Of a stretch of 64,000 bases of DNA, positions 1-64,000 are shown one piece after another (the first letter of the stretch is position 1; each line of letters starts with the position of its first letter). Source of the stretch: an uncultured Lachnospiraceae bacterium (lineage in GTDB: Bacteria > Bacillota > Clostridia > Lachnospirales > Lachnospiraceae); NCBI GenBank assembly GCA_934899185.1, contig CAKXYI010000006.1, forward strand, positions 41,181 to 105,180, written 5' to 3'. The notes below the pieces were generated by a model that made no database searches, had not been told where the DNA came from, and saw only the letters and a program-made list of their open reading frames with translations. The translations under genes were made by a program, and so were the position numbers.

Positions 1-54
1 ATAATGGCGGAAATTCAATGGATTTTTAAAAAGTGGAAAAATTTTAAAGTTTTT

Positions 55-80
55 TGTAACGAAATAGGAGAAACATCGTC
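55..80 (+). promoter_or_regulatory. ECF-type promoter of the sigma/anti-sigma pair
   Basis: TGTAAC at 55-60 and CGTC at 77-80 are separated by 16 nt. This matches the AAC/CGTC signature of ECF (SigW/RpoE-like) promoters rather than a sigma-A site. It sits directly upstream of an ECF sigma gene, so autoregulation is the natural inference. Confidence 0.65.
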
Positions 81-116
81 TAACCTATGAAAAAAAGGAA
101 AGGAAGGTGAAAAAGA

Positions 117-602
117 CTGGATACCGAGAAACTATATCGAACGTATTTTATGAAGGTATATTCTTATGTGATGAATATCGTAAAAAATCCTGCTGCAGCA
201 GAAGAAATCACGCAAAATACCTTTGTGAAAGCAATGACTACAAAAAGTGAATACGAAGGGTCATCCAGCCCATACACCTGGTTGTGCGCTATCGCAAAAA
301 ATCAGTGTTATGATTACTTCCGTAAGACTGGCAGAATTGCAGATGCTGTGGAACCAGAGGGGGAGGCAGTGTGTGCTACGGATGTGACCGAAGATTTTGT
401 CGTACGTGAAACTTCGTTGTCCATTCATCGGATTTTGCATGATATGGAAGAACCATATAAAGAGGTGTTTGAACTTCGTGTTTTTGGAGAATTGTCATTT
501 GCAGAAATTGCTTCGATATTTCGAAAAACAGATAGTTGGGCGCGTGTGACGTATCACCGTGCAAGAATAAAAATAAAAGAGAGGTTAGAAGAAGATGAGT
601 AA
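117..602 (+). CDS. ECF-family RNA polymerase sigma factor
   Basis: Sigma-70 family extracytoplasmic-function factor of about 161 aa that would direct RNA polymerase to envelope-stress type promoters. Region 2 is visible early (KVYSYVMNIVKNPAAAEEIT, then PYTWLCAIAKNQCYDYFRK) and region 4 near the end (EVFELRVFGELSFAEIASIF). The first ATG (150) would cut region 2. The frame stays open upstream to a CTG at 117 giving LDTEKLYRTYF before that Met, a typical ECF N-terminus, with AGGAAGGTG just upstream, so I take CTG as start. It overlaps the anti-sigma gene by 8 nt, implying coupled translation. The start is inferred; the family is clear. Confidence 0.88.
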   Translation: MDTEKLYRTYFMKVYSYVMNIVKNPAAAEEITQNTFVKAMTTKSEYEGSSSPYTWLCAIAKNQCYDYFRKTGRIADAVEPEGEAVCATDVTEDFVVRETSLSIHRILHDMEEPYKEVFELRVFGELSFAEIASIFRKTDSWARVTYHRARIKIKERLEEDE

Positions 603-1575
603 TATAGAACAAAAATTACCTTGTGAGGTAGTACAGGATATTTTACCACTCTATCATGATGGTGTGTGTAGTGGTGCAAGCCGCAAGATGGTAGAAAACC
701 ATTTGCAGGAATGCCATACATGTAAAACATTGTTGCAGGAAATGGATGAGACGGAGATGGATATTGCACTTGCGGGCGAGACAAAAGAAGTGCTGGAACA
801 CCATGCAAAAAGGGAGCGTACGTTGGCATATAAGACAGCAGTCGTTATTGCAGGACTCTTATTGCTGCCAATTATCATCGCACTTCTTATGACACTTCCA
901 GGTTATTCTGATCTAAAGACGGATGCCGCCATTATGGCATCGATGCTATTAGTGGCAGGCTTTACAGTAGTTCCACTTTTATCGCGAGGAAAGAAGCTGG
1001 CAAAGACCATTGTGGCATCGACAACTGCATTGATTCTTTTGATTTTTATTGTGGAAATTTTTTTTGACCATGGCAACTGGATTACGTTTGGCGAGATTGC
1101 ATGCTCAACGATGTTTGGTCTTTCTTTGGTTTTTGCGCCATTGGTGGTAAAACAGTTAGATTTGCCGGAAACGCTGGTGAACCAGAAGGCACTTTTGACA
1201 GTGGCATGGGATACGATCTGGTTTTACTTGATGATGGTTATGTTTGCTATTGATAATCCAATTTATACGCAGGATCTTTTCCTGCCTGGTACATTTTTTG
1301 TTGCTCTTGGCTGGGCAATCTTTTGCGATTATCGTTATTTGCCGGGGAATGGCTGGATGAAGACAGCAGTTTTATCATTGTTGATTGGTATCTGGGGAAC
1401 AATTGGAAATGCTCTCGGCTGGGTATCCATTTCTTTGGTTACGGAAGAAGGTGGAAAGAAAATGGAAACGCCGCTTGCACTTGGTGGCTGGATTCTGGGA
1501 GTGACCATAGGGCTTGCAGTACTTTTCTTTATCATCGGGCTCATTCGTCAGAGCGTGCAAAGAAAACGACAGTAG
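595..1575 (+). CDS. Anti-sigma factor, zinc-finger N-terminus with polytopic membrane domain
   Basis: 326-aa membrane anti-sigma factor, the likely partner that holds the upstream ECF factor at the membrane. Residues 1-50 carry a putative zf-HC2/ZAS module: Cys10, then the HLQECHTCK block giving the His-x3-Cys-x2-Cys pattern. After a short linker about eight hydrophobic segments run from residue 80 to the C-terminus (for example TAVVIAGLLLLPIIIALLM), more than the single span of RsiW. The 8-nt overlap with the sigma gene supports a stoichiometric pair. The signal sensed is unknown, and no protease site can be assigned from sequence alone. Confidence 0.8.
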   Translation: MSNIEQKLPCEVVQDILPLYHDGVCSGASRKMVENHLQECHTCKTLLQEMDETEMDIALAGETKEVLEHHAKRERTLAYKTAVVIAGLLLLPIIIALLMTLPGYSDLKTDAAIMASMLLVAGFTVVPLLSRGKKLAKTIVASTTALILLIFIVEIFFDHGNWITFGEIACSTMFGLSLVFAPLVVKQLDLPETLVNQKALLTVAWDTIWFYLMMVMFAIDNPIYTQDLFLPGTFFVALGWAIFCDYRYLPGNGWMKTAVLSLLIGIWGTIGNALGWVSISLVTEEGGKKMETPLALGGWILGVTIGLAVLFFIIGLIRQSVQRKRQ

Positions 1576-1587
1576 AAAAGTCATGCA

Positions 1588-1616
1588 TTGCTATTTGTCC
1601 CGGGTCTGCGTATAAT
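1588..1616 (+). promoter_or_regulatory. Sigma-A promoter for the HIT gene
   Basis: TTGCTA (1588-1593), 17 nt, TATAAT (1611-1616), about 40 nt before the HIT start. It begins only a few bases after the anti-sigma stop, so the HIT gene has its own promoter. Confidence 0.65.
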
Positions 1617-1655
1617 AAAGACAGTCACAAAGGAAAACGAGAGGAGAATCAGGAC

Positions 1656-2078
1656 ATGATAGATCAAAATTGTGCATACTGCGTAGAGGGAGAACTGGTC
1701 GATGCGTTTGGCATCAAGATCTGTGAACTTCCGACTTCCAAGGTATATTTATTTAAGGAGCAGAGCCATCCGGGCAGAGTGATCGTTGCCCACAAGAAGC
1801 ATGTGAGCGAGTTGATCGAGTTGAGTCCGGAAGAAAGAGCCGCATACATGGAGGATATTGCCAAGGTAGCAAATGCCATGCATGAGATCTTCCATCCAAA
1901 CAAGGTCAACTACGGTGCCTATGGCGATACCGGACATCATTTGCATTTTCATCTGGTTCCGAAGTATGAAAATGAGTATGAGTGGGGCGGTGTATTTGCC
2001 ATGAATCCACAGGTCAAGACTTTAAGCGATGTAGAATATGCCGAGATGGTAGAAAAATATCGTAAAGCGCTTGCATAA
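1656..2078 (+). CDS. HIT family protein (histidine-triad nucleotide hydrolase/transferase)
   Basis: 140-aa cytosolic HIT protein of the Hint/FHIT superfamily, which hydrolyses or transfers nucleotidyl groups. The triad motif is in GHHLHFHLVPK (H-x-H-x-H), with a candidate zinc Cys pair near the N-terminus (CAYC). The ATG at 1656 follows GAGGAG with suitable spacing. The frame is open much further upstream, but that extension lies inside the anti-sigma gene and has no HIT homology. It has its own promoter and is monocistronic. The substrate cannot be told from sequence. Confidence 0.85.
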   Translation: MIDQNCAYCVEGELVDAFGIKICELPTSKVYLFKEQSHPGRVIVAHKKHVSELIELSPEERAAYMEDIAKVANAMHEIFHPNKVNYGAYGDTGHHLHFHLVPKYENEYEWGGVFAMNPQVKTLSDVEYAEMVEKYRKALA

Positions 2079-2198
2079 TTCCCTAAATATTTGATAAAAA
2101 AATCAAAAATTTAATAGTGATGAGGGTCCTTCTTGTTTATAATGAGTATAAATTGCACAAGTCAGAATGTGCTCAGATCAACAGGGAGGACTTTTTTT

Positions 2199-4634
2199 AT
2201 GGAATTGATGGAATATGAAAAGAAACATACAGAGGCGGTCAAAGGCTCACTTGCCGAGTGTACCGTACTCTTGAAAAAAGATGGCAGATTTCCACTGGAA
2301 GCGGCAGGTAAGATCGCAGCCTTCGGTAGTGGTGTACGTCTGACCGTCAAAGGCGGAACCGGATCCGGCGAAGTCAATTCACACTATTCCGTGAATATCG
2401 AACAGGGGTTAGAACAGGCAGGTTTTGAGATCACGACCAAGGCATGGCTGAATGCTTATGATATCAAGCGTGCAGATGCAAAGAAGGATTTTATCAAACG
2501 CATGAAGGCAGAAGCCAAGGCGCATCATCAGAATGTCATGATGTATGCCATGGGCAAGGTCATGCCGGAACCAAATTATGATATTCCTTTGGAGGGACAA
2601 GGCGAAACTGCTATTTATGTGCTTTCCCGTATCTCCGGTGAAGGGAATGACCGACCGGTAGAAGAGGGAGAGATCAAGTTATCTGCCACAGAAAAGAGAG
2701 ACATTTTAGCCCTCAATGAAAAGTATGATAAATTTATGCTGGTACTCAATGTCGGCGGTGTGGTCGATCTGTCCGATGTGACGGAGGTCAAGAATATCTT
2801 AGTCCTTTCACAACTCGGTGTAGACACCGGAACAGCCCTTGCAGACATTTTGCTTGGCAGACAGAATCCATCCGGTAAATTGGCAACGACCTGGGCTGCA
2901 TGGGATCAGTATGCACCGATGGATGACTTTGAGGATATCAACGATACCAGATACCAGGAAGGCATCTATGTCGGTTACCGCTATTTTGATTCCTTCCATA
3001 AAAAGGCACTCTTTCCGTTTGGTTATGGTTTGTCCTATACAGAGTTTGACCAACAATTGTCCGGTGTCAGTGCAGACGGCGAAAAGATCACGGTGCGCGC
3101 ACAGGTGACCAACACAGGTCAGCGGGAAGGCAAGCAGGTGGTGCAGGTCTATGTATCGGCTCCGAGCGTAAAACTGGATAAGGCATATCAGGATCTATGT
3201 GGCTTTGCCAAGACTAAGGAACTGGCACCGGGAGAGAGTCAGGAAGTAACTATTACCTTTGCCCTTTCTGATTTTGCTTCCTATGATGAGGCATCTGCTT
3301 CTTATATTTTGGAAGCCGGCAACTATATCGTGCGAATGGGTGTAAGCAGCAAGGATACGGCTCCGGTTGCTCTGCTTCGTCTGCAGGAAGACGTTACGAC
3401 TCTGGTGGCAAAGAATGTCTTGGGAGATCCGGGCTTTACAGACCTGCGTGCAGAGGCTGGTCAGACAGAAAATATTCCGGCAGATATCTGTGTTATCACT
3501 TTAAGCGCAGACGATTTTACGACAAAGCTGGTAGATTACGAACCAAAATATGAGATCTTGCCGGAAGTGGAGGCTCTTTCTATCGATGAGGCAGCCCTGA
3601 TGAACATCGGCGGGCATGATCCGAACAAGGGCGGATTGGCGTCCATCATTGGTAGCGCCGGATCACAGGTCTGTGGGGCAGCAGGTGAGACAACAACGCA
3701 TGTCAAAGATTTTCCATCACTTGTCATGGCAGACGGTCCTGCGGGACTGCGTCTGGCAAAAGAATATTATCGTGATGAAAAGGGCTTGCATGCAGTAGGA
3801 CAGGCGGGTATCCCGGAAAGTTTTAAGGATTATATGTCAAAGCCGATGATGTTTATTATGAATCTTTTATCCGGTGGAAATAAGGGACCAAAACCGGGAA
3901 CTGAGATCAAGACCCAGTATTGCACAGCCATTCCGATCGGTACAGCCATTGCCCAGTCTTTCAATACAGATCTGGCAGAAAAATATGGCGATATCGTGGG
4001 CTATGAGATGGAAATGTTCGGCGTACATCTGTGGTTGGCTCCGGCACTCAATATCCACAGATCTATCCGTTGTGGACGAAACTTTGAGTACTATTCAGAG
4101 GATCCGCTTGTTTCCGGTTTGATGGCGGCAGGCATCACAAATGGAGTGCAAAAGCATACAGGATGCGGAACGACCATCAAGCATTATGCAGCAAACAATA
4201 AGGAATTGAATCGCTATTGTAACAATAGCCATGTGTCTGAGCGAGCCATGCGTGAGATCTATACCAAGGGCTTTGGCATTTGCGTGAAGAAGTCACAGCC
4301 GCATGCCGTGATGACTTCCTACAACCTCTTAAATGGCGTACATACTGCAGAAAATCGCGGTCTGATCGAAGACATCTTACGCTGTGAGTATGGCTATGAA
4401 GGCATTGTCATGACAGACTGGGTCATCCAGATGGCAGCAGATAAAAAGTCAACCTACCGCAATTCTTTGGCAAGATTTGTGGCCGCTGCCGGTGGCGACC
4501 TCTTTATGCCGGGAGGAAAGAGCGATTACGAAGATCTAAAAAAGGGTATTCAGGAAGGCAATGTATCCGAGAAACAGGTACGGATCAATGCGACCAGAGT
4601 GCTGAAGATGGCAAGACAATTAGCAGAAAGATAA
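2199..4634 (+). CDS. Glycoside hydrolase family 3 with permuted domain order (beta-glucosidase-like)
   Basis: 811-aa GH3 enzyme, cytosolic (no signal peptide), probably hydrolysing beta-glucosides or xylo-oligosaccharides. The order is swapped relative to most GH3 proteins. The C-terminal alpha/beta domain comes first (about 1-290, ending LFPFGYGLSYTEF), then a fibronectin-III-like domain (about 290-400), then the catalytic barrel domain last. The barrel carries MADGPAGLRL, the KHYAANNKELNR block and the nucleophile Asp740 in GIVMTDW. The same permutation is known in Ruminococcus/Butyrivibrio beta-glucosidases. The start at 2199 is chosen because GGGAGGA precedes it; an earlier in-frame ATG (2133) lacks a ribosome site. 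Exact specificity is unknown. Confidence 0.88.
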   Translation: MELMEYEKKHTEAVKGSLAECTVLLKKDGRFPLEAAGKIAAFGSGVRLTVKGGTGSGEVNSHYSVNIEQGLEQAGFEITTKAWLNAYDIKRADAKKDFIKRMKAEAKAHHQNVMMYAMGKVMPEPNYDIPLEGQGETAIYVLSRISGEGNDRPVEEGEIKLSATEKRDILALNEKYDKFMLVLNVGGVVDLSDVTEVKNILVLSQLGVDTGTALADILLGRQNPSGKLATTWAAWDQYAPMDDFEDINDTRYQEGIYVGYRYFDSFHKKALFPFGYGLSYTEFDQQLSGVSADGEKITVRAQVTNTGQREGKQVVQVYVSAPSVKLDKAYQDLCGFAKTKELAPGESQEVTITFALSDFASYDEASASYILEAGNYIVRMGVSSKDTAPVALLRLQEDVTTLVAKNVLGDPGFTDLRAEAGQTENIPADICVITLSADDFTTKLVDYEPKYEILPEVEALSIDEAALMNIGGHDPNKGGLASIIGSAGSQVCGAAGETTTHVKDFPSLVMADGPAGLRLAKEYYRDEKGLHAVGQAGIPESFKDYMSKPMMFIMNLLSGGNKGPKPGTEIKTQYCTAIPIGTAIAQSFNTDLAEKYGDIVGYEMEMFGVHLWLAPALNIHRSIRCGRNFEYYSEDPLVSGLMAAGITNGVQKHTGCGTTIKHYAANNKELNRYCNNSHVSERAMREIYTKGFGICVKKSQPHAVMTSYNLLNGVHTAENRGLIEDILRCEYGYEGIVMTDWVIQMAADKKSTYRNSLARFVAAAGGDLFMPGGKSDYEDLKKGIQEGNVSEKQVRINATRVLKMARQLAER

Positions 4635-4648
4635 TCATAAAAAAAGAT

Positions 4649-4689
4649 GGGATCCTGTGGCTGGAAGATCAGTCACAGGATCCCTTTTT
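4649..4689. terminator. Bidirectional terminator between GH3 and AGCS genes
   Basis: Inverted repeat GGGATCCTGTG / CACAGGATCCC followed by TTTTT on the + strand and preceded by a run of A (T on the minus strand). It serves the two convergent genes. Confidence 0.85.
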
Positions 4690-4703
4690 GTATGGAAGTG
4701 ATT

Positions 4704-6128
4704 TTATTGGATCTCTCCCTTTTTATGACGTTCAAAGAATTTCTTTGTCTCGGCAACAACCACACCGTTTAAGGCGAAGAGCGCGATCATATTTGGCAGA
4801 GCCATCAGACCGTTAAAAATATCTGCAATTGTCCAGACAGCGCTGACGGTCATATACGGTCCGATAAAGACTGCAAAGATATATACCCAGCGGAAGACTT
4901 TGACAGCCTTCATGTTGCCGCCGGTCAGATATTCCAGACAGCGTTCACTATAGTAATCCCAACCTAAAATGGTCGTAAAGGCAAAGAATACCAGGCAAAG
5001 CATAAGGATAAAGGAAGAAATCTCTGCCGGGAAAGGAAGCCCCTGCTGGAAAGCGTAGGTCGTCACGGTAACACCTTCCAGACCGTCTACCTGCCATGCA
5101 CCAGTCAGGACGATGGAAAGTCCGGTCAAGGTACAGATCACGATGGTATCGATAAAGGTACCGGTCATGCTGACAAGTCCCTGACGTACCGGTTCTTTTG
5201 TCTTTGCGGCAGCAGCGGCGATCGGCGCACTACCAAGTCCGGCTTCGTTGGAAAAGATACCGCGGGCAACACCCTTTTGCATGGCAACCAGCATAGAACC
5301 GACGATACCACCGGTGACGGCTTTGGGATCAAAGGCTGCAACGACAATGGTCTTAAAGGCTACCGGAACTTCTGAAATATTGCAGACAACAAGGATTAGC
5401 ACAAATACAACATAGATGATCGCCATAAAAGGAACGATGATCTGGCTGACATTTGCGATTCTCTTGACACCGCCGATCAATACAGCGGCAACACAAAAGG
5501 CAAGTATCAAAGAGGCAATAACGACCGCCCAGGAATATTCGCCCAGGAAAGGTAAGATCTTGACCGTGTGTGCATCGGTTGGGTCAAAGAAATTATGTAC
5601 GGCAGAGGAGATGCCGTTTACCTGACTGAAAGTTCCGATACCAAACAGACCGACGCATACGCCAAAGAAAGCAAACAACTTGGCAAGCCAGGTCCATTTT
5701 TTACCCATGCCCTGTTCAATATAGTAGAAAGGTCCGCCCAGACTGTGTCCATCCGGGGCAACCACACGGTATTTGACGGCAAGCAAGCCTTCGGAATATT
5801 TGGTAGCCATACCAAAGAAGGCGGCAACGATCATCCAGAAGAGTGCTCCGGGACCACCGGCGCAGACGGCAGTTGCGACACCCACGATATTACCGGTGCC
5901 GATGGTAGCGCTTAAGGCAGTACAAAGTGCCGAGAAACTGGAAATCTCGCCATGTCCTTCTTCCTCGTTTTTGACCATCCATTTGAGTGCCAGTGGGAGT
6001 TTGCGGATCTGCAAGAGCCCAAGCCGGATGGTAAGGAGGAGTCCGCCAGACAGGATCAGCACCATGAGGGGAACGCCCCATACAAAATCATCGACTGCTG
6101 TTAAAAAATCATTGATAAAGTTCCACAT
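4704..6128 (-). CDS. Sodium:alanine/glycine symporter (AGCS family)
   Basis: 474-aa polytopic carrier of the AGCS family, importing alanine or glycine with Na+. Family signatures include LSATIGTGNIVGVATAVCAG and GIFSNEAGLGSAPIAAAAA, within about 10-11 membrane spans. I start at the Met of MWNFIND, 9 nt after an AGAGG site; a 12-residue extension is possible but has no ribosome site. Upstream on the same strand lies a tandem glycine riboswitch, so glycine is the most likely substrate and expression should respond to intracellular glycine. Monocistronic, convergent with GH3. Confidence 0.9.
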   Translation of the reverse strand: MWNFINDFLTAVDDFVWGVPLMVLILSGGLLLTIRLGLLQIRKLPLALKWMVKNEEEGHGEISSFSALCTALSATIGTGNIVGVATAVCAGGPGALFWMIVAAFFGMATKYSEGLLAVKYRVVAPDGHSLGGPFYYIEQGMGKKWTWLAKLFAFFGVCVGLFGIGTFSQVNGISSAVHNFFDPTDAHTVKILPFLGEYSWAVVIASLILAFCVAAVLIGGVKRIANVSQIIVPFMAIIYVVFVLILVVCNISEVPVAFKTIVVAAFDPKAVTGGIVGSMLVAMQKGVARGIFSNEAGLGSAPIAAAAAKTKEPVRQGLVSMTGTFIDTIVICTLTGLSIVLTGAWQVDGLEGVTVTTYAFQQGLPFPAEISSFILMLCLVFFAFTTILGWDYYSERCLEYLTGGNMKAVKVFRWVYIFAVFIGPYMTVSAVWTIADIFNGLMALPNMIALFALNGVVVAETKKFFERHKKGEIQ

Positions 6129-6204
6129 TTTTTCATACCTCTTTCGTTTTAATAAGGGATGCAAAATTCTTGTGGAGAGATTGGAAAGAAAATAGAAAGA
6201 TTGA

Positions 6205-6387
6205 TATCTTCTCTGTCCATTTGCCTGAGAGATTCCTGCGTATCAAGACATACGCATCTTGCACCTTCGGCCCCCGGCTCATTCTGTCCGGGTGTCTCCA
6301 GAGAGTCGATCCATTTGCAGTTGCACCGGTGTGGCCGGCACCTGAGAGTGTTACTCCTTCGGTAGACACCAAGGTCGTTTTCCTGCA
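6205..6387 (-). ncRNA. Tandem glycine riboswitch (gcvT class)
   Basis: Read on the minus strand, two aptamer-like units follow each other. The first has TACCGAAGGAGTAA and CTCTCAGGTGCCGG; the second has GGGCCGAAGGTGCAAGA and CTCTCAGGCAAATGGACAG. These are the conserved cores of the gcvT glycine riboswitch. It lies between the promoter at 6418-6446 and the AGCS gene. I could not assign a clear intrinsic terminator, so whether it acts on transcription or translation is open. Confidence 0.9.
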
Positions 6388-6417
6388 AACTTCATCTCGA
6401 AAATTGCTCCAATCAAT

Positions 6418-6446
6418 ACTATATAGGTTCTTTCTATGGATTTCAA
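6418..6446 (-). promoter_or_regulatory. Sigma-A promoter for riboswitch-AGCS
   Basis: On the minus strand: TTGAAA (6446-6441), 17 nt, TATAGT (6423-6418). The transcript would begin just upstream of the first glycine aptamer. Confidence 0.65.
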
Positions 6447-6513
6447 TAGTTTACATATAATTTAATAAGATAAAGTGAGAAAGTGTAAAGTTAGCAAAGA
6501 CTAACAAAAAGGC

Positions 6514-6542
6514 TTGACAGGAGAAAAAAGCAGGCGTATATA
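6514..6542 (+). promoter_or_regulatory. Sigma-A promoter of the HMA gene
   Basis: Perfect TTGACA (6514-6519), 17 nt, TATATA (6537-6542). Immediately followed by a CsoR-like operator. Confidence 0.75.
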
Positions 6543-6552
6543 TAAGATGTAG

Positions 6553-6569
6553 ATACCCGATGGGGGTAT
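6553..6569 (+). promoter_or_regulatory. CsoR-type copper operator
   Basis: ATACCCGATGGGGGTAT is an inverted repeat with the AT-flanked C-tract/G-tract pattern of CsoR operators such as that before Bacillus copZA. It sits over the expected transcript start of the HMA gene, where a bound repressor would block initiation. The match is by eye; no csoR gene is in the window. Confidence 0.65.
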
Positions 6570-6594
6570 ATGAAAGAAAGGAGAAAACGAAATT

Positions 6595-6849
6595 ATGATA
6601 CAGACAACCTTAAAGATCGATGGGATGATGTGTGGTATGTGTGAGGCGCATATGAATGATGTCGTGCGTAAGAACTGCCAGATCAAAAAGGTCACATCCT
6701 CCGCAAAGGACGGCGAGACCGTGGTTATCAGCGAGAATGAATTGGATATCCCGTGGCTGAAAAAGGAGATCAAAGCCATCGGCTATGAACTGGTTTCTTA
6801 TGAGAGCAAGCCATACGAAAAGAAGGGATTGTTTGGCTTTTTAAAATAA
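6595..6849 (+). CDS. Small heavy-metal-associated (HMA) domain protein
   Basis: 84-aa ferredoxin-fold HMA protein resembling the CopZ copper chaperone. The metal loop is GMMCGMCEAH, with the Cys-x2-Cys ligands at the usual place near the end of the first strand. A short Lys/Phe-rich tail (KKGLFGFLK) extends past the domain. It sits alone behind a CsoR-like operator, which supports a copper role. The P-ATPase that follows has no CPC motif, so it is unlikely to be the chaperone's partner pump. RBS GAAAGGAG precedes the ATG. Confidence 0.8.
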   Translation: MIQTTLKIDGMMCGMCEAHMNDVVRKNCQIKKVTSSAKDGETVVISENELDIPWLKKEIKAIGYELVSYESKPYEKKGLFGFLK

Positions 6850-6947
6850 AGAAAATTTAAGAAAATGTTTATGGAATTTTTATTGCGAAATAAGGTGCCA
6901 TGCTTTATGCTGATGGTAAGAAATGGCAGTGAGGAGCGTGGCACTTT

Positions 6948-9326
6948 ATGACAAGATTCCCTGAGGGCAAAGAGACGGAGACCGAGATCAGAGGTCTTTG
7001 TGCAGCAGAAGTAGAAGAAAGGATCCGACAGGGAAAGGACAATCGTGCGGATGTGGGTACGGGACTGACGACCGCAGAGATCATACGCTCGAATACATTT
7101 ACTTATTTCAACTTTATCTTTCTCGTTATTACGATTCTTTTATGTCTGGTGGGATCTTTCCGCAATCTGACTTTTTTACCGATCATCATTGCAAATACCC
7201 TGATTGGCATTATTCAGGAGATCCGTGCCAAGCGTACCTTGGAAAAGATGAGCATCTTAAACGCTCCGCATGCGATCGTGGTACGCGATGGCAGTCAAAA
7301 GAAGGTCGCTTCGGAAGAACTGGTTCAAGATGATGTGATCCTCTTGCGGGCAGGCGACCAGATCTGTGGGGATGCCAGCGTGATCTCCGGTGAGATCGCG
7401 GTCAATGAATCCCTTTTGACGGGCGAATCCGATGAGATCAAAAAAACGCAGGGAGCCGAACTTTTATCCGGCAGTTTTGTGGTGTCCGGTCAGTGCTATG
7501 CAAGGCTGACCCATGTAGGAATGGATTCTTATATATCCAAGTTGTCACTGGAAGCCAAGTCCATGGAGCGTACGGAGCAGTCCGAGATGATCCGATCCAT
7601 CAATCAACTGGTCAAGTGGGTGGGTCTTGCCATTATACCGATCGGTATGATCTTATTCTGGCAGAGTTATTTCTATAATGACGAAACGATCGCCCGCAGT
7701 GTGACGGCAGCCGTGGCGGCAGTCATTGGCATGATACCGGAGGGACTCTATCTTCTGGCAACGATAGCACTGGCACTGGGGACGATCCGGCTGGCGACCA
7801 AAAAGGTGCTTTTGCACGATATGAAAAGTATTGAGACCCTATCGCGGGTCGATGTTCTCTGTGTGGATAAGACGGGAACGATCACAGAGCCGGGTATGCA
7901 GGTTTCCCATATTTTGTGGCGCAGACAGATCATGGAAGAAAGTGGGGCAGAAGCTGCCAAGGGTCTATGGGATCGGGCGACCTTACAGGGGCTGCTGGCA
8001 GATTATGTCTATGCCTCCACAGATAACAATGCAACCATGGATGCGCTGCGGGCAGCCATGGACAAGATGACGGGAGTGGGAGCAGGCAGACGCAAACCGT
8101 CCCATATTGAGGATTTTTCGTCAGCAAATAAATATGGCAGTATGACATTTCCAGATGGCAGATATTTTCTTGGCGCACCGGAATTCATTATGAAAGATTC
8201 CTATGATACGATCGCAGAGGAGATCACCCCTTATGTGCAAAAGGGCTACCGTGTCCTCCTATTTGCAAGGCAGGAAGCGGACGGCATTTTGCCACTGGGC
8301 TATGTGACTTTGTCCAATCCCATCCGTGCCAATGCCAAGGAAACTTTTTCTTATTTTAAAGAGCAGGATGTGGCGATCCGCGTGATCTCGGGAGATAATC
8401 CACAGACCGTATCTGAGGTCGCAAGGCGTGCCGGTATTGAGGGCGCAGAGAATTACGTTGATGCGACGATGCTGGATAGTAAGGCAAAGATAAGGGATGC
8501 CGTAGAACGTTATACCGTCTTTGGCAGGGTAACGCCAAAGCAGAAGCAGTTGATCGTCAAAGCCTTGCAGGAGGCAGGACATACCGTTGCCATGACAGGC
8601 GATGGTGTCAACGACATCTTGGCAATGAAAGATGCAGATTGCAGTGTGGCAATGGCATCCGGCAGCGAGGCATGCGCGCAGGCGGCACAGGTCGTCCTTT
8701 TGGATTCGGATTTTGCCAAAATGCCGGAGGTCGTATATGAGGGCAGACAGGTCGTCAATAATGTAGGTCGTTCCGCCAGCCTTTTTTTGGTAAAGAATAT
8801 ATTCTCGCTTTTGATGTCGGTATTTTCGGCGGTCTTTATGATTACTTATCCATTGGAGCCGTCACAGATCTCCTTGATCAGTATGTTTACGATCGGTATT
8901 CCGGGATTTTTGCTGGCATTGGAGCCAAACCGCGAACGGATCAAGGGACATTTTATGCGCGGCGTCTTAGTGCGGGCACTTCCGGCAGGACTTACGGATG
9001 TTCTGGCAGTCGGTGCGCTGGTGATCTGCGGGCAGGTCTTTTCCCTTCCGGCGGAAGATATTGCGACAGCGGCGACCCTGCTTTTATGCGTGGTCGGTTT
9101 TATGATCCTGATCAAGATATCCAAACCGATGAGCGGCATCAAATACGCCATTGTGATCGGCAATATCGCGGGTTTGATCTTTGCAGGAATCTTTTGCCAT
9201 CAGTTGTTTGCCTTAAGTGCTATGTCAAAAGTCTGCATTCTTCTTATGGTCGTCTTTGCTTTTGCGGCAGAGTCCCTTTTACGTTATCTGTCACTCTTGG
9301 TTGAAAAAATTGACTGTAAATTTTAG
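6948..9326 (+). CDS. Cation-translocating P-type ATPase (CtpE-like)
   Basis: 792-aa P-type ATPase. It has the actuator motif LLTGES, phosphorylated Asp307 in DKTGTIT, hinge MTGDGVNDILAMKDAD, and about ten membrane spans. The M4 motif is IPEGLYLL, as in type II-like and CtpE pumps, and there is no CPC or N-terminal metal domain, so it is not a copper CopA. Mycobacterial CtpE moves calcium; calcium or manganese transport here is an inference. The 99-nt gap after the HMA gene contains a stem that brackets the GAGGAG ribosome site (6894-6945). A thioredoxin gene with its own promoter follows. Confidence 0.85.
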   Translation: MTRFPEGKETETEIRGLCAAEVEERIRQGKDNRADVGTGLTTAEIIRSNTFTYFNFIFLVITILLCLVGSFRNLTFLPIIIANTLIGIIQEIRAKRTLEKMSILNAPHAIVVRDGSQKKVASEELVQDDVILLRAGDQICGDASVISGEIAVNESLLTGESDEIKKTQGAELLSGSFVVSGQCYARLTHVGMDSYISKLSLEAKSMERTEQSEMIRSINQLVKWVGLAIIPIGMILFWQSYFYNDETIARSVTAAVAAVIGMIPEGLYLLATIALALGTIRLATKKVLLHDMKSIETLSRVDVLCVDKTGTITEPGMQVSHILWRRQIMEESGAEAAKGLWDRATLQGLLADYVYASTDNNATMDALRAAMDKMTGVGAGRRKPSHIEDFSSANKYGSMTFPDGRYFLGAPEFIMKDSYDTIAEEITPYVQKGYRVLLFARQEADGILPLGYVTLSNPIRANAKETFSYFKEQDVAIRVISGDNPQTVSEVARRAGIEGAENYVDATMLDSKAKIRDAVERYTVFGRVTPKQKQLIVKALQEAGHTVAMTGDGVNDILAMKDADCSVAMASGSEACAQAAQVVLLDSDFAKMPEVVYEGRQVVNNVGRSASLFLVKNIFSLLMSVFSAVFMITYPLEPSQISLISMFTIGIPGFLLALEPNRERIKGHFMRGVLVRALPAGLTDVLAVGALVICGQVFSLPAEDIATAATLLLCVVGFMILIKISKPMSGIKYAIVIGNIAGLIFAGIFCHQLFALSAMSKVCILLMVVFAFAAESLLRYLSLLVEKIDCKF

Positions 9327-9338
9327 GTGTTATATAAT
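9310..9338 (+). promoter_or_regulatory. Sigma-A promoter of trxA
   Basis: TTGACT (9310-9315), 17 nt, TATAAT (9333-9338); the -35 lies within the end of the ATPase gene. Confidence 0.75.
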
Positions 9339-9407
9339 ATATGTTCATTCAATGGAACATAATAAAATGTAAGTGCCCGTAAAGGGCAGGAAAGGCAGGA
9401 ATTTATT

Positions 9408-9716
9408 ATGGTGAAAAAGATTACAAATAATGATATGACAGAGGTTTTGGCAGAAAAGGTTGCACTGGTCGACTTCTCCGCAACATGGTGCGGACCATGT
9501 CAGATGCTGGCGCCGGTTGTGGATGCTTTGGCAGAGGAGATGGCAGGACAGGTCGCTGTCTATAATGTAGATGTAGACGCCAACTCGGATCTTGCTATGC
9601 GGTATAGAGTGATGAGCGTTCCGTCTTTGCTCCTTTTCAAGGATGGACAGCTGGCAGGACAGACTGTGGGCTATCAGAGCGCGGATGAAATCAAGGCATT
9701 TATTGCAAACAACTAG
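9408..9716 (+). CDS. trxA: Thioredoxin
   Basis: 102-aa cytosolic thioredoxin, a disulfide reductant. The redox site is WCGPC (Cys28/Cys31), followed by the conserved cis-Pro in SVPSLLLF. Length is standard. It has its own strong promoter, and the next membrane-protein gene starts within 15 nt, so the two are probably co-transcribed. No thioredoxin reductase gene is adjacent. Start ATG follows GGCAGGAA. Confidence 0.95.
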   Translation: MVKKITNNDMTEVLAEKVALVDFSATWCGPCQMLAPVVDALAEEMAGQVAVYNVDVDANSDLAMRYRVMSVPSLLLFKDGQLAGQTVGYQSADEIKAFIANN

Positions 9717-9730
9717 GAGGTATGACCCTT

Positions 9731-10312
9731 ATGATGGATAAATTAAAAAGTATTAAGATCGATGTGACATTAGCAGCAGTGCTCAGCGTGGTACTGGGGG
9801 TACTGCTCGTTATATGGCCGGCAACCGTGATCACGGTCTTGGCACGCGTGATCGCTATTATCCTTATGGTGTCGGGGATTGTTTCTCTGATACCGCGTCT
9901 GATAGATGAGGTCAAGTCTTATACCTCGATCATTGTTTCCCTACTTATCACACTGATCGGGCTTTGGATGTTCTTAAGCCCACAGGCAGTTGCATCCATC
10001 ATCCCGATTGCAATTGGTGTTCTTTTGGTGGTACATGGTGTGCAGGATCTTTCTCTCGCCTTTGAGGGTAAAAAGACCAAGGCGCACAACTGGTGGAGTA
10101 TTCTTTTGATGGCGATCTTAAATATCGTTTTAGGCGTGCTTTGCATCTGTAATGCTTTTGGCTTGGTCAAATTAGGCATGATCCTGATCGGTATCATGCT
10201 GATCTACGATGGCGTATCTGATATGTTCATCGTACATAAGGTCAACAAGGCATCCAAGGAATTTGTGGACTCTACCATCCTTCACGAAGAAAATCTGGAT
10301 GACTACATGTAA
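9731..10312 (+). CDS. DUF308/HdeD-like membrane protein
   Basis: About 193-aa integral membrane protein with six hydrophobic segments in pairs (for example LAAVLSVVLGVLLVIW and ILNIVLGVLCICNAF), matching the DUF308/HdeD fold of unknown function. AGGAGG at 9715-9720 overlaps the trxA stop region. The ATG at 9722 would be only 1 nt from it, so I take the ATG at 9731. The charged C-terminal tail is cytosolic. Close spacing suggests an operon with trxA. Confidence 0.8.
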   Translation: MMDKLKSIKIDVTLAAVLSVVLGVLLVIWPATVITVLARVIAIILMVSGIVSLIPRLIDEVKSYTSIIVSLLITLIGLWMFLSPQAVASIIPIAIGVLLVVHGVQDLSLAFEGKKTKAHNWWSILLMAILNIVLGVLCICNAFGLVKLGMILIGIMLIYDGVSDMFIVHKVNKASKEFVDSTILHEENLDDYM

Positions 10313-10336
10313 GATAGGAAAGTTGGCGAAATATTT

Positions 10337-10567
10337 ATGAGACAGATGGAGTTTAAGATGGAAAGGCAGAATCTGGTTGAAGTAGGACAGACTCTCTCGG
10401 TGACAGAAAGCAAACTCCCGAATTCCTACTACTATACGCTGGAACATGCCTATGCCATGTCCGGCAACTATACAACCTTGGAGCGTTTGAAATCGCGTCA
10501 GGGTAAAGTCGTGGATATAAAAGAAACGCCAAAAGGCTTTTTTGTAACCATGGAATTTGACGAATAA
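10337..10567 (+). CDS. Conserved small hypothetical protein (76 aa)
   Basis: Soluble 76-aa protein with no recognised domain, signal or Cys. The sequence (LPNSYYYTLEHAYAMSGNY, then SRQGKVVDIKETPKGFFVTM) reads as a small alpha plus beta fold. It lies between the DUF308 gene and an HD-GYP gene with gaps of 24 and 12 nt, so it is probably in the same transcript. A tight operon position and non-random codon use support a real gene; function unknown. Confidence 0.65.
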   Translation: MRQMEFKMERQNLVEVGQTLSVTESKLPNSYYYTLEHAYAMSGNYTTLERLKSRQGKVVDIKETPKGFFVTMEFDE

Positions 10568-10579
10568 AGAGGTAAGATA

Positions 10580-11632
10580 ATGCGATATGTTCCAGCGGGG
10601 CAACTGCAGCCGGGCATGGTCTTGGGGCAGGGGCTTCATGATGCATCGGGGCGGATGCTGTTGGCGCCGAATACATCATTGACAAATGAAAATATTACAT
10701 ACATAAAGTTTTTGGGAATCGCTGGGGTCTATATCGATGATGAGATCGCAAGAGATATTCGGGTGACGGATGTGGTGCGCCCAGAAGTCAAGAGCGAAGC
10801 CGTATCCATGATCCAACAGTTCTTTTGCCGCTCAGCAGAGAATGTGGAACTGGATGCAGAGGAGCGTCTGGTACGCCTGGTAGTTGAGAATGTCGTAAAT
10901 GATGTGCTTTCCAACGAAGCCGTCATGTATAATATGGTCGATATCAAGACCTATAATGATTACACTTATTTTCACTCCATGAATACCGGGGTGCTGGCGG
11001 GTATTTTGGGTGTAAAGATGGAACTGCCGGAAGATGATCTAAATGCCTTGGTGACAGCGGCGTTTTTGCATGATGTCGGAAAGGTCTTTGTACTGCCAGA
11101 TCTTGTCAATGCGACACGCAAACTGACACCGGCAGAGGAAGAAGAAATGAAGCAGCACGCCTGGGCGGGCTATGAGTATCTGCGCAAAGGATATTCCTTT
11201 GGCGATACGGTCAATGAGACGGTCCATCAGCACCATGAGTGGTACAATGGCGGCGGCTATCCCAACCACTTAAAAGGCAAGGAATTGCTGCGCAATGCAA
11301 GGATATTAAAGGCGGCAGATGTCTATGATACCATGACATCACAGCGACCGGGACGCAAGTCCTACCAGCCGGCAGAGGTGATCGAATATATTATGTCGCG
11401 CACCGGCATGGAGTTTGATCCCAAGGTTGTGGAGACTATGGTCGCAGGCTTTTGTATCTACCCGGTGGGGAGCGAAGTCGTCCTGTCAGATGGCAGACAT
11501 GCGATTGTTGTGGAAAATCATCCGGGCTTTGTACAAAGACCAACCGTCCGCCTCTTGGAGGATGGAAAAGAAATCAATCTGCGCGGAGATAGGAGCGCAT
11601 ACAACATTACCATTGTAAAACTAATGATCTAG
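10580..11632 (+). CDS. HD-GYP domain phosphodiesterase
   Basis: 350-aa protein with an N-terminal region (1-110) lacking a clear sensor fold and an HD-GYP domain (about 120-290). The HD dyad is in AAFLHDVGKVFV, the second His cluster in VHQHHEWYNGGGYP, and AADVYDTM follows. HD-GYP enzymes hydrolyse cyclic di-GMP or related dinucleotides. All metal-ligand positions I can see are present, so it is probably active. A C-terminal beta segment (GSEVVLSDGRHAIVVEN) follows. RBS AGAGGTAAG precedes ATG 10580. No GGDEF gene is in the window. Confidence 0.85.
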   Translation: MRYVPAGQLQPGMVLGQGLHDASGRMLLAPNTSLTNENITYIKFLGIAGVYIDDEIARDIRVTDVVRPEVKSEAVSMIQQFFCRSAENVELDAEERLVRLVVENVVNDVLSNEAVMYNMVDIKTYNDYTYFHSMNTGVLAGILGVKMELPEDDLNALVTAAFLHDVGKVFVLPDLVNATRKLTPAEEEEMKQHAWAGYEYLRKGYSFGDTVNETVHQHHEWYNGGGYPNHLKGKELLRNARILKAADVYDTMTSQRPGRKSYQPAEVIEYIMSRTGMEFDPKVVETMVAGFCIYPVGSEVVLSDGRHAIVVENHPGFVQRPTVRLLEDGKEINLRGDRSAYNITIVKLMI

Positions 11633-11640
11633 GAGAGCAT

Positions 11641-12201
11641 ATGGCAAATCAAGGCAAGAATGGGATCGATGTGATTCTTGCGGAAAGTCTGAAAGAATTA
11701 AGTAAGACAAGACCCATCGAAAAAATTACAATCAAGGAAATAACGGATAAGGCGGGTGTGATCCGTCCGACCTTTTATAACCATTTTCAGGATAAGTATG
11801 AATTGTTAGAGTGGATCGTGCGCGAAGATCTGATGGAACCGGCAATGCCGCTTTTTGATAACGGACTTTTGCGGGAGGGGATCACCTATCTTTTTACTGC
11901 CATGGAAAAGGAACGGGACTTCTATGAGAAGGCAGTCCGCTTAGAGGGACAGAATTCTTTTGTGGAGATGATGGAAGATGCCGTGCAGAAACTGATCTTA
12001 CAGCGGATGAACAAGGAAAAATTGCGGGAAAGGATCACCTATTCCTGGCTGAGCCCGGAGAGAATCGCAGCTTATTATGCCCACATGGCATGCAATGTTG
12101 CCGTGCAGTGGGTCGAGGGTGGCATGCAGGTGCCGATAGCGGAATTGGTCGAAGTTTATGTGATCATGGCACAGAAATCCATGATTGAAATTATCAGTTG
12201 A
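11641..12201 (+). CDS. TetR/AcrR family transcriptional regulator
   Basis: 186-aa regulator with an N-terminal helix-turn-helix (KITIKEITDKAGVIRPTFYN, residues about 24-44) followed by NHFQDKYELLEW, the typical TetR N-terminal domain. The C-terminal ligand-binding half is helical and divergent. It starts 9 nt after the HD-GYP stop with AGGAGAG as ribosome site, so it is in the same transcriptional unit. Targets are unknown; the MntP-like gene 145 nt downstream is one candidate. Confidence 0.85.
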   Translation: MANQGKNGIDVILAESLKELSKTRPIEKITIKEITDKAGVIRPTFYNHFQDKYELLEWIVREDLMEPAMPLFDNGLLREGITYLFTAMEKERDFYEKAVRLEGQNSFVEMMEDAVQKLILQRMNKEKLRERITYSWLSPERIAAYYAHMACNVAVQWVEGGMQVPIAELVEVYVIMAQKSMIEIIS

Positions 12202-12346
12202 TATATACATATCATCTAAAATGTATAGTGCTTTATTACAGTGGTCTGCGTTTGCATATGTAATGGAGCAGACAAGTCTCTTATACTATAATAGCGGTTT
12301 CGATAGAGACCATAGTTTGATTCTAAGATATCGGTAGGAGGATTCC

Positions 12347-12931
12347 ATGAATTGGATTGAGAATATATTGATCATTGCGGGCATCAGTCTTGATATTTTT
12401 GCCGCAATGGAGATCGAGGGAGCCATGCTTGCAGATGTAAAGCGTAAGTCGCTGATGATCGCAAGTACGATCGTGACCTTATTACAGTTGATTTTTTTCT
12501 TTGGCGGCTATTTTGTCTGCTATGAGTTGGAGAAGTATCAGATTATTCAGAATGCAAAAGAAATCGGATATATCGTGGCAACCGTTGTGTTTGCCCTTTT
12601 GGGAATCCGCCTGATCGTCAAGGCGATCAAACGTGAATTTGTCCAGGAAAAACGCAGGGATGATATCCGTGTGCGTGACTATATCAAGATTATTGCCGTT
12701 ACCAGTTTTTATACCCTGTGTGCCGGTTGTGCCTGCGGATTCGTCGGTACATCCATTGCTATGATGGGTCTTGTTATCCTGGTATGTTCGATCTTAGTTG
12801 TTGTTTCCGGCATCTACACGGGATATCATTTCGGTTTTGAGTCCAAGACCGGTGCTTATGCTGCCGGAGCACTTTTGCTCTGGGTCGCAGGAGGCGAGAT
12901 TTTACTGCGCAATGTCATGCATGTGATCTAA
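12347..12931 (+). CDS. MntP-like membrane protein (putative manganese efflux pump)
   Basis: 194-aa polytopic membrane protein with six spans and the internal two-fold symmetry of the MntP/YtaF (DUF204) families. The first span has GISLDIFAAMEIEGA, resembling the Asp-containing motif of MntP. The second half contains CAGCACGFVGTS, which is Cys-rich and unlike MntP, so the substrate is uncertain. GGAGGATTCC precedes the ATG. The 145-nt upstream region lacks a recognisable yybP-ykoY manganese riboswitch. Confidence 0.65.
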   Translation: MNWIENILIIAGISLDIFAAMEIEGAMLADVKRKSLMIASTIVTLLQLIFFFGGYFVCYELEKYQIIQNAKEIGYIVATVVFALLGIRLIVKAIKREFVQEKRRDDIRVRDYIKIIAVTSFYTLCAGCACGFVGTSIAMMGLVILVCSILVVVSGIYTGYHFGFESKTGAYAAGALLLWVAGGEILLRNVMHVI

Positions 12932-12937
12932 TAAAAT

Positions 12938-12982
12938 AAGCCTGTATATATCAAATAAAACTTTGGTATATACAGGCTTTTT
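12938..12982. terminator. Terminator between convergent genes
   Basis: AAGCCTGTATATA pairs with TATATACAGGCTT, followed by TTTTT. It serves the MntP-like gene, and perhaps the convergent minus-strand gene. Confidence 0.8.
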
Positions 12983-12987
12983 GGGTC

Positions 12988-13650
12988 TTAATTTTTGTTT
13001 GTCTCGAAATTCTCCGGAACCTTTACGGGACCGTCTGTGCTGTCTTCGGATAAAAGCCCCCGCAAATGCCGCAGGATACTTGGTGCCAGCATGAGGTTTC
13101 TGGATTCGACCTGTTCGATCAGATAAGAGATCTTGTCTGTTTTTCCAAGCGCCAGATAACAGTCGCCCAGCATATTATAATTCTGGCTGATGTCGGTGCC
13201 GATGGCAACACCAAATTCTAAGACACTGATGGCATCTGCCAAAAGGCCCTGTTCGATCAGGGCAGCACCATAATCCTTGAGGGTAATGGTCAAAAGATCA
13301 AAATCCTCGCCGATGGATTGCATGGTCGTCAAGTTGGCAACGCCGTAGGATTCCTTTAATTCGGTATTGGTCTTGCCAGTCAGATTTAAGAGGCGTTTTT
13401 TAGATAAATCTCTTAAGGTATTTTCCAGAGAACAAATCGCAGGATCTTTTGAGAAACCCAGTGGAAATTTATCCAGAGGAATGGTAATATATTTAATATT
13501 GTCAAGATCGGCAGAGGGAGCCGCGTTGGCAGCCGCCTCTCTTTCCCAGAAGGATTGTGTGACTTCATCCTGCTTTTTGTTCAGACTTTTATAACGGATG
13601 GCAAGAAAGATGCCAATGCCGAGAAATATGGCTAAAAAAGGGAACTTCAT
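12988..13650 (-). CDS. Membrane-anchored TPR-like hypothetical protein
   Basis: 220-aa protein with one N-terminal membrane anchor (FPFLAIFLGIGIFLAIR), a polar linker, then helical pairs that read like tetratricopeptide repeats (DYGAALIEQGLLADAISVLE, then YNMLGDCYLALGKTDK). Probably a protein-interaction module at the inner membrane face. The start at 13650 follows AAAGGACAGGGT; a 39-residue upstream extension has no ribosome site. Function unknown. Confidence 0.75.
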   Translation of the reverse strand: MKFPFLAIFLGIGIFLAIRYKSLNKKQDEVTQSFWEREAAANAAPSADLDNIKYITIPLDKFPLGFSKDPAICSLENTLRDLSKKRLLNLTGKTNTELKESYGVANLTTMQSIGEDFDLLTITLKDYGAALIEQGLLADAISVLEFGVAIGTDISQNYNMLGDCYLALGKTDKISYLIEQVESRNLMLAPSILRHLRGLLSEDSTDGPVKVPENFETNKN

Positions 13651-13727
13651 ACCCTGTCCTTTCTGAAACAAAGTCGTGTTTACGATATGTTTCTTAAAAT
13701 AAATGAAAACTAAGCGAGGTGTTTGAA

Positions 13728-13835
13728 ATGACATACTATAAGCAGTCAAAAAAAAGAAGGATCGCATCTGCTGTGATCATTTTGGTGATCATCGGATGTA
13801 TGCTTGCTACGATGCTTCTTGCCTGTCTTCTTTAA
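13728..13835 (+). CDS. 35-aa single-pass membrane microprotein
   Basis: Reads MTYYKQSKKRRIASA then a hydrophobic stretch (VIILVIIGCMLATMLLA) and stops. It has a basic N-terminus plus one membrane helix, so probably N-in. GAGGTG lies 7 nt before the ATG. It is divergent from the TPR-like gene. The combination of ribosome site, complete ORF and clear transmembrane topology supports a real small gene, but no family was recognised. Confidence 0.5.
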   Translation: MTYYKQSKKRRIASAVIILVIIGCMLATMLLACLL

Positions 13836-13886
13836 AAATATACTAAAACTGCCAGACCACGTCAACGATATTCGTCTCTTTAGATA

Positions 13887-13914
13887 TTGAAAAGCGGGGG
13901 CAAGGTAGTATAAA
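13887..13914 (+). promoter_or_regulatory. Sigma-A promoter of the VanW-like gene
   Basis: TTGAAA (13887-13892), 16 nt, TATAAA (13909-13914), about 50 nt before the start codon. Confidence 0.6.
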
Positions 13915-13965
13915 ATGAACTCTGAACCGATAGGATAGAGATAATAATAATGATGAGAGGTTATT

Positions 13966-15573
13966 ATGAAGAATAGAATGAGAATGTTAGTTGCGGCATT
14001 TGGGATCGTATGCGGTATAGGTCTTGCCTTCCCGGTGCAGCAGGTTTCAGCAGAAGAGAATACCAATGATACGACACAGGATGGCGCAGTCATTCAGGAT
14101 CATATTTCCATTGGCGGGACAGATGTATCCGGTATGAACCTAGACGAGGCAAATGCGGTTGTGCAGCAGTATGTCGACCAGTATCAGGATGTGACGTTTA
14201 CATTGACCGCAGATGATAAGAGCATTGAGGCGGATGGCGATGACATCGGTCTTTGCGCCAAGAATGCAGATGTGACAGAGCGTGCCCTCAATTATGGAAA
14301 AGAAGGCAATCTGATCGAACGATTCAAGGCAAATGCAGATATGAAGGCTGGCAAGGAAAAGGATTTTTCTATTTCCCTGACTTCCGATACGGCGACGGTC
14401 GAGGCTTTCTTAAATGAAAACAAATCAAATCTTGTTACAGAGGCAGTGGACAATACGGTAAAACGTGTGGATGGCAAGTTTGAGTATGTGGAAGGATCTG
14501 AGGGCGTGGCTCTTATGACCGGAAAATCTGCGGTAAAGATCGCTGATTTCATTTCTACAGATTGGGATGGCAAAGATGCTTCCATTGAACTTTTGACAGA
14601 AAAAGATGAGCCGAGAGGCACCAAGGAAGAACTGGAAAGCATTCAGGATGTACTTGGTTCTTATCATACAGACTTTGGTACTGTGGTAAACGGACGTACC
14701 AACAATATCAAGACCGGTGCAAGCAAGTTGGATGGTCTTGTGGTATATCCGGGAGAGACTGTTTCCGTATCTGAAGCCATTGGACCGACAACCGCAGAGA
14801 ACGGCTATTATCCGGCTGGTTCTTATGAGAACGGGACGACGGTTGAGACCTATGGCGGTGGTATCTGTCAGGTATCGACGACGCTTTACAATGCAGTCAT
14901 CCGTGCAGAACTTGAGATTGTGACCAGAGCTGCGCACTCCATGATCGTTTCCTATGTAGAACCGTCCATGGATGCTGCAATCGCGGATGGTATCAAGGAT
15001 CTGCAGTTTAAGAATAATCAGGAAACTCCGATCTATATTGAGGGTTACACCAGTGGTGGTATCATTTACTTCAATATTTATGGTAAGGAAACCAGACCTT
15101 CCAACCGTCGTGTGGATTTTGTCAGTGAAGTGACAAGCCAGACAGAGCCGGAGAAGGAATACGTTGCCGTTGGCGATCAGCCGGTAGGCTATATCGAGAC
15201 AACGACCAAGCCGCACATTGGCTATACGGCAAGACTTTGGAAGATCGTTTATGAAAATGATGTGGAAGTCAGCCGCAAGGTATTTAACAACAGCAAATAC
15301 AATCCTTCTAAGGAAGTGATCTCTGTCGGCGTTGGCGGTGCTACGCCGGAAGCGGCAGCTGCTATCAATGCAGCGATCGCAACCAAGGATGATGCAACGA
15401 TCCGTTCTACAATCGCAAGTTATACACCGGAAGCCCAGGCGGCAGCAGCCCAGGCAGCAGCAGATGCAGCAGCGGCCCAGGCGGCAGCAGACGCGGCAGC
15501 GCAGGCGGCGCAGGCAGCCCAGCAGCAGACCCAGACGACAACACCGGATGCGACCGGAACAACGGCACAGTAG
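13966..15573 (+). CDS. VanW family secreted/cell-wall protein with Ala/Gln-rich tail
   Basis: 535-aa exported protein. A signal peptide (residues 1-29, ending QQVSAEE) is followed by two putative peptidoglycan-binding-4 segments (about 45-215). The VanW domain (about 235-365) carries GGGICQVSTTLYNAVIRAEL, and a later beta-rich segment contains VSRKVFNNSKYNPS. From about residue 485 the protein becomes an Ala/Gln repeat tail (QAAAAQAAADAAAAQ type) ending in Thr-rich sequence, likely an extended wall-spanning or disordered tether. VanW proteins are linked to the envelope but have no settled activity. No sortase motif is visible. Monocistronic. Confidence 0.85.
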   Translation: MKNRMRMLVAAFGIVCGIGLAFPVQQVSAEENTNDTTQDGAVIQDHISIGGTDVSGMNLDEANAVVQQYVDQYQDVTFTLTADDKSIEADGDDIGLCAKNADVTERALNYGKEGNLIERFKANADMKAGKEKDFSISLTSDTATVEAFLNENKSNLVTEAVDNTVKRVDGKFEYVEGSEGVALMTGKSAVKIADFISTDWDGKDASIELLTEKDEPRGTKEELESIQDVLGSYHTDFGTVVNGRTNNIKTGASKLDGLVVYPGETVSVSEAIGPTTAENGYYPAGSYENGTTVETYGGGICQVSTTLYNAVIRAELEIVTRAAHSMIVSYVEPSMDAAIADGIKDLQFKNNQETPIYIEGYTSGGIIYFNIYGKETRPSNRRVDFVSEVTSQTEPEKEYVAVGDQPVGYIETTTKPHIGYTARLWKIVYENDVEVSRKVFNNSKYNPSKEVISVGVGGATPEAAAAINAAIATKDDATIRSTIASYTPEAQAAAAQAAADAAAAQAAADAAAQAAQAAQQQTQTTTPDATGTTAQ

Positions 15574-15610
15574 GATTGCGGGCAATTACACAAAAAGAGA
15601 TAGCATAGAA

Positions 15611-15636
15611 AAGGCTGCTTGGGTTCAAGCAGCCTT
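15611..15636 (+). terminator. Hairpin after the VanW-like gene
   Basis: AAGGCTGCTTG pairs with CAAGCAGCCTT (11 bp, 4-nt loop), but only a weak T content follows. Possible terminator or processing hairpin. Confidence 0.4.
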
Positions 15637-15676
15637 ATGGTACATATATAGTAGATAGGACAAAGAGGACAGACAG

Positions 15677-16660
15677 ATGAAGATTGGCAAAGTCCCGGAG
15701 AACGTGTTAAAACGATCCGTTATGAAACAACTGCATTACAAGCGTGACGAAGTCATTTTGGGACCGGGGATCGGCGAGGACTGCGCCGCACTGGCACTCG
15801 GTGAGGATGAGATCCTTGTGATGTCAACGGATCCGATTACCGGTACAGCCAAGGATATCGGCAAACTTGCCATCCAGATCACGGCAAATGATCTGGCGAG
15901 TGCGGGAGCCGAACCGATTGGAGTTATGCTGACTATTTTACTGCCGGATGGAACGAGGGAGATCGCCCTCAAGCGCATCATGGAGCAGATGGAACATGCA
16001 TGCAGGGAAGCCAAGATGCAGATCCTGGGCGGACATACGGAGGTGACCGCGGTGGTCAACCAACCGGTGGTCAACGTCGCGGGGGTTGCTAAGGCGAAAA
16101 AGGGCAGTCTGGTCTCGACCGCAGGAGCCAAGGCCGGCATGGATATTGTCGTCAGCAAATGGATCGGCATTGAGGGGACGATGATCTTTGCCAAGGAAAA
16201 GGAAACTGAATTAAAAGAACATTTCCCGGCAGAATTTGTGGATACTGCCATTGACTTTGACCGCTACTTATCGGTCGTACCGGAGGCTGCAGTCGCCGTC
16301 AGGTCCGGCGTCGCGGCAATGCATGATGTCACGGAGGGAGGACTTTTCGGTGCTCTCTGGGAGATGGCAGAAGCATCCGGCGTTGGACTGGAAATCGATC
16401 TAAAGAAAATACCGATCCGTCAGGAGACGGTCGAGATCTGTGAATACTTCGATGTCAATCCTTATGGTTTGATCTCGAGTGGCATGATGCTCATGGCAGC
16501 AGCGGATGGCAATGCTTTGGTACTGGCATTACAGGAGGCAGGGATCCCGGCGACTGTGATCGGCAAGGCGACCGAGGGTAATGACCGCGTGATCATCCGG
16601 GACGAGGAACGCAGATTTTTGGAACCGCCAAAGACGGACGAATTATATAAAGTCTTATAG
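15677..16660 (+). CDS. AIR synthase-related / HypE-like protein
   Basis: 327-aa protein of the PurM/HypE/ThiL/SelD ATP-binding fold. The N-terminal domain has GPGIGEDCAAL and MSTDPITG (phosphate/Mg site), followed by ITANDLASAGAEPIGVM and LGGHTEVT. The C-terminal domain has MHDVTEGGLFGALWEM. This is the layout of HypE-type proteins, which dehydrate the carbamoyl group to cyanide for NiFe-hydrogenase. The last residues lack the PRIC Cys that HypE needs, so a different AIR-synthase-like reaction is likely. It heads a run continuing with an Lrp regulator and aminotransferase. Confidence 0.7.
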   Translation: MKIGKVPENVLKRSVMKQLHYKRDEVILGPGIGEDCAALALGEDEILVMSTDPITGTAKDIGKLAIQITANDLASAGAEPIGVMLTILLPDGTREIALKRIMEQMEHACREAKMQILGGHTEVTAVVNQPVVNVAGVAKAKKGSLVSTAGAKAGMDIVVSKWIGIEGTMIFAKEKETELKEHFPAEFVDTAIDFDRYLSVVPEAAVAVRSGVAAMHDVTEGGLFGALWEMAEASGVGLEIDLKKIPIRQETVEICEYFDVNPYGLISSGMMLMAAADGNALVLALQEAGIPATVIGKATEGNDRVIIRDEERRFLEPPKTDELYKVL

Positions 16661-16687
16661 GAAGATGGGAAAATGAGGAGAGATAGT

Positions 16688-17170
16688 ATGAGAGAGAAGA
16701 TTTTAAGTTATATCGAAACCAATAGTAGAATAGATATGCATGATCTGGCAATTATGATGGGAACGGACGAAGCAACGATCATGAATGAGTTGGAGGAGAT
16801 GGAGCAGGCACATATCATTTGCGGTTACCATACCCTGATCAACTGGGAAAAGGCTGGGATCGAAAAGGTGACAGCCATGATTGAAGTGCGTGTGACACCA
16901 CAGCGCGGCATGGGATTTGACAAGGTGGCAGAGCGCATCTACAACTACCCGGAAGTCAATTCTGTTTACCTGATCTCCGGTGGCTTTGATTTTATGGTGA
17001 CACTGGAGGGAAAGACCCTGCGTGAGGTTTCCGAATTTGTATCAGATAAGTTGTCCCCGCTGGATTCTGTCCTTAGCACCAAGACAAACTTTATTTTGAA
17101 AAAATATAAGGATCACGGCACGATCATGGCAGAACAGCGCAAGGATGAGAGAGAGTTGGTGAGCCTATGA
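16688..17170 (+). CDS. Lrp/AsnC family transcriptional regulator
   Basis: 160-aa feast/famine regulator. N-terminal HTH (residues about 8-50, IDMHDLAIMMGTDEATIMNE) and a C-terminal RAM/Lrp ligand domain (VTAMIEVRVTP, VYLISGGFDFMVTLEG). GAGGAGA lies 6 nt before ATG 16688, preferred over ATG 16673. It overlaps the aminotransferase gene by 4 nt, so they are translationally coupled. It probably controls amino-acid metabolism including its partner. Effector unknown. Confidence 0.88.
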   Translation: MREKILSYIETNSRIDMHDLAIMMGTDEATIMNELEEMEQAHIICGYHTLINWEKAGIEKVTAMIEVRVTPQRGMGFDKVAERIYNYPEVNSVYLISGGFDFMVTLEGKTLREVSEFVSDKLSPLDSVLSTKTNFILKKYKDHGTIMAEQRKDERELVSL

Positions 17171-18345
17171 GAAACCCACTGTCAAAGACCATCGTAGAAA
17201 TTGAACCATCCGGTATCCGAAAGTTTTTCGATATCGTCAGTGAAATGCAGGATGCGATCTCACTGGGTGTTGGTGAGCCGGATTTTGATACACCATGGAG
17301 AGTCCGTGATGAAGCAATCTATTCTCTGGAACGCGGACGTACCTTTTATACCTCTAATGCAGGTCTCAAGGAGTTAAAGGTAGAGATCGTAAACTATCTG
17401 CACCGCAGATTTGATCTGACTTATGATTATCAGGATGAGATCCTGGTCACGGTAGGGGGCAGTGAGGCAATCGACATTGCCCTGCGTACCATGCTAGATC
17501 CGGGGGATGAGGTCTTGATCCCGCAGCCGAGTTATGTCTCTTATCTGCCATGTACGGTTTTGGCAGGAGGCGTTCCGGTCGTGATCGATCTGAAAGAAGA
17601 AAACCAGTTCCGTCTGACGGCTGAGGAAGTAGAAGCAGCCATCACGGACAAGACCAAGATCCTGATCATGCCGTTTCCAAACAACCCGACCGGGGCTGTC
17701 ATGGAAAAGAAAGATTTAGAAGCGATCGCAGAGGTGGTCAAGAAACATGATCTTTATGTCTTGAGTGATGAGATCTATGCAGAACTTACCTATTTGGAAA
17801 AGCATGTGTCGATCGCATCTTTGCCGGGCATGAAAGAGAGAACCGTTCTCATCAATGGTTTTTCCAAGTCGCATGCTATGACCGGATGGAGACTGGGCTA
17901 TGCCTGCGCTCCAAAGATCATCATCAAGCAAATGCTAAAGATCCATCAGTATGCCATCATGTGTGCGCCGACCACCAGCCAGTATGCGGCAGTAGAAGCC
18001 CTGCGCCACTGTGACGAAGATGTGGCACATATGCGGGAAGAATATAATGGACGCAGACGTTATCTGATCCATCGTTTTGAGGAGATGCATCTGCAATGTT
18101 TTGAGCCTTTTGGTGCTTTTTACATTTTCCCATCCATTCAGGAATTTGGTATGACATCAGAAGAGTTTGCAACAGAATTTTTGAACCGTAAAAAGGTCGC
18201 CGTTGTGCCGGGAACGGCATTTGGTGCCTGCGGAGAGGGATTTTTGCGTATTTCCTATGCCTATTCTTTGGATAATCTGAAAGTGGCATTGGATCGCTTG
18301 GAAGAATTTGTGACAGAATTAAGAGAAGAAAGAAAAGGTGCGTAA
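17167..18345 (+). CDS. Class I/II PLP-dependent aminotransferase
   Basis: 392-aa fold-type I aminotransferase (AspC/AraT-like). The PLP Lys is in INGFSKSHAMTGWRLGY, with the conserved PNNPTGAV and SDEIYAEL blocks. Standard length. It is coupled to the upstream Lrp-type regulator by a 4-nt overlap, a common pairing for aromatic or branched amino-acid aminotransferases in Clostridia. The exact amino donor is not resolvable. The stop codon directly abuts the trmL start. Confidence 0.9.
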   Translation: MRNPLSKTIVEIEPSGIRKFFDIVSEMQDAISLGVGEPDFDTPWRVRDEAIYSLERGRTFYTSNAGLKELKVEIVNYLHRRFDLTYDYQDEILVTVGGSEAIDIALRTMLDPGDEVLIPQPSYVSYLPCTVLAGGVPVVIDLKEENQFRLTAEEVEAAITDKTKILIMPFPNNPTGAVMEKKDLEAIAEVVKKHDLYVLSDEIYAELTYLEKHVSIASLPGMKERTVLINGFSKSHAMTGWRLGYACAPKIIIKQMLKIHQYAIMCAPTTSQYAAVEALRHCDEDVAHMREEYNGRRRYLIHRFEEMHLQCFEPFGAFYIFPSIQEFGMTSEEFATEFLNRKKVAVVPGTAFGACGEGFLRISYAYSLDNLKVALDRLEEFVTELREERKGA

Positions 18346-18843
18346 ATGGCAGCGCTGAATATTATTTTACATGAACCGGAGATTCCGGGAAATACAGGAA
18401 ATATCGGTCGAACCTGTGTGGCAACAGGGACAAAACTGCATCTGATCGAGCCACTGGGCTTTCAACTGAATGACAAGACCGTCAAACGTGCGGGCATGGA
18501 CTACTGGGATCAGTTGGACGTAACACGTTATGATGATTGGAATGACTTTTTGGAGCGCAATCCGGGAGCAAAGATTTATTATGCAACGACCAAGGGAAAA
18601 CATGTCTATTCGGATGTATCTTTTGAGCCGGATTGTTTTATCATGTTTGGCAAGGAAAGTGCAGGTATTCCGGAGGAGATCCTAGTCGAGCACCCGGAGG
18701 AATGCATCCGTATTCCGATGATCGGAGAGACAAGATCTCTCAACCTGTCAAACTCTGTGGCGATCGTCCTCTATGAGGCATTGCGTCAGAATCATTTCGA
18801 CCACATGAGACTGGAGGGCGAGTTGCATCGCCTACACTGGTAA
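18346..18843 (+). CDS. trmL: tRNA (cytidine(34)-2'-O)-methyltransferase TrmL
   Basis: 165-aa SPOUT-class methyltransferase that 2'-O-methylates the wobble nucleotide of tRNA-Leu. The knot motifs are visible: PEIPGNTGNIGRTCVATGT, MFGKESAGIPEE, and IPMIGETRSLNLSNSVAIVL near the C-terminus. Minimal SPOUT length with no added RNA-binding domain, as usual for TrmL. The ATG follows the preceding stop without a gap. Confidence 0.93.
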   Translation: MAALNIILHEPEIPGNTGNIGRTCVATGTKLHLIEPLGFQLNDKTVKRAGMDYWDQLDVTRYDDWNDFLERNPGAKIYYATTKGKHVYSDVSFEPDCFIMFGKESAGIPEEILVEHPEECIRIPMIGETRSLNLSNSVAIVLYEALRQNHFDHMRLEGELHRLHW

Positions 18844-18855
18844 AAAGGAACAGAT

Positions 18856-19719
18856 ATGGGAATCATTGAAGCAAAAGATTTAGTACATGAATATATCATC
18901 CGCGATGAAGAGGGTAATGTGGAGAGTATCCGCACAGCCCTTGATCACATGGATCTTTCCGTGGAAGCGGGACAGTTTATCGCGGTATTGGGACATAACG
19001 GATCAGGCAAGTCTACCTTCGCCAAGCATCTGAATGCTCTTTTGACACCGAGTGAGGGAACGCTGATCGTAGATGGTATGGATGTGTCGGACGAGAGCCT
19101 GACCTATGATATCCGGCAGGAAGCCGGGATGGTCTTTCAGAACCCGGACAATCAGATCATTGCCAGTGTGGTACAGGAAGATGTCGGGTTTGGACCGGAA
19201 AATATCGGTGTGCCGACAGAGCAGATCTGGGAGCGGGTGGAAAAGAGCCTGAAGGCTGTCGGTATGTGGCAGTATCGTGAACATTCTCCTAATAAATTAT
19301 CCGGTGGACAAAAGCAGCGTGTGGCGATCGCCGGTGTCATGGCAATGGAGCCAAAGTGCATTATTTTGGACGAGCCCACTGCTATGCTGGATCCGAATGG
19401 ACGAAAGGAAGTCCTGGAGGCTGTGCATGCGCTCAACCGCGAGAAGGGTGTGACCATTATTTTGATCACACATTATATGGAAGAGGTCGTGGATGCAGAC
19501 TATGTCTATGTCATGGATCAGGGCAAGGTCGTTTTGGAGGGCAATCCGCGTGGTATCTTTTCGCAGGTGGAGACTCTCAAGGAACACAGGCTGGATGTGC
19601 CGCAGATCACGCTTTTGGCGCACGAACTGCAAAAAGCGGGACTTGCCATACCGGATGGTATTCTGACAAGAGAAGAACTGATTGATGCCCTGCAGGAAGT
19701 GGCAGACAAGAGAAATTAA
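18856..19719 (+). CDS. ecfA1: Energy-coupling factor transporter ATPase EcfA1
   Basis: 287-aa ABC ATPase of the group II ECF module, which powers vitamin uptake through interchangeable S components. Walker A GHNGSGKST, Q-loop FQNPDNQI, signature LSGGQKQR, Walker B CIILDEPTAML, and the C-terminal ECF-specific helix region (LTREELIDALQ). It begins 13 nt after trmL and is followed by ecfA2, ecfT and truA with near-zero gaps, the conserved Firmicute order. No S component is in this window. Confidence 0.96.
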   Translation: MGIIEAKDLVHEYIIRDEEGNVESIRTALDHMDLSVEAGQFIAVLGHNGSGKSTFAKHLNALLTPSEGTLIVDGMDVSDESLTYDIRQEAGMVFQNPDNQIIASVVQEDVGFGPENIGVPTEQIWERVEKSLKAVGMWQYREHSPNKLSGGQKQRVAIAGVMAMEPKCIILDEPTAMLDPNGRKEVLEAVHALNREKGVTIILITHYMEEVVDADYVYVMDQGKVVLEGNPRGIFSQVETLKEHRLDVPQITLLAHELQKAGLAIPDGILTREELIDALQEVADKRN

Positions 19720-19727
19720 GGTGAATT

Positions 19728-20573
19728 ATGTCATTTATATTAGATAATGTATCTTATCGTTACAGTGAAAAAACAGCATATGAGATCACGGCACTGGATC
19801 ATGTGAATTTGCAGATCGGTGATGGTGAATTTATCGGCGTAATCGGGCATACCGGGTCCGGAAAGTCTACCCTGATCCAGCATCTGAACGGGCTGCTGAA
19901 GGCAACGGAGGGCAAAATCTACTTTAATGGACAGGATATTTATGAGGAAGATTATGATCTTCGCGATCTGCGTATGCAGGTGGGCATGGTCTTTCAGTAT
20001 CCGGAACATCAACTTTTTGAGGAGACAGTCTTTAAGGATGTCTGCTTCGGTCCCAAGAACCAGGGCTTGCCGGAAAAGGATATGACGCTCCGGGCTTATG
20101 AGGCATTGCAGAATGTGGGCTTGCCGGAAAAATATTTTGATGTTTCGCCTTTTGAGTTGTCCGGGGGACAAAAGCGTCGTGCTGCGATCGCGGGTGTCAT
20201 TGCAATGAAACCACAGGTTCTGATCCTGGATGAGCCGACGGCAGGTCTGGATCCGAAAGGACGTGACGAGATTCTGGATATGATCGCAGATATGCATGCC
20301 AGATACGGCAATACCGTTATTTTGGTCTCTCATAGCATGGAAGATGTGGCAAAGTATGTGGATCGTATCATTGTCATGGATCACGGACATGTCAAGTTTG
20401 ATGATGCGCCGCGTCAGGTCTTTCATCATTATAAGGAATTGGAGGAGATCGGACTTGCGGCACCGCAGGTCACATACCTGATGCATGAGATGAAGGAAAA
20501 GGGTATGGGTGTTTCAACAGAGGCAACGACCGTAGATGAAGCAAAAGAAGCGATATTACGTTGGATAGGATAG
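19728..20573 (+). CDS. ecfA2: Energy-coupling factor transporter ATPase EcfA2
   Basis: 281-aa second ABC ATPase of the ECF module, pairing with EcfA1. Walker A GHTGSGKST, Q-loop FQYPEHQLF, signature LSGGQKRR, Walker B VLILDEPTAGL and switch His in LVSHSMEDV. It lies 9 nt after ecfA1 and 5 nt before ecfT. Confidence 0.96.
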   Translation: MSFILDNVSYRYSEKTAYEITALDHVNLQIGDGEFIGVIGHTGSGKSTLIQHLNGLLKATEGKIYFNGQDIYEEDYDLRDLRMQVGMVFQYPEHQLFEETVFKDVCFGPKNQGLPEKDMTLRAYEALQNVGLPEKYFDVSPFELSGGQKRRAAIAGVIAMKPQVLILDEPTAGLDPKGRDEILDMIADMHARYGNTVILVSHSMEDVAKYVDRIIVMDHGHVKFDDAPRQVFHHYKELEEIGLAAPQVTYLMHEMKEKGMGVSTEATTVDEAKEAILRWIG

Positions 20574-20577
20574 ATTT

Positions 20578-21378
20578 ATGTTAAGAGATATTACATTAGG
20601 ACAATATTATCCGGCGGATTCTGTCATTCACAAACTGGATCCCCGGACAAAGTTATTTGCAACACTTCTGTTTATCATCAGTGTCTTTTCTTTTGACGGC
20701 ATTGTTGGATTCATCGTCATGACCGCCTTTTTATTCGGTGTGATCGCCCTGAGCAGGGTGCCTTTATCATTTATGCTGCGCGGACTCAGGGCTATTATGA
20801 TCTTGCTTGTGATCGCGGGGCTTTTTAATCTTTTCCTGACACCGGGGCAGGTGCTCTGGAGTCTCTGGAAGATCCATATCACGCGGGAAGGACTGCGCAA
20901 CGCGGTGCTGATGACCATCCGTATGGTCTACCTGATCATGGGCTCATCTGTGATGACACTGACGACAACCCCAAATCAGTTGACGGACGGCTTGGAAAAG
21001 GCATTGAAACCTTTGCAGAAGATCAATGTACCGGTGCATGAGATCGCAATGATGATGTCGATCGCCCTTCGTTTTATCCCGATTCTGATCGAGGAGACGG
21101 ACAAGATCATGAAGGCACAGATGGCAAGAGGCGCGGATTTTGAGACGGGTGGACTGATCAAGAAAGCGAAGAATATGGTGCCGCTCTTAGTGCCGCTTTT
21201 TGTATCGGCATTCCGCCGTGCCAATGATCTGGCACTGGCGATGGAAGCAAGATGTTATGTCGGTGGCGAGGGCAGAACCAAGATGATGCCACTGGTCTAT
21301 CATAAGGTCGATCGTCTGGCATATGTGGTCGTAATCGCCTACTTTGTCCTCTTGATGGTCATAAAGGTGGTGCTTTAA
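20578..21378 (+). CDS. ecfT: Energy-coupling factor transmembrane protein EcfT
   Basis: 266-aa membrane scaffold that couples the EcfA ATPases to S components. Hydrophobic spans cluster in the first 130 residues and at the C-terminus. The coupling helices carry the two Ala-Arg-Gly type motifs (MARGADFETGG and AMEARCYVGGEG). The stop overlaps the truA start by 1 nt. Confidence 0.95.
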   Translation: MLRDITLGQYYPADSVIHKLDPRTKLFATLLFIISVFSFDGIVGFIVMTAFLFGVIALSRVPLSFMLRGLRAIMILLVIAGLFNLFLTPGQVLWSLWKIHITREGLRNAVLMTIRMVYLIMGSSVMTLTTTPNQLTDGLEKALKPLQKINVPVHEIAMMMSIALRFIPILIEETDKIMKAQMARGADFETGGLIKKAKNMVPLLVPLFVSAFRRANDLALAMEARCYVGGEGRTKMMPLVYHKVDRLAYVVVIAYFVLLMVIKVVL

Positions 21379-22112
21379 TGCGGGTAAAACTGGTCGTGGC
21401 ATATGAGGGAACCAATTACTGCGGATGGCAGATCCAGCCCAATGGTATTACGATCGAAGAGGTGCTCAATGAGACTTTGAGTTCTCTTTTGGGGGAGAAA
21501 ATCACGGTGACAGGTGCCAGTAGGACGGACGCCGGCGTTCATTCTCTGGGCAATGTTGCAGTTTTTGAAACCCATACCAGAATGCCGGCGGAGAAGATCT
21601 CTTTTGCACTCAACCAGCGTCTGCCGGAGGATATTGTGGTGCAGGAGTCATGTCAGGTGCCGAAGGATTTTCACCCACGTTTTGCCAAGAGTAGGAAGAC
21701 ATATGAATATCGTATTTTAAATTGTCGTTTTCGCCAGCCACTGGAGAGAAGGACAAGTTATTTTTATCACTATCCGCTGGATGTCAGTGCCATGCAAAAG
21801 GCGGCGGCTTATCTGGTGGGGGAACATGACTTTACTTCCTTTGCGTCCGTGCATGCGCAGACCAATACTTATGTGCGCACGATCTATGCGCTTGATGTGG
21901 TGCGTGAGGGAGACATGATCCGTATCCGCGTGCAGGGGAACGGATTTCTTTACAATATGGTGCGCATCATTGCCGGGACCCTGATCCAGGTGGGCGCAGG
22001 GGTCAAAAATCCGGAGGATATGGAAAGCATCCTTGCGGGACAGGACAGAGAATTGGCAGGACCGACAGCACCGGCGCATGGACTTACCATGATCGGGCTG
22101 GAATATTTATAG
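21378..22112 (+). CDS. truA: tRNA pseudouridine(38-40) synthase TruA
   Basis: 244-aa pseudouridine synthase acting on the anticodon stem-loop. The catalytic Asp is in ASRTDAGVHSLGN; the C-terminal half has NGFLYNMVRIIAGTLIQVG. Normal length. It is the last gene of the ecf operon, overlapping ecfT by 1 nt, as in many Firmicutes. Confidence 0.96.
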   Translation: MRVKLVVAYEGTNYCGWQIQPNGITIEEVLNETLSSLLGEKITVTGASRTDAGVHSLGNVAVFETHTRMPAEKISFALNQRLPEDIVVQESCQVPKDFHPRFAKSRKTYEYRILNCRFRQPLERRTSYFYHYPLDVSAMQKAAAYLVGEHDFTSFASVHAQTNTYVRTIYALDVVREGDMIRIRVQGNGFLYNMVRIIAGTLIQVGAGVKNPEDMESILAGQDRELAGPTAPAHGLTMIGLEYL

Positions 22113-22119
22113 AAAAGAA

Positions 22120-22148
22120 TTGACAAAAGACCGTGTGCGTAATATAAT
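22120..22148 (+). promoter_or_regulatory. Consensus sigma-A promoter of rplM-rpsI
   Basis: TTGACA (22120-22125), 17 nt, TATAAT (22143-22148); both hexamers are perfect. The -35 begins 7 nt after the truA stop. Confidence 0.9.
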
Positions 22149-22154
22149 GTAACG

Positions 22155-22262
22155 GCTGATGTAGTTTAGAAGCACAGTTTCATTAGCCCCGAAACGTGTT
22201 TTGACTATAGACATGTCAGTGATCGTATTTCGGACATTGTACGAGACTGACGCTTTATGTTA
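22155..22262 (+). promoter_or_regulatory. Long 5' leader of rplM-rpsI (possible L13 leader)
   Basis: About 120 nt separate the predicted transcript start from the rplM ribosome site. The leader holds short complementary segments (GTTTCATTAG / AAACGTG; GTCAGT / ACTGAC) and no ORF. Firmicute rplM genes often carry an L13-responsive leader; I infer the same here but did not match a defined consensus. Confidence 0.4.
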
Positions 22263-22279
22263 TTTAAGGAGGAAACCAA

Positions 22280-22708
22280 ATGAAGACTTATATGCCAAAC
22301 CCAAGTCAGGTTGAGAGAAAATGGTATGTAGTAGATGCAGAAGGACAGACATTAGGTCGTCTTGCTTCTGAAGTTGCTAAGGTATTAAGAGGAAAGAACA
22401 AAGCGATTTACACACCTCATGCTGATTGCGGAGATTATGTGATCGTTGTTAATGCAGAGAAGATCAAGGTTACTGGTAAGAAGTTAGACCAGAAGATCTA
22501 TTATCATCATTCAGACTATGTTGGTGGAATGAAAGAGACAACTTTAAAGGAGATGTTAGCTAAGCATCCTGACAGAGTTATCGAACATGCAGTTAAGGGA
22601 ATGCTTCCAAAGGGACCTTTAGGAAGAGAGATGTACACAAAGTTATTTGTATACGCTGGCCCAGATCACAAGCATGCAGCTCAGAAACCAGAAGAGTTGA
22701 CATTTTAA
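22280..22708 (+). CDS. rplM: 50S ribosomal protein L13
   Basis: 142-aa L13, an early-assembly protein of the large subunit. Recognised by [16 protein letters not shown] near the N-terminus and [20 protein letters not shown] near the C-terminus. AAGGAGG precedes the ATG. It forms the universal rplM-rpsI pair with the next gene (22 nt gap). Codon use is biased to highly expressed forms. Confidence 0.98.
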
Positions 22709-22730
22709 TTCGGTAAGGAGGTAAATCACA

Positions 22731-23123
22731 TTGGCTAATACAAAGTATTACGGAACAGGAAGAAGAAAATCATCTGTTGCTAGAGTATATTTAGTACCTG
22801 GAACAGGTAAGATCACAATCAATAAAAGAGATATCGATGAGTATCTTGGACTTGAGACTTTAAAGGTTGTTGTTCGTCAGCCACTCGTTGCTACAGACAA
22901 TCTTGACAAGTTCGACGTTTTAGTAAACGTTAAGGGTGGCGGTTACACAGGTCAGGCTGGTGCCATCAGACATGGTATTGCTAGAGCATTACTTCAGGTA
23001 GATGCTGATTACAGACCAGTTCTGAAGTCTAACGGATATCTTACAAGAGATCCTAGAATGAAAGAACGTAAGAAGTACGGCTTGAAGGCAGCTCGTAGAG
23101 CACCACAGTTCTCAAAGAGATAG
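22731..23123 (+). CDS. rpsI: 30S ribosomal protein S9
   Basis: 130-aa S9, whose basic C-terminal tail (ending QFSKR) reaches the P site. N-terminal [14 protein letters not shown] and [19 protein letters not shown] are diagnostic. The start codon is TTG (22731), placed 7-8 nt after AAGGAGG; no ATG is available at this position. Confidence 0.98.
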
Positions 23124-23170
23124 GAATTTACAATTCAAGGCACCTTATGGCGCTTCAAAAAAGTATGTTA

Positions 23171-23203
23171 CACCTCGGAAGTTTGGTTCCGAGGTGTTTT
23201 TTT
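23171..23203 (+). terminator. Terminator of rplM-rpsI
   Basis: CACCTCGGAA pairs with TTCCGAGGTG (6-nt loop), followed by seven T. Confidence 0.93.
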
Positions 23204-23251
23204 ATATTGAATATGATAAAATACATTATACTAGTTGAGTACTAAGTGGAA

Positions 23252-23281
23252 TTGAGAAGTTATTTTCGTATTAATTAGAAT
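23252..23281 (+). promoter_or_regulatory. Candidate cas9 promoter
   Basis: TTGAGA (23252-23257), 18 nt, TAGAAT (23276-23281), one mismatch in each hexamer. The -10 overlaps an upstream in-frame ATG at 23280, which argues that translation begins at 23307 instead. Confidence 0.45.
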
Positions 23282-23306
23282 GGAGAGAAGTTGTGGAGGA
23301 GAAGTT

Positions 23307-26300
23307 ATGGGGATTCGTGTTGGATTAGACATAGGTGTGGCATCTGTTGGATGGACAGTTATTTCCGTAGAGGATGAGATTAAAATCTTAGAATCAGGAT
23401 CGAATCTGTTTGAGTGTGCCGATGCCAGTAAAAATGTAGATCGCAGGTCAGCACGTCAAGTGCGTAGATTGACTAGGCGCAGGAAAACCAGAATCTTTGA
23501 TTATCAGAAGTTATGGAAGAATTCTGGTATGCAGATTCCAGAGGACGTGTGCAATAATCAACTGGAATTGCGTGTTAATGGATTGCAGCAGGAATTATCA
23601 TTGGATGAGATATATTGGGTTCTGCTGACGATGCTCAAGCATAGGGGAATTTCTTATTTAGATGATGCAGAATTTGATGGTGCGGTAAGTGGATCAGATT
23701 ATCAGAAGGGTTTATCAATTAATCAAAATAAGATCAATGAGGGGCAATATCCGTGCCAGATCCAGTTGGACAGATTATTACACTATGGTAAATACAGAGG
23801 TCAGATCAGTGTATCGGAGGAAGATGAAAATATCATTTTATCCAATGTTTTTACGACAAGTGCTTATCAAGCAGAGGTAGAGCATTTCTTGGAGAAGCAG
23901 CAAGAGTATCATACGCAGATAAGCCCAGAGTTCGTCAAAAAGTATCTGGAGATTTTCGGACGTAAGAGAGCATACTATGAGGGACCGGGAAATGAATTGT
24001 CGCGTACTGATTATGGAATCTATACAACTGCTTTGGATGATGCTGGTAAATATATTACGGAACAGAATCTCTTTTCTCGGCTGATAGGGCATTGTAGTGT
24101 CAATCCGGACGAAGAACGTGCAGCAGGAGCATCTTTCACTGCGCAGGAATTTAATGCATTAAATGATTTGTGCAATCTAAAAGTCAATGGAGAAAAACTA
24201 ACCGAAGAACAGAAGCGGGCAATTGTTTTTGAGTATAAAAATGCAACAACAGTAAGTCCAAGAAAAATCATTAAAAAGGCAATAGGTGAAGACATAGTCT
24301 CGCTGGAAGGAGCGCGCATCGACAAAAGTGAAAAAGAGTTATTTCACACGATGGAGACCTATCGCAAGTTGAAAAAAGCATTGGCAGAACTGGATGTAGA
24401 TATAGATGCGTATGACGTTGCATTGTGGGATGAAGTGGTCAGAATACTGACGATCAATACAGAACGAGATGGCATTTTGACTGCACTGGATGATGCGGAT
24501 ATTCATTTTTCATCAGACGAAACCAAGGAGCAGGAAATCAGAGATCTGCTTATTATGTTTAGAAGAAAGAATGGAGCCTCTTTTAGCAAGTGGCAGTCTT
24601 TTGGGTTATCGATCATGCATGACATGATACCGATGATGTATAGTCAGCCGAAAAATCAAATGCAGATCTTGACGGACATGGGTGTTTTTAAGTCTAGGGT
24701 GGACTGCTATAAGGAAAGTAAATACATACCTAAAGACATGGTTACGAAAGAGATATATAATCCAGTGGTCGTTCGATCTGTGCGTGTGACGATAAACATT
24801 CTGAATGCATTGATCAAAAAGTATGGTGTTTTAGAAGAAGTGGTCATTGAAATGCCACGCGATCGTAATGAGGAAGAACAGAGAAAACGCATTACTGATG
24901 CGCAGAAAAAGAATGAGAAAGAGTTAAATACAATTCTGGATTATATAAAAGATGCATATGGTATCCGCATTCAAGAGGAAGATTTTCGCAAGCAGAAGAA
25001 CCTTGTAATGAAATTAAAATTGTGGAATGAACAAGATGGCGTGTGTCTGTACTCGGGCAAGAATATTGCAATCGAGGATTTGCTAAATGAACCGCAAATG
25101 TTTGAAATTGATCATATTATCCCAAAGTCTATTTCATTTGATGATAGCCGTTCTAACAAAGTATTGGTGTATGCTACGGAAAATCAGAAAAAAGGTAATA
25201 TGACACCGTACATGTATTTACATGAGATAAATCGTGAATATGATTTTCATGAATTTATGAGTGTGGTTCTGACAAGAAAGAATGCCTTAGGGACGAGAAA
25301 AGTCAATAATCTTTTAAATCGCGAGGATATTACAAAAGTTGGAGTATTAAAAGGATTTATCAACAGAAATCTGAATGATACGAGATACGCATCCCGTGTG
25401 GTATTGAATTCTTTGCAGGACTATTTCAAGGCACATGAAACTGGTACAAAAGTAAAAGTGGTTCGAGGTGCTTTTACGTCAGAAATGCGAAAGGCGTTGC
25501 GTTTGTCAAAGAACCGTGATGAGACCTATGCGCATCATGCAGTTGATGCCATGATTATGTGTTTTGCCATGATGGGTTATGAGGATTATCAGGTATTGAT
25601 GCGGCAGGTGGTAGATTTTGACAGTGAGGAGATCAAGGATCGCAATCGTTGGAATGAGGTATTTACGGATCGCACCTATGAAGAACAGATGTATGCCAAT
25701 CGTCTATATACCATCAAAAAACTGATCTCTGAGGCGGAAAAGCGAGTGAAATATTGGCACAAGGTAGATACAAAGCCAAATCGGGGCTTGAGTAACGCAA
25801 CTATTTATGGAACCAGAGAGTACGAGGGAAAGACCTTTAGAATCAGCAAACTGGACATATATTCGGCGGAGAAATCCAATGGATATAAAACATTAAAAAA
25901 GATGATCGAGGATGGAAATCAAGATCGGATTTTGATGTACAAAAATGATCCAAGAACATGGCAGGATCTTATGAGTATTTATCGGATGTATCCAGATGCA
26001 ACGAATCCTTTCAAAGAATATGAGAAGGAAACAGGAGATTATCTGAGAAAATATAGTAAAAAACATAATGGACCTAAGATTACGACATTAAAATATATGG
26101 ATGGAGAGGTAAATAGTTGTATTGATCTGTCGCAGAATTATGGGTTTGAAAAGGGGAGTAAAAAGGTTATTCTGGATTCGTTAAATCCATACCGCATGGA
26201 TGTGTGGTATCATGAGCCGTCACAAGCATATTATTTGGTTGGTGTGAAATATGCTGACTTGAAAGCAGATGGCAGCATTGATGAAGAAAATTATACCAGA

Positions 26301-26600
26301 CGTCTTATTTCCGAGGGCGTGTTAAAAGAGGAACAGTCCTATAAGCAGTTGCATGAATTGGGATTTCATATGACAGATTCTTTCTACAAAAATGATATTG
26401 TCTATTATGAGAAAAACGGTGAGTATTTTACGGAGAGGTTTTTATCGAGAACCATGCCTCAAAAAAGAAATTATATTGAAACAAAACCAATAGATGCCCC
26501 GAAGTTTAGTAAACAAGATCGACATCAGTTTGGGTTAGGTAAAACATCTTGTATAAGAAAGTATCATGTGGATATTTTAGGGAATATGTATTTTGGTTAA
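23307..26600 (+). CDS. cas9: CRISPR-associated endonuclease Cas9 (compact, II-C-like)
   Basis: 1097-aa RNA-guided DNA endonuclease. RuvC-I Asp8 is in GLDIGVASVGW, followed by an Arg-rich bridge helix (VDRRSARQVRRLTRRRKTR) and a compact REC region with KHRGISYLDDAEF. RuvC-II Glu515 is in VIEMPRDRN. The HNH domain is CLYSGKN to EIDHIIPKS with His603, Asn617 and Asn626. RuvC-III has His744/Asp747 in HHAVDAM, and a PAM-interacting C-terminal region follows. All catalytic positions are intact. Start 23307 follows GGAGGAGAAGTT; an upstream ATG has no ribosome site. Size and the lack of csn2 suggest subtype II-C, but without a full cas set this is inference. No cas2; cas1 is a fragment. Confidence 0.95.
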   Translation: MGIRVGLDIGVASVGWTVISVEDEIKILESGSNLFECADASKNVDRRSARQVRRLTRRRKTRIFDYQKLWKNSGMQIPEDVCNNQLELRVNGLQQELSLDEIYWVLLTMLKHRGISYLDDAEFDGAVSGSDYQKGLSINQNKINEGQYPCQIQLDRLLHYGKYRGQISVSEEDENIILSNVFTTSAYQAEVEHFLEKQQEYHTQISPEFVKKYLEIFGRKRAYYEGPGNELSRTDYGIYTTALDDAGKYITEQNLFSRLIGHCSVNPDEERAAGASFTAQEFNALNDLCNLKVNGEKLTEEQKRAIVFEYKNATTVSPRKIIKKAIGEDIVSLEGARIDKSEKELFHTMETYRKLKKALAELDVDIDAYDVALWDEVVRILTINTERDGILTALDDADIHFSSDETKEQEIRDLLIMFRRKNGASFSKWQSFGLSIMHDMIPMMYSQPKNQMQILTDMGVFKSRVDCYKESKYIPKDMVTKEIYNPVVVRSVRVTINILNALIKKYGVLEEVVIEMPRDRNEEEQRKRITDAQKKNEKELNTILDYIKDAYGIRIQEEDFRKQKNLVMKLKLWNEQDGVCLYSGKNIAIEDLLNEPQMFEIDHIIPKSISFDDSRSNKVLVYATENQKKGNMTPYMYLHEINREYDFHEFMSVVLTRKNALGTRKVNNLLNREDITKVGVLKGFINRNLNDTRYASRVVLNSLQDYFKAHETGTKVKVVRGAFTSEMRKALRLSKNRDETYAHHAVDAMIMCFAMMGYEDYQVLMRQVVDFDSEEIKDRNRWNEVFTDRTYEEQMYANRLYTIKKLISEAEKRVKYWHKVDTKPNRGLSNATIYGTREYEGKTFRISKLDIYSAEKSNGYKTLKKMIEDGNQDRILMYKNDPRTWQDLMSIYRMYPDATNPFKEYEKETGDYLRKYSKKHNGPKITTLKYMDGEVNSCIDLSQNYGFEKGSKKVILDSLNPYRMDVWYHEPSQAYYLVGVKYADLKADGSIDEENYTRRLISEGVLKEEQSYKQLHELGFHMTDSFYKNDIVYYEKNGEYFTERFLSRTMPQKRNYIETKPIDAPKFSKQDRHQFGLGKTSCIRKYHVDILGNMYFG

Positions 26601-26616
26601 AAGAAAGGCAGGATAT

Positions 26617-26877
26617 ATGCCGATTGTTATACAAACACTTGCGGGTGTAGATTATACAGTCTATGTGTATTTTGATGATGGAACGGTGCGCTTGTTCGAT
26701 GCAAAAAATTTGATCCATCGTGGAGGTGTCTTTGAACCATTGAAAAATGAAGAAAGATTTAAAAAATGTCTTACGGTGTTAAATGATACGGTTGCTTGGG
26801 ATATGGATGGAACGAGGAGTACCGAGGCGAGTGTATTTATTGTTGCTCCGGTTTTAGTACCTGTACAAATTAAGTGA
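26617..26877 (+). CDS. DUF2442-like small protein, C-terminus encoded by first CRISPR repeat
   Basis: 86-aa protein beginning MPIVIQTLAGVDYTVYVYFD, with DDGTVRLFDAKNLIHRGGVF and NDTVAWDMDG, which fits the DUF2442 pattern (a small fold often paired with DUF4160, sometimes viewed as toxin-antitoxin-like). GGCAGGA precedes ATG 26617, 16 nt after cas9 stops. No DUF4160 partner is visible. The last eight codons (VLVPVQIK) and the stop lie inside CRISPR repeat 1, so the array either replaced the native 3' end or grew into the gene. Function in this locus is unknown. Confidence 0.6.
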   Translation: MPIVIQTLAGVDYTVYVYFDDGTVRLFDAKNLIHRGGVFEPLKNEERFKKCLTVLNDTVAWDMDGTRSTEASVFIVAPVLVPVQIK

Positions 26878-27082
26878 ATATAAAATACATATACGAAGAA
26901 ATTCAAATACAGCACGGTTTTAGTACCTGTACAAATTAAGTGAATATAAAATATTTGCTCCCATAAAATTATGGCGGTTTGGTTTTAGTACCTGTACAAA
27001 TTAAGTGAATATAAAATCACCTCGTCTTCACTGTCCTGACTTGTAAGTTTTAGTACCTGTACAAATTAAGTGAATGTAAAAT
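26851..27082 (+). CRISPR. CRISPR array, 4 repeats of 36 bp, 3 spacers
   Basis: Repeats at 26851-26886, 26917-26952, 26982-27017 and 27047-27082; all begin GTTTTAGTACCTGTACAAAT. The first three are identical and the fourth differs at position 30 (A to G). Spacers are 30, 29 and 29 bp. The GTTTTAG end and the downstream anti-repeat show that crRNAs read on the + strand. The degenerate repeat marks the old end near the tracrRNA, so the newest spacer should be beside the DUF2442-like gene. The short array agrees with loss of the adaptation genes. Confidence 0.97.
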
Positions 27083-27102
27083 ATGTGCATATTTTGTGCA
27101 AC

Positions 27103-27131
27103 TTGACGAATCCTACAAAAGATGCTATTGT
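27103..27131 (+). promoter_or_regulatory. tracrRNA promoter
   Basis: TTGACG (27103-27108), 17 nt, TATTGT (27126-27131) with an extended -10 TG at 27123-27124. Predicted start near 27138. Confidence 0.7.
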
Positions 27132-27137
27132 AACTTT

Positions 27138-27230
27138 AGGTCGGAAGATTTTATATTCACTTAATTTGTACAGACCTACTAAAATAAGGCTTTATGCCGA
27201 AATCAGAACACCGAAAGGTGTTCTTTTTTT
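27138..27230 (+). ncRNA. tracrRNA
   Basis: The anti-repeat at 27148-27184 complements the CRISPR repeat: 26 nt perfectly (upper stem), then a small bulge (ACC against one repeat base), then TACTAAAAT (lower stem, ending in a G-U pair). It is followed by AAGGC-TTTAT-GCC (nexus-like hairpin) and GAACACC-GAAA-GGTGTTC plus seven T (terminator hairpin, 27206-27230). It has its own promoter and the same orientation as the array. The 5' end is inferred from the promoter. Confidence 0.92.
27206..27230 (+). terminator. Intrinsic terminator of tracrRNA
   Basis: Seven-base-pair stem GAACACC/GGTGTTC with a GAAA tetraloop and T7. It also forms the 3' hairpin of the tracrRNA. Confidence 0.92.
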
Positions 27231-27250
27231 CTTTTAAGGAGGAAATGCGT

Positions 27251-27592
27251 ATGGGGTTTCGTGTGGTAATGTTGGAAACAGAGCAACAGATGCAGGTAAA
27301 ACTGGATAATCTAGTCATCAATCGTTTGGAAGGGGATATTTGGATTCCACTCTCTGATATTTCTATGTTGATCATTGACAATTTGATGACAAAATTAACA
27401 ACCAGGTTGTTATGTGCATTAGCAGAGTATAATATTGGTGTGGTGATCTGTGACGCGTCACATCATCCCAAAGGATACTATGGAGCATATGATATTCATA
27501 GTCGTATCTCAACTGGAATTTTTGAAAGCAACATGAAGTCCCCATCATTATTTCTTAACCAAATCTTAAACACTTGCCTCATTGAATCTTAA
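27251..27592 (+). pseudogene. cas1: Truncated cas1 (N-terminal fragment)
   Basis: 113 codons, against about 290-300 for Cas1. The N-terminal beta-domain is recognisable: MGFRVVMLETEQQ, then GDIWIPLSDISMLIIDN, then LAEYNIGVVICDASHHPKGY and YGAYDIHSR. Homology ends soon after HSRIS; the last 25 or so residues are unrelated. The catalytic C-terminal helical domain (metal Glu/His/Asp) is missing, so it cannot act as an integrase. AAGGAGG precedes ATG 27251 at good spacing (ATG 27245 is possible). No cas2 or cas1 remnant appears downstream; a strong terminator follows. Confidence 0.85.
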
Positions 27593-27598
27593 TGGCAC

Positions 27599-27646
27599 AA
27601 AAGCCACAATAGATATGTAAGAAAAACATATCTGTTGTGGCTTTTT
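27599..27646 (+). terminator. Strong terminator after the cas1 fragment
   Basis: A long imperfect stem, AAAAGCCACAA-AGATATGT pairing with ACATATCT-TTGTGGCTTTT, ending in T5. It closes the CRISPR locus before the dlt-like operon. Confidence 0.85.
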
Positions 27647-27680
27647 CTATATGGAAAATACAGCTATTTCTAAAGAAAAG

Positions 27681-27722
27681 GTTTAGAAAAGTTAAGAAGT
27701 GCTTTTAGGGGATTGTTAAGAA
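27681..27722 (+). promoter_or_regulatory. Tandem TTAAGA-type boxes upstream of the dlt-like operon
   Basis: GTTTAGAA (27681), GTTAAGAA (27691), a weaker TTTAGG (27704) and GTTAAGAA (27715) lie at roughly one-helical-turn steps. Inverted copies TTCTTAAC and TCTTAAAC sit at 27552-27571 with 11-bp pitch. Such direct repeats are typical operators of OmpR-family response regulators. The regulator is not in the window. Confidence 0.4.
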
Positions 27723-27815
27723 ATAAATATCATACTAGAGGGCGAAAAAAGATTGTAACAAATGATGGGTTTCTACGTCTAATGATAGAAGACAAGAGAG
27801 AAAGGACAGAGAAAG

Positions 27816-29456
27816 ATGAAGAATGTACTGGATTATTTGGAAAAAACAGCAAAGAAGTATCCGACACAGATCGCTGTGGAGGACCAGCATACATCCTTGA
27901 TGTGGGCGGAACTGGTCTATCGGGCAAAGCGGATCGGCAGTACCCTGTGCGATCAGATAAAAAGACAGGATGCCGTGGTTATCGTGGCAGAAAAGAGCAC
28001 ACAGACCCTGGCCCTTATGTTTGGCATTTTGTATGCGGGAGGCTTTTATGTGATGGTCGATCCTATGCAGCCTCAAGACCGTATCCAGAGGATCTTTTCG
28101 GTTTTACGACCAAGCCTTGTGATCGCAGATGAAAAATACATAGAAAATTTAAATCATATCCTAAGCACCATGCAAAGGGAGGAAACAGAGGACAGACAAA
28201 AGATCATGGATATGCAGACTCTGCTTTCTTCCCCTGATGTGACGAATAATGGTGTAGAGGATAAGGATACTGTGGAAAATGCAGCGGACCAGCCTTGGAA
28301 TGATCTGGTCGCGGAAGTCAAACTCCAGAAGATCCGTGCGCAGAGTCAGTCGACCGACATCCTCTATGGTATTTTTACTTCCGGATCCACCGGCATGCCA
28401 AAAGGAATTGCCGTCAGTCACGGTGCAGTTATTGATTTTATTTCACATTTCACCCAGACGTTTTCCATCACAAAAGAAGACCGGCTGGGCAACCAGGCGC
28501 CTTTTGACTTTGATGTGTCGGTCAAGGATATCTATTCCTGCGTGATGACCGGGGCGACCTTGGTACTTATACCACGCACCTATTTTTCGGCACCGCCACT
28601 GCTTTTGGACTATCTGTGCGACCGGCATGTGACAAGTCTGACTTGGGCAGTATCGGCACTGACCATTATTTCTTCTTTGGGAGGCTTGAAATACCGGGTG
28701 CCGACTGAGATCAGGCGAGTCATGTTCAGTGGTGAGGTCATGCCAAACAAACAGTTAAAACTCTGGCAGGATGCCTTGCCTGACGCTGTGTTCGTAAACC
28801 TCTACGGACCATCGGAGATCACCTGCAACTGCACCTATCACATCATCGACCATGCGGTGACCGAGGGCGAAAAATTGCCGATCGGAAAAGCATTTGCCGG
28901 AAGACAGGTCTTTCTTTTGGATGAGCATAATAGACTCATCACAGAAGCCGGGCGGCAGGGAGAAATCTGTGTGAGCGGGCAGTCCCTTGCCAATGGTTAT
29001 TACAACAATGAACTGGAGACAAGAAAGCGATTCTGTTATCTGGAAAAAGATCAGTTGCCATCCGATATGACAGGGCAAAGTCTGGTGGAAGGGCAGCGTT
29101 TCTATCATACAGGCGATCTGGGATATTTTGATGAGGAAGGACTGCTCTATTTCTGCGGACGCAAGGATTTTCAGATCAAACACATGGGACACAGGATCGA
29201 ACTGGAGGAGATCGAGCAGGCCATGGATATGGTGCCAAATCTCAAGCGTTCTTGCTGTCTGATGGATGCAGCACACAACCGGATCGTTGCCTTTTATCTG
29301 GGAAATGTGAAAAGCGCAGAGATCCGCAGGTCGCTGAAAGAACATGTGCCGGATTATATGGTGCCGCGTAAGTTCATTCAGGCAGAGTCTTTTCCGCTCA
29401 ATAAAAACGGAAAGACCGACCGTGCCTATTTTAAGAGCATCTTGGAATCGGCATAA
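27816..29456 (+). CDS. DltA/NRPS-like amino-acid adenylating ligase
   Basis: 546-aa stand-alone adenylation enzyme that would activate an amino acid with ATP and load it on the carrier protein encoded two genes later. Core motifs are A3 FTSGSTGMPKGIAVSHG, A5 NLYGPSEITCNC, A7 YHTGDLGY, A8 GRKDFQIKHMGHRIELEEIE and A10 Lys in NKNGKTDR. It is about 40 aa longer than typical DltA, with an insert near residues 110-165. First gene of a five-gene operon. D-Ala is the default substrate of DltA, but the decarboxylase next door suggests another amino acid. RBS AAAGGACAGAG precedes the ATG. Confidence 0.88.
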   Translation: MKNVLDYLEKTAKKYPTQIAVEDQHTSLMWAELVYRAKRIGSTLCDQIKRQDAVVIVAEKSTQTLALMFGILYAGGFYVMVDPMQPQDRIQRIFSVLRPSLVIADEKYIENLNHILSTMQREETEDRQKIMDMQTLLSSPDVTNNGVEDKDTVENAADQPWNDLVAEVKLQKIRAQSQSTDILYGIFTSGSTGMPKGIAVSHGAVIDFISHFTQTFSITKEDRLGNQAPFDFDVSVKDIYSCVMTGATLVLIPRTYFSAPPLLLDYLCDRHVTSLTWAVSALTIISSLGGLKYRVPTEIRRVMFSGEVMPNKQLKLWQDALPDAVFVNLYGPSEITCNCTYHIIDHAVTEGEKLPIGKAFAGRQVFLLDEHNRLITEAGRQGEICVSGQSLANGYYNNELETRKRFCYLEKDQLPSDMTGQSLVEGQRFYHTGDLGYFDEEGLLYFCGRKDFQIKHMGHRIELEEIEQAMDMVPNLKRSCCLMDAAHNRIVAFYLGNVKSAEIRRSLKEHVPDYMVPRKFIQAESFPLNKNGKTDRAYFKSILESA

Positions 29457-29480
29457 AGAAAAAGATAGGAGACAGGAAAC

Positions 29481-30680
29481 ATGCAAGAAGAAAATTTTCC
29501 TTACATAGATCGGTTGGATGAGACCGTTTTGGATGAAGCCATCCTGCGCTTTGGTACACCGACCTATGTCTTTGATGTAGAGCAGGCAAAAAAGCGCGCC
29601 CGGGCATTCCGTGGGATCCTGAGGCACAGGGCAGACCTTTGCTACGCCATGAAAGCCAATCCCTTTTTGGTAAGAGCCCTGGCAGAGGAAGTCGATCGCA
29701 TCGAAGTGTGTTCCATGGGTGAGTTCCGCATCTGTCAGCAAAAAGAGATCCCGGCGGAGAACCTTTTGATCTCCGGTGTGATGAAAGACCGGGATGATCT
29801 GTGGGAGATTTTGGAGACTTATGGAAACCGCTGCCATTATACGATCGAGTCCTTAAATCAATATGCTATTTTAAATGAATGGGCAAGAAGCAGCGGGAAA
29901 AGGGTCTCGGTATACTTGCGCCTGACCTCGGGCAACCAGTTCGGCATGGATGAGGAGACGCTGACCAATATCGTGGAACTGGAACAGGACAAGAATCTTT
30001 TGGAGATCTGTGGTATCCACTATTTTTCCGGGACACAGAAGAAGCGGAAAAAGACCTTGGAGGAATTGACATATCTGGATGAAGTCTTTGCCCGTCTAAA
30101 GGAAAAAACAGGCTATCAGGTGACGGAACTGGAATACGGACCGGGGCTGGCAGTGCCTTATTTTGCGAGACAGACGGATGAACGCTTTGAGACATTAGAA
30201 GCCATTGCGGATATCTTGACAAAGATGCAGTGGCAGGGCAAGGTCACCTTGGAAATGGGGCGTGCCTTTGTGGCGGATTGTGGCTATTACATTACGACGG
30301 TCAAGGATACCAAGCGAAGCGGTGACCAAAATTACTGCATTATCGATGGCGGTATGCATCAGGTCAATTATGACGGACAGATCCGGGGCATGTATCAGCC
30401 AAAACTTACCATCCGTCCGCAGGGGACCAGGGGCATCTACCAAGACTGGACGATCTGCGGGGAACTCTGCACAGGAAACGATATTCTGGTACAGAATTTC
30501 AAGATTGATGATCTGCGGGTCGGATCGACCATCATCTTTGAAAATACCGGAGCCTATGCGGTCACGGAGGGCATGGCACTTTTCTTAAGTCATGTGCTTC
30601 CGGCGGTCATTCTCTACGATCCGGTCGCTGGTTTTACGCAAGTCCGGGCAAGACGCGAGACTTATGTTTGGAACTCATAA
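29481..30680 (+). CDS. Fold-type III PLP-dependent decarboxylase within a dlt-like operon
   Basis: 399-aa enzyme of the LysA/ornithine decarboxylase fold. The PLP Lys58 is in CYAMKANPF, the PLP-stacking His in GIHYFSGTQ, and the phosphate-binding glycine motif is altered to EYGPGLAVPYF. EMGRAF replaces the usual E-P-G-R. Cys330 and Asp334 (GELCTGND) match the catalytic C-x-x-x-D of decarboxylases, and a Tyr in NTGAYAV completes the site. Located between the adenylating ligase and the carrier protein. A precedent is BtrK of butirosin biosynthesis, which decarboxylates a glutamyl group while bound to an acyl carrier. A free diaminopimelate decarboxylase or a racemase role is also possible. Confidence 0.85.
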   Translation: MQEENFPYIDRLDETVLDEAILRFGTPTYVFDVEQAKKRARAFRGILRHRADLCYAMKANPFLVRALAEEVDRIEVCSMGEFRICQQKEIPAENLLISGVMKDRDDLWEILETYGNRCHYTIESLNQYAILNEWARSSGKRVSVYLRLTSGNQFGMDEETLTNIVELEQDKNLLEICGIHYFSGTQKKRKKTLEELTYLDEVFARLKEKTGYQVTELEYGPGLAVPYFARQTDERFETLEAIADILTKMQWQGKVTLEMGRAFVADCGYYITTVKDTKRSGDQNYCIIDGGMHQVNYDGQIRGMYQPKLTIRPQGTRGIYQDWTICGELCTGNDILVQNFKIDDLRVGSTIIFENTGAYAVTEGMALFLSHVLPAVILYDPVAGFTQVRARRETYVWNS

Positions 30681-30707
30681 AAATACAGAATCAGAGGAGA
30701 AATAAAA

Positions 30708-30935
30708 ATGGAAGAATTACTTACTATCTTAAATGACGTGGATGACAGCATTGATTGGGAGCATGAGGAGGGATTGATCGATAATCGTATCTTAGATTCC
30801 TTTGGTGTGATTTCCCTTGTGGCAGAATTGGACGAGACTTTTGATATTGAGATAGAAGCATCCGAGATCATTCCGCAGAATTTTAATTCCGTGCAAGCCA
30901 TCTATGCTATGGTAAAGAGATTGCAGGAGAACTAA
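30708..30935 (+). CDS. Carrier protein, DltC-like
   Basis: 75-aa acidic four-helix carrier protein. The phosphopantetheine site is Ser31 in ILDSFGVISL (DS-F rather than the more common DS-L/M). Length and charge match DltC/ACP. It lies 27 nt after the decarboxylase and 1 nt before the MBOAT gene, so it probably carries the activated amino acid, possibly during decarboxylation, and hands it to the membrane acyltransferase. RBS GAGGAGAAA. Confidence 0.9.
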   Translation: MEELLTILNDVDDSIDWEHEEGLIDNRILDSFGVISLVAELDETFDIEIEASEIIPQNFNSVQAIYAMVKRLQEN

Positions 30936-30936
30936 G

Positions 30937-32475
30937 ATGGCTTACCATGAAGTGACCTATCTCTTTCTCTTTCTGCCACTGGTGCTGATTGCCTATCAGA
31001 TCGTGCCACAAAAGAGGCGCTGGTGTGTCCTACTTCTGGCAGGATATGCATTCTTTTGGTCTTTTAGCAAAAGTCTGGTATTGGTGCTGATGGCAACGTC
31101 CATGTTTACGCATTATATCGGGCTTTGGCTGGAACGGGTCAAAGAGGACGGAGATAAGAAAAAACAAAAGTGGATTTTATTTTTTGGTGTCTTTGTCCTG
31201 CTGGCTGTGTTGGGCTATTTAAAGTATGCAAATTTCTTTGTAGAAAATGTCAATGGTCTGCTGACGGCAGTGGGTAAGTCAGGCATGACACTGGAGACGA
31301 AAAAAATAGCCGTTCCCATCGGTATTTCTTTTTACACCTTGCAGGCGATCGGCTATATGGCAGATGTCTACTGGGGCAAGATCCCGGCAGAACGACATCT
31401 TGGAAAAGTGGCACTTTTCCTAGGCTTTTTCCCACAGATCATGGAAGGTCCCATCGCCATGTATTCCCAGACAGCGGATGCGCTGTGGAGCGGAGAAAGC
31501 CTGAAATCCGAAAATCTGGCGCAGGGATCTATCCGTATCCTTTGGGGACTTTTTAAAAAGTTGATCATTGCTGACCGCCTTTATTATCTGGTGACAGAGG
31601 TCTTTGACCATTATGAGAACTATAGCGGTGCCATTGTGATCGTGGCAGCCGTTTCCTATGCTGTGCAGTTGTATATGGAGTTTTCCGGCTGTATGGATAT
31701 CGTGATCGGAAGCGGACAGATGTTTGGCGTGAAATTGCCGGAGAATTTCAACCAGCCCTTTGCCTCCAAGAGCGCAGCAGAGTTTTGGCGCAGGTGGCAT
31801 ATGACACTGGGTGTATGGTTCAAGACCTATGTCTTTTATCCGGTATCTGTTTCGCCATTCATGCGCAAATGGAACAAATTTGGGAAAAAACATGTGGGAA
31901 AATATCTGACAAAACTGGTCGGTTCTGCTATCGCCCTTTTCCCGGTCTGGCTTTTTAACGGACTCTGGCACGGACCGCAATGGAACTATATTTTTTATGG
32001 TATGTACTATTTTGTCATCCTCTTACTGGAAGTGGCATGTGAACCGCTCAAAGAAAAGTTTTATGATAAGACAGGTACGAGCGAGACGACAGGATGGTGG
32101 AATGTCCTGCGGATTGCAAAGACATGGATCATCATCTTTACCGGAGAACTTTTCTTCCGCGCCAATACGCTGACCGCCGGATTTTTCATGTTTGCAAGCA
32201 TTTTTCGGGGATTTACGCCGGCAAGACTCTGGGACGGAACCTTGCTCCGCATGGGACTGGATCTGGCAGATTATAGCATTATCATTGCCGGCTGTATCGT
32301 AGTCGGTATTGTGGGACATCTGCGGGAAAAGAAAAAACTGAGTCTGGATCAGATTGCTTCCATGCGTCTGCCGGCTCGTTGGGGACTTTATTATGCGCTT
32401 ATTTTTGCCGTAATCCTATTCGGCGCATATGGCGTGGGTTATCAACAGGTGGATTTGATTTATGCTGGATTTTAG
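30937..32475 (+). CDS. MBOAT family acyltransferase (DltB/AlgI-like)
   Basis: 512-aa polytopic membrane-bound O-acyltransferase with about 11-12 spans. The catalytic His345 is in FNGLWHGPQWNYIFYG, with a second conserved block EFWRRWHMTLGVWFKTYVFYPV. Length is nearer AlgI/PatA (about 500 aa) than DltB (about 400). It would accept the aminoacyl group from the carrier protein and pass it across the membrane toward a surface acceptor. It overlaps the next gene by 14 nt. Confidence 0.9.
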   Translation: MAYHEVTYLFLFLPLVLIAYQIVPQKRRWCVLLLAGYAFFWSFSKSLVLVLMATSMFTHYIGLWLERVKEDGDKKKQKWILFFGVFVLLAVLGYLKYANFFVENVNGLLTAVGKSGMTLETKKIAVPIGISFYTLQAIGYMADVYWGKIPAERHLGKVALFLGFFPQIMEGPIAMYSQTADALWSGESLKSENLAQGSIRILWGLFKKLIIADRLYYLVTEVFDHYENYSGAIVIVAAVSYAVQLYMEFSGCMDIVIGSGQMFGVKLPENFNQPFASKSAAEFWRRWHMTLGVWFKTYVFYPVSVSPFMRKWNKFGKKHVGKYLTKLVGSAIALFPVWLFNGLWHGPQWNYIFYGMYYFVILLLEVACEPLKEKFYDKTGTSETTGWWNVLRIAKTWIIIFTGELFFRANTLTAGFFMFASIFRGFTPARLWDGTLLRMGLDLADYSIIIAGCIVVGIVGHLREKKKLSLDQIASMRLPARWGLYYALIFAVILFGAYGVGYQQVDLIYAGF

Positions 32476-33451
32476 AGAAAAATTGAAAATTAAAAAATAT
32501 AGAAACAGCCTGTTTTTTATCATACTGGCACTGCTTATCATCGGCAGTTCTGCCGGGCTGTCCTATCTGTCCATGCAGGACGATCATCTGCTCCAGAGCC
32601 GCAATAAGAGCATGATCCGTATTCAAAAACAGAGGGAGGACTCATTGGATGTCCTCGTGGTCGGAGATAGTTTGAGTTACAGTGCCATCTCCCCCGTGAA
32701 AATGTGGGAGGAGAAGGGCATTGCATCCTATGTCTGTGGACAATCCGGGCAAAAGATACAGGAGACTTATTCCATGTTGGAGACTGCCTTTAAGACCCAG
32801 CATCCCAAGGTTGTCGTTATGGAGACAGGCCCTCTCTTTCGTGTACGCGGTAAGAGTGAAGAGATCAAGTCGACGCTTTCCGAGATGGGCAACCGCTATT
32901 TCCCAATCTTTCGCTACCATGATGTCTGGAAGACCCTGCTCTTTGGCAAAAAGTATACAGAGCAGGACTTTGAAGGCTATCTGGTGCGTGGGACAAAGAC
33001 TCCTTATACCAATGGCGATACCTATATGAGCGAGGCAAAGACGCTGGAGGAGATCAAGCCAAGCATTGATCTGTATATGCAAAAGATTATTGCCCTGTGC
33101 GAGAAAAATGATGCCAAACTTTTGTTGGTGAGTGTGCCGTCACCACACAATTATAATACGGCGCGTTGCAATGCGCTTGCGGCATATGCCAAGGAGAGTG
33201 GCATTGCCTATCTCAATCTCAATGATACAGCAAATCCGGTCGGGATCAACTGGCAGGTAGACTGTCTGGATAAGGGAGATCATTTGAATGTGTCCGGTGC
33301 CGAGAAGGTCAGCATCTATCTGGCTGCTTATCTTAAGGAAAACTATGATCTGCCGGATCATAGAGGGGAAGATGCCTATGCGTCCTATGCACAAATAGAA
33401 AAACAGTACGACCGTATCGTGAATGAGAAAATTCGAGAGATCCGTGAGTAA
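32462..33451 (+). CDS. Membrane-anchored SGNH/DltD-like protein
   Basis: 329-aa extracytoplasmic protein with one N-terminal membrane helix (FFIILALLIIGSSAGLSYLS) and an SGNH-hydrolase-like domain. Block I is VVGDSLSYSAI (Ser70), a Gly block is CGQSGQKI, and the C-terminal LDKGDHLNVSGAEK supplies the Asp/His. The role is analogous to DltD or AlgX/PatB, completing transfer of the acyl group to a wall polymer outside the cell. Last gene of the operon, followed by a terminator. Confidence 0.85.
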   Translation: MLDFREKLKIKKYRNSLFFIILALLIIGSSAGLSYLSMQDDHLLQSRNKSMIRIQKQREDSLDVLVVGDSLSYSAISPVKMWEEKGIASYVCGQSGQKIQETYSMLETAFKTQHPKVVVMETGPLFRVRGKSEEIKSTLSEMGNRYFPIFRYHDVWKTLLFGKKYTEQDFEGYLVRGTKTPYTNGDTYMSEAKTLEEIKPSIDLYMQKIIALCEKNDAKLLLVSVPSPHNYNTARCNALAAYAKESGIAYLNLNDTANPVGINWQVDCLDKGDHLNVSGAEKVSIYLAAYLKENYDLPDHRGEDAYASYAQIEKQYDRIVNEKIREIRE

Positions 33452-33457
33452 AGAAAA

Positions 33458-33486
33458 AAGACAGGGAGTTTCCCTTGTCTTTTTTT
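33458..33486 (+). terminator. Terminator of the dlt-like operon
   Basis: AAAGACAGGG pairs with CCCTTGTCTTT (one G-U), followed by T-rich sequence. Confidence 0.85.
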
Positions 33487-33541
33487 GCGTTTTTGACTAA
33501 GATACAGGGTATAGAGATATCAAAAAACAGGAGGTTTTCGT

Positions 33542-34714
33542 ATGAAAGTAATAATTTCAGATAACATTCAATACATCGGTGTGGATGATACCACCATCGA
33601 TCTGTTTGAAAGTCAGTATGTCGTGCCGGAGGGTGTTTCCTATAATTCTTATCTGATTCTGGATGAGAAGGTCGCACTGATGGATACGGTGGATGCAAGA
33701 GGTGCCGAGACATGGGAAAAGAATCTTATGGAGACTTTGGCAGGACGCAAGGTAGACTATCTTGTGATCTCCCATCTGGAACCGGATCATGCCGGAAGCA
33801 TTGGCAGACTGGTCGAATTATTCCCGGAAGTGACGCTGGTGGGCAATGCCAAGACCTTTGCCATGTTGCCACAGTTTTTCCCGGATGGTGTGATGGAGTG
33901 TGAGAAACTAACAGTAAAAGAGGGTGATACCTTATCTTTGGGCAGCCATACACTTACCTTTGTGATGGCACCTATGGTACACTGGCCGGAAGTGATGGTT
34001 TCCTATGAGTCCAGTGAAAAAGTCTTATTCTCTGCAGATGGTTTTGGCAAATTTGGTGCCCTGTCTTTGACAGAAGATGCGGACTGGGCATGCGAGGCGC
34101 GCAGATATTACTTTAATATCGTAGGAAAATACGGCAATCCGGTGCAGGCACTTTTGAAAAAGGCAGCAAACCTTGACATTGCAACGATCTGTCCACTACA
34201 CGGACCTGTCTTAAAGGAAAATCTGGGCTATTACATTGGACTTTACGATACATGGAGCAAGTATGAACCGGAAGACAAGGGCGTTCTGGTGGCATATGCA
34301 TCCATCCATGGCAATACAAAAAAAGCAGCAGAAAAACTAGCGGAGATTCTGCGTCAAAAGGGTGTAGAAAAGGTGGTTGTCAGTGACCTTTCCAGAGAGG
34401 ATATGGCAGAGGTCATCGAGGATGCTTTCCGCTATGATCGTATGGTACTTTGTGCAGCGTCCTATGACGGCGGTGTATTCCCATGTATGCAGGACTTTTT
34501 GCATCATTTGCAGTCCAAGGCATACCAGAAGCGCACGATCGGTATTGTGGAAAACGGTTCCTGGGCACCATGCGCAGCCAAGACTATGCGCGAGATCGTT
34601 GATACCTTTAAGGATGTCCGGGTCGTGGAGCCGACGCTTACCATCCGTTCGACCTTGAAGGAGTCCGATATGGAGACCATGGAGGCTCTGGCGACCGAGA
34701 TCGCAGAGGCGTAG
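33542..34714 (+). CDS. FprA-type flavodiiron protein
   Basis: 390-aa A-type flavoprotein that reduces O2 (or NO) to protect anaerobes. The metallo-beta-lactamase-like diiron domain (1-250) has HLEPDHAGS (H-x-E-x-D-H ligands) and further His at MVHWPEVM and CPLHGPV. The flavodoxin domain (255-390) has YASIHGNTKKAAE for FMN. No rubredoxin domain is fused. It has its own ribosome site (AGGAGG) and lies alone between a terminator and an acyltransferase gene. Confidence 0.93.
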   Translation: MKVIISDNIQYIGVDDTTIDLFESQYVVPEGVSYNSYLILDEKVALMDTVDARGAETWEKNLMETLAGRKVDYLVISHLEPDHAGSIGRLVELFPEVTLVGNAKTFAMLPQFFPDGVMECEKLTVKEGDTLSLGSHTLTFVMAPMVHWPEVMVSYESSEKVLFSADGFGKFGALSLTEDADWACEARRYYFNIVGKYGNPVQALLKKAANLDIATICPLHGPVLKENLGYYIGLYDTWSKYEPEDKGVLVAYASIHGNTKKAAEKLAEILRQKGVEKVVVSDLSREDMAEVIEDAFRYDRMVLCAASYDGGVFPCMQDFLHHLQSKAYQKRTIGIVENGSWAPCAAKTMREIVDTFKDVRVVEPTLTIRSTLKESDMETMEALATEIAEA

Positions 34715-34726
34715 ATTTGTGACAAA

Positions 34727-35764
34727 ATGAAAGAGAGAGATTATTTATTCGATAATTACAAAGCATTTCTGATTGTTTTGGTGGTCGTTGGGCATTTTAT
34801 TGAAGTGGCATCGGATGACAATGTGGTCATGGAAACGACAAAATGGATCATTTTTTCCTTTCACATGCCTGCTTTCGTATTTATCTCAGGGTATTTCTCG
34901 AAAAAAACACAGGGCATCTACAAGTTGTTACAACAACTTGTGGTGCCTTATCTTGTGTTCGAGATTCTATATTACATACTTTATACCTATGTACTGGGGA
35001 GAGATACCGAGCTGGCTTTGCTTTATCCAAAGTTTTCTCTTTGGTATCTGCTTGCTATGTTTATGTGGAAATTGTTTACGCCATTTTTTCAAAAAATTCC
35101 GGGACATCTTTGTATTGCTTTTGTTGTGGGGCTGCTGGTGGGCGCATCCTCTCTGGATGATAACTATCTGACGCTGCCTCGTGTGTTTACCTTTTACCCG
35201 TTCTTCCTGCTTGGATTACAGTTGGATCGGAGGCGGATCGATTATCTGCGAACAAAGATCAGCCGGATACAGGCGTTTGGTGTTTTTTTACTGATCAATG
35301 CTTTTTTAGCCTGGGTTGCAGTAAGCGACCGCATTTCTATCAAGATCTTTTATGGCAGATATGACTATGAATATCTGGGATTGTCTGTGCCCATGGGGAT
35401 TGCCTTGCGGGCGGTCTGCTATCTGATTTCCTACATCATGCTATATGTTGTGGCAATTATGATACCAGGGGCAAAAAACAGCCTTTCATCCTTAGGGCAA
35501 AAGACCATGGCAATCTATCTTTTCCATGGATTGATCTTTGCTATTTTCAGGCGTGGAGAAATCTGGTATCAGAGTATGGGGGAGATTGTGGAGGATAGTA
35601 TCTTACTGGAGGCATCGCTTGGGACAGTATGGCTGCTCTGTCAAAAACCTTTTGTAAAGTTTACGGCGTGGGTTGCGCATATACCAATGCCGCTATTAGA
35701 GAAAATCTGTGGAATGTCATGGATCCGGCGTCTGGAAAAATGGCGTGGGGTGACATCGGAGTAA
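34727..35764 (+). CDS. Acyltransferase family 3 membrane protein
   Basis: 345-aa polytopic protein of the acyltransferase-3 superfamily (OatA/NodX, fucose 4-O-acetylase-like). The N-terminal LFDNYKAFLIVLVVVGHFIE carries the catalytic His, and FSFHMPAFVFISGYF is the second signature. About ten spans. Probably O-acetylates a surface glycan. It starts 12 nt after the flavodiiron gene but has a poor ribosome site, so may depend on read-through. The acceptor is unknown. Confidence 0.85.
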   Translation: MKERDYLFDNYKAFLIVLVVVGHFIEVASDDNVVMETTKWIIFSFHMPAFVFISGYFSKKTQGIYKLLQQLVVPYLVFEILYYILYTYVLGRDTELALLYPKFSLWYLLAMFMWKLFTPFFQKIPGHLCIAFVVGLLVGASSLDDNYLTLPRVFTFYPFFLLGLQLDRRRIDYLRTKISRIQAFGVFLLINAFLAWVAVSDRISIKIFYGRYDYEYLGLSVPMGIALRAVCYLISYIMLYVVAIMIPGAKNSLSSLGQKTMAIYLFHGLIFAIFRRGEIWYQSMGEIVEDSILLEASLGTVWLLCQKPFVKFTAWVAHIPMPLLEKICGMSWIRRLEKWRGVTSE

Positions 35765-35784
35765 AAACAAAAGGATATCCAACC

Positions 35785-35813
35785 TTGTCAGCAAGGATTT
35801 CCTAGTATAAAAT
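35785..35813 (+). promoter_or_regulatory. Sigma-A promoter of the sulfhydrylase gene
   Basis: TTGTCA (35785-35790), 17 nt, TAAAAT (35808-35813), about 35 nt before the start. The leader is too short for a SAM riboswitch. Confidence 0.6.
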
Positions 35814-35847
35814 AGGGAATGGAAACTTGACTGACAAGGAGGAGAAC

Positions 35848-37122
35848 ATGGAACAAAATACGATTTGTGTGCAGGGAGGTTACACACCGGGCAACGGCGA
35901 ACCACGTCAGATCCCGATCATTCAGAGTACAACCTTTAAATACGATACGAGTGAGGATATGGGAAAATTATTCGACCTCGAGGCAGAAGGCTATTTTTAC
36001 ACAAGATTGCAAAATCCGACCAATGACTATGTGGCAGCAAAGATCGCAGAGTTGGAGGGCGGTACGGCGGCAATGCTGACCAGCAGCGGACAGGCAGCCA
36101 ATTTCTTTGCTCTCTTTAATATCTGCGGAGCAGGGGATCATATTGTCTCATCGACTAGTATCTACGGCGGGACTTACAATTTGCTCTCGGTAACTATGAA
36201 GCGCATGGGAATTGATGTGACATTCGTAGATCCGGATGCATCGGAAGAAGAACTCATGGCAGCCTTTCAGCCCAATACCAAGGCAATGTTTGGTGAGACG
36301 ATCGCTAACCCGGCACTGACGGTGCTTGACATTGAGAAGTTTGCACGAGTTGCTCATGCCAACGGGGTACCGCTGATCGTGGACAATACTTTTGCGACAC
36401 CGATTAACTGCCGTCCGTTTGCATGGGGAGCAGACATCGTGACCCATTCTACGACCAAGTATATGGACGGACATGGTGCTGGCGTTGGCGGTGCCATTGT
36501 TGACAGTGGCAACTTTGACTGGATGAAGTATGCGGATAAGTACCCGGGACTTTGCACACCGGATGAGAGTTATCATGGTGTGACCTATGTAGAGCGTTTT
36601 GGCAATGGCGGAGCCTTTATCACCAAGTGTACGACACAACTGATGCGTGATCTGGGATCGATCCAGAGCCCACAGAATGCCTTTATCTTAAATCTGGGAT
36701 TGGAGAGTCTGCATGTGCGCATGGCAAGACATTGTGAAAACGGACAGGCTGTAGCAGAATTTTTGGAAAAGCATCCAAAGGTTGCCTACGTCAATTACTG
36801 TGGACTTCCAGGAGACAAGTATCATGCACTGGCAGAAAAATACCTGCCAAACGGCTCTTGCGGTGTCGTATCCTTTGGTCTGGTCGACGGAAGGGATGCG
36901 GCAAGCACCTTTATGAAGCATCTAAAGATCGCAGCCATCGAGACCCATGTGGCAGATGCCAGAACCTGTTGTTTAAATCCGGCATCCAGCACACATCGTC
37001 AGATGAATGATGAACAGTTGAAAGAGGCAGGTGTTCCAGCAGAACTGATACGTATCAGCTGCGGTATCGAAGATAAGAATGACTTGATCGCAGATCTGGC
37101 ACAGGCACTAGATGCCATCTGA
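35848..37122 (+). CDS. O-acetylhomoserine (thiol)-lyase family enzyme
   Basis: 424-aa PLP enzyme of the Cys/Met metabolism family (MetY/CysD-like), forming homocysteine from O-acetylhomoserine and sulfide. The PLP Lys is in THSTTKYMDGHG, with DNTFATPINCRPF upstream and ARTCCLNPASSTH near the C-terminus as in MetY. AGGAGGA lies 4 nt before ATG 35848; an upstream in-frame ATG is less likely. Monocistronic with its own promoter. Confidence 0.92.
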   Translation: MEQNTICVQGGYTPGNGEPRQIPIIQSTTFKYDTSEDMGKLFDLEAEGYFYTRLQNPTNDYVAAKIAELEGGTAAMLTSSGQAANFFALFNICGAGDHIVSSTSIYGGTYNLLSVTMKRMGIDVTFVDPDASEEELMAAFQPNTKAMFGETIANPALTVLDIEKFARVAHANGVPLIVDNTFATPINCRPFAWGADIVTHSTTKYMDGHGAGVGGAIVDSGNFDWMKYADKYPGLCTPDESYHGVTYVERFGNGGAFITKCTTQLMRDLGSIQSPQNAFILNLGLESLHVRMARHCENGQAVAEFLEKHPKVAYVNYCGLPGDKYHALAEKYLPNGSCGVVSFGLVDGRDAASTFMKHLKIAAIETHVADARTCCLNPASSTHRQMNDEQLKEAGVPAELIRISCGIEDKNDLIADLAQALDAI

Positions 37123-37235
37123 TGACAAGAATTCCTATCGGCTTACAGGGAAAATCGAGACCCCAAAAAATCATGGCTGGGGCATTATTCCTCAAGGCGA
37201 AAAACAGTGAGGACTTGTACGAAAATAAGAACACG

Positions 37236-37283
37236 ATCGGCACATTTGAATGGGGGAAATCCTGTTGAAATGTGCCGATTTTT
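37236..37283 (+). terminator. Terminator after the sulfhydrylase gene
   Basis: ATCGGCACATTT pairs with AAATGTGCCGAT (12 bp, 20-nt loop) followed by T5. The rest of the 275-nt gap holds only an A-rich stretch and the hypB ribosome site. Confidence 0.85.
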
Positions 37284-37397
37284 ACGTTACCATAATGATA
37301 GATAAACGCGTCCCTTTTGGACCTTTTCTTGTCAAAAAATTAACAAGGAGGGGGTTTGGTGAGCGGGGGTGTGATAAATTTATGAGGAGGAGAATAA

Positions 37398-38072
37398 ATG
37401 CAAGATTACAAGGTCATCGAAGTAAAGCGCAGTATCTTTGAGGACAATGATGCAGATGCTGCCAGACTTCGTGATGAATTGAAAGAGCAAAAGACTTTTC
37501 TCTTGAACCTGATGTCTTCACCGGGAGCAGGAAAGACGACCACACTTCGTCAGACCATTTCTCGTTTGAAGGATGAGATGCGTATCGGTGTCATGGAAGC
37601 AGATATTGATTCTGATGTTGATGCTGCGACCATCGCAGAGACAGGTGCAAGAGCAATTCAGATTCATACCGGTGGTATGTGCCATCTGGATGCAGACATG
37701 ACCAGACAGGGCATCCATGAATTTGGTACAGAAGATCTGGATCTGGTCGTTCTGGAAAATGTCGGCAATCTGGTCTGCCCGGCAGAATTTGATACCGGTA
37801 GCGTCAAGAATGCAATGATCTTATCGGTTCCTGAGGGGGACGATAAGCCTTTGAAGTACCCGTTGATGTTTTCTATCTGTGATGTGGTACTGATCAACAA
37901 GTGCGATACACTTAGCGTATTTGATGATTTCTCAAAGGAAGCTGTAGAGGAGCGTATAAAAAAATTAAATCCAAATGCTCAGGTGATCTTTGTCTCTGCA
38001 AAGACCGGAGAGGGATTTGATGCCTGGTGCGACTGGCTTCGCAAGGAAGTAGCGGACTGGCAAAATAATTAA
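37398..38072 (+). CDS. hypB: Hydrogenase nickel incorporation protein HypB
   Basis: 224-aa SIMIBI GTPase that delivers nickel to NiFe-hydrogenase or related enzymes. P-loop at residues 42-49 (SPGAGKTT), metal-binding site in HTGGMCHLDADM, base-recognition NKCD, and DLVVLENVGNLVCP. The His-rich nickel-storage N-terminus of some homologues is absent. It lies 31 nt upstream of a large FAD/Fe-S oxidoreductase gene, an association that suggests joint expression. No hydrogenase structural genes are in the window. Confidence 0.93.
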   Translation: MQDYKVIEVKRSIFEDNDADAARLRDELKEQKTFLLNLMSSPGAGKTTTLRQTISRLKDEMRIGVMEADIDSDVDAATIAETGARAIQIHTGGMCHLDADMTRQGIHEFGTEDLDLVVLENVGNLVCPAEFDTGSVKNAMILSVPEGDDKPLKYPLMFSICDVVLINKCDTLSVFDDFSKEAVEERIKKLNPNAQVIFVSAKTGEGFDAWCDWLRKEVADWQNN

Positions 38073-38103
38073 TAAGCATAAGAAGAGAAATGTGGAGGAA
38101 AGT

Positions 38104-40959
38104 ATGGAAAGAAGTAAGGACGAAAAGTATCTGATGACACCGTATTCATTGGATGAGGATCGTAACAAAAAGGATCCGAGAGCGGGATATTGCATCGAAG
38201 AGTTAAAGAATAAGCCGTTCCGTGAGCCGCTTGCAAAGTTTGCAAAGGCTGTTACTGACCGCGCAAAGGTACAACTTGGCAAGGAAGATATCACAGCAGA
38301 AAGCCCGGAGTATTGGGGACTTTACAATCTTGTTACAGATGAGCAGTGCGAGATCGGTATCAAGATGGAGAAGCGTCATCCAAGAACACTTGCTGATATG
38401 AAGGCTCTTTGCCCGGAATATTCTGAGGAAGAACTCTTGAAGCAGTTGGAAGAAATGTCTTATAACGGTGTGATCGAGTGGAATTATGAGAATCCACAGC
38501 ATGAGAAGCAGTGGGTACTTCCTATGTATGTACCGGGTTCTGCTGAGTTCGGCAACATGAATGCAGACCTTTTGGAGAGACATCCGGAAGTAGGACCATT
38601 CTTCGAGCGTATGAGCCGTATCCCATTGGAAGGTCTGACCCAGATGGTACCACAAGGCGGCGCAGGCGTTGGTATGCACGTTATCCCGGTAGAGGATGCT
38701 ATCAGCATGGAGAACAATTCTTCTTCCTTGGAGCATATCTCCTACTGGCTGGACAAGTACGAAGGCAAATATGCAGCCAGCCCATGTTCTTGTAGAAAGT
38801 CTCGCAAGACTTATGAAGAAGGCTGTGCGGATGATCCGGAAGGCTGGTGTATCGCAATCGGCGATATGGCTGACTACGTTGTTGAGACAAACAAGGGCGG
38901 TCGCTATATCACCAAAGAAGAAGTATTAGAGATCTTAAAGAAGGCTGAGGACAATGGTTTTGTTCATCAGATCACCAATATTGATGGCGAGGAAAAGATC
39001 TTTGCTATCTGTAACTGTAATGTTAATGTATGTTATGCACTTCGTACATCACAGTTATTTAATACACCAAATATGTCACGTTCTGCTTATGTAGCACACG
39101 TTGTCAAGGATAACTGTGTTGCCTGCGGACGTTGTGTTGAGGTTTGTCCGGCTGGTGCTGCAACCTTAGGCCAGAAACTCTGTAAGAAGGACGGATCTGA
39201 GGTCGTATATCCTAAGATGCCACTTCCGACCGAGCAGAAATGGTCTTCGGATATGTGGACAGAGGATTACCGCGATATCAACCGTATCAATACACATAAG
39301 ACCGGTACTGCTCCATGTAAGACAGCATGTCCTGCACACATTCCGGTACAGGGGTATCTGAAGATGGCTGCACAGGGCAGATACGAAGAAGCGTTGGCTC
39401 TGATCAAGAAGTACAATCCACTTCCGGCAGTTTGCGGACATGTATGTAACAGACGTTGCGAGGATGCATGTACCCGTGCAACGATCGATGAGGCGATTGC
39501 TATCGATGAAGTAAAGAAGTTCATCGCAATGCAGGATCTCAAGGCAGACAAACATTATGTACCAAAGAAGGTCATTCCAAAGATCCAGGGTGGTTTCGAC
39601 GAAAAGGTAGCCATCATTGGTGCAGGTCCTGCCGGTATTTCCTGCGCATATTATCTGGCAGAAAAAGGCTACAAGCCAACCTTGTTTGACAAGAACAAGA
39701 AGCCGGGTGGAATGGTTACTTACGGTATTCCTTCTTTTGTTATGGAAAAGGATGTAGTTGAGGCAGAGGTTGACGTACTCCGTGACATGGGCGTTGACAT
39801 TCGTCTTGGTGTTGAAGTTGGCAAGGACATTACCTTAAAGCAGTTGCGTGAGGAAGGCTACAAGGCATTCTATATCGCTATCGGTTGCCAGGGGGGACGT
39901 GGCATCAACGTACCTGGTGAAGATGCAGAAGGCGTAATGAAGGGTGTTGATCTTTTACATACGGTTATTGATGACGAGTCTTATACACTTTCCGGTGATA
40001 CCGTTGTTATCGGTGGTGGTAACGTAGCCATCGATGTATCCCGTACCGCAGTTCGTTGTGGAGCATCTAAGGTAACACAGGTTTCTCTGGAGACACGTGA
40101 TATCATGCCGGCACTTCCGGAAGAGATCGAACTGGCTGAATCCGAAGGTATCGCATTCGCAGGCGGATGGGGACCAAAGGAGATCCTTACAGAAAATGGT
40201 AAGGTGACCGGTATCGTATTCAAGAAGTGTACGCAGGTCAAGAATGCAGAAGGACGTTTCGATCCTCAGTATGATGAGAACGAGACAATGACGATCGCAT
40301 GCAGCAACGTCATTCTTTCTGTAGGTCAGGCTACCATCTGGGGCGACCTCTTAGAAGGCGAAAATGTCGAATTTAGAGGACCGGCTCCGGTTGCAGACAA
40401 GGTTACATTCCAGACAACTGTTCCGGATATCTTTGTCGGTGGTGATATGTTCTATGGACCAAGATTTGCCATTGACGCTATCGCATGTGGTAAGGAAGGC
40501 GCGATCTCTATCCATAGATATGTACAGCCTCATTCATCACTTACGATCGGTCGTGATCCAAACTACTTCTTAGAGTTGGATAAGGACGATATCCTGGTTG
40601 AAAATTATGACAACACCGGTCGTCAGACAGCAGTGATCAAGAAGAATACAGATGGCAAGTTGACCTTCCGCGATATGAAAGAAACCTTTACCGAGGAACA
40701 GGTTAAGGCAGAGACAAGCCGTTGCTTAGGCTGTGGTGCTTCTATCGTTGATCCAAACAAGTGCGTAGGTTGTGGTCTCTGTACAACCAAGTGTGAATTT
40801 GATGCGATCAAACTTACAAGAGACAATCCAAAGGCTTCTACTATGCGTAAGTCAGAGGACAAGTTGAAGTATATTCTGCCAAATGGTGCTGCACAGGCAA
40901 TCAAGCGTCCATTTATCAGAAAGACATCCAAAGAGACCGCTTGGTATGTTGAAAAATAA
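38104..40959 (+). CDS. Multidomain FAD/4Fe-4S oxidoreductase (GltD-like)
   Basis: 951-aa cytosolic redox protein. The N-terminal region (1-330) has Cys-rich CSCRKSRKTYEEGC and CNCNVNVC, followed by a 4Fe-4S cluster CVACGRCVEVCPAGA. A GltD-type domain (about 395-480) follows with CKTACPAHIP and CGHVCNRRCEDAC. The FAD/NAD(P) Rossmann pair has IIGAGPAGISCAYYLAEKGY and VVIGGGNVAIDVSRTA, and a C-terminal ferredoxin-like CVGCGLCTTKCEFDA is preceded by CLGCGA. Probably transfers electrons between NAD(P)H and an unknown acceptor. Start 38104 follows GGAGGAAAG. HypB is in the same transcript, hinting at a link to metal or hydrogenase chemistry. Confidence 0.85.
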   Translation: MERSKDEKYLMTPYSLDEDRNKKDPRAGYCIEELKNKPFREPLAKFAKAVTDRAKVQLGKEDITAESPEYWGLYNLVTDEQCEIGIKMEKRHPRTLADMKALCPEYSEEELLKQLEEMSYNGVIEWNYENPQHEKQWVLPMYVPGSAEFGNMNADLLERHPEVGPFFERMSRIPLEGLTQMVPQGGAGVGMHVIPVEDAISMENNSSSLEHISYWLDKYEGKYAASPCSCRKSRKTYEEGCADDPEGWCIAIGDMADYVVETNKGGRYITKEEVLEILKKAEDNGFVHQITNIDGEEKIFAICNCNVNVCYALRTSQLFNTPNMSRSAYVAHVVKDNCVACGRCVEVCPAGAATLGQKLCKKDGSEVVYPKMPLPTEQKWSSDMWTEDYRDINRINTHKTGTAPCKTACPAHIPVQGYLKMAAQGRYEEALALIKKYNPLPAVCGHVCNRRCEDACTRATIDEAIAIDEVKKFIAMQDLKADKHYVPKKVIPKIQGGFDEKVAIIGAGPAGISCAYYLAEKGYKPTLFDKNKKPGGMVTYGIPSFVMEKDVVEAEVDVLRDMGVDIRLGVEVGKDITLKQLREEGYKAFYIAIGCQGGRGINVPGEDAEGVMKGVDLLHTVIDDESYTLSGDTVVIGGGNVAIDVSRTAVRCGASKVTQVSLETRDIMPALPEEIELAESEGIAFAGGWGPKEILTENGKVTGIVFKKCTQVKNAEGRFDPQYDENETMTIACSNVILSVGQATIWGDLLEGENVEFRGPAPVADKVTFQTTVPDIFVGGDMFYGPRFAIDAIACGKEGAISIHRYVQPHSSLTIGRDPNYFLELDKDDILVENYDNTGRQTAVIKKNTDGKLTFRDMKETFTEEQVKAETSRCLGCGASIVDPNKCVGCGLCTTKCEFDAIKLTRDNPKASTMRKSEDKLKYILPNGAAQAIKRPFIRKTSKETAWYVEK

Positions 40960-40978
40960 TAACAGATGATATATCAGA

Positions 40979-41019
40979 AGGAGCAGTTTCCTGCAGAGGG
41001 AACTGCTCCTTCTCTCTTT
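40979..41019 (+). terminator. Terminator of hypB-oxidoreductase operon
   Basis: AAGGAGCAGTTTCC pairs with GGGAACTGCTCCTT, followed by a pyrimidine-rich tail (TCTCTCTTTATTT). Confidence 0.8.
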
Positions 41020-41086
41020 ATTTCTATGGAAAAATGTGGTACAATACTCGAACACAATTTGTCATTTGGTAAGGGAGAAATGTACT

Positions 41087-42097
41087 ATGCCTGGAAATAC
41101 TTGGGGGGAGATCCTCTATAATGTGATTGTGATCTATCTTGCATTGACGCTTGTATTGACCTGTTATTCTGTGATTCGGATGTATATCGTCAAACATTTT
41201 TGCAATGGAGTCAAATATGGAAAAATGCGTATCAAACAACTGACAGCGGAGGGACGATTCCGTCAGTTGCCAGTCTATTCTCTGGATGAGATCTATGAGG
41301 ATAAGGATCTGGGGACGGTACGCCTGAGTGTATTTCCCAATGACAGCGGCAAGCGCACCAAATATGTTCTGGTTCTGCCAGGCGGTGGTTATGCCCACTG
41401 CGTGACCAGAGAAGAAGGCTATCCGATCGCAGCCAAGTTTAACGAGATGGGATATACTGTTTTTGTATTAGAATATCGCACGGGATTTCATTGTACCCCA
41501 TATGCGCCGATGGAAGATGTGGCGCGGGCGATCAAACATATCGAAGACCATCAGAAAGAATACAATATCGACCCGGAGGGCTATGCCCTGTGTGGCTTTT
41601 CAGCAGGTGGCAATCTGGCGGGTATCTATGCCAGCCATAGTCATGGCTATGAGACTTATGGCACGCGCAGACCGGCGACTATTATGCTGGGCTATCCTTG
41701 GACCAATATGCAGCATTGGCTGGATCACCCTTACTGGAATATCTGGAAAGGAATTATGGGAGTCTGGCTTTCTGAGCGTGGCTTCATTTATATGTTTGGA
41801 CGTTCCTGCAATCAAGAAAAGAGAGAGTCTCTCTGTGTGCAAGAGCAGGTAACAGACGATTATCCGCCGACCTATATGTTTTCCGGTGGACGTGATGTTT
41901 TAGTGCCGGCATCCCATCATGCGGAAGTGTTGGTAGATGCTCTGGAAGAACATCATGTGAAATACCGTTATCGCCGTTTCTTTTCCCTGCCGCATGGTAT
42001 TGGGCTTGGCTTAGGCACGAGTGCAGAAGGCTGGCTGAAAGAGGCAATAGATTTCTGGCAGTTTAATGTGTCAGAGAAAGAATCAGAGACAAAATAA
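41087..42097 (+). CDS. Alpha/beta hydrolase (esterase/lipase-like) with N-terminal membrane helix
   Basis: 336-aa hydrolase. A single membrane segment (VIVIYLALTLVLTCYSVI) is followed by an alpha/beta-hydrolase fold: oxyanion PGGGYAHC, nucleophile elbow CGFSAGGNLAG, a C-terminal FSGGRDVLVPASH (Asp) and FSLPHGIGLG (His). It resembles the BD-FAE/acetyl-esterase group. Orientation of the catalytic domain relative to the membrane is uncertain. The start at 41087 follows GGGAGA; the upstream in-frame extension overlaps the terminator region. Monocistronic. Confidence 0.85.
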   Translation: MPGNTWGEILYNVIVIYLALTLVLTCYSVIRMYIVKHFCNGVKYGKMRIKQLTAEGRFRQLPVYSLDEIYEDKDLGTVRLSVFPNDSGKRTKYVLVLPGGGYAHCVTREEGYPIAAKFNEMGYTVFVLEYRTGFHCTPYAPMEDVARAIKHIEDHQKEYNIDPEGYALCGFSAGGNLAGIYASHSHGYETYGTRRPATIMLGYPWTNMQHWLDHPYWNIWKGIMGVWLSERGFIYMFGRSCNQEKRESLCVQEQVTDDYPPTYMFSGGRDVLVPASHHAEVLVDALEEHHVKYRYRRFFSLPHGIGLGLGTSAEGWLKEAIDFWQFNVSEKESETK

Positions 42098-42110
42098 ATA
42101 CATAGATGCA

Positions 42111-42152
42111 AAAGGGTACATAGGACTTTTGATCCTGTGTACCCTTTTTTTT
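42111..42152 (+). terminator. Terminator after the hydrolase gene
   Basis: AAAGGGTACATAGGA pairs with TCCTGTGTACCCTTT (one mismatch or wobble), followed by T-rich sequence. Confidence 0.88.
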
Positions 42153-42164
42153 CATATGTAGAAA

Positions 42165-42761
42165 TTACTTTTTGTTGTATAACTCGCAGATAATGTCTAC
42201 GCAGGTTTCTTCACCTAATTCGCCACTATCTAAGGCTACATCGTAATTGCGGTAGTTGCCCCACTGCTGGTCGGTGTAGTATTTGTAGTAAGTCTTACGT
42301 TGCTTATCCTTTTTGGCAAGTCGTTTTTCAATGCCAACATTCTCAATCTCACCATAGCGCTCCAAGATACGTTTGGTACGATGCTTCATATCGGAATGGA
42401 TAAAGACATTCAAGCATTTCACATCTTCATTGCGTAGGATATAATCTGCACAGCGTCCGACAATGACACATGGTCCTTTGGCTGCGCAGTCGAGGATGAC
42501 GCGCTTTTGTGCGATGAAGATCTCGTCCTGAGGACTTTGGAAATACATGGCACTGGCAGCTGAAATGTCAAACCATTTATTCGTAGAGGTAGAGTATTCG
42601 CCCTGTTCTTCGATCAATTCTTTGGCATAGCCACTTTCTTCTGCCACGCGTGTCACAATTTCCCCGTCATAAAATGGTATACCGAGTTTGGTCGCGACCT
42701 TTTCGCCGATGCTGTGTCCACCACTACCAAACTCTCTACTTATCGTTATTACTGGGTACAT
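42165..42761 (-). CDS. Cytidylate kinase-like family protein
   Basis: 198-aa P-loop kinase-like protein of the cytidylate-kinase-2 family. The N-terminus is YPVITISREFGSGGHSIGEK (a modified P-loop with GSGGHSIG), followed by YDGEIV, VIVGRCADYIL and FIHSDMKHRTKRI. It is not the essential Cmk, which is longer and has GPAGSGKST. The nucleotide substrate is unknown. On the minus strand GGGAGG lies 8 nt before the chosen start; the Met two codons earlier is too close. Promoter at 42791-42819. Confidence 0.85.
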   Translation of the reverse strand: MYPVITISREFGSGGHSIGEKVATKLGIPFYDGEIVTRVAEESGYAKELIEEQGEYSTSTNKWFDISAASAMYFQSPQDEIFIAQKRVILDCAAKGPCVIVGRCADYILRNEDVKCLNVFIHSDMKHRTKRILERYGEIENVGIEKRLAKKDKQRKTYYKYYTDQQWGNYRNYDVALDSGELGEETCVDIICELYNKK

Positions 42762-42790
42762 ATGCATTACCTCCCTTCTTTCTTACCCCT

Positions 42791-42819
42791 ATTATATTTA
42801 AAATTGTCAGAAAAATCAA
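42791..42819 (-). promoter_or_regulatory. Sigma-A promoter of the cytidylate-kinase-like gene
   Basis: On the minus strand TTGATT (42819-42814), 17 nt, TATAAT (42796-42791). It fires away from the structured RNA region. Confidence 0.65.
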
Positions 42820-42834
42820 TGCGGAATCTTGGAA

Positions 42835-43380
42835 GATTTGTTAAATTAGGGCGGGACAGATCAACGTGAGCGGGGCGCGAGGAAGGCGGGGCTGGGCTTG
42901 CAAGGGGGGATCATTGGAGCAGATTATGTAAGTCTTTTCAAGAGGAATATTTGCTTGCGGGAAACTGTCTCTTGCACAGCTTCGACAGTTGGCAGGATGT
43001 GTCCGCCTGAGGTAGATATTCAGGGCTCCGTTTATAAGAGATGCTAAGAACTTGCACTATGACATGGAGCAACCGATGGCAACCGACGCAAACGAACATC
43101 CGTGTGCGGTTGCGTCTCGTGTGTACATCCTTGTACACACGTTGCCTACATTTTAACAAGTTCTAAGCATCTCTAATGCACTGCGCATTCATATCTGTCT
43201 CAGGCGAACATCATCCAAGACGGCTGTCTAACTTTGCAAAGACAGTTTCTATAGATAAAAGCAAATGTTCCTCTAAAAAAAGACTACATGTTCTGCGACC
43301 GATCCCCCCTTGCAAGCCCAGCCCCGCCTTCCTCGTGCCCCGCTCACGTTGACAATCAACTTTGCCCGGATTTACAAATC
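42835..43380 (+). ncRNA. Candidate large structured non-coding RNA (long nested foldback)
   Basis: A 546-nt gene-free region that folds on itself. The outer helix 42862-42912 pairs with 43301-43351 over 51 bp with a single G-U. Inside, 42931-42956 pairs with 43259-43285, 43004-43019 with 43191-43206, and 43037-43054 with 43157-43174. The core is a three-way junction closed by GGCAAC (43078) and GTTGCC (43141), holding GACGCAA/TTGCGTC and GTGTGTAC/GTACACAC hairpins. Further short pairs at 42835-42841/43374-43380 extend it. All four substitutions between arms that allow wobble are G-U or U-G on the + strand, and would be A-C on the minus strand. No ORF with a ribosome site and no match to a class I know. 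A fold-back mobile element is the alternative. Confidence 0.65.
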
Positions 43381-43481
43381 GTCCAATTATAAACTTTATT
43401 TAATAAAAAGTTAATATCCAGTTCACCCACTTTTGCCTGAAATTGGATATAATAAGAAAGTAAGTTAGGGGGATTGATAGT

Positions 43482-44381
43482 ATGTCAAGTGCAGCGAAAG
43501 CAGTACGAAAAAAGGCTATGGCATCTGCAAATATGGGGATAGATGCAAAGACCAGGAACAAGGGGAAGAAGATGAATAAGGGGAAATCAAGTATGGAAGA
43601 AAGACAAAGAGAGACAGACGAACAGAATATAGAAGTGCAGGAGACCTATGAAACCGAGACGGTCTCTACTGCATACCAGACCATCGATGGGACGACCGAG
43701 ACGATCGAGGTCTATGAATTGATGGCATCACAGACGACGACCGGGGAAGATATGCGTCATATGGCGGATATCCATGATGAATTCATGCACACCATGGATC
43801 CTATCCTTCGCATGTATAATGCGGCTATGAATGTTACGGAAACCCGCATGAACATCATCAAGGATGAGTTCAAGTACCGTGGACTTCGTTGCCCGATCCA
43901 TCATATTGATACGCGATTAAAGTCTATGAAGAGTATTGTCGGCAAGTTAGAGAAAAAGGATCTGGATCTTTCCTTGAATGTCGCATGCAATAATATTTAT
44001 GATATTGCCGGAGTGCGTGTCGTATGTCCTTACATCAAGGATGTATATCTGATCCGTGACCGTTTGATGGCACAGGACGATGTACATATCATGGAAATCA
44101 AGGACTACATTGCCAATCCGAAAAAGAACGGCTACCGCAGTCTGCACATGATTATCCGCGTGCCGGTCTACTTTATGAATAAGAAGCAGTTCGTACCGGT
44201 CGAGGTACAGATCCGTACCGAGGCGATGGATATGTGGGCAAGTCTGGAACATGATATTAAGTATAAGTCTTTGTATCAGGATATCGGTGTAGATTTTACA
44301 GGTGAGTTATTGGAGTGCAGCAAACTTATCTATCAGGCAGAAGAAAAGATGGAATACATGAATAATGTGCTGGAGGGATAG
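43482..44381 (+). CDS. Small alarmone synthetase (RelA/SpoT-domain GTP pyrophosphokinase)
   Basis: 299-aa (p)ppGpp synthetase lacking HD hydrolase and TGS domains. The synthetase core has YRGLRCPIHHIDTRLKSMKS, NNIYDIAGVRVVCPYIKDVY, NPKKNGYRSLHMII, VEVQIRTEAMDMWASLEHDI and the C-terminal helix. A lysine-rich and acidic N-terminal extension of about 100 residues precedes it and is probably disordered. SAS1/YjbM-like enzymes of this type form tetramers. GGGGGA precedes the ATG. It would raise alarmone levels under stress. Confidence 0.9.
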   Translation: MSSAAKAVRKKAMASANMGIDAKTRNKGKKMNKGKSSMEERQRETDEQNIEVQETYETETVSTAYQTIDGTTETIEVYELMASQTTTGEDMRHMADIHDEFMHTMDPILRMYNAAMNVTETRMNIIKDEFKYRGLRCPIHHIDTRLKSMKSIVGKLEKKDLDLSLNVACNNIYDIAGVRVVCPYIKDVYLIRDRLMAQDDVHIMEIKDYIANPKKNGYRSLHMIIRVPVYFMNKKQFVPVEVQIRTEAMDMWASLEHDIKYKSLYQDIGVDFTGELLECSKLIYQAEEKMEYMNNVLEG

Positions 44382-44435
44382 ATAGAACTCTATATTGACT
44401 GATAATAGATAGGAAAGTGTGAAAAATGTGTGAAA

Positions 44436-44462
44436 TTAGCACTCGCCTCTTGACAGTGCTAA
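44436..44462 (+). promoter_or_regulatory. CIRCE element (HrcA operator)
   Basis: TTAGCACTC, 9 nt, CAGTGCTAA: the CIRCE inverted repeat with one deviation (C for G at the first base of the right arm). It overlaps the -35 of the hsp20 promoter, so HrcA binding would block initiation. Confidence 0.88.
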
Positions 44463-44478
44463 CAAACGGTGATATAAC
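44450..44478 (+). promoter_or_regulatory. Sigma-A promoter of hsp20
   Basis: TTGACA (44450-44455), 17 nt, TATAAC (44473-44478), embedded in CIRCE. The leader to the start codon is about 135 nt. Confidence 0.8.
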
Positions 44479-44618
44479 ATAGTCAGAACAAAGGAAGAGG
44501 GAATAAAAAGAGAACCAGATGTTCCCCGAGTTTCCTTAACAACTTCGTTCCAAAGAAACAAGGTAAACAAGCATGAGGTGTTGCCCGAGGCGGCACGGTA
44601 GAAAAGGAGAGATGACTT

Positions 44619-45065
44619 ATGTTAATGCCTAGTATTTTTGGAGAGAATTTATTTGATGAGTTTGATAACTGGATGGATGCTTCCTTCCATGATGTTGACA
44701 AGGCTTTGTATGGTAAGCATGCGAAGAACATGATGAAGACAGATGTCAAAGAGACAGAGAAAGGATACGAAGTCGATATTGACCTTCCGGGATTTAAGAA
44801 AGATGAAATCCAGTTGGAATTAAATGATGGTTACCTGACCATCAGTGCGGAAAAAGGATTGGATAAAGACGAGGAGGATGAAAAGAAACACTACCTGCGT
44901 CGTGAGCGTTATGCCGGCGGCATGAGCAGAAGTTTCTATATCGGTGAGGGTATCACCGAGGAAGATATTCATGCAAAGTATGAATATGGCATCCTGAAAT
45001 TATCTATTCCGAAGGAGCAGCCAAAGGCAGTTCCGGAGAAACACTTCATTTCCATTGAAGGATGA
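44619..45065 (+). CDS. Hsp20/alpha-crystallin small heat-shock protein
   Basis: 148-aa ATP-independent holdase. The N-terminal arm (MLMPSIFGENLFDEFDNWMD) precedes the alpha-crystallin domain (about 40-135: VDIDLPGFKKDEIQLEL, then GGMSRSFYIGEGI and YEYGILKLSIPK), with a short C-terminal tail in place of a canonical I-x-I. AAAAGGAGAG lies before the ATG. Controlled by a CIRCE-containing promoter; monocistronic with a terminator. Confidence 0.94.
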   Translation: MLMPSIFGENLFDEFDNWMDASFHDVDKALYGKHAKNMMKTDVKETEKGYEVDIDLPGFKKDEIQLELNDGYLTISAEKGLDKDEEDEKKHYLRRERYAGGMSRSFYIGEGITEEDIHAKYEYGILKLSIPKEQPKAVPEKHFISIEG

Positions 45066-45077
45066 TTGGACGATCAA

Positions 45078-45110
45078 GGGTCGGTGCTTTCGGGCACCGG
45101 CTCTTTTTTT
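45078..45110 (+). terminator. Terminator of hsp20
   Basis: Hairpin with CGGTGC / GCACCG core and small loop, followed by CTC and seven T. Confidence 0.85.
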
Positions 45111-45181
45111 CCTTTTGTAACCTTATTTGATCGGGTGTGCTATAATGAAATGAAATGTTTTATGATAGGAGTTAATCACAC

Positions 45182-46048
45182 ATGAAGATCAATGAAAAAT
45201 ATAAGGGGATTTTCTATATTATCCTGGCGGCATTTGGTTTTGCCTTTATGAACTTATTTGTCAAACTGGCGGGAGATCTTCCGGCGATCGAAAAAAGTTT
45301 CTTTCGGAATCTGGTCGCCATCTTTTTTGCTTTTGTTGTCATGAAAAAGGAGCAGATAGCCTTTTCCATTCCCAAAGGCAGCGGCAAGTATATCTTTTTT
45401 CGTTCCCTTTTTGGAACCATCGGTATTTTCGCAAACTTTTATGCGATTGGGAAACTTTATATTGCAGATGCATCCATGCTCAATAAGTTATCTCCCTTCT
45501 TTGCCATTATTTTTTCTTATTTCCTATTAAAAGAAAAGATCAAGCCATACCAGTTGATCTGCGTGATCACGGCATTTATCGGGGCCCTCTTTATCCTGCG
45601 CCCGGGCTTTGACAGCGTTGCAACTTTCCCGGCATTTATTGGCATGATCGGTGGGATGGGTGCAGGACTTGCTTACACTAACGTGCGCCTTGCAACCAAG
45701 CATGGGGCACCGGGACCGCTCATCGTTTTTTGCTTTTCGGTATTTTCCTGTCTGTGTGCGATTCCTTTTATCATCGTTGATCACCAGCCTCTTGCCTGGT
45801 GGCAGTTGGCATCCCTTATAATGGCGGGCCTTTCCGCAACGCTGGGGCAGTTCTCCATCACGGCGGCTTATACCTATGCACCTGCGAGCGAATTATCCGT
45901 CTATGATTATACGCAGATCGTTTTTGCTGCCCTGCTTGGCATTATTTTTCTTGGGGAAGTGCCGGATGTTATCAGTATTCTGGGCTATCTGATCATCTGC
46001 GGCGCCGGTATTGCAATGTTTTGTATCCGCAAGAAAAAAGAAGCATAA
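45182..46048 (+). CDS. EamA/DMT family transporter
   Basis: 288-aa drug/metabolite transporter with ten predicted spans arranged as two EamA repeats. The first ends near LKEKIKPYQLICVITAFIGA; the second has QFSITAAYTYAPASELSVYD and LGEVPDVISILGYLIICGAG. The substrate is unknown. The arginase-like gene starts 10 nt downstream, so the two may form an export/degradation unit, but this is only positional. Confidence 0.88.
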   Translation: MKINEKYKGIFYIILAAFGFAFMNLFVKLAGDLPAIEKSFFRNLVAIFFAFVVMKKEQIAFSIPKGSGKYIFFRSLFGTIGIFANFYAIGKLYIADASMLNKLSPFFAIIFSYFLLKEKIKPYQLICVITAFIGALFILRPGFDSVATFPAFIGMIGGMGAGLAYTNVRLATKHGAPGPLIVFCFSVFSCLCAIPFIIVDHQPLAWWQLASLIMAGLSATLGQFSITAAYTYAPASELSVYDYTQIVFAALLGIIFLGEVPDVISILGYLIICGAGIAMFCIRKKKEA

Positions 46049-46058
46049 GAGGGTAGAT

Positions 46059-46874
46059 ATGAAAAAAAATATGGTTGTCATGCATATGTCTGGGGCATAT
46101 GCCGAGCAGATATTTTATAAAGAAAAGCAAGAGGGCTGGCAAATATGTCAGATCGACTGTCAGGATATCGAGGGGACAAATTGTTACTGCGATGATGCGG
46201 CAAAAGAAAGCCTGCGTGAGAGGGTAAGACCTTATTCTTATGAGGGCATACATTTTCTGGATTCCGGAAATTACCACTATCTGTCCCTGCTCTGGCTGGA
46301 AAAGATAAAAGAGCCGTTTTCCTTGATCTTATTTGACCATCACCCGGACTTACAGGCACCGTCCTGGGGCAGGATCACCTCCTGCGGCGGCTGGGTAAGG
46401 GAAGCACTTCTGACCAATGAAAATCTGCAAAGGGTATATCTTGTGGGCGTGGATACCCATCTGATCGAAGATGTACGCGCAGAAGATGAGGCGTGTGATG
46501 AAGCAGGAATGCAAACGTTTGATACGATAGGAAATGCCACGACAGGAAATATCATGTCTGCAAAGGAATTGTGGGAAAAGATCCAGATCGGCATGCCGGA
46601 TTTTTTACAGGAAAGGCATCCCATCTATGTCTCTTTTGACAAGGATGTTTTGCGTGAAGAAGATGCTGTCTGTGACTGGGATCAGGGAGATATGACTCTG
46701 GATGAGGCGGTGGACAATTTACACGAGATCAGGGAAAAAGCAGAAAAAATCCTTGGAATGGATATCTGTGGAGAGGATGCGCGCTGGAAGCAGACTCAGG
46801 AGGCAAGTAGTTGTCAGATCAATGACCGGTGCAACCGGAGACTTGTGGAAACGCTTGATCCTGCTGGAATCTAA
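46059..46874 (+). CDS. Arginase/ureohydrolase-family protein
   Basis: 271-aa protein with a shortened ureohydrolase fold. Metal-site motifs are partly present: LILFDHHPDLQ (D-x-H-x-D region) and VSFDKDVLREED, in place of the classical SxDxDxxDP. A GGWVREAL segment and a Gly-Val-Asp (VYLVGVDTH) strand also fit. Divergence at the second metal motif makes the substrate uncertain; agmatinase, formiminoglutamase or a regulatory homologue are all possible. GAGGG precedes ATG 46059. Confidence 0.75.
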   Translation: MKKNMVVMHMSGAYAEQIFYKEKQEGWQICQIDCQDIEGTNCYCDDAAKESLRERVRPYSYEGIHFLDSGNYHYLSLLWLEKIKEPFSLILFDHHPDLQAPSWGRITSCGGWVREALLTNENLQRVYLVGVDTHLIEDVRAEDEACDEAGMQTFDTIGNATTGNIMSAKELWEKIQIGMPDFLQERHPIYVSFDKDVLREEDAVCDWDQGDMTLDEAVDNLHEIREKAEKILGMDICGEDARWKQTQEASSCQINDRCNRRLVETLDPAGI

Positions 46875-46984
46875 GCACTTTTATCTGACGCGGAACACAA
46901 AAGAATGTGCCGAATCGCATGCTCGTGCCGACACAAAAAAGAAAGTGATGCAACGCACACATCACTTTCAAGTAAGGGGGAGTT

Positions 46985-47089
46985 ATGAAAAAGTTATGTT
47001 CTTGTCTTTCGACATTATTTATATTACAGGTCAGATGTGACGAAACTGTGTTGCCTTTATTAAAGAAATATGAAGAATTTCAGAAATAA
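46985..47089 (+). CDS. Possible 34-aa small protein
   Basis: Reads MKKLCSCLSTLFILQVRC, then DETVLPLLKKYEEFQK. A GGGGGAG ribosome site lies just before the ATG, and the N-terminus is basic and hydrophobic. It sits in the 555-nt gap upstream of glmS, between a 10-bp hairpin (GAAAGTGATG/CATCACTTTC) and the glmS promoter. No family recognised; could be chance. Confidence 0.3.
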   Translation: MKKLCSCLSTLFILQVRCDETVLPLLKKYEEFQK

Positions 47090-47138
47090 AATTTATAGTT
47101 CTCATATGCTGATAGCAGGCATATAAAAGAGGTACAGT

Positions 47139-47167
47139 TTGACAATTCTTAGGAAGCAGTATATAAT
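47139..47167 (+). promoter_or_regulatory. Consensus sigma-A promoter of glmS
   Basis: TTGACA (47139-47144), 17 nt, TATAAT (47162-47167), both perfect. The ribozyme cleavage site would lie about 53 nt downstream of the transcript start. Confidence 0.85.
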
Positions 47168-47226
47168 CTCACGGAGAACTTTGACAAGTGAATAATTGAT
47201 AATATGTGACACATTGTCCTCATTTT

Positions 47227-47361
47227 AGCGCCAGGACCTATGAATTGGTCGACGAGGAGAAGGGTTATCGAAAATTCGGCGGATGCCCTTCCGTAGATCT
47301 CAATGCGATATATATTGGCAAATATGTGGGTAACTACAAAACAAATCCAATGTAATGAGAA
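47227..47361 (+). ncRNA. glmS ribozyme (glucosamine-6-phosphate activated)
   Basis: Conserved core visible in order: AGCGCC at the cleavage site (cleavage between 47227 and 47228), GACGAGGAGAAGGGTTATCG, TTCGGCGGATGCCCTTCC, then a helix region (CAATGCGATATATATTGG) and AACAAATCCAATG. It matches the glmS catalytic riboswitch and lies upstream of glmS; glucosamine-6-phosphate would trigger self-cleavage and mRNA decay. Confidence 0.93.
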
Positions 47362-47374
47362 TAAGAAAAATAAT

Positions 47375-47403
47375 AGCAGTCAGATGGATCATCCGGCTGC
47401 TTT
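47375..47403 (+). other. Hairpin between glmS ribozyme and glmS start
   Basis: AGCAGTCAGATG pairs with CATCCGGCTGCT around a 3-nt loop, followed only by TTTG. Too few T for a confident terminator; may stabilise the cleaved mRNA 5' region. Confidence 0.4.
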
Positions 47404-47429
47404 GTATAGAAAGAATGAGGATTTAAAAT

Positions 47430-49250
47430 ATGTGTGGAATCATAGGATTTATTGGAAATGATGCTTTAAATGGCATTTTAAACGGGCTGGAACTGTTGGA
47501 ATACAGAGGTTATGACAGTGCGGGATTTGCTATCCGAAGAGCGGGCGAGGGTCTGCCGGAGATTCACAAATGCCAGGGACGCGTCAAAGATCTGCGGGAG
47601 ATTTCTCCGAAAACCGGCGATTATACCTGTGGCATCGGTCATACAAGATGGGCGACTCACGGTGGCGTGTCTGATACGAATGCACATCCACATCGTGTGG
47701 GAAAAGTAACGCTGGTTCACAATGGGATTGTGGAAAATTACAAGGAACTGAGTGAAGAGTATGAGGTGGAAGACCAGTTGGTATCGGAGACGGATACCGA
47801 GGTGGTAGCGGCTCTATTGAACAAGTTTTACAAGGGAGATCCGAACGAAGCCATCCGTAGAACGGTCAAGAAATTAAAGGGCACCTATGCCTTAGTAGTG
47901 ATGTTTGACGATATACCGGATACCATTTATGCGACCAGAAATGTAAGTCCAATCGTTGTGGCAAAGAATGAGGAACTGACCATTCTGGCATCCGATCCGG
48001 CAGCCTTATATGAGTATTCCAAGGAGTTTTTTGTCTTGGATGAAAAGTGTATCTTAAAGGCAACCAAGGCGCAGGTTTCTGTTGTTGATTTTAATGGGCA
48101 GGAAGTGCAGCCGACAATGCAGATCGTTGACTGGGATGCAGGAAATACCGGCAAGCAGGGCTATGCTTATTATATGGAAAAAGAGATCAACGAGCAGCCG
48201 GAGGCTTTGAAGCGGATCCTGACAAACTATCTTGTAGATGGTAGTATCGATCTTGGCTACGAAGGGACTGTGGATGAAATGCTGACCTCTTTTAACCGCG
48301 TTTGCATTGTAGCATGCGGAACCGCCTTGCATGCAGGCATGATGGGTGCCCATCTGTTTCGGAAATGGCTGGGTATTCCGGTCGAGACAGAGATGGCATC
48401 GGAATTTATTTATTCTGACACCGTTCTGGATAAGGAAACATTGTTTATTGCAGTATCCCAGTCCGGCGAGACCATCGATACCATGGAAGCATTAAAGAAA
48501 GCGAAAAAAGAAGGCGCCGCCTGTCTGGCAGTCTTAAATGTCAGAGGTTCGTCCATTTCCCGTATCGCAGATTATACGCTTTATACCGATGCAGGTCCTG
48601 AGATCGCGGTTGCCAGCACAAAGGCATACACGACCCAGTTGATGATCTTTTATCTATTGGTATTGCGTTGTGCATCTTTGCGGGGTAGGATGACAGAGGC
48701 GGATTTGGAACATGCACTAGAAAATCTCAGAAGAGTGCCGGATGCCATTACCCAGGTCATTGCCATCAAAGACGACATCCATCGTCAGGCTAAGGAAGTG
48801 ATCATGGCGAGCGACCTCTTTATGATCGGTCGTGGCATGGATTATCTGGTTCTGTTGGAGGGAGCCTTAAAACTCAAGGAAATCTCTTACATCCATTCCG
48901 AGGCATATGCTGCCGGCGAATTGAAGCACGGACCGATCGCCCTGATCACAGACGGCACCCCGGTCATTGCAGCAGCGACCCAAACAAAACTGATCTCCAA
49001 GGAACTTTCCAATGTAAAAGAGATCAAGGCAAGAGGCGCCAATGTCGTGCTTCTGACAAAGGAAGAACTGAAAGCGGACTTTGCTCAGAGCGGTGAGTAT
49101 CATGTCATCGGTCTGCCAAATCTGGACGACGAATATATGTCATTCCCGGAGATTGTTGCTTTGCAACTCTACTCCTACTATGTGTCAGCAGATAAGGGGC
49201 TGGACGTAGATAAGCCAAGAAACTTGGCAAAAGTTGTAACTGTAGAATAA
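47430..49250 (+). CDS. glmS: Glutamine--fructose-6-phosphate aminotransferase (isomerizing)
   Basis: 606-aa enzyme making glucosamine-6-phosphate for peptidoglycan. N-terminal Ntn glutaminase begins MCGIIGFIG with Cys2 as nucleophile, followed by RGYDSAGF and GHTRWATHG. Two SIS isomerase domains follow (VACGTALHAG, SQSGETIDTM, ASTKAYTTQ), and the C-terminus is the usual DKPRNLAKVVTVE. Regulated by the upstream ribozyme. Confidence 0.98.
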   Translation: MCGIIGFIGNDALNGILNGLELLEYRGYDSAGFAIRRAGEGLPEIHKCQGRVKDLREISPKTGDYTCGIGHTRWATHGGVSDTNAHPHRVGKVTLVHNGIVENYKELSEEYEVEDQLVSETDTEVVAALLNKFYKGDPNEAIRRTVKKLKGTYALVVMFDDIPDTIYATRNVSPIVVAKNEELTILASDPAALYEYSKEFFVLDEKCILKATKAQVSVVDFNGQEVQPTMQIVDWDAGNTGKQGYAYYMEKEINEQPEALKRILTNYLVDGSIDLGYEGTVDEMLTSFNRVCIVACGTALHAGMMGAHLFRKWLGIPVETEMASEFIYSDTVLDKETLFIAVSQSGETIDTMEALKKAKKEGAACLAVLNVRGSSISRIADYTLYTDAGPEIAVASTKAYTTQLMIFYLLVLRCASLRGRMTEADLEHALENLRRVPDAITQVIAIKDDIHRQAKEVIMASDLFMIGRGMDYLVLLEGALKLKEISYIHSEAYAAGELKHGPIALITDGTPVIAAATQTKLISKELSNVKEIKARGANVVLLTKEELKADFAQSGEYHVIGLPNLDDEYMSFPEIVALQLYSYYVSADKGLDVDKPRNLAKVVTVE

Positions 49251-49300
49251 AAAAGAAAAAAATAAGGACAATGTCATATTATCAGCACAGGTCAAAAATG

Positions 49301-49333
49301 GGGAAAGCAGGTATATCTGCTTTCTCTTTTTTT
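49301..49333 (+). terminator. Terminator of glmS
   Basis: GAAAGCAG pairs with CTGCTTTC (6-nt loop) followed by CTC and seven T. Confidence 0.88.
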
Positions 49334-49378
49334 ATGCAAGTATCAATTATTTAATAAGTTTAAAAAATATACTTGCAT
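49334..49378 (+). promoter_or_regulatory. Inverted-repeat operator candidate of the sulfoquinovose cluster
   Basis: ATGCAAGTAT (49334-49343) and its perfect inverse ATACTTGCAT (49369-49378) are 25 bp apart. The right arm contains the promoter -35. Candidate binding site for the ROK regulator at the end of the cluster, or for another regulator. Confidence 0.5.
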
Positions 49379-49401
49379 TTTACTGACCTAGGCCCTATAA
49401 T
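49373..49401 (+). promoter_or_regulatory. Sigma-A promoter of the sulfoquinovose cluster
   Basis: TTGCAT (49373-49378), 17 nt, TATAAT (49396-49401); about 66 nt before the first start codon. Confidence 0.75.
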
Positions 49402-49467
49402 TAGTTAAAAGAATTAAATAATTAAAGCGAGGGGGTTTTTACAATAAGAATTGAAGAGATTTTAAAA

Positions 49468-51417
49468 ATGGAAGTAAGCATTGGTTCCGGGGAAAATCAG
49501 TTTTCCATGTCCAGAGGAAGTTTCAAGTATAAACAGAAGATTTCCGGAAAAAGAAAACTGACTTTACAGAATCAGGAGAAGACCGAGGATGGCTATCTTT
49601 TGACCTATGTAGATCCGAAAGGAAGCAGTGCCAAAGAGCAGGTACATCAGTTTGCCGTAAGCCAGCAGGGCTCACAGATCCGGCTGGCTTATGTGGGAGA
49701 GGAAAAGCCGGGAGTCAATCGCTACTGGCTGACCTTTGCGACCAATCCAAAGGAGCATATCTACGGTTGCGGGGAGACCTATTCGGAACTGGATCTGAAG
49801 GGACAGAAGGTGCGTATCTGGGTGGCAGAGCACCAGAACACCGGACGTATTTCCAAAAAGATCATTAAGGAAAAGTTGCTGGGCAAGCACCCGGACAAGA
49901 AACTTTCCTTTGACAAATACGAATCCTACTATGCACAGCCAACCTTTGTTTCCAGTGACAAATACTATGTGCATTGCGATATCAACGCTTATAGTGAGTT
50001 TGATTTTACCGATGCCGGCAAGATCACCTTGTATTTCCAGGAGCCGCCTGTCATCATCACAGACAGTGGTCAGGATTTTGCAGAGGTATCCCGCAAACTG
50101 ACAGGACTCCTTGGCAGACAAAAGGCATTGCCGAATTGGCTGTATGACGGCGTGATCCTGGGCATTCAGGAGGGAACGGATGTCGTAGATGCCAAGATCA
50201 AAAAGGCAAAGGAAGCAGGCGTTCCTGTGGTGGGTGTCTGGTGTCAGGACTGGTCAGGATGCAGAAGAACCGGCTTCGGTTATCAGGTCATGTGGAACTG
50301 GGAGTGGGATCAGGAACTTTATCCGGGACTGGATAAAAAGATCGCAGAATGGAAAGAAGAAGGTGTCCGTTTCTTAGGCTACATCAATCCATTCATTGCC
50401 ATTGAAAAGGATTTATACGCATATGCATCCGAGCATGGCTATTGTGTCAAAGACCGTGAGGGCAAGGATTATCTGGTGACCATTACGACTTTCCCGGCAG
50501 CCATGGTTGATTTTACCAATCCGGAGGCTTATGCGTGGTACAAGGGGCTGATCAAGGAAAATATGATCGGACTTGGCATGGGTGGCTGGATGGCGGATTT
50601 TGGTGAGTATCTGCCGATCGATGCTGTGCTTTACAGTGGAGAGGATCCGGCGATCATCCATAACCAGTGGCCGGCGATCTGGGCAAAGATGAATCAGGAA
50701 GCCGTCGCAGAATGCGGTAAGGAAGGTCAGGTATTTTTCTTTACCAGAGCAGGACATACCGGCACGATCGCACATTCCCATATGATGTGGACGGGCGATC
50801 AGCATGTGGATTGGTCTATCGACGATGGACTGCCGGCAGTGATCCCGGCGACCTTATCCCTTGCTATGAGCGGTTACGGCATCGCCCATTCGGATGTCGG
50901 CGGTTATACCACCATCATGCATATGCGGCGCAGTAAGGAATTGCTCTTGCGCTGGGAGGAGATGAATGTATTTTCACCGCTTTTCCGTACCCATGAAGGC
51001 AATCAGCCAGTCAACAACGTACAGTTTGATGACGACGAGGAACTGCTGGCACAACTTGCCAAGTGCGGCAGGATGCACGTTGCCCTAAAAGATTATCTCA
51101 AGGGGCTGGTGGATGAGGAGATCAGCGATGGTACACCGGTCATGCGGCCGCTTTTTTATCATTATGATGAGGCGGAAGCCTACACTGAAAAGACAGAGTA
51201 TCTTTTAGGCAGGGATCTTCTGGTGGCACCGGTCTATGAGGAAGGCGCAAAGAGCCGCAAGATCTATTTCCCAAAAGACGTATGGGTCAATATTTTTGAC
51301 GGCAAGGAATATGCAGGCGGACATATGAGCGTGGAAGCACCGATCGGAAAACCACCGGTATTTGTTAGAAAAGACAGTAAAGACTACCAGGCACTCATGC
51401 AGGTAGCCAAAGTATAG
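49468..51417 (+). CDS. sftG: GH31 sulfoquinovosidase (YihQ-like)
   Basis: 649-aa retaining alpha-glycosidase releasing sulfoquinovose from its glycosides (plant sulfolipid headgroup). By comparison with remembered E. coli YihQ, the nucleophile is Asp377 (GGWMADFGEYLP) and acid/base Asp444 (MWTGDQHVDWS). The substrate pocket has Gln234, Gln260, Trp276 and Tyr480, matching YihQ Gln262, Gln288, Trp304 and Tyr508. The position of sulfonate-binding Arg301 reads Gln273 (GYQVMWNW), an odd change. Cytosolic, no signal peptide. The ATG has only a moderate ribosome site; a GAGGGGG lies 8 nt before an in-frame ATA codon eight codons upstream, so the N-terminus is uncertain. Heads the SQ operon. Confidence 0.88.
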   Translation: MEVSIGSGENQFSMSRGSFKYKQKISGKRKLTLQNQEKTEDGYLLTYVDPKGSSAKEQVHQFAVSQQGSQIRLAYVGEEKPGVNRYWLTFATNPKEHIYGCGETYSELDLKGQKVRIWVAEHQNTGRISKKIIKEKLLGKHPDKKLSFDKYESYYAQPTFVSSDKYYVHCDINAYSEFDFTDAGKITLYFQEPPVIITDSGQDFAEVSRKLTGLLGRQKALPNWLYDGVILGIQEGTDVVDAKIKKAKEAGVPVVGVWCQDWSGCRRTGFGYQVMWNWEWDQELYPGLDKKIAEWKEEGVRFLGYINPFIAIEKDLYAYASEHGYCVKDREGKDYLVTITTFPAAMVDFTNPEAYAWYKGLIKENMIGLGMGGWMADFGEYLPIDAVLYSGEDPAIIHNQWPAIWAKMNQEAVAECGKEGQVFFFTRAGHTGTIAHSHMMWTGDQHVDWSIDDGLPAVIPATLSLAMSGYGIAHSDVGGYTTIMHMRRSKELLLRWEEMNVFSPLFRTHEGNQPVNNVQFDDDEELLAQLAKCGRMHVALKDYLKGLVDEEISDGTPVMRPLFYHYDEAEAYTEKTEYLLGRDLLVAPVYEEGAKSRKIYFPKDVWVNIFDGKEYAGGHMSVEAPIGKPPVFVRKDSKDYQALMQVAKV

Positions 51418-51442
51418 AATTTATAAAAAGGAGATTACGACA

Positions 51443-52129
51443 ATGAAGTATTTTTTAGACAGTGCAAAAATTAACGAAATCCGTGAGGCATATGACACAT
51501 TTGGAATTGATGGTGTTACGACAAACCCAAACCACATCATGTTGTCCGGTAAGCCATTCAAGGAAGTTTTAAAAGACATGGTAGACTTTGTAGAGGAAAA
51601 GGGTATTGTAGGTTATGAGAAGTTCCCAATCTCTGTTGAGATCAACCCACATCTGGATGATGTAGATGAGATGGTGTCTATGGGCTCCGAGATCGCTGCA
51701 ATGTGCGACAACTTTGTTATCAAGATCCCTTGTACACAGTCCGGTATCACAGCCGCAAGAATTTTAGAGAAAAAGGGTGTCAGAACCAATGTGACCTTGG
51801 TATTCTCAGCATCACAGGCCATCGTTCCTGCAAAGAACGGTTCCCTTTTCGTTTCTCCATTCATCGGATGGAAGGAAAACAGTGGTGAAGACTGCAAGGA
51901 ATATATCCAGGATATCGTTGACATTTACAAGAATTATGGTTTCTATGGCAAGACCCAGATCATCTGTGCAGCCGTTCGTAATGGCAAGCAGTTTGTTGAC
52001 TGTGCAAGAGCAGGCGCTGATATCGTGACCGCAGGTCTGCAAGTATATAAGGACAGCATGTATCATCCGTTCACAGATTACGGGATGGCAAAGTTCCAGG
52101 GTGCATGGGATAAGACAATCACAGAGTAA
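51443..52129 (+). CDS. sftT: Transaldolase, probable 6-deoxy-6-sulfofructose transaldolase
   Basis: 228-aa class I aldolase/transaldolase of the TalB-small/FSA type. The Schiff-base Lys is in NFVIKIPCTQSGI, with N-terminal FLDSAKINEIREAY and C-terminal IVTAGLQVYKDSMYHPFTDYG. In the sulfo-transaldolase pathway it splits sulfofructose, passing a C3 unit to glyceraldehyde-3-phosphate to make fructose-6-phosphate and releasing sulfolactaldehyde. Its place right after the sulfoquinovosidase gene supports this over a pentose-phosphate role. RBS AAGGAGA. Confidence 0.88.
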   Translation: MKYFLDSAKINEIREAYDTFGIDGVTTNPNHIMLSGKPFKEVLKDMVDFVEEKGIVGYEKFPISVEINPHLDDVDEMVSMGSEIAAMCDNFVIKIPCTQSGITAARILEKKGVRTNVTLVFSASQAIVPAKNGSLFVSPFIGWKENSGEDCKEYIQDIVDIYKNYGFYGKTQIICAAVRNGKQFVDCARAGADIVTAGLQVYKDSMYHPFTDYGMAKFQGAWDKTITE

Positions 52130-52157
52130 ATTTGCAGGAAAATTAGGAGGTTATGTA

Positions 52158-53015
52158 ATGAAGATTGGATTTATCGGACTCGGCATCATGGGCGAGTCTA
52201 TGTGTGAAAATATTGTAAAGAAGCATGACGACAAGGTATATGTTTTTGACTTTGTCGAGGCAAAGGTAAAGCAGTTGGAGGCAGTGGGAGCCATAGCATG
52301 CAGCAGCACCAAGGAAGTAGCGGAGAATGCGGATGTCATCATTTCCATGGTGCCAAAGTCCGAGCATTCCAGAAGTGTCTACAATGAAGTCCTTCCGGCA
52401 CTGGATGCTACAAAGACATGTATCGATATGTCTACGATCGATCCGTCTGTTTCTGTTGAGATCTCAGAAATGGTCAAGGCCACAGGCGCACAGTTTATTG
52501 ATGCTCCGGTCGTTAAGAGTAAGCCGGCAGCCATTGCAGGTAAACTCGGTATCTATGTCGGTGGTGACGAGGCTACCTTTGAGGCTATGAAGCCAATCCT
52601 TTCTTATATGGGAGAAAATGTGATCCGTATGGGAGACAACGGCAAGGGTCTTGTCATGAAGATCTGCCACAACGCTTTGGTTTCACAGATCCAGAACGGT
52701 GTCAACGAGACATCTACTTTGGCAGCAGCCAACGGCATCGACATCATGACATTTGCACAGGCAATCTCTTATGGTGGAGGTCAGAACTTCTACCTGGATT
52801 CTAAGAAGGAGCCGATCTCAAAGGAAGATTATACCACAGCATTTTCTATCGAAAATGAATACAAGGATGTCAATATCTGCATGAACCTTGCAAAAGAATG
52901 TGGCGTATCCATGCCGGGCGAGGAAAATGCACTTCGTGTTTATCAGGCGGCTATGGATGCAGGTTATGGAAAGGAAGATTTCTGTGCAACGATCAAGGTC
53001 GTAAGAGAGCAGTAA
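52158..53015 (+). CDS. NAD(P)-dependent beta-hydroxyacid dehydrogenase, probable sulfolactaldehyde reductase
   Basis: 285-aa member of the 3-hydroxyisobutyrate dehydrogenase family. Rossmann motif GLGIMGESMCEN, substrate block (D)APVVKSKPAAIAGKLG, and catalytic Lys in GKGLVMKICHN. In the cluster context it would reduce 3-sulfolactaldehyde to 2,3-dihydroxypropane-1-sulfonate (DHPS), the expected fermentative end product in gut Firmicutes. AGGAGG lies 7 nt before ATG 52158; the upstream open frame overlaps the transaldolase end and is not coding. Cofactor preference not assigned. Confidence 0.82.
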   Translation: MKIGFIGLGIMGESMCENIVKKHDDKVYVFDFVEAKVKQLEAVGAIACSSTKEVAENADVIISMVPKSEHSRSVYNEVLPALDATKTCIDMSTIDPSVSVEISEMVKATGAQFIDAPVVKSKPAAIAGKLGIYVGGDEATFEAMKPILSYMGENVIRMGDNGKGLVMKICHNALVSQIQNGVNETSTLAAANGIDIMTFAQAISYGGGQNFYLDSKKEPISKEDYTTAFSIENEYKDVNICMNLAKECGVSMPGEENALRVYQAAMDAGYGKEDFCATIKVVREQ

Positions 53016-53027
53016 AGGGATAAAAAG

Positions 53028-53723
53028 ATGGAGTTATTGGAAGCGTTAAACGCATGTAATGATGTGAAGATCTATTCGGTGGAGGATGCAGAGTTTTCCA
53101 CCTTCGGACGGATCATCAGGGGATATGATTTTGATCAACTGGAAACCTATATGAATCTGACGTCACAGATTCCGGAAGAGGGAAATGTCTATGTGGCATC
53201 TGTGGAAGAGATGGAGAGCGAGTCGATAACAGAGCAGATCGCTGCAAGTTTTTACGGCGGTATGCCGATCCAGATCGGATATTGTAATGGCAGAAATACG
53301 ACATACAATGGCTTTGAATATCATAAGGGCAGTGAGATCAATATCGCGATCACGGATTTCATGCTGGTCTTAGGACATACTTATGATATCTGCCACAATA
53401 CCTATGACGTATCGCAGGCGACGGTTTTCTTTGTACCAAAGGGAACGGCGATCGAGATGTACCAGACCACGCTTCATCTGTCCCCTCTGCGTGTGACGGA
53501 CGAGGGATTTAAGGACATCGTCATTTTGCCGCGGGGAACCAATACTCCTTTGAGTCAGGAAGAAAAGCAGGCAAAGGAGAAAACCGGAGATGAAGAAGCT
53601 CTTCTTTTGTTACAGAGGAACAAATGGGTCATTGCACACCCGGATCGCGAGCCTTTGATGAAGCAGGGTGCCCATGGCGGTGTGACCGGGGAGAACAAGG
53701 AATTGTTCTATCCAAAGGAGTAA
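53028..53723 (+). CDS. sftI: DUF4867 family protein, probable sulfoquinovose isomerase
   Basis: 231-aa cupin-like protein of the DUF4867 family. Conserved blocks include IQIGYCNGRNTTYNGFEYHK, FMLVLGHTYDI and FFVPKGTAIEMYQTTLHLSP, with several His that could bind a metal. As I recall, the sulfoquinovose isomerase SftI of the sulfo-transaldolase pathway is of this type, converting SQ to sulfofructose. Its position after the reductase gene (12 nt) supports that. The tail from about residue 165 is charged. Function is by context and memory of the family. Confidence 0.75.
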   Translation: MELLEALNACNDVKIYSVEDAEFSTFGRIIRGYDFDQLETYMNLTSQIPEEGNVYVASVEEMESESITEQIAASFYGGMPIQIGYCNGRNTTYNGFEYHKGSEINIAITDFMLVLGHTYDICHNTYDVSQATVFFVPKGTAIEMYQTTLHLSPLRVTDEGFKDIVILPRGTNTPLSQEEKQAKEKTGDEEALLLLQRNKWVIAHPDREPLMKQGAHGGVTGENKELFYPKE

Positions 53724-53726
53724 GTT

Positions 53727-54527
53727 ATGTCAGAATTACTTTTTTACATAGTGATCTTTTTGGCAAACATTATCCAGGGTATCACAGGCTTTGCGGGAAC
53801 GATACTGGCAATGCCTTTTTCCATCCATCTGGTGGGATATCCGGTCGCAAAACCGGTTTTAAATGTGCTGGGGATCATCGCCGGCATTTATGTTGTCGTG
53901 GGTGGATATAAGAATGTCAATGTCAAAGAGTTAAAGCGTGTGACCTGCTACATGGGCATTGGCATCATCGTCGGCATTCTGGTAAAACATTTCTTTACCG
54001 GACATGAACGCCTGATGTATGTGGCACTTGGTATCTTTGTCTTAGGTATCGGCGCGCGAGGTCTGATCGCCTTTGGCAAGTACGCTTGGGAAAACGGCTT
54101 TGGCATCATGGATAAAAGTCCAAGAAAGTCCAAAGGGTCTACCGAGGAACGAGAGCATTACATCGAAAAGGGCATGACGGCGAGTGCCAGAACTTTGCTT
54201 CTTTTTTCCGGTGTCGTGCATGGAATCTTTGTATCCGGCGGACCGCTGATCATCACCTATTTGTCCAATCACACCAAAAGCAAGGAAGAATTCCGTAGGA
54301 CAGTATCTGCTGTCTGGATCATCTTAAACAGCATGATCCTTGTCAGCGATATTATGGCAGGATATTACACCATGAACACCACACGGATCCAGGTGCTCTC
54401 TGTGCCGTTTTTATTTGGCGGTATGTTTTTGGGCGGTATTTTGTTTAGGCGGATGAGCCAGACGGTCTTTACCGTGCTGACCTATATTCTGCTCTGCATT
54501 GCCGGAATCAGTCTTTTATGCAAGTGA
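53727..54527 (+). CDS. TauE/SafE family sulfonate/sulfite exporter
   Basis: 266-aa membrane protein with 7-8 spans and the two TauE/SafE repeats. The N-terminal NIIQGITGFAGTILAMPF matches the family signature, and VVHGIFVSGGPLIITYLS is the second. It begins 3 nt after the DUF4867 stop, so it is co-translated with the pathway and very probably exports the C3 sulfonate (DHPS). No dedicated SQ importer is visible in the cluster. Confidence 0.85.
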   Translation: MSELLFYIVIFLANIIQGITGFAGTILAMPFSIHLVGYPVAKPVLNVLGIIAGIYVVVGGYKNVNVKELKRVTCYMGIGIIVGILVKHFFTGHERLMYVALGIFVLGIGARGLIAFGKYAWENGFGIMDKSPRKSKGSTEEREHYIEKGMTASARTLLLFSGVVHGIFVSGGPLIITYLSNHTKSKEEFRRTVSAVWIILNSMILVSDIMAGYYTMNTTRIQVLSVPFLFGGMFLGGILFRRMSQTVFTVLTYILLCIAGISLLCK

Positions 54528-54585
54528 TGTTTGCAAATCATAAAAAAATGTGCATAATTTATGCGCGAGAAGGAGTTATAGCAAG

Positions 54586-55929
54586 ATGAAAAAAGAATTT
54601 CAGATAGCATATGTACCGATCGGTGTGCCGACCTTTCATTTGGAAAGCGCACAGAAGGAATTTGATAAATCGGTTGCTCTGATAGGGAGCCTGACGGATG
54701 CCTGTGTCTTTCCAAAGGAGATGCTTTTATCCATCGACCTTTTGGATGCATTTTTGGAAGAGTGTCAGCCGGATCTCGTGATCTTACAGAATATTACTTT
54801 TGCCAATGCAGCCTATGCAAGCGAGGTATTGAAGAAACTGGATTGCCCGATCCTTCTTTGGACCCTGCGTGAGCCGGTCATTGATGGCGGCAGACTTCGC
54901 CTGAATTCGCTGACCGGTGCTTATTCTGCGGCAAATGCCATCAAGGCTTTCCGCAAGGAACCGCTCAACTATATCTTTGGCTCACCGGAAGAGGAAGAAG
55001 TCAAGGCGAAGGTTGGCGCAACGATACGCGCAGCAAAATTAAAATACGATATGAGTCATCTGACCGTGGCAGCAGTCGGACATACACCGCAGGGGTTTGG
55101 TTTCGGACGCGCATTGGATCTGGAAATGATGGAAAACTTTGGCGCAACCTTGGAATCGATCGAAGCAAGAGAGTTGATCGACATTGCCAAGGGCTACAGT
55201 GATGAGGATATAAAAGACTATCTGGAAGATGCAGGAGATCGTATGTGCGGTCTGGGAAATACACCGGAGCAAAACCGCAAGGATTTTGCCAGACTCTATC
55301 GTGCATACAAAGAATATGTGACAGACCATCATGTGGGGGCATTGGCATCCCGCTGCTGGCCGGACTTCTTTACCGCATTTGGAACACCGGTCTGTGCCGT
55401 TCTTGCCATGTTAAACGATCTTGGCGTGGCAGCAAGTTGTGAGGCAGATACTTATGGAGCACTTTCCATGTATCTGGGCATGCAGTTGACACAGCAGGCT
55501 ACTTTCTTTGGTGATCCGGTTTCCATGGATGAGAAAGAAAACACCATCACTTTCTGGCATTGTGGAACGGCAGCCTGCTCTTTGGCAAGAGAGGATACCG
55601 GGGCAAAGGTAGACGTGCATTGTAACCGAAAGATCGGACCGACCCTTGATTTTGGCTGCAAGCCATGTGAGAAAGTAACAATCTTCCGTATCGGCAAGGA
55701 CAGCGAGGGCAAGTTCCGCTTCTTTATTGCAAGCGGTCAGGCATTGGATAAACCAAAGCAGTTTAATGGTACTTCGGTTGTGGTCAAGACTAATGCAGAT
55801 GCCAAGACTATCGTTTATGAAAGTGTTGAGGCAGGATGGGAGCCGCATTTTGTGGTTGCCTATGGAAATGTTGCTGCAGAACTTGAAATTTTGGCAGGAA
55901 TGCTTAATATGGAAGTACAGAAATACTAA
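54586..55929 (+). CDS. L-fucose/L-arabinose isomerase-like protein
   Basis: 447-aa protein with the FucI/AraA-like fold. N-terminal half has CVFPKEMLL, WTLREPVIDGGRLRLN and AAVGHTPQGFGFGRALD; the C-terminal half has SCEADTYGALSMYLG, TFWHCGTAACSLA and EPHFVVAYGNV. Metal ligands (Glu in CEAD, His in FWHCG) fit the isomerase. In the sulfoquinovose cluster it may isomerise SQ anomers/epimers or a related sugar; with DUF4867 present its step is not obvious. AAGGAG precedes ATG 54586. Confidence 0.75.
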   Translation: MKKEFQIAYVPIGVPTFHLESAQKEFDKSVALIGSLTDACVFPKEMLLSIDLLDAFLEECQPDLVILQNITFANAAYASEVLKKLDCPILLWTLREPVIDGGRLRLNSLTGAYSAANAIKAFRKEPLNYIFGSPEEEEVKAKVGATIRAAKLKYDMSHLTVAAVGHTPQGFGFGRALDLEMMENFGATLESIEARELIDIAKGYSDEDIKDYLEDAGDRMCGLGNTPEQNRKDFARLYRAYKEYVTDHHVGALASRCWPDFFTAFGTPVCAVLAMLNDLGVAASCEADTYGALSMYLGMQLTQQATFFGDPVSMDEKENTITFWHCGTAACSLAREDTGAKVDVHCNRKIGPTLDFGCKPCEKVTIFRIGKDSEGKFRFFIASGQALDKPKQFNGTSVVVKTNADAKTIVYESVEAGWEPHFVVAYGNVAAELEILAGMLNMEVQKY

Positions 55930-55953
55930 GAAAACGGATAGAAAGGCGAGAAC

Positions 55954-57099
55954 ATGATTCGACATACCGGGGCAAATATGGAAACGGTGCGCAGGCGTAA
56001 TCGTGCGGCTATCTTAAAATTTATCAATGACCATGGTCCGGCATCCCGCAAGGATCTGGCAGATGTGCTGGGGCTTACGCCTGCAGCTGTGACCCAGATC
56101 TGTGCGGATCTTTTTGCCGAGGGGATTCTGGTGGAAACCGGGGTCAATGTCAAGAGCAGTGGCGCGGGGCGCAAGAAAGTCCTTTTGGATATCAATTATG
56201 AGGTATCTTATGTCTGCGCTATGACGATCGAGCCGGAATATACGACGGTGGCGATCGCGGATCTGCGTGGACAGATCGCTACCAAGAAACGCTGTAAGAC
56301 CAATACTTCGATCACACCGCACGCCTATCTGGACAAGTTGAGCCAGACCGCCGAGAAACTCTTGGAGGAGTGTGGGACAGGCGACCGCAGGCTGGCTGCG
56401 ATCGGTGTGGGGATCACGGGCCTTGTGGATAAGGCGGCAGGTAGCAGTATCAAGGCATACGGCATCTGGGATGAAGAAGTTCCGATCGCGGAAATTCTGG
56501 GACAACATTTTTCGGTGCCGGTCTATGTGGAGAACAATGTCAATGCCTTTGCCATGGCAGAACTTTTGTATGGCACGGGCAAAGAACATGACAATCTCAT
56601 GGTCATCAAATGGGGACCCGGTGTTGGCTGTGCCATTATCATCGATCAGGAGATCTACGAGGGACGGCATGCCAAAGCCGCAGAGTTGGGACATTTTATC
56701 GTCGAAAAAGATGGACAACTTTGTAAATGTGGCAGGCGCGGTTGTCTGGAAACAAAAGTTTCCTATGCGGCACTTTGCAAGATTGCACCCTTTGCCGAGG
56801 ATGCCTTTGGCGAGACTTTCTGTAAAAATCTGGGAAGTTCCATCGGCAGGCAGTTTGTGGATGCTTTGGATCTTTTTGCCAGAAGTATTGTTAATTCAGC
56901 AACCATCATGGCTCCCAACCGCATTATTTTGACCGGTAGCCTTTTTGAAAGCCCGGAGGTGCGAAAGGCACTGATTCAGGCATGTGCATTTTATGATGCA
57001 AGTCTAGGACCAAACCGGGTGATCTATTCCGAATTGGCAGGGAAAGAGAACTATATCGGTCCGGTTGCCATCTGTGCAAAAATGCTTTTGTATTCTTAG
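55954..57099 (+). CDS. ROK family transcriptional regulator
   Basis: 381-aa NagC/XylR-type regulator. The N-terminal winged helix (RRNRAAILKFINDHGPASRK, then DLADVLGLTPAAVTQICADL) is followed by a ROK sugar-kinase-like domain with VYVENNVNAFAMAE and the zinc motif CKCGRRGCLE. It lies 24 nt after the isomerase-like gene and probably represses the cluster until an SQ-derived ligand binds. The long inverted repeat at 49334-49378 is a candidate operator. Terminator follows at once. Confidence 0.88.
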   Translation: MIRHTGANMETVRRRNRAAILKFINDHGPASRKDLADVLGLTPAAVTQICADLFAEGILVETGVNVKSSGAGRKKVLLDINYEVSYVCAMTIEPEYTTVAIADLRGQIATKKRCKTNTSITPHAYLDKLSQTAEKLLEECGTGDRRLAAIGVGITGLVDKAAGSSIKAYGIWDEEVPIAEILGQHFSVPVYVENNVNAFAMAELLYGTGKEHDNLMVIKWGPGVGCAIIIDQEIYEGRHAKAAELGHFIVEKDGQLCKCGRRGCLETKVSYAALCKIAPFAEDAFGETFCKNLGSSIGRQFVDALDLFARSIVNSATIMAPNRIILTGSLFESPEVRKALIQACAFYDASLGPNRVIYSELAGKENYIGPVAICAKMLLYS

Positions 57100-57131
57100 T
57101 TTTTAGAAATATAAATTGAACAGAATAAAGG

Positions 57132-57181
57132 AAAAATCCCTTGCATACAATGTAAAAACAAGTATTGTAGGGGATTTTTTT
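57132..57181 (+). terminator. Terminator of the SQ cluster, overlapping spoIIID start signals
   Basis: AATCCC and TACAAT pair with ATTGTA and GGGGATT, followed by seven T. The 3' arm contains AGGGGA, the likely spoIIID ribosome site, and the last T is part of the TTG start codon. Confidence 0.75.
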
Positions 57182-57431
57182 GAAACCATATATTGAAAAA
57201 CGGGCAGTTGAAATTGGTACATACATTGTAGAGAAGAGTGCAACCGTAAGGCAGGCGGCAAAGAATTTTGGCGTAAGCAAATCTACGGTACATAAGGATG
57301 TCGCGGAACGTTTGCCGAAAATCGATGTGGAACTTGCAAAAGAGGCAAGAAGCGTCTTAGATGTTAATAAATCAGAGAGACATATCCGTGGTGGCATGGC
57401 TACCAGAAAAAAGTATGCACATATCCATTGA
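57180..57431 (+). CDS. spoIIID: Stage III sporulation transcriptional regulator SpoIIID
   Basis: 83-aa DNA-binding protein controlling mother-cell sporulation genes. The sequence matches the family throughout: KPYIEKRAVEIGTYIVE, ATVRQAAKNFGVSKSTVHKD (HTH), AERLPKID, and ERHIRGGMATRKKY. The start must be TTG at 57180, giving an N-terminus aligned with known SpoIIID (M-K-x-Y-I-E); no ATG fits. The ribosome site AGGGGA lies in the 3' arm of the preceding hairpin, which would limit translation from read-through transcripts. It indicates a spore-forming lineage. Confidence 0.93.
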   Translation: MKPYIEKRAVEIGTYIVEKSATVRQAAKNFGVSKSTVHKDVAERLPKIDVELAKEARSVLDVNKSERHIRGGMATRKKYAHIH

Positions 57432-57456
57432 CTTTCCACGCAGGATAAACTAAGAT
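57428..57456 (+). promoter_or_regulatory. Candidate promoter of upp
   Basis: TTGACT (57428-57433), 17 nt, TAAGAT (57451-57456), about 48 nt before the upp start; the -10 is weak. Confidence 0.45.
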
Positions 57457-57503
57457 TTTTAGAAGAGTAAACGAACCGATAAGCGGTATTTGAGGAGGAA
57501 CAA

Positions 57504-58133
57504 ATGGAGAACGTTATTATTATGGATCATCCACTGATCCAGCATAAAATTTCAAGACTTCGTGACAAGACAACAGGAACAAATGAGTTTCGTACCTTGG
57601 TCAGTGAGATCGCTATGTTGATGGGGTTTGAGGCACTGCGCGATCTTCCGACCGAATTGGTGGAGATTGAGACACCGATCGAGACGACCAAGCAACCAAT
57701 GATCGCCGGTAAGAAGATGGCGATCGTACCAATCCTGCGTGCAGGACTTGGCATGGTTGACGGTGTGCTGAATTTGGTTCCGTCTGCAAAGATTGGACAT
57801 ATCGGCTTGTATCGTGACCCAGAGACCCATGAGCCGCACGAGTATTACTGCAAGTTACCGGAACCGATCGATCAGAGAACAATCTTGGTAGTAGATCCAA
57901 TGCTTGCAACCGGTGGATCCGGTGCAGATGCCATCACTATGATTAAGCAGCATGGCGGTAAGAACATCAAGTTCATGTGTATTATTGCAGCACCGGAAGG
58001 TCTGGAGAGACTGCACAAGGAACATCCGGATGTGCAGATCTATGTTGGTGCCTTGGATCGTCAGTTGAATGAGAATGCTTATATCTGTCCGGGACTCGGA
58101 GATGCCGGGGACCGTATTTTTGGAACCAAGTAA
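57504..58133 (+). CDS. upp: Uracil phosphoribosyltransferase
   Basis: 209-aa pyrimidine-salvage enzyme making UMP from uracil and PRPP. PRPP loop [14 protein letters not shown]-terminal [22 protein letters not shown] and C-terminal [17 protein letters not shown] are diagnostic. Full length. GGAGGAAC precedes the ATG. The uracil permease gene 1.7 kb downstream belongs to the same salvage route but is not contiguous. Confidence 0.98.
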
Positions 58134-58150
58134 TCGAAGACCAGATGTCA

Positions 58151-58182
58151 AGGGGATGCTCTTTTATAGGGGCATCCTCTTA
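58151..58182 (+). terminator. Hairpin after upp
   Basis: GGATGC pairs with GCATCC within an imperfect longer stem; only a short T/C-rich tail follows, so it may be a weak terminator. Confidence 0.45.
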
Positions 58183-58208
58183 TCTTGTGTAACAGGAGAT
58201 TAAAAGAT

Positions 58209-58718
58209 ATGGGAAAAAATATTGTCTTGATCGGTATGCCGGGCGTGGGAAAAAGTACCTCCGGCGTTATTCTCGCAAAGGTTATGAATTATGATTTTCT
58301 GGATTCTGACCTGGTCATCCAGCATCAGACCGGAAAGTTATTAAAGGAGATCATCAGGGAAGAAGGTATTGATGGTTTCAACGCTGTGGAAAATCAGATC
58401 AATGCGGGCATTGATGTGGAAAACACAGTGATCGCAACCGGCGGAAGCGTGATCTTTGGCCCAGATGCCATGGCACATTTTAAAGCGATAGGGGTCATTG
58501 TCTATCTGCGGATCAGTTATGATCTTTTGGACGAGCGTCTGGGTGATCTGGATGAGCGCGGTGTTGTACATAAAGAGGGACAGACTCTGCGGGATATTTA
58601 TAATGAGCGCACGGCTTTGTATGAAAAGTATGCAGATGTCACAGTGGATCTTGACGGCAAGGATGTGGCTGGCACAGTGGATGCCATTGTAGCACAATTA
58701 GAGGGAATACTGGGTTAG
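58209..58718 (+). CDS. aroK: Shikimate kinase
   Basis: 169-aa P-loop kinase of the shikimate pathway. Walker A GMPGVGKSTSG, substrate Asp in FLDSDLVIQ, ATGGSVIF (Gly-rich substrate motif) and an Arg in the lid (LGDLDERGVV). Standard length. AGGAGA lies before ATG 58209; an earlier in-frame ATG is less likely. It is followed after 10 nt by the AEC transporter gene. Confidence 0.9.
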   Translation: MGKNIVLIGMPGVGKSTSGVILAKVMNYDFLDSDLVIQHQTGKLLKEIIREEGIDGFNAVENQINAGIDVENTVIATGGSVIFGPDAMAHFKAIGVIVYLRISYDLLDERLGDLDERGVVHKEGQTLRDIYNERTALYEKYADVTVDLDGKDVAGTVDAIVAQLEGILG

Positions 58719-58728
58719 AAAAAGAGAC

Positions 58729-59637
58729 ATGAGCAGATTATTCATTTTGCAGATAACCATGCTCTTGCTGATCCTAGTGGGAGCACTGGTGAAAAAAATC
58801 GGAATTATAAGCAAGGAAGGACAGAAGAACATCAATGATTTGGTGATCTATCTGGTACTTCCCTGCAATATCGTCAAATCTTTTATGATCGACTGCGATA
58901 GTAATACCTTCCTGCAATTTGCAGAGGTGCTGGTTATTTCTATTGGAATTCAGATTGTTAGTGTAGTTTTGGGAAAAGCCTTGTATGGAAAGTGCGAGAT
59001 AGGACATCGGATGAGTTTGCAATATGGTGTCATCTGCTCCAATGCGGGATTTTTAGGTAATCCGGTAGCAGAGGGTGTTTTTGGATCAATCGGACTTGCC
59101 ATGGCATCGATTTTTCTGATCCCTATGCGCATTATGATGTGGTCGTCCGGGATCGCTATTTTTACCCAATCAAAGGATTGGAAAGCAACTTTGAAAAAGG
59201 TGGTGACCCATCCTTGTATTATTGCCTGCTTTATCGGTCTGATCCTGATACTGACCCAGTACACACCGCCTGCGGTCATCACCAATACGATTGGCACGAT
59301 CGGAAATTGCAATACGGCGCTTTCCATGATGGTCATTGGGATGATCTTGGCAGAAGCAGACTGGAAATCTATTTTTGACAGGGAGGTACTGCGGTATTCC
59401 ATCCTTCGTCTGGCCTTGATGCCACTGGCTTTGTATGTCGTCTGTCTGATCGTAAAATTGCCATCTTTGGTAACAGGTGTCTGCGTACTCCTGACTGCCA
59501 TGCCGGCGGGAGCAACGACCAGTATTCTGGCATCCAAGTATGGCTGTGATGAGATCTTTGCCACAAAACTGGTGGTGGCGTCTACCATTTTATCCATGGT
59601 CACGATTCCGATATGGAGCATGGTTCTTACCATGTAG
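58729..59637 (+). CDS. AEC family transporter
   Basis: 302-aa auxin-efflux-carrier-type permease with about ten spans in two inverted halves. Signatures: INDLVIYLVLPCNIVKSF, CSNAGFLGNPVAEGVFG, and LTAMPAGATTSILASKYG near the end. Bacterial members move malate, malonate or related organic acids; the substrate is unknown. The 10-nt gap suggests co-transcription with aroK. Confidence 0.88.
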   Translation: MSRLFILQITMLLLILVGALVKKIGIISKEGQKNINDLVIYLVLPCNIVKSFMIDCDSNTFLQFAEVLVISIGIQIVSVVLGKALYGKCEIGHRMSLQYGVICSNAGFLGNPVAEGVFGSIGLAMASIFLIPMRIMMWSSGIAIFTQSKDWKATLKKVVTHPCIIACFIGLILILTQYTPPAVITNTIGTIGNCNTALSMMVIGMILAEADWKSIFDREVLRYSILRLALMPLALYVVCLIVKLPSLVTGVCVLLTAMPAGATTSILASKYGCDEIFATKLVVASTILSMVTIPIWSMVLTM

Positions 59638-59679
59638 GAATAGGAATACAAAAAAATACAATGTATGAGCAAAAAAAGA

Positions 59680-59708
59680 TTGTAGAATGGAGATAATTCC
59701 GCTATACT
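59680..59708 (+). promoter_or_regulatory. Promoter of the uracil permease gene
   Basis: TTGTAG (59680-59685), 17 nt, TATACT (59703-59708); initiates about 10 nt before an attenuator hairpin. Confidence 0.65.
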
Positions 59709-59723
59709 TTCTTTAGTTAAGGA

Positions 59724-59761
59724 TATCTGCGAGGGTGCATATGTCATCTCGCAGATTTTTT
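59724..59761 (+). terminator. Leader attenuator of the uracil permease gene
   Basis: ATCTGCGAG pairs perfectly with CTCGCAGAT, followed by TTTTTT, within the untranslated leader. Since it lies between promoter and start codon it should act as a regulated terminator. No PyrR-binding loop consensus was recognised. Confidence 0.75.
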
Positions 59762-59816
59762 GCGGAAAGGGATCTTTTCGCAGAGGAACAACAAATCAGT
59801 ACAAAGGAGTTATGTG

Positions 59817-61160
59817 ATGAATCAAAAAGGAGCAATCAAAGATGCCCGCAGTCTTGGTACACCAAAGATGTTACTGTTGGGTTTGCAGCACATGTTCGCC
59901 ATGTTTGGCGCAACGATCTTAGTGCCCATCCTCGTGAACGATTATTTTGAGGGTCAGGGACTTTCCGTTCAGGTTACATTGTTTTGTGCCGGTGTCGGTA
60001 CACTCTTATTTCATTTGATCACCAAGCGTAAGGTGCCGGCTTTCTTAGGATCTTCTTTCGCCTTTCTGGGTGGATTTTCTATGGTAGCACAATTAGATAG
60101 TGGTATTTACGCCAATATGACTATGGGCGAAAAACTACCATACGCTTGTGGCGGTGTCGTGGTAGCGGGTCTTTTATACCTGGTATTTGCCCTGATTGTA
60201 AAGTTGGTAGGCGTAAGAAAAGTAATGCGTTTGTTACCGCCGGTCGTAACCGGGCCGATCATTATCAGTATCGGACTTTCCCTGGCATCTTCTGCTGTCA
60301 ATAATGCACAGACTAACTGGATCATCGCAATTGTTGCATTTGCTGTTATTGTAATCTTCAATATCTGGGGAAAGGGCATGTTCAAGATCATTCCGATCCT
60401 TATGGGTATCGTGATCTCCTATATCTTTGCTTTGGTATTAAACGGTGTCGGTATGACAAATGCTGACGGAAGTGCGATCTTAGACTTCACTTCCGTAGCA
60501 AGCGCACACTGGGTTCAGTGGCAGCCGTTTGTATGGTGCAAGTTTGATATTACAGCCATCCTTGTTATGGCGCCGATCGCACTTGCGACTATGATGGAGC
60601 ATATCGGTGATATTACAGCGATCTCTGCAACGGTAGATGAGAATTTCGTGGAAGATCCGGGACTGCACAGAACCCTGATCGGTGACGGCCTGGCAACCGC
60701 ATTTGCCGGAGCCATCGGAGGTCCTGCAAATACAACGTATGGCGAGAATACAGGTGTATTGGAACTGTCAAAGGTACATGATCCAAAAGTTATCCGCATT
60801 GCAGCCGTATATGCGATCATTCTTAGTTTTTCACCGAAGTTTGCAGCAGTGATCGGTTCTATGCCATCTTCCATCATCGGTGGTATAAGTTTCATTCTTT
60901 ATGGTATGATCTCTGCTATCGGTGTCCGTAATGTGGTTGAAAATAAGGTAGACTTCACAAAGTCAAGAAACCTGATCATTGCAGCCGTTATCCTTGTCAG
61001 CGCACTTGGATTTACAGATGGTTTCACATTCACGATCGCAGGAACAAGCATTACGCTGACTTCTCTTGCTATCGCAGCCATTTTAGGAATTTTCCTGAAT
61101 GCTATTTTGCCGGGCAAAGATTATGAATTTGAAACAAGCACAAAGCAAGAAGAAGCGTAA
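59817..61160 (+). CDS. uraA: Uracil permease (NCS2 family)
   Basis: 447-aa nucleobase:cation symporter-2 with about 14 spans. N-terminal MLLLGLQHMFAMFGATILVP is the family hallmark; SSFAFLGGFS (span 3) and EHIGDITAISATVDENF plus GGPANTTYGEN follow, as in UraA. AAGGAG lies 7 nt before ATG 59817; the upstream in-frame ATG overlaps the attenuator. Uracil import feeds Upp. Confidence 0.93.
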   Translation: MNQKGAIKDARSLGTPKMLLLGLQHMFAMFGATILVPILVNDYFEGQGLSVQVTLFCAGVGTLLFHLITKRKVPAFLGSSFAFLGGFSMVAQLDSGIYANMTMGEKLPYACGGVVVAGLLYLVFALIVKLVGVRKVMRLLPPVVTGPIIISIGLSLASSAVNNAQTNWIIAIVAFAVIVIFNIWGKGMFKIIPILMGIVISYIFALVLNGVGMTNADGSAILDFTSVASAHWVQWQPFVWCKFDITAILVMAPIALATMMEHIGDITAISATVDENFVEDPGLHRTLIGDGLATAFAGAIGGPANTTYGENTGVLELSKVHDPKVIRIAAVYAIILSFSPKFAAVIGSMPSSIIGGISFILYGMISAIGVRNVVENKVDFTKSRNLIIAAVILVSALGFTDGFTFTIAGTSITLTSLAIAAILGIFLNAILPGKDYEFETSTKQEEA

Positions 61161-61219
61161 AAAGACGGATTCTGTTTTTGGGGAAGCGGAATACGTGAAA
61201 AGGTTATGAGCAGATAGAC

Positions 61220-61265
61220 AAAGAGCATGTGGACGATCACAAGGAATCGGACACATGCTCTTTTT
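61220..61265 (+). terminator. Terminator of uraA
   Basis: AAGAGCATGTG pairs with CACATGCTCTT around a 20-nt loop, followed by TTT. It separates uraA from the convergent minus-strand gene. Confidence 0.88.
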
Positions 61266-61283
61266 GTAGTTATTATAGGAGTA

Positions 61284-61781
61284 TTAAGCATAATAATCGA
61301 TGTTGTTTGCCATGCGCTTGGCGTAGGTCTTCAACTGTTTCATGAATTTGGAGTCTTTGTTTAAAAGACTTTTAAAACGGCTGCCACTGATGTTTTCAAC
61401 CGCGGAAGAACTGAGGGTCAGATAACCCGACGAGTTTTCCTTGATGCCGATGTTTCCCAAATCAGTGGAATACTTGCTGGCAAGATTTTTCAGATTCTTG
61501 TAAGTGGAAGTCGCATAGGAATTGGTCGAGGACTTAGCGGAATCCATGGTGTAATTGTAAGTATCAATAAAGGCGCGTACATGAGAAGAAATATCGTCCT
61601 TATCAGCATTTTCAAAGTCAAAATCATCCAGTTTCTGGATCGCGCGGCGAAGCGCTTGCGCATCTGCATAATTTAACTGATTGGTCGTAGCAGAAGAACG
61701 TGTACTTTTGGTCGTAAAAGCGCGATAGGTCGCGTAATAACTGCGCAAGGTGATGTTGTTGGCCACAGAAAATCCACTCAT
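61284..61781 (-). CDS. Hypothetical protein, FliD/coiled-coil-like
   Basis: 165-aa Ser/Thr/Asn-rich protein without signal peptide or membrane span. Helical heptad-like regions (ADAQALRRAIQKLDDFDFEN, then HVRAFIDTYNYTMDSA) are followed by IGIKENSSGYLTLSSSAVEN. This pattern, with a Gly-x-Leu turn and a final helix, recalls the C-terminal part of flagellar cap protein FliD, but similarity is weak. AGGAG lies 5 nt before the ATG on the minus strand. No flagellar genes are nearby. Function unknown. Confidence 0.65.
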   Translation of the reverse strand: MSGFSVANNITLRSYYATYRAFTTKSTRSSATTNQLNYADAQALRRAIQKLDDFDFENADKDDISSHVRAFIDTYNYTMDSAKSSTNSYATSTYKNLKNLASKYSTDLGNIGIKENSSGYLTLSSSAVENISGSRFKSLLNKDSKFMKQLKTYAKRMANNIDYYA

Positions 61782-61892
61782 GACGGCTCCTTTCCTTTAA
61801 AAATTATGGTAGGGCAAACGATAAATTTTTGCCAATTACCGATTCCTATATATTTTATATCGGAAATTCTGTCGGAAAATTGACCTTTGAAC

Positions 61893-61921
61893 TTGTTATT
61901 TTTTATAGGCTCTAATATAAT
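61893..61921 (+). promoter_or_regulatory. Sigma-A promoter of guaA
   Basis: TTGTTA (61893-61898), 17 nt, TATAAT (61916-61921). The short leader contains the palindrome TTTGTACCTGGTACAAA but no purine riboswitch. Confidence 0.75.
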
Positions 61922-61969
61922 GAAACGAGATAGATTTGTACCTGGTACAAAAAGAAACGGAGGACAAGC

Positions 61970-63514
61970 ATGGAGCAGGAAAAGGTCATCGTCATTGACT
62001 TTGGCGGACAGTACAACCAGTTGGTTGCCCGTAGGGTCAGAGAATGCAATGTTTATTGTGAGATCTATTCTTATAAAACAGATATTGAAAAGATTAAAGA
62101 AATGAATCCCAAGGGAATCATTTTAACAGGAGGTCCAAACAGTTGTTATGAGCCGGATTCACCGACTTATACCAAGGAATTGTTTGAACTGGGGATCCCG
62201 GTATTGGGACTTTGCTATGGTGCGCAGTTGATGATGCACGTATTAGGCGGCAAGGTCGAAAAGGCACCGGTCAGAGAATACGGTAAGACCGAGGTGTTCG
62301 TAAAGCAGGATTCTCCATTGTTTGCAGGCGTATCGGCAACAACAATCTGCTGGATGAGTCACTTTGATTACATTTCAAAGCCGGCAGAGGGATTCCGCAT
62401 TTGTGCACATACGGCGGATTGCCCGGTGGCAGCGGCAGAGAATCAGGAAAAGAACTTATATGCGATCCAGTTCCACCCGGAAGTATTGCATACGGTTGAG
62501 GGAACAAAGATGCTGCACAACTTTGTACGCAGTGTCTGCGGTTGTGCCGGAACATGGCGCATGGATTCCTTTGTGGAAAATGCCATCAAGGATGTAAGAG
62601 AAAAGGTAGGAGACGGCAAGGTGCTTCTGGCACTGTCCGGCGGTGTGGATTCTTCCGTACTGGCTGCTTTGCTTGCAAAGGCGATCGGACCACAACTTAC
62701 CTGTGTATTTGTAGATCATGGTCTGCTTCGCAAGAACGAGGGAGACGAGGTCGAGAGTGTATTCGGCAAGGGTGGAACTTTTGATATCAACTTTATCCGT
62801 GTCAATGCCCAGGAGCGCTACTATGCAAAACTTGCAGGAGTGACTGAGCCGGAGCAGAAACGTAAGATCATCGGCGAAGAGTTTATCCGTGTTTTTGAAG
62901 AAGAAGCAAAGAAGATCGGTGCCGTAGATTTCCTGGCACAGGGAACGATCTACCCGGATGTGGTAGAGTCAGGACTTGGCGGAGAATCCGCAGTGATCAA
63001 GTCTCATCACAATGTTGGAGGTCTGCCGGATTATGTAGATTTCAAGGATATCATCGAGCCACTGCGTAACTTGTTCAAGGATGAGGTGCGAAAGGCAGGA
63101 CTGGAACTTGGTCTGCCGGATTATCTGGTATATCGTCAGCCATTCCCGGGACCGGGACTTGGCATCCGTATCATTGGCGAAGTAACCGCAGAAAAGGTGC
63201 GGATCGTGCAGGATGCCGATTATATTTATCGTGAAGAAATTGCAAAGGCAGGATTGGATCGTAGCATTGGACAGTATTTTGCGGCTCTTACCAATATGCG
63301 TTCCGTCGGTGTCATGGGTGATGAGAGAACCTATGACTATGCCGTAGCACTGCGTGCAGTCAATACGGTAGACTTCATGACTGCGGAGGCAGCGGACATT
63401 CCGTTTGATGTCTTACAGACGGTCATGAGCAGAATTATAAATGAGGTGAAGGGAGTCAATCGAGTATTTTACGATCTGACGAGCAAGCCACCTGGAACGA
63501 TTGAGTTTGAGTAA
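61970..63514 (+). CDS. guaA: GMP synthase (glutamine-hydrolysing)
   Basis: 514-aa enzyme converting XMP to GMP. Class I glutamine amidotransferase domain (1-190) with nucleophile Cys in GLCYGAQL and His/Glu in QFHPEV. The ATP-pyrophosphatase domain has [11 protein letters not shown], and the C-terminal dimerisation domain ends [13 protein letters not shown], the universal GuaA terminus. GGAGGACAAGC precedes the ATG. Monocistronic. Confidence 0.98.
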
Positions 63515-63520
63515 CGGACT

Positions 63521-63567
63521 AAAATGCCGAAAGCCTGTATTTATGCGGGGTTCCGGCATTTGTTTTA
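63521..63567 (+). terminator. Terminator of guaA
   Basis: AATGCCG pairs with CGGCATT across a structured 20-odd-nt loop, followed by TGTTTT. Confidence 0.75.
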
Positions 63568-63901
63568 CAAAATGGCTCTACTTTGGCTCTATTTGTGGAG
63601 TGGCAAATAATATCGATTTTTCTGTTGAGAGTGATATATCTGAATACGAAATATAATGTGACCAGAGATTAAGCATTTTAAGAATTTCAGATGATAACTG
63701 CATCAAGCTTAAGTGGTTGGTGGAGACAGAAAAGTTTTGGAGAGTAAGAAACGAGCGTCCGGGGTGGCATGATACCACTTCCGGGCGTGTTTTTTATTTG
63801 ACAAGATTTGTTAAGTTATAAAAAATGAAAATAAAACTATCTTTTTGAGGTAGTCAGTTGTTACACATATTAGAGTGAGATAAACGTTTATTCATTACAA
63901 A
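63568..63901. other. Gene-free stretch with a second terminator
   Basis: No convincing gene on either strand. It contains an isolated TATAAT (63652-63657), about 100 nt of sequence, then an imperfect hairpin ending in T-rich sequence (63754-63796). After that comes AT-rich sequence with TTGACA (63798-63803) that may belong to the next gene. It could hold a small RNA or decayed DNA. Confidence 0.4.
63754..63796 (+). terminator. Terminator-like hairpin downstream of guaA
   Basis: GCGTCCGGGGTGG pairs imperfectly with CCACTTCCGGGCG, followed by TTTTTTA. No gene obviously ends here. Confidence 0.6.
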
Positions 63902-64000
63902 ATGAGGAAGGAAAAGAAGAGACTGTCAGATGATGTGGAGTTTTACAAGGGCAAGATTAAGAATATGAGTGATAGGACAGAGCTGTTGCAGGAAAAGGCT
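63902..64000 (+). CDS. Partial ORF running off the window
   Basis: 33 codons without a stop to the window edge, reading MRKEKKRLSDDVEFYKGKI, then KNMSDRTELLQEKA. Highly charged and likely helical. No ribosome site precedes the ATG, so the true start may be elsewhere or this may be a remnant. Product unknown. Confidence 0.35.
   Translation, partial: MRKEKKRLSDDVEFYKGKIKNMSDRTELLQEKA

Follow-up and report, generated by a model that had tools for sequence, protein, structure and literature searches.

To our knowledge, TwoAYGGAY RNA (Rfam family RF01731) has been a candidate RNA since 2010, and its function is unproven. CsrA-sequestering small RNAs of the CsrB/RsmZ type are encoded by one or few genes. 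TwoAYGGAY RNA was proposed as CsrA-binding in 2014 by Gardner and Eldai, with a call for validation (PMC4333381), and the CsrA SELEX consensus is given as RUACARGGAUGU in two further articles (PMC6692469, PMC7652899). The CsrA antagonist described for Bacillus subtilis and the Firmicutes in the latter article is the protein FliW; thus, an RNA antagonist of CsrA in Clostridia would be new. For mobile palindromes, PMC2817692 describes REPs around a resident RAYT, together with BIMEs mobilised by such transposases. Neither the RNA family nor its proposed link to CsrA is new. In the largely open-access literature that we searched, we found no report of the mobility and multicopy nature of TwoAYGGAY RNA, and likewise none of the core/arm split, the REP arms in one genome (G002) or the genome-wide association with CsrA and flagellation described below.

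We addressed a foldback located between two divergent genes in the window, that is, the whole stretch of 64,000 nt that was analysed. The reading that we favour, and consider moderately probable, is that this foldback is one member of a set of dispersed palindromic elements, non-autonomous and resembling MITEs or BIMEs, that encode a CsrA-type RNA clamp at their tip. The features of the locus are as follows.

42165-42767, minus strand: kinase-like gene, 200 aa (named from a reading of the sequence, not from a domain search)
43482-44381, plus strand: RelA/SpoT-like (alarmone) synthetase gene (named in the same way)
42829..43386, no strand: whole palindromic element, 558 nt, limits set by strict arm-to-arm alignment
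42862..42912, no strand: 51-bp GC-rich outer helix, arm 1, with one wobble in 51 pairs
43301..43351, no strand: 51-bp GC-rich outer helix, arm 2, partner of 42862..42912
42950..43270, minus strand: conserved inner part, from blastn against five copies in G002 (L037, L043, L049, L055 and L061)
43023..43188, minus strand: TwoAYGGAY RNA (RF01731), Rfam, 95.6 bits with a gathering score of 43, E 1.6e-15 for the window
43118..43141, minus strand: apical hairpin 1, loop GUACAAGGAUGUAC, GGA at 43128-43130
43085..43116, minus strand: apical hairpin 2, loop ACACGGAUGU, GGA at 43099-43101

The two halves of the block pair over nearly their full length, as a preliminary description of the locus had claimed. 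The minimum free energy of the foldback block was -324.2 kcal/mol on the plus strand and -308.3 kcal/mol on the minus strand, compared with about -160 for shuffled sequences (z scores of -23.2 and -23.8), and none of 100 shuffles was equally good on either strand. The 51-bp outer helix was confirmed, its sole non-Watson-Crick pair being 42877 G with 43336 T, and two probes from its first arm gave no further match within the 64-kb window at up to 3 mismatches. The junction bearing two apical hairpins was also found, and the description of the block as gene-free holds, the only candidate being a mechanically called ORF of 73 aa (42938-43159, minus strand) that makes no convincing gene. Between 42700 and 43520, a promoter scan gave two promoter-like sites versus 1.3 (sd 1.1) expected, and a terminator scan found none. 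A sigma-70-like site (10/12) at 43414-43386 on the minus strand lies at the palindrome edge and points into the TwoAYGGAY strand; the frequency of such sites was not above chance. Elsewhere in the window, the Rfam search returned a glycine riboswitch aptamer (RF00504, 6203-6311, minus strand, 52.2 bits) and a glmS ribozyme (RF00234, 47216-47364, plus strand, 84.3 bits), the latter immediately preceding an ORF of 606 aa (47430-49250) whose translation looks like glucosamine-6-phosphate synthase.

The RF01731 match at the apex covers the full model (1-168 of 168), and it corresponds to the inner stem, junction and two apical hairpins that the preliminary description had assigned to no named RNA class. 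Judged from sequence, the apex would encode TwoAYGGAY RNA, most likely on the minus strand. The two GGAs of the window copy are 29 nt apart. The loop of hairpin 1, GUACAAGGAUGUAC, matches the CsrA SELEX consensus with zero mismatches; in terms of the AYGGAY pattern, loop 2 (ACGGAU) fits and loop 1 (AAGGAU) has A at the Y position. Paired hairpins with GGA in the loop and an ANGGA core, which define the CsrA type of site, are present in the window copy as ACAAGGAUG and ACACGGAUG. We extended the analysis to 64 copies, comprising the window copy and 63 of the 98 matches in related genomes introduced below. Paired GGA hairpins, with variable stems, were found in 61 of them, and the three without a second GGA hairpin are most likely the three copies from G016. 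The perfect consensus RUACARGGAUGU occurred in 9 of the 64 on the TwoAYGGAY strand and in 0 of the 64 on the opposite strand. By eye, all 15 copies taken from 15 genomes of a phylum-wide sample (L151-L165) carried two CA(N)GGA(U/C)G loops.

These results bear on the original interpretation of the locus as a new structured RNA of about 490 nt transcribed from the plus strand. All four wobble sites cited in its favour are indeed G-T or T-G on that strand, the arms of the window copy show 12 G-U versus 4 A-C on the plus strand under strict alignment, and the folding energy of the plus strand is slightly lower. However, a known RNA family lies on the opposite strand, the bias vanishes over 64 copies, the outer arms are not common to the G002 copies, and the element is dispersed and multicopy. 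The four wobbles thus could not stand as proof of selection on an RNA, and we rejected a new plus-strand RNA, now very improbable, on the Rfam match and the loss of the wobble bias over copies. What survives of the proposal is the probable presence of a structured RNA at this locus. A single conserved RNA fold does not extend over the whole foldback, as the outer arms are copy-specific in G002 and the arms lack a wobble bias.

We examined the distribution of the element at 32 loci, most of them from records titled Roseburia or Lachnospiraceae, in which a relative of the neighbouring synthetase occurs. RF01731 was absent at the gathering score from all 32, and blastn of 40901-44400, which is sensitive to close relatives of the window copy only, likewise found no element there. 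Seven of these loci (L001-L007) retain the kinase-like neighbour (75-94% identity) next to the synthetase; the intergenic region of L001 has diverged, so that a target-site duplication of the window copy is unreadable. A second empty site was observed at L071 of G002, where 653 nt separate the flanking alignments in G002, compared with 60 nt in G656. The 16 whole genomes behind the 32 loci were then searched for RF01731 (E 0.001 or better). Six contained it in many copies (G002, 12; G008, 14; G010, 19; G011, 6; G012, 39; G016, 8), 96 of these 98 matches being over the cut-off, and no match was found in the other 10. A comparison search for 6S RNA, a true RNA gene, gave a single match per genome in 27 of 28 genomes (the 27 where it was found). 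Between the window copy and the five G002 copies named above, 42950..43270 showed 72-75% identity by blastn over 309-325 aligned columns; of the sets of copies found, that of G002 is the closest to the window copy. We also considered a phage or plasmid origin and set it aside; 42860-43353 was without match in 50,697 phage and 72,556 plasmid records, within the sensitivity of such a search to distant relatives. Clostridiales-1 RNA (RF01699) was observed at one of the 32 loci (L014, 6538-6697, plus strand, 114.3 bits), downstream of the synthetase relative.

The many copies and the empty sites make a fold-back mobile element, named in the preliminary description as the main alternative, a serious explanation, and the element is probably mobile as DNA, to judge from the sequence comparisons. 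It had been argued that many near-identical copies with target-site duplications and without compensatory changes would favour a mobile palindrome over an RNA gene. Many copies and empty sites were indeed found, but the copies are not near-identical, no consistent target-site duplication was found, and the core does have compensatory changes.

The positions of the copies relative to genes could also reflect cis-regulation of the neighbouring genes, with the element serving as a leader or as a 3' UTR element, in which case CsrA would act on each host mRNA. RF01731 carries the type label Cis-reg in Rfam, the minus-strand RNA of the window copy points towards the kinase-like gene (200 aa), which has the same direction, and 17 of 22 copies in G012 lie upstream of a co-directional gene. 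No other genome leans in this way, however, and orientation relative to both neighbouring genes was nearly even (16/16/14/12 among the 58 of 64 copies that a simple ORF caller made scorable). Moreover, the downstream gene is on the opposite strand in 8 of 12 G002 copies, and the seven relatives keep the kinase-like gene and synthetase adjacent without the element; we regard such a cis-regulatory role as improbable. Close pairs of TwoAYGGAY RNAs on opposite strands (minus, then plus), with starts about 310-460 nt apart, were recurrent: G011:C36:18969 and 19280, G024:C47:139778 and 140187, G024:C33:53805 and 54268, G222:C69:180277 and 180638, and G053:C123:25808 and 26152.

The copies differed in length and in their ends. 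The foldback measured 543-710 nt in the 12 G002 copies and 558 nt in the window, and 164-393 nt in 51 copies of the other five genomes, some of which are cut by contig ends. Many copies in G008, G010, G012 and G016 end in GATTCGGGTGTCAAAAGG and its complement, and this motif had 136 matches in those four genomes at up to 2 mismatches, with 0 for the reversed control. Runs of five or more T stood just outside 23 of 49 recognised ends in the same genomes, compared with a background of 60 in 1216 overlapping windows, and by eye many of these T-tracts are intrinsic terminators. The same type of end also delimits core-less mini-palindromes (L138, L139, L142, L144, L145 and L147-L150) and deletion derivatives (L131, L132 and L136). 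Three G010 palindromes (L133, L134 and L135) have GATTCGGGTGTCAAAAG-type ends and a different core of about 100-150 nt, similar in all three, which may be a second structured cargo carried by these mobile arms. A TwoAYGGAY copy in G008:C22 (L121/L137) has its left arm replaced or split by a different sequence, with end motifs about 420 bp apart. Terminal inverted repeats, dispersed copies and a lack of coding capacity (assessed by length and mechanically called ORFs), the defining traits of MITEs, were all observed for the element; the window copy itself shows inverted arms only. No consistent target-site duplication was found among copies, and no autonomous partner with GATTCGGGTGTCAAAAGG ends was noticed by eye among the matches of the end-motif search. 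TTAATC on both sides of the mini-palindrome L138 (G010:C4) is a possible 6-bp target-site duplication and the lone candidate.

The long arms in G002 allowed us to compare each arm with its own partner and with other copies. Over the 120 nt next to the core, the own opposite arm was the best match in 0 of 12 copies in each of three bins, and the best match was always the same arm of another copy. Further out, the own opposite arm was best in 11 of 12 copies at 120-160 nt, 9 of 12 at 160-200 nt and 6 of 12 at 200-240 nt. The inner part in G002 is common to the copies, whereas the outer part is a copy-specific palindrome. This split between a shared inner and a private outer part is clear in G002 only, and the shorter-armed genomes differ: over the first 40 nt, the own arm was best in 7 of 10 copies in G010, 2 of 22 in G012 and 0 of 10 in G008.

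To compare core and arms, we used a symmetric wobble count with equal penalty for G-U and A-C. The core stem gave G-U:A-C of 42:13 on the TwoAYGGAY strand, similar to the 29:12 of 26 control 6S RNAs (129:74 with laxer settings), whereas the arms over 64 copies gave 202:223, with no bias (core versus arms, P = 5e-5). When contexts were counted once per genome, the difference was weak (core 22:10 versus arms 173:197, P = 0.026); a single-path count gave 54:26 for the core and 203:237 for the arms, and the apical hairpins showed 18 G-U and 10 A-C. Used as a strand test, the arm counts favoured neither strand. A laxer first alignment, in which the arms ran into unrelated flank (core 74:28), was replaced by the strict one, and tRNA acceptor stems, of which there were 8 only, were replaced as wobble control by 6S RNA. 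Among 39 core sequences, 31 of 37 consensus pairs occurred in 3-4 Watson-Crick types; covariation in a long hairpin may reflect either a DNA palindrome or an RNA. RNAalifold on the 39 cores gave -54.4 for the other strand versus -51.0 for the TwoAYGGAY strand, with 39 G-U and 33 A-C on the TwoAYGGAY strand and 72 and 55, respectively, on the other strand's own structure. We read these results as a core under RNA-level constraint and arms kept at the DNA level, with the proviso that copies within a genome share ancestry.

A link to a transposase was observed in G002. The repeat TAGGGACGGATACC is present in both arms of 6 of the 12 copies (L064, L065, L068, L069, L072 and L074) and in neither arm of the other 6, and the only Y1 transposase match of this genome (L127) is flanked by inverted copies of a TAGGGACGGATACC-type repeat. 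The L127 protein scored 74.8 bits against the model of REP-associated tyrosine transposases, for which the cut-off is 80. The RAYT search, used as a negative control for the genome-level associations, showed no enrichment across a family sample of 299 genomes, RF01731 being found in 44 of them (E 0.001 or better; 42 over the cut-off). RAYT matches with E below 1e-12 occurred in 9 of the 44 RF01731 genomes versus 47 of the 255 others (P = 0.83), and any RAYT match in 14 of 44 versus 110 of 255 (P = 0.19). G012, with 39 RF01731 matches, had no Y1 transposase match, and RAYT as a general mover was rejected on these two grounds.

CsrA, found in 154 genomes of the family sample, was present in 43 of the 44 RF01731 genomes versus 111 of the 255 others (P = 4e-13). 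In a phylum sample of 348 genomes, with RF01731 in 47 (31 over the cut-off), CsrA occurred in 45 of the 47 (30 of the 31) versus 203 of 301 others (P = 1.7e-5, or 2.8e-5 after dropping three RF01731 genomes common to the family sample); the genomes behind all these P values are not phylogenetically independent. Both samples were scored for presence of RF01731, and capped copy numbers per genome were left out of the analysis. RF01731 genomes without CsrA were G182 in the family sample and G492 and G545 in the phylum sample. RF01731 is over the cut-off in both G182 and G492, which gave no CsrA match; G182, a 1.6-Mb assembly in which flagellin is present, is likely an incomplete assembly. Flagellin was found in all 44 RF01731 genomes of the family sample. 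CsrA and flagellin occurred together in 151 genomes, CsrA only in 3 and flagellin only in 5; because the two nearly coincide, CsrA is inseparable from motility or kinship. Thus, the genome-level link is to a motility-CsrA module, and CsrA itself would be singled out by the loop sequences only.

The same observations could arise from a selfish palindrome (MITE or BIME) that acts at the DNA level only. Its loops would be recognised as single-stranded DNA by a transposase, with the RNA and CsrA links as by-products of confinement to motile lineages. The arms without RNA wobble bias, the G002 arm repeat that matches that of the resident transposase, and the existence of solo mini-palindromes and of deletion derivatives that share these ends accord with such an element, as do the slight RNAalifold preference for the other strand and the flagellation of 44 of 44 hosts, in which CsrA may be a lineage marker. 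However, the core wobble ratio resembles that of 6S RNA, the match of the loops to the CsrA consensus is confined to one strand, the REP transposase family is not associated with RF01731, and the CsrA association was seen again in the phylum-wide sample. We consider the selfish palindrome rather unlikely.

Under the favoured reading, namely a mobile palindrome with an RNA clamp at its tip, a trans-acting transposase would move the element as DNA, and insertions would often fall beside terminator T-tracts. In G002, this mover may be the REP-type tyrosine transposase resident there. Read-through or antisense transcription of a copy might expose the clamp, and in a transcribed copy the two GGA hairpins, 29 nt apart here, are predicted to bind a single CsrA dimer. 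The numerous copies in Clostridia that are flagellated and contain CsrA would in that case amount to scattered predicted docking sites for CsrA. The outer palindrome may be kept by a DNA-level process rather than by selection on an RNA helix, either because a single-strand DNA hairpin is selected during transposition or because one arm is corrected by the other. Candidate gains include CsrA titration, regulation of flanking genes and regulation of transposition. We further propose, tentatively and as a possibility only, that the mobile palindrome spreads predicted CsrA docking sites through motile Clostridia, copied up to tens of times, and so couples the CsrA-FliW-flagellin switch to a scattered, self-amplifying sponge, the arms being rewritten within each copy by a DNA process and staying self-complementary. 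If the elements are both CsrA-binding and mobile, the repeated and patchy occurrence of TwoAYGGAY RNA would be explained; they would constitute candidate RNA antagonists of CsrA in Clostridia that are directly testable, and a transposable element would have taken up the docking site of a global regulator.

Compared with known systems, the element resembles MITEs in its common end motif GATTCGGGTGTCAAAAGG in four genomes and in its solo and internally deleted versions, but differs from them in that no transposase with these ends was noticed and no consistent target-site duplication was seen. It resembles RAYT-mobilised BIMEs in that 6 of 12 G002 copies carry the arm repeat that flanks the resident RAYT-like gene, but a conserved structured RNA forms its central cargo, and RAYT below 1e-12 occurs in 9 of 44 RF01731 genomes. 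With the CsrA-sequestering RNAs of the CsrB/RsmZ type it shares paired hairpin loops with GGA, whereas here there are two GGA hairpins per core and many dispersed copies, and CsrA binding is predicted. The closest relationship is with TwoAYGGAY RNA itself, which it matches over the full model at 95.6 bits with two GGA-loop hairpins on an outer stem; however, the stem of the window and G002 copies extends into long arms (foldbacks of 543-710 nt), and loop 1 of the window copy is AAGGAU instead of AYGGAY. The window copy is an extended variant of the TwoAYGGAY family.
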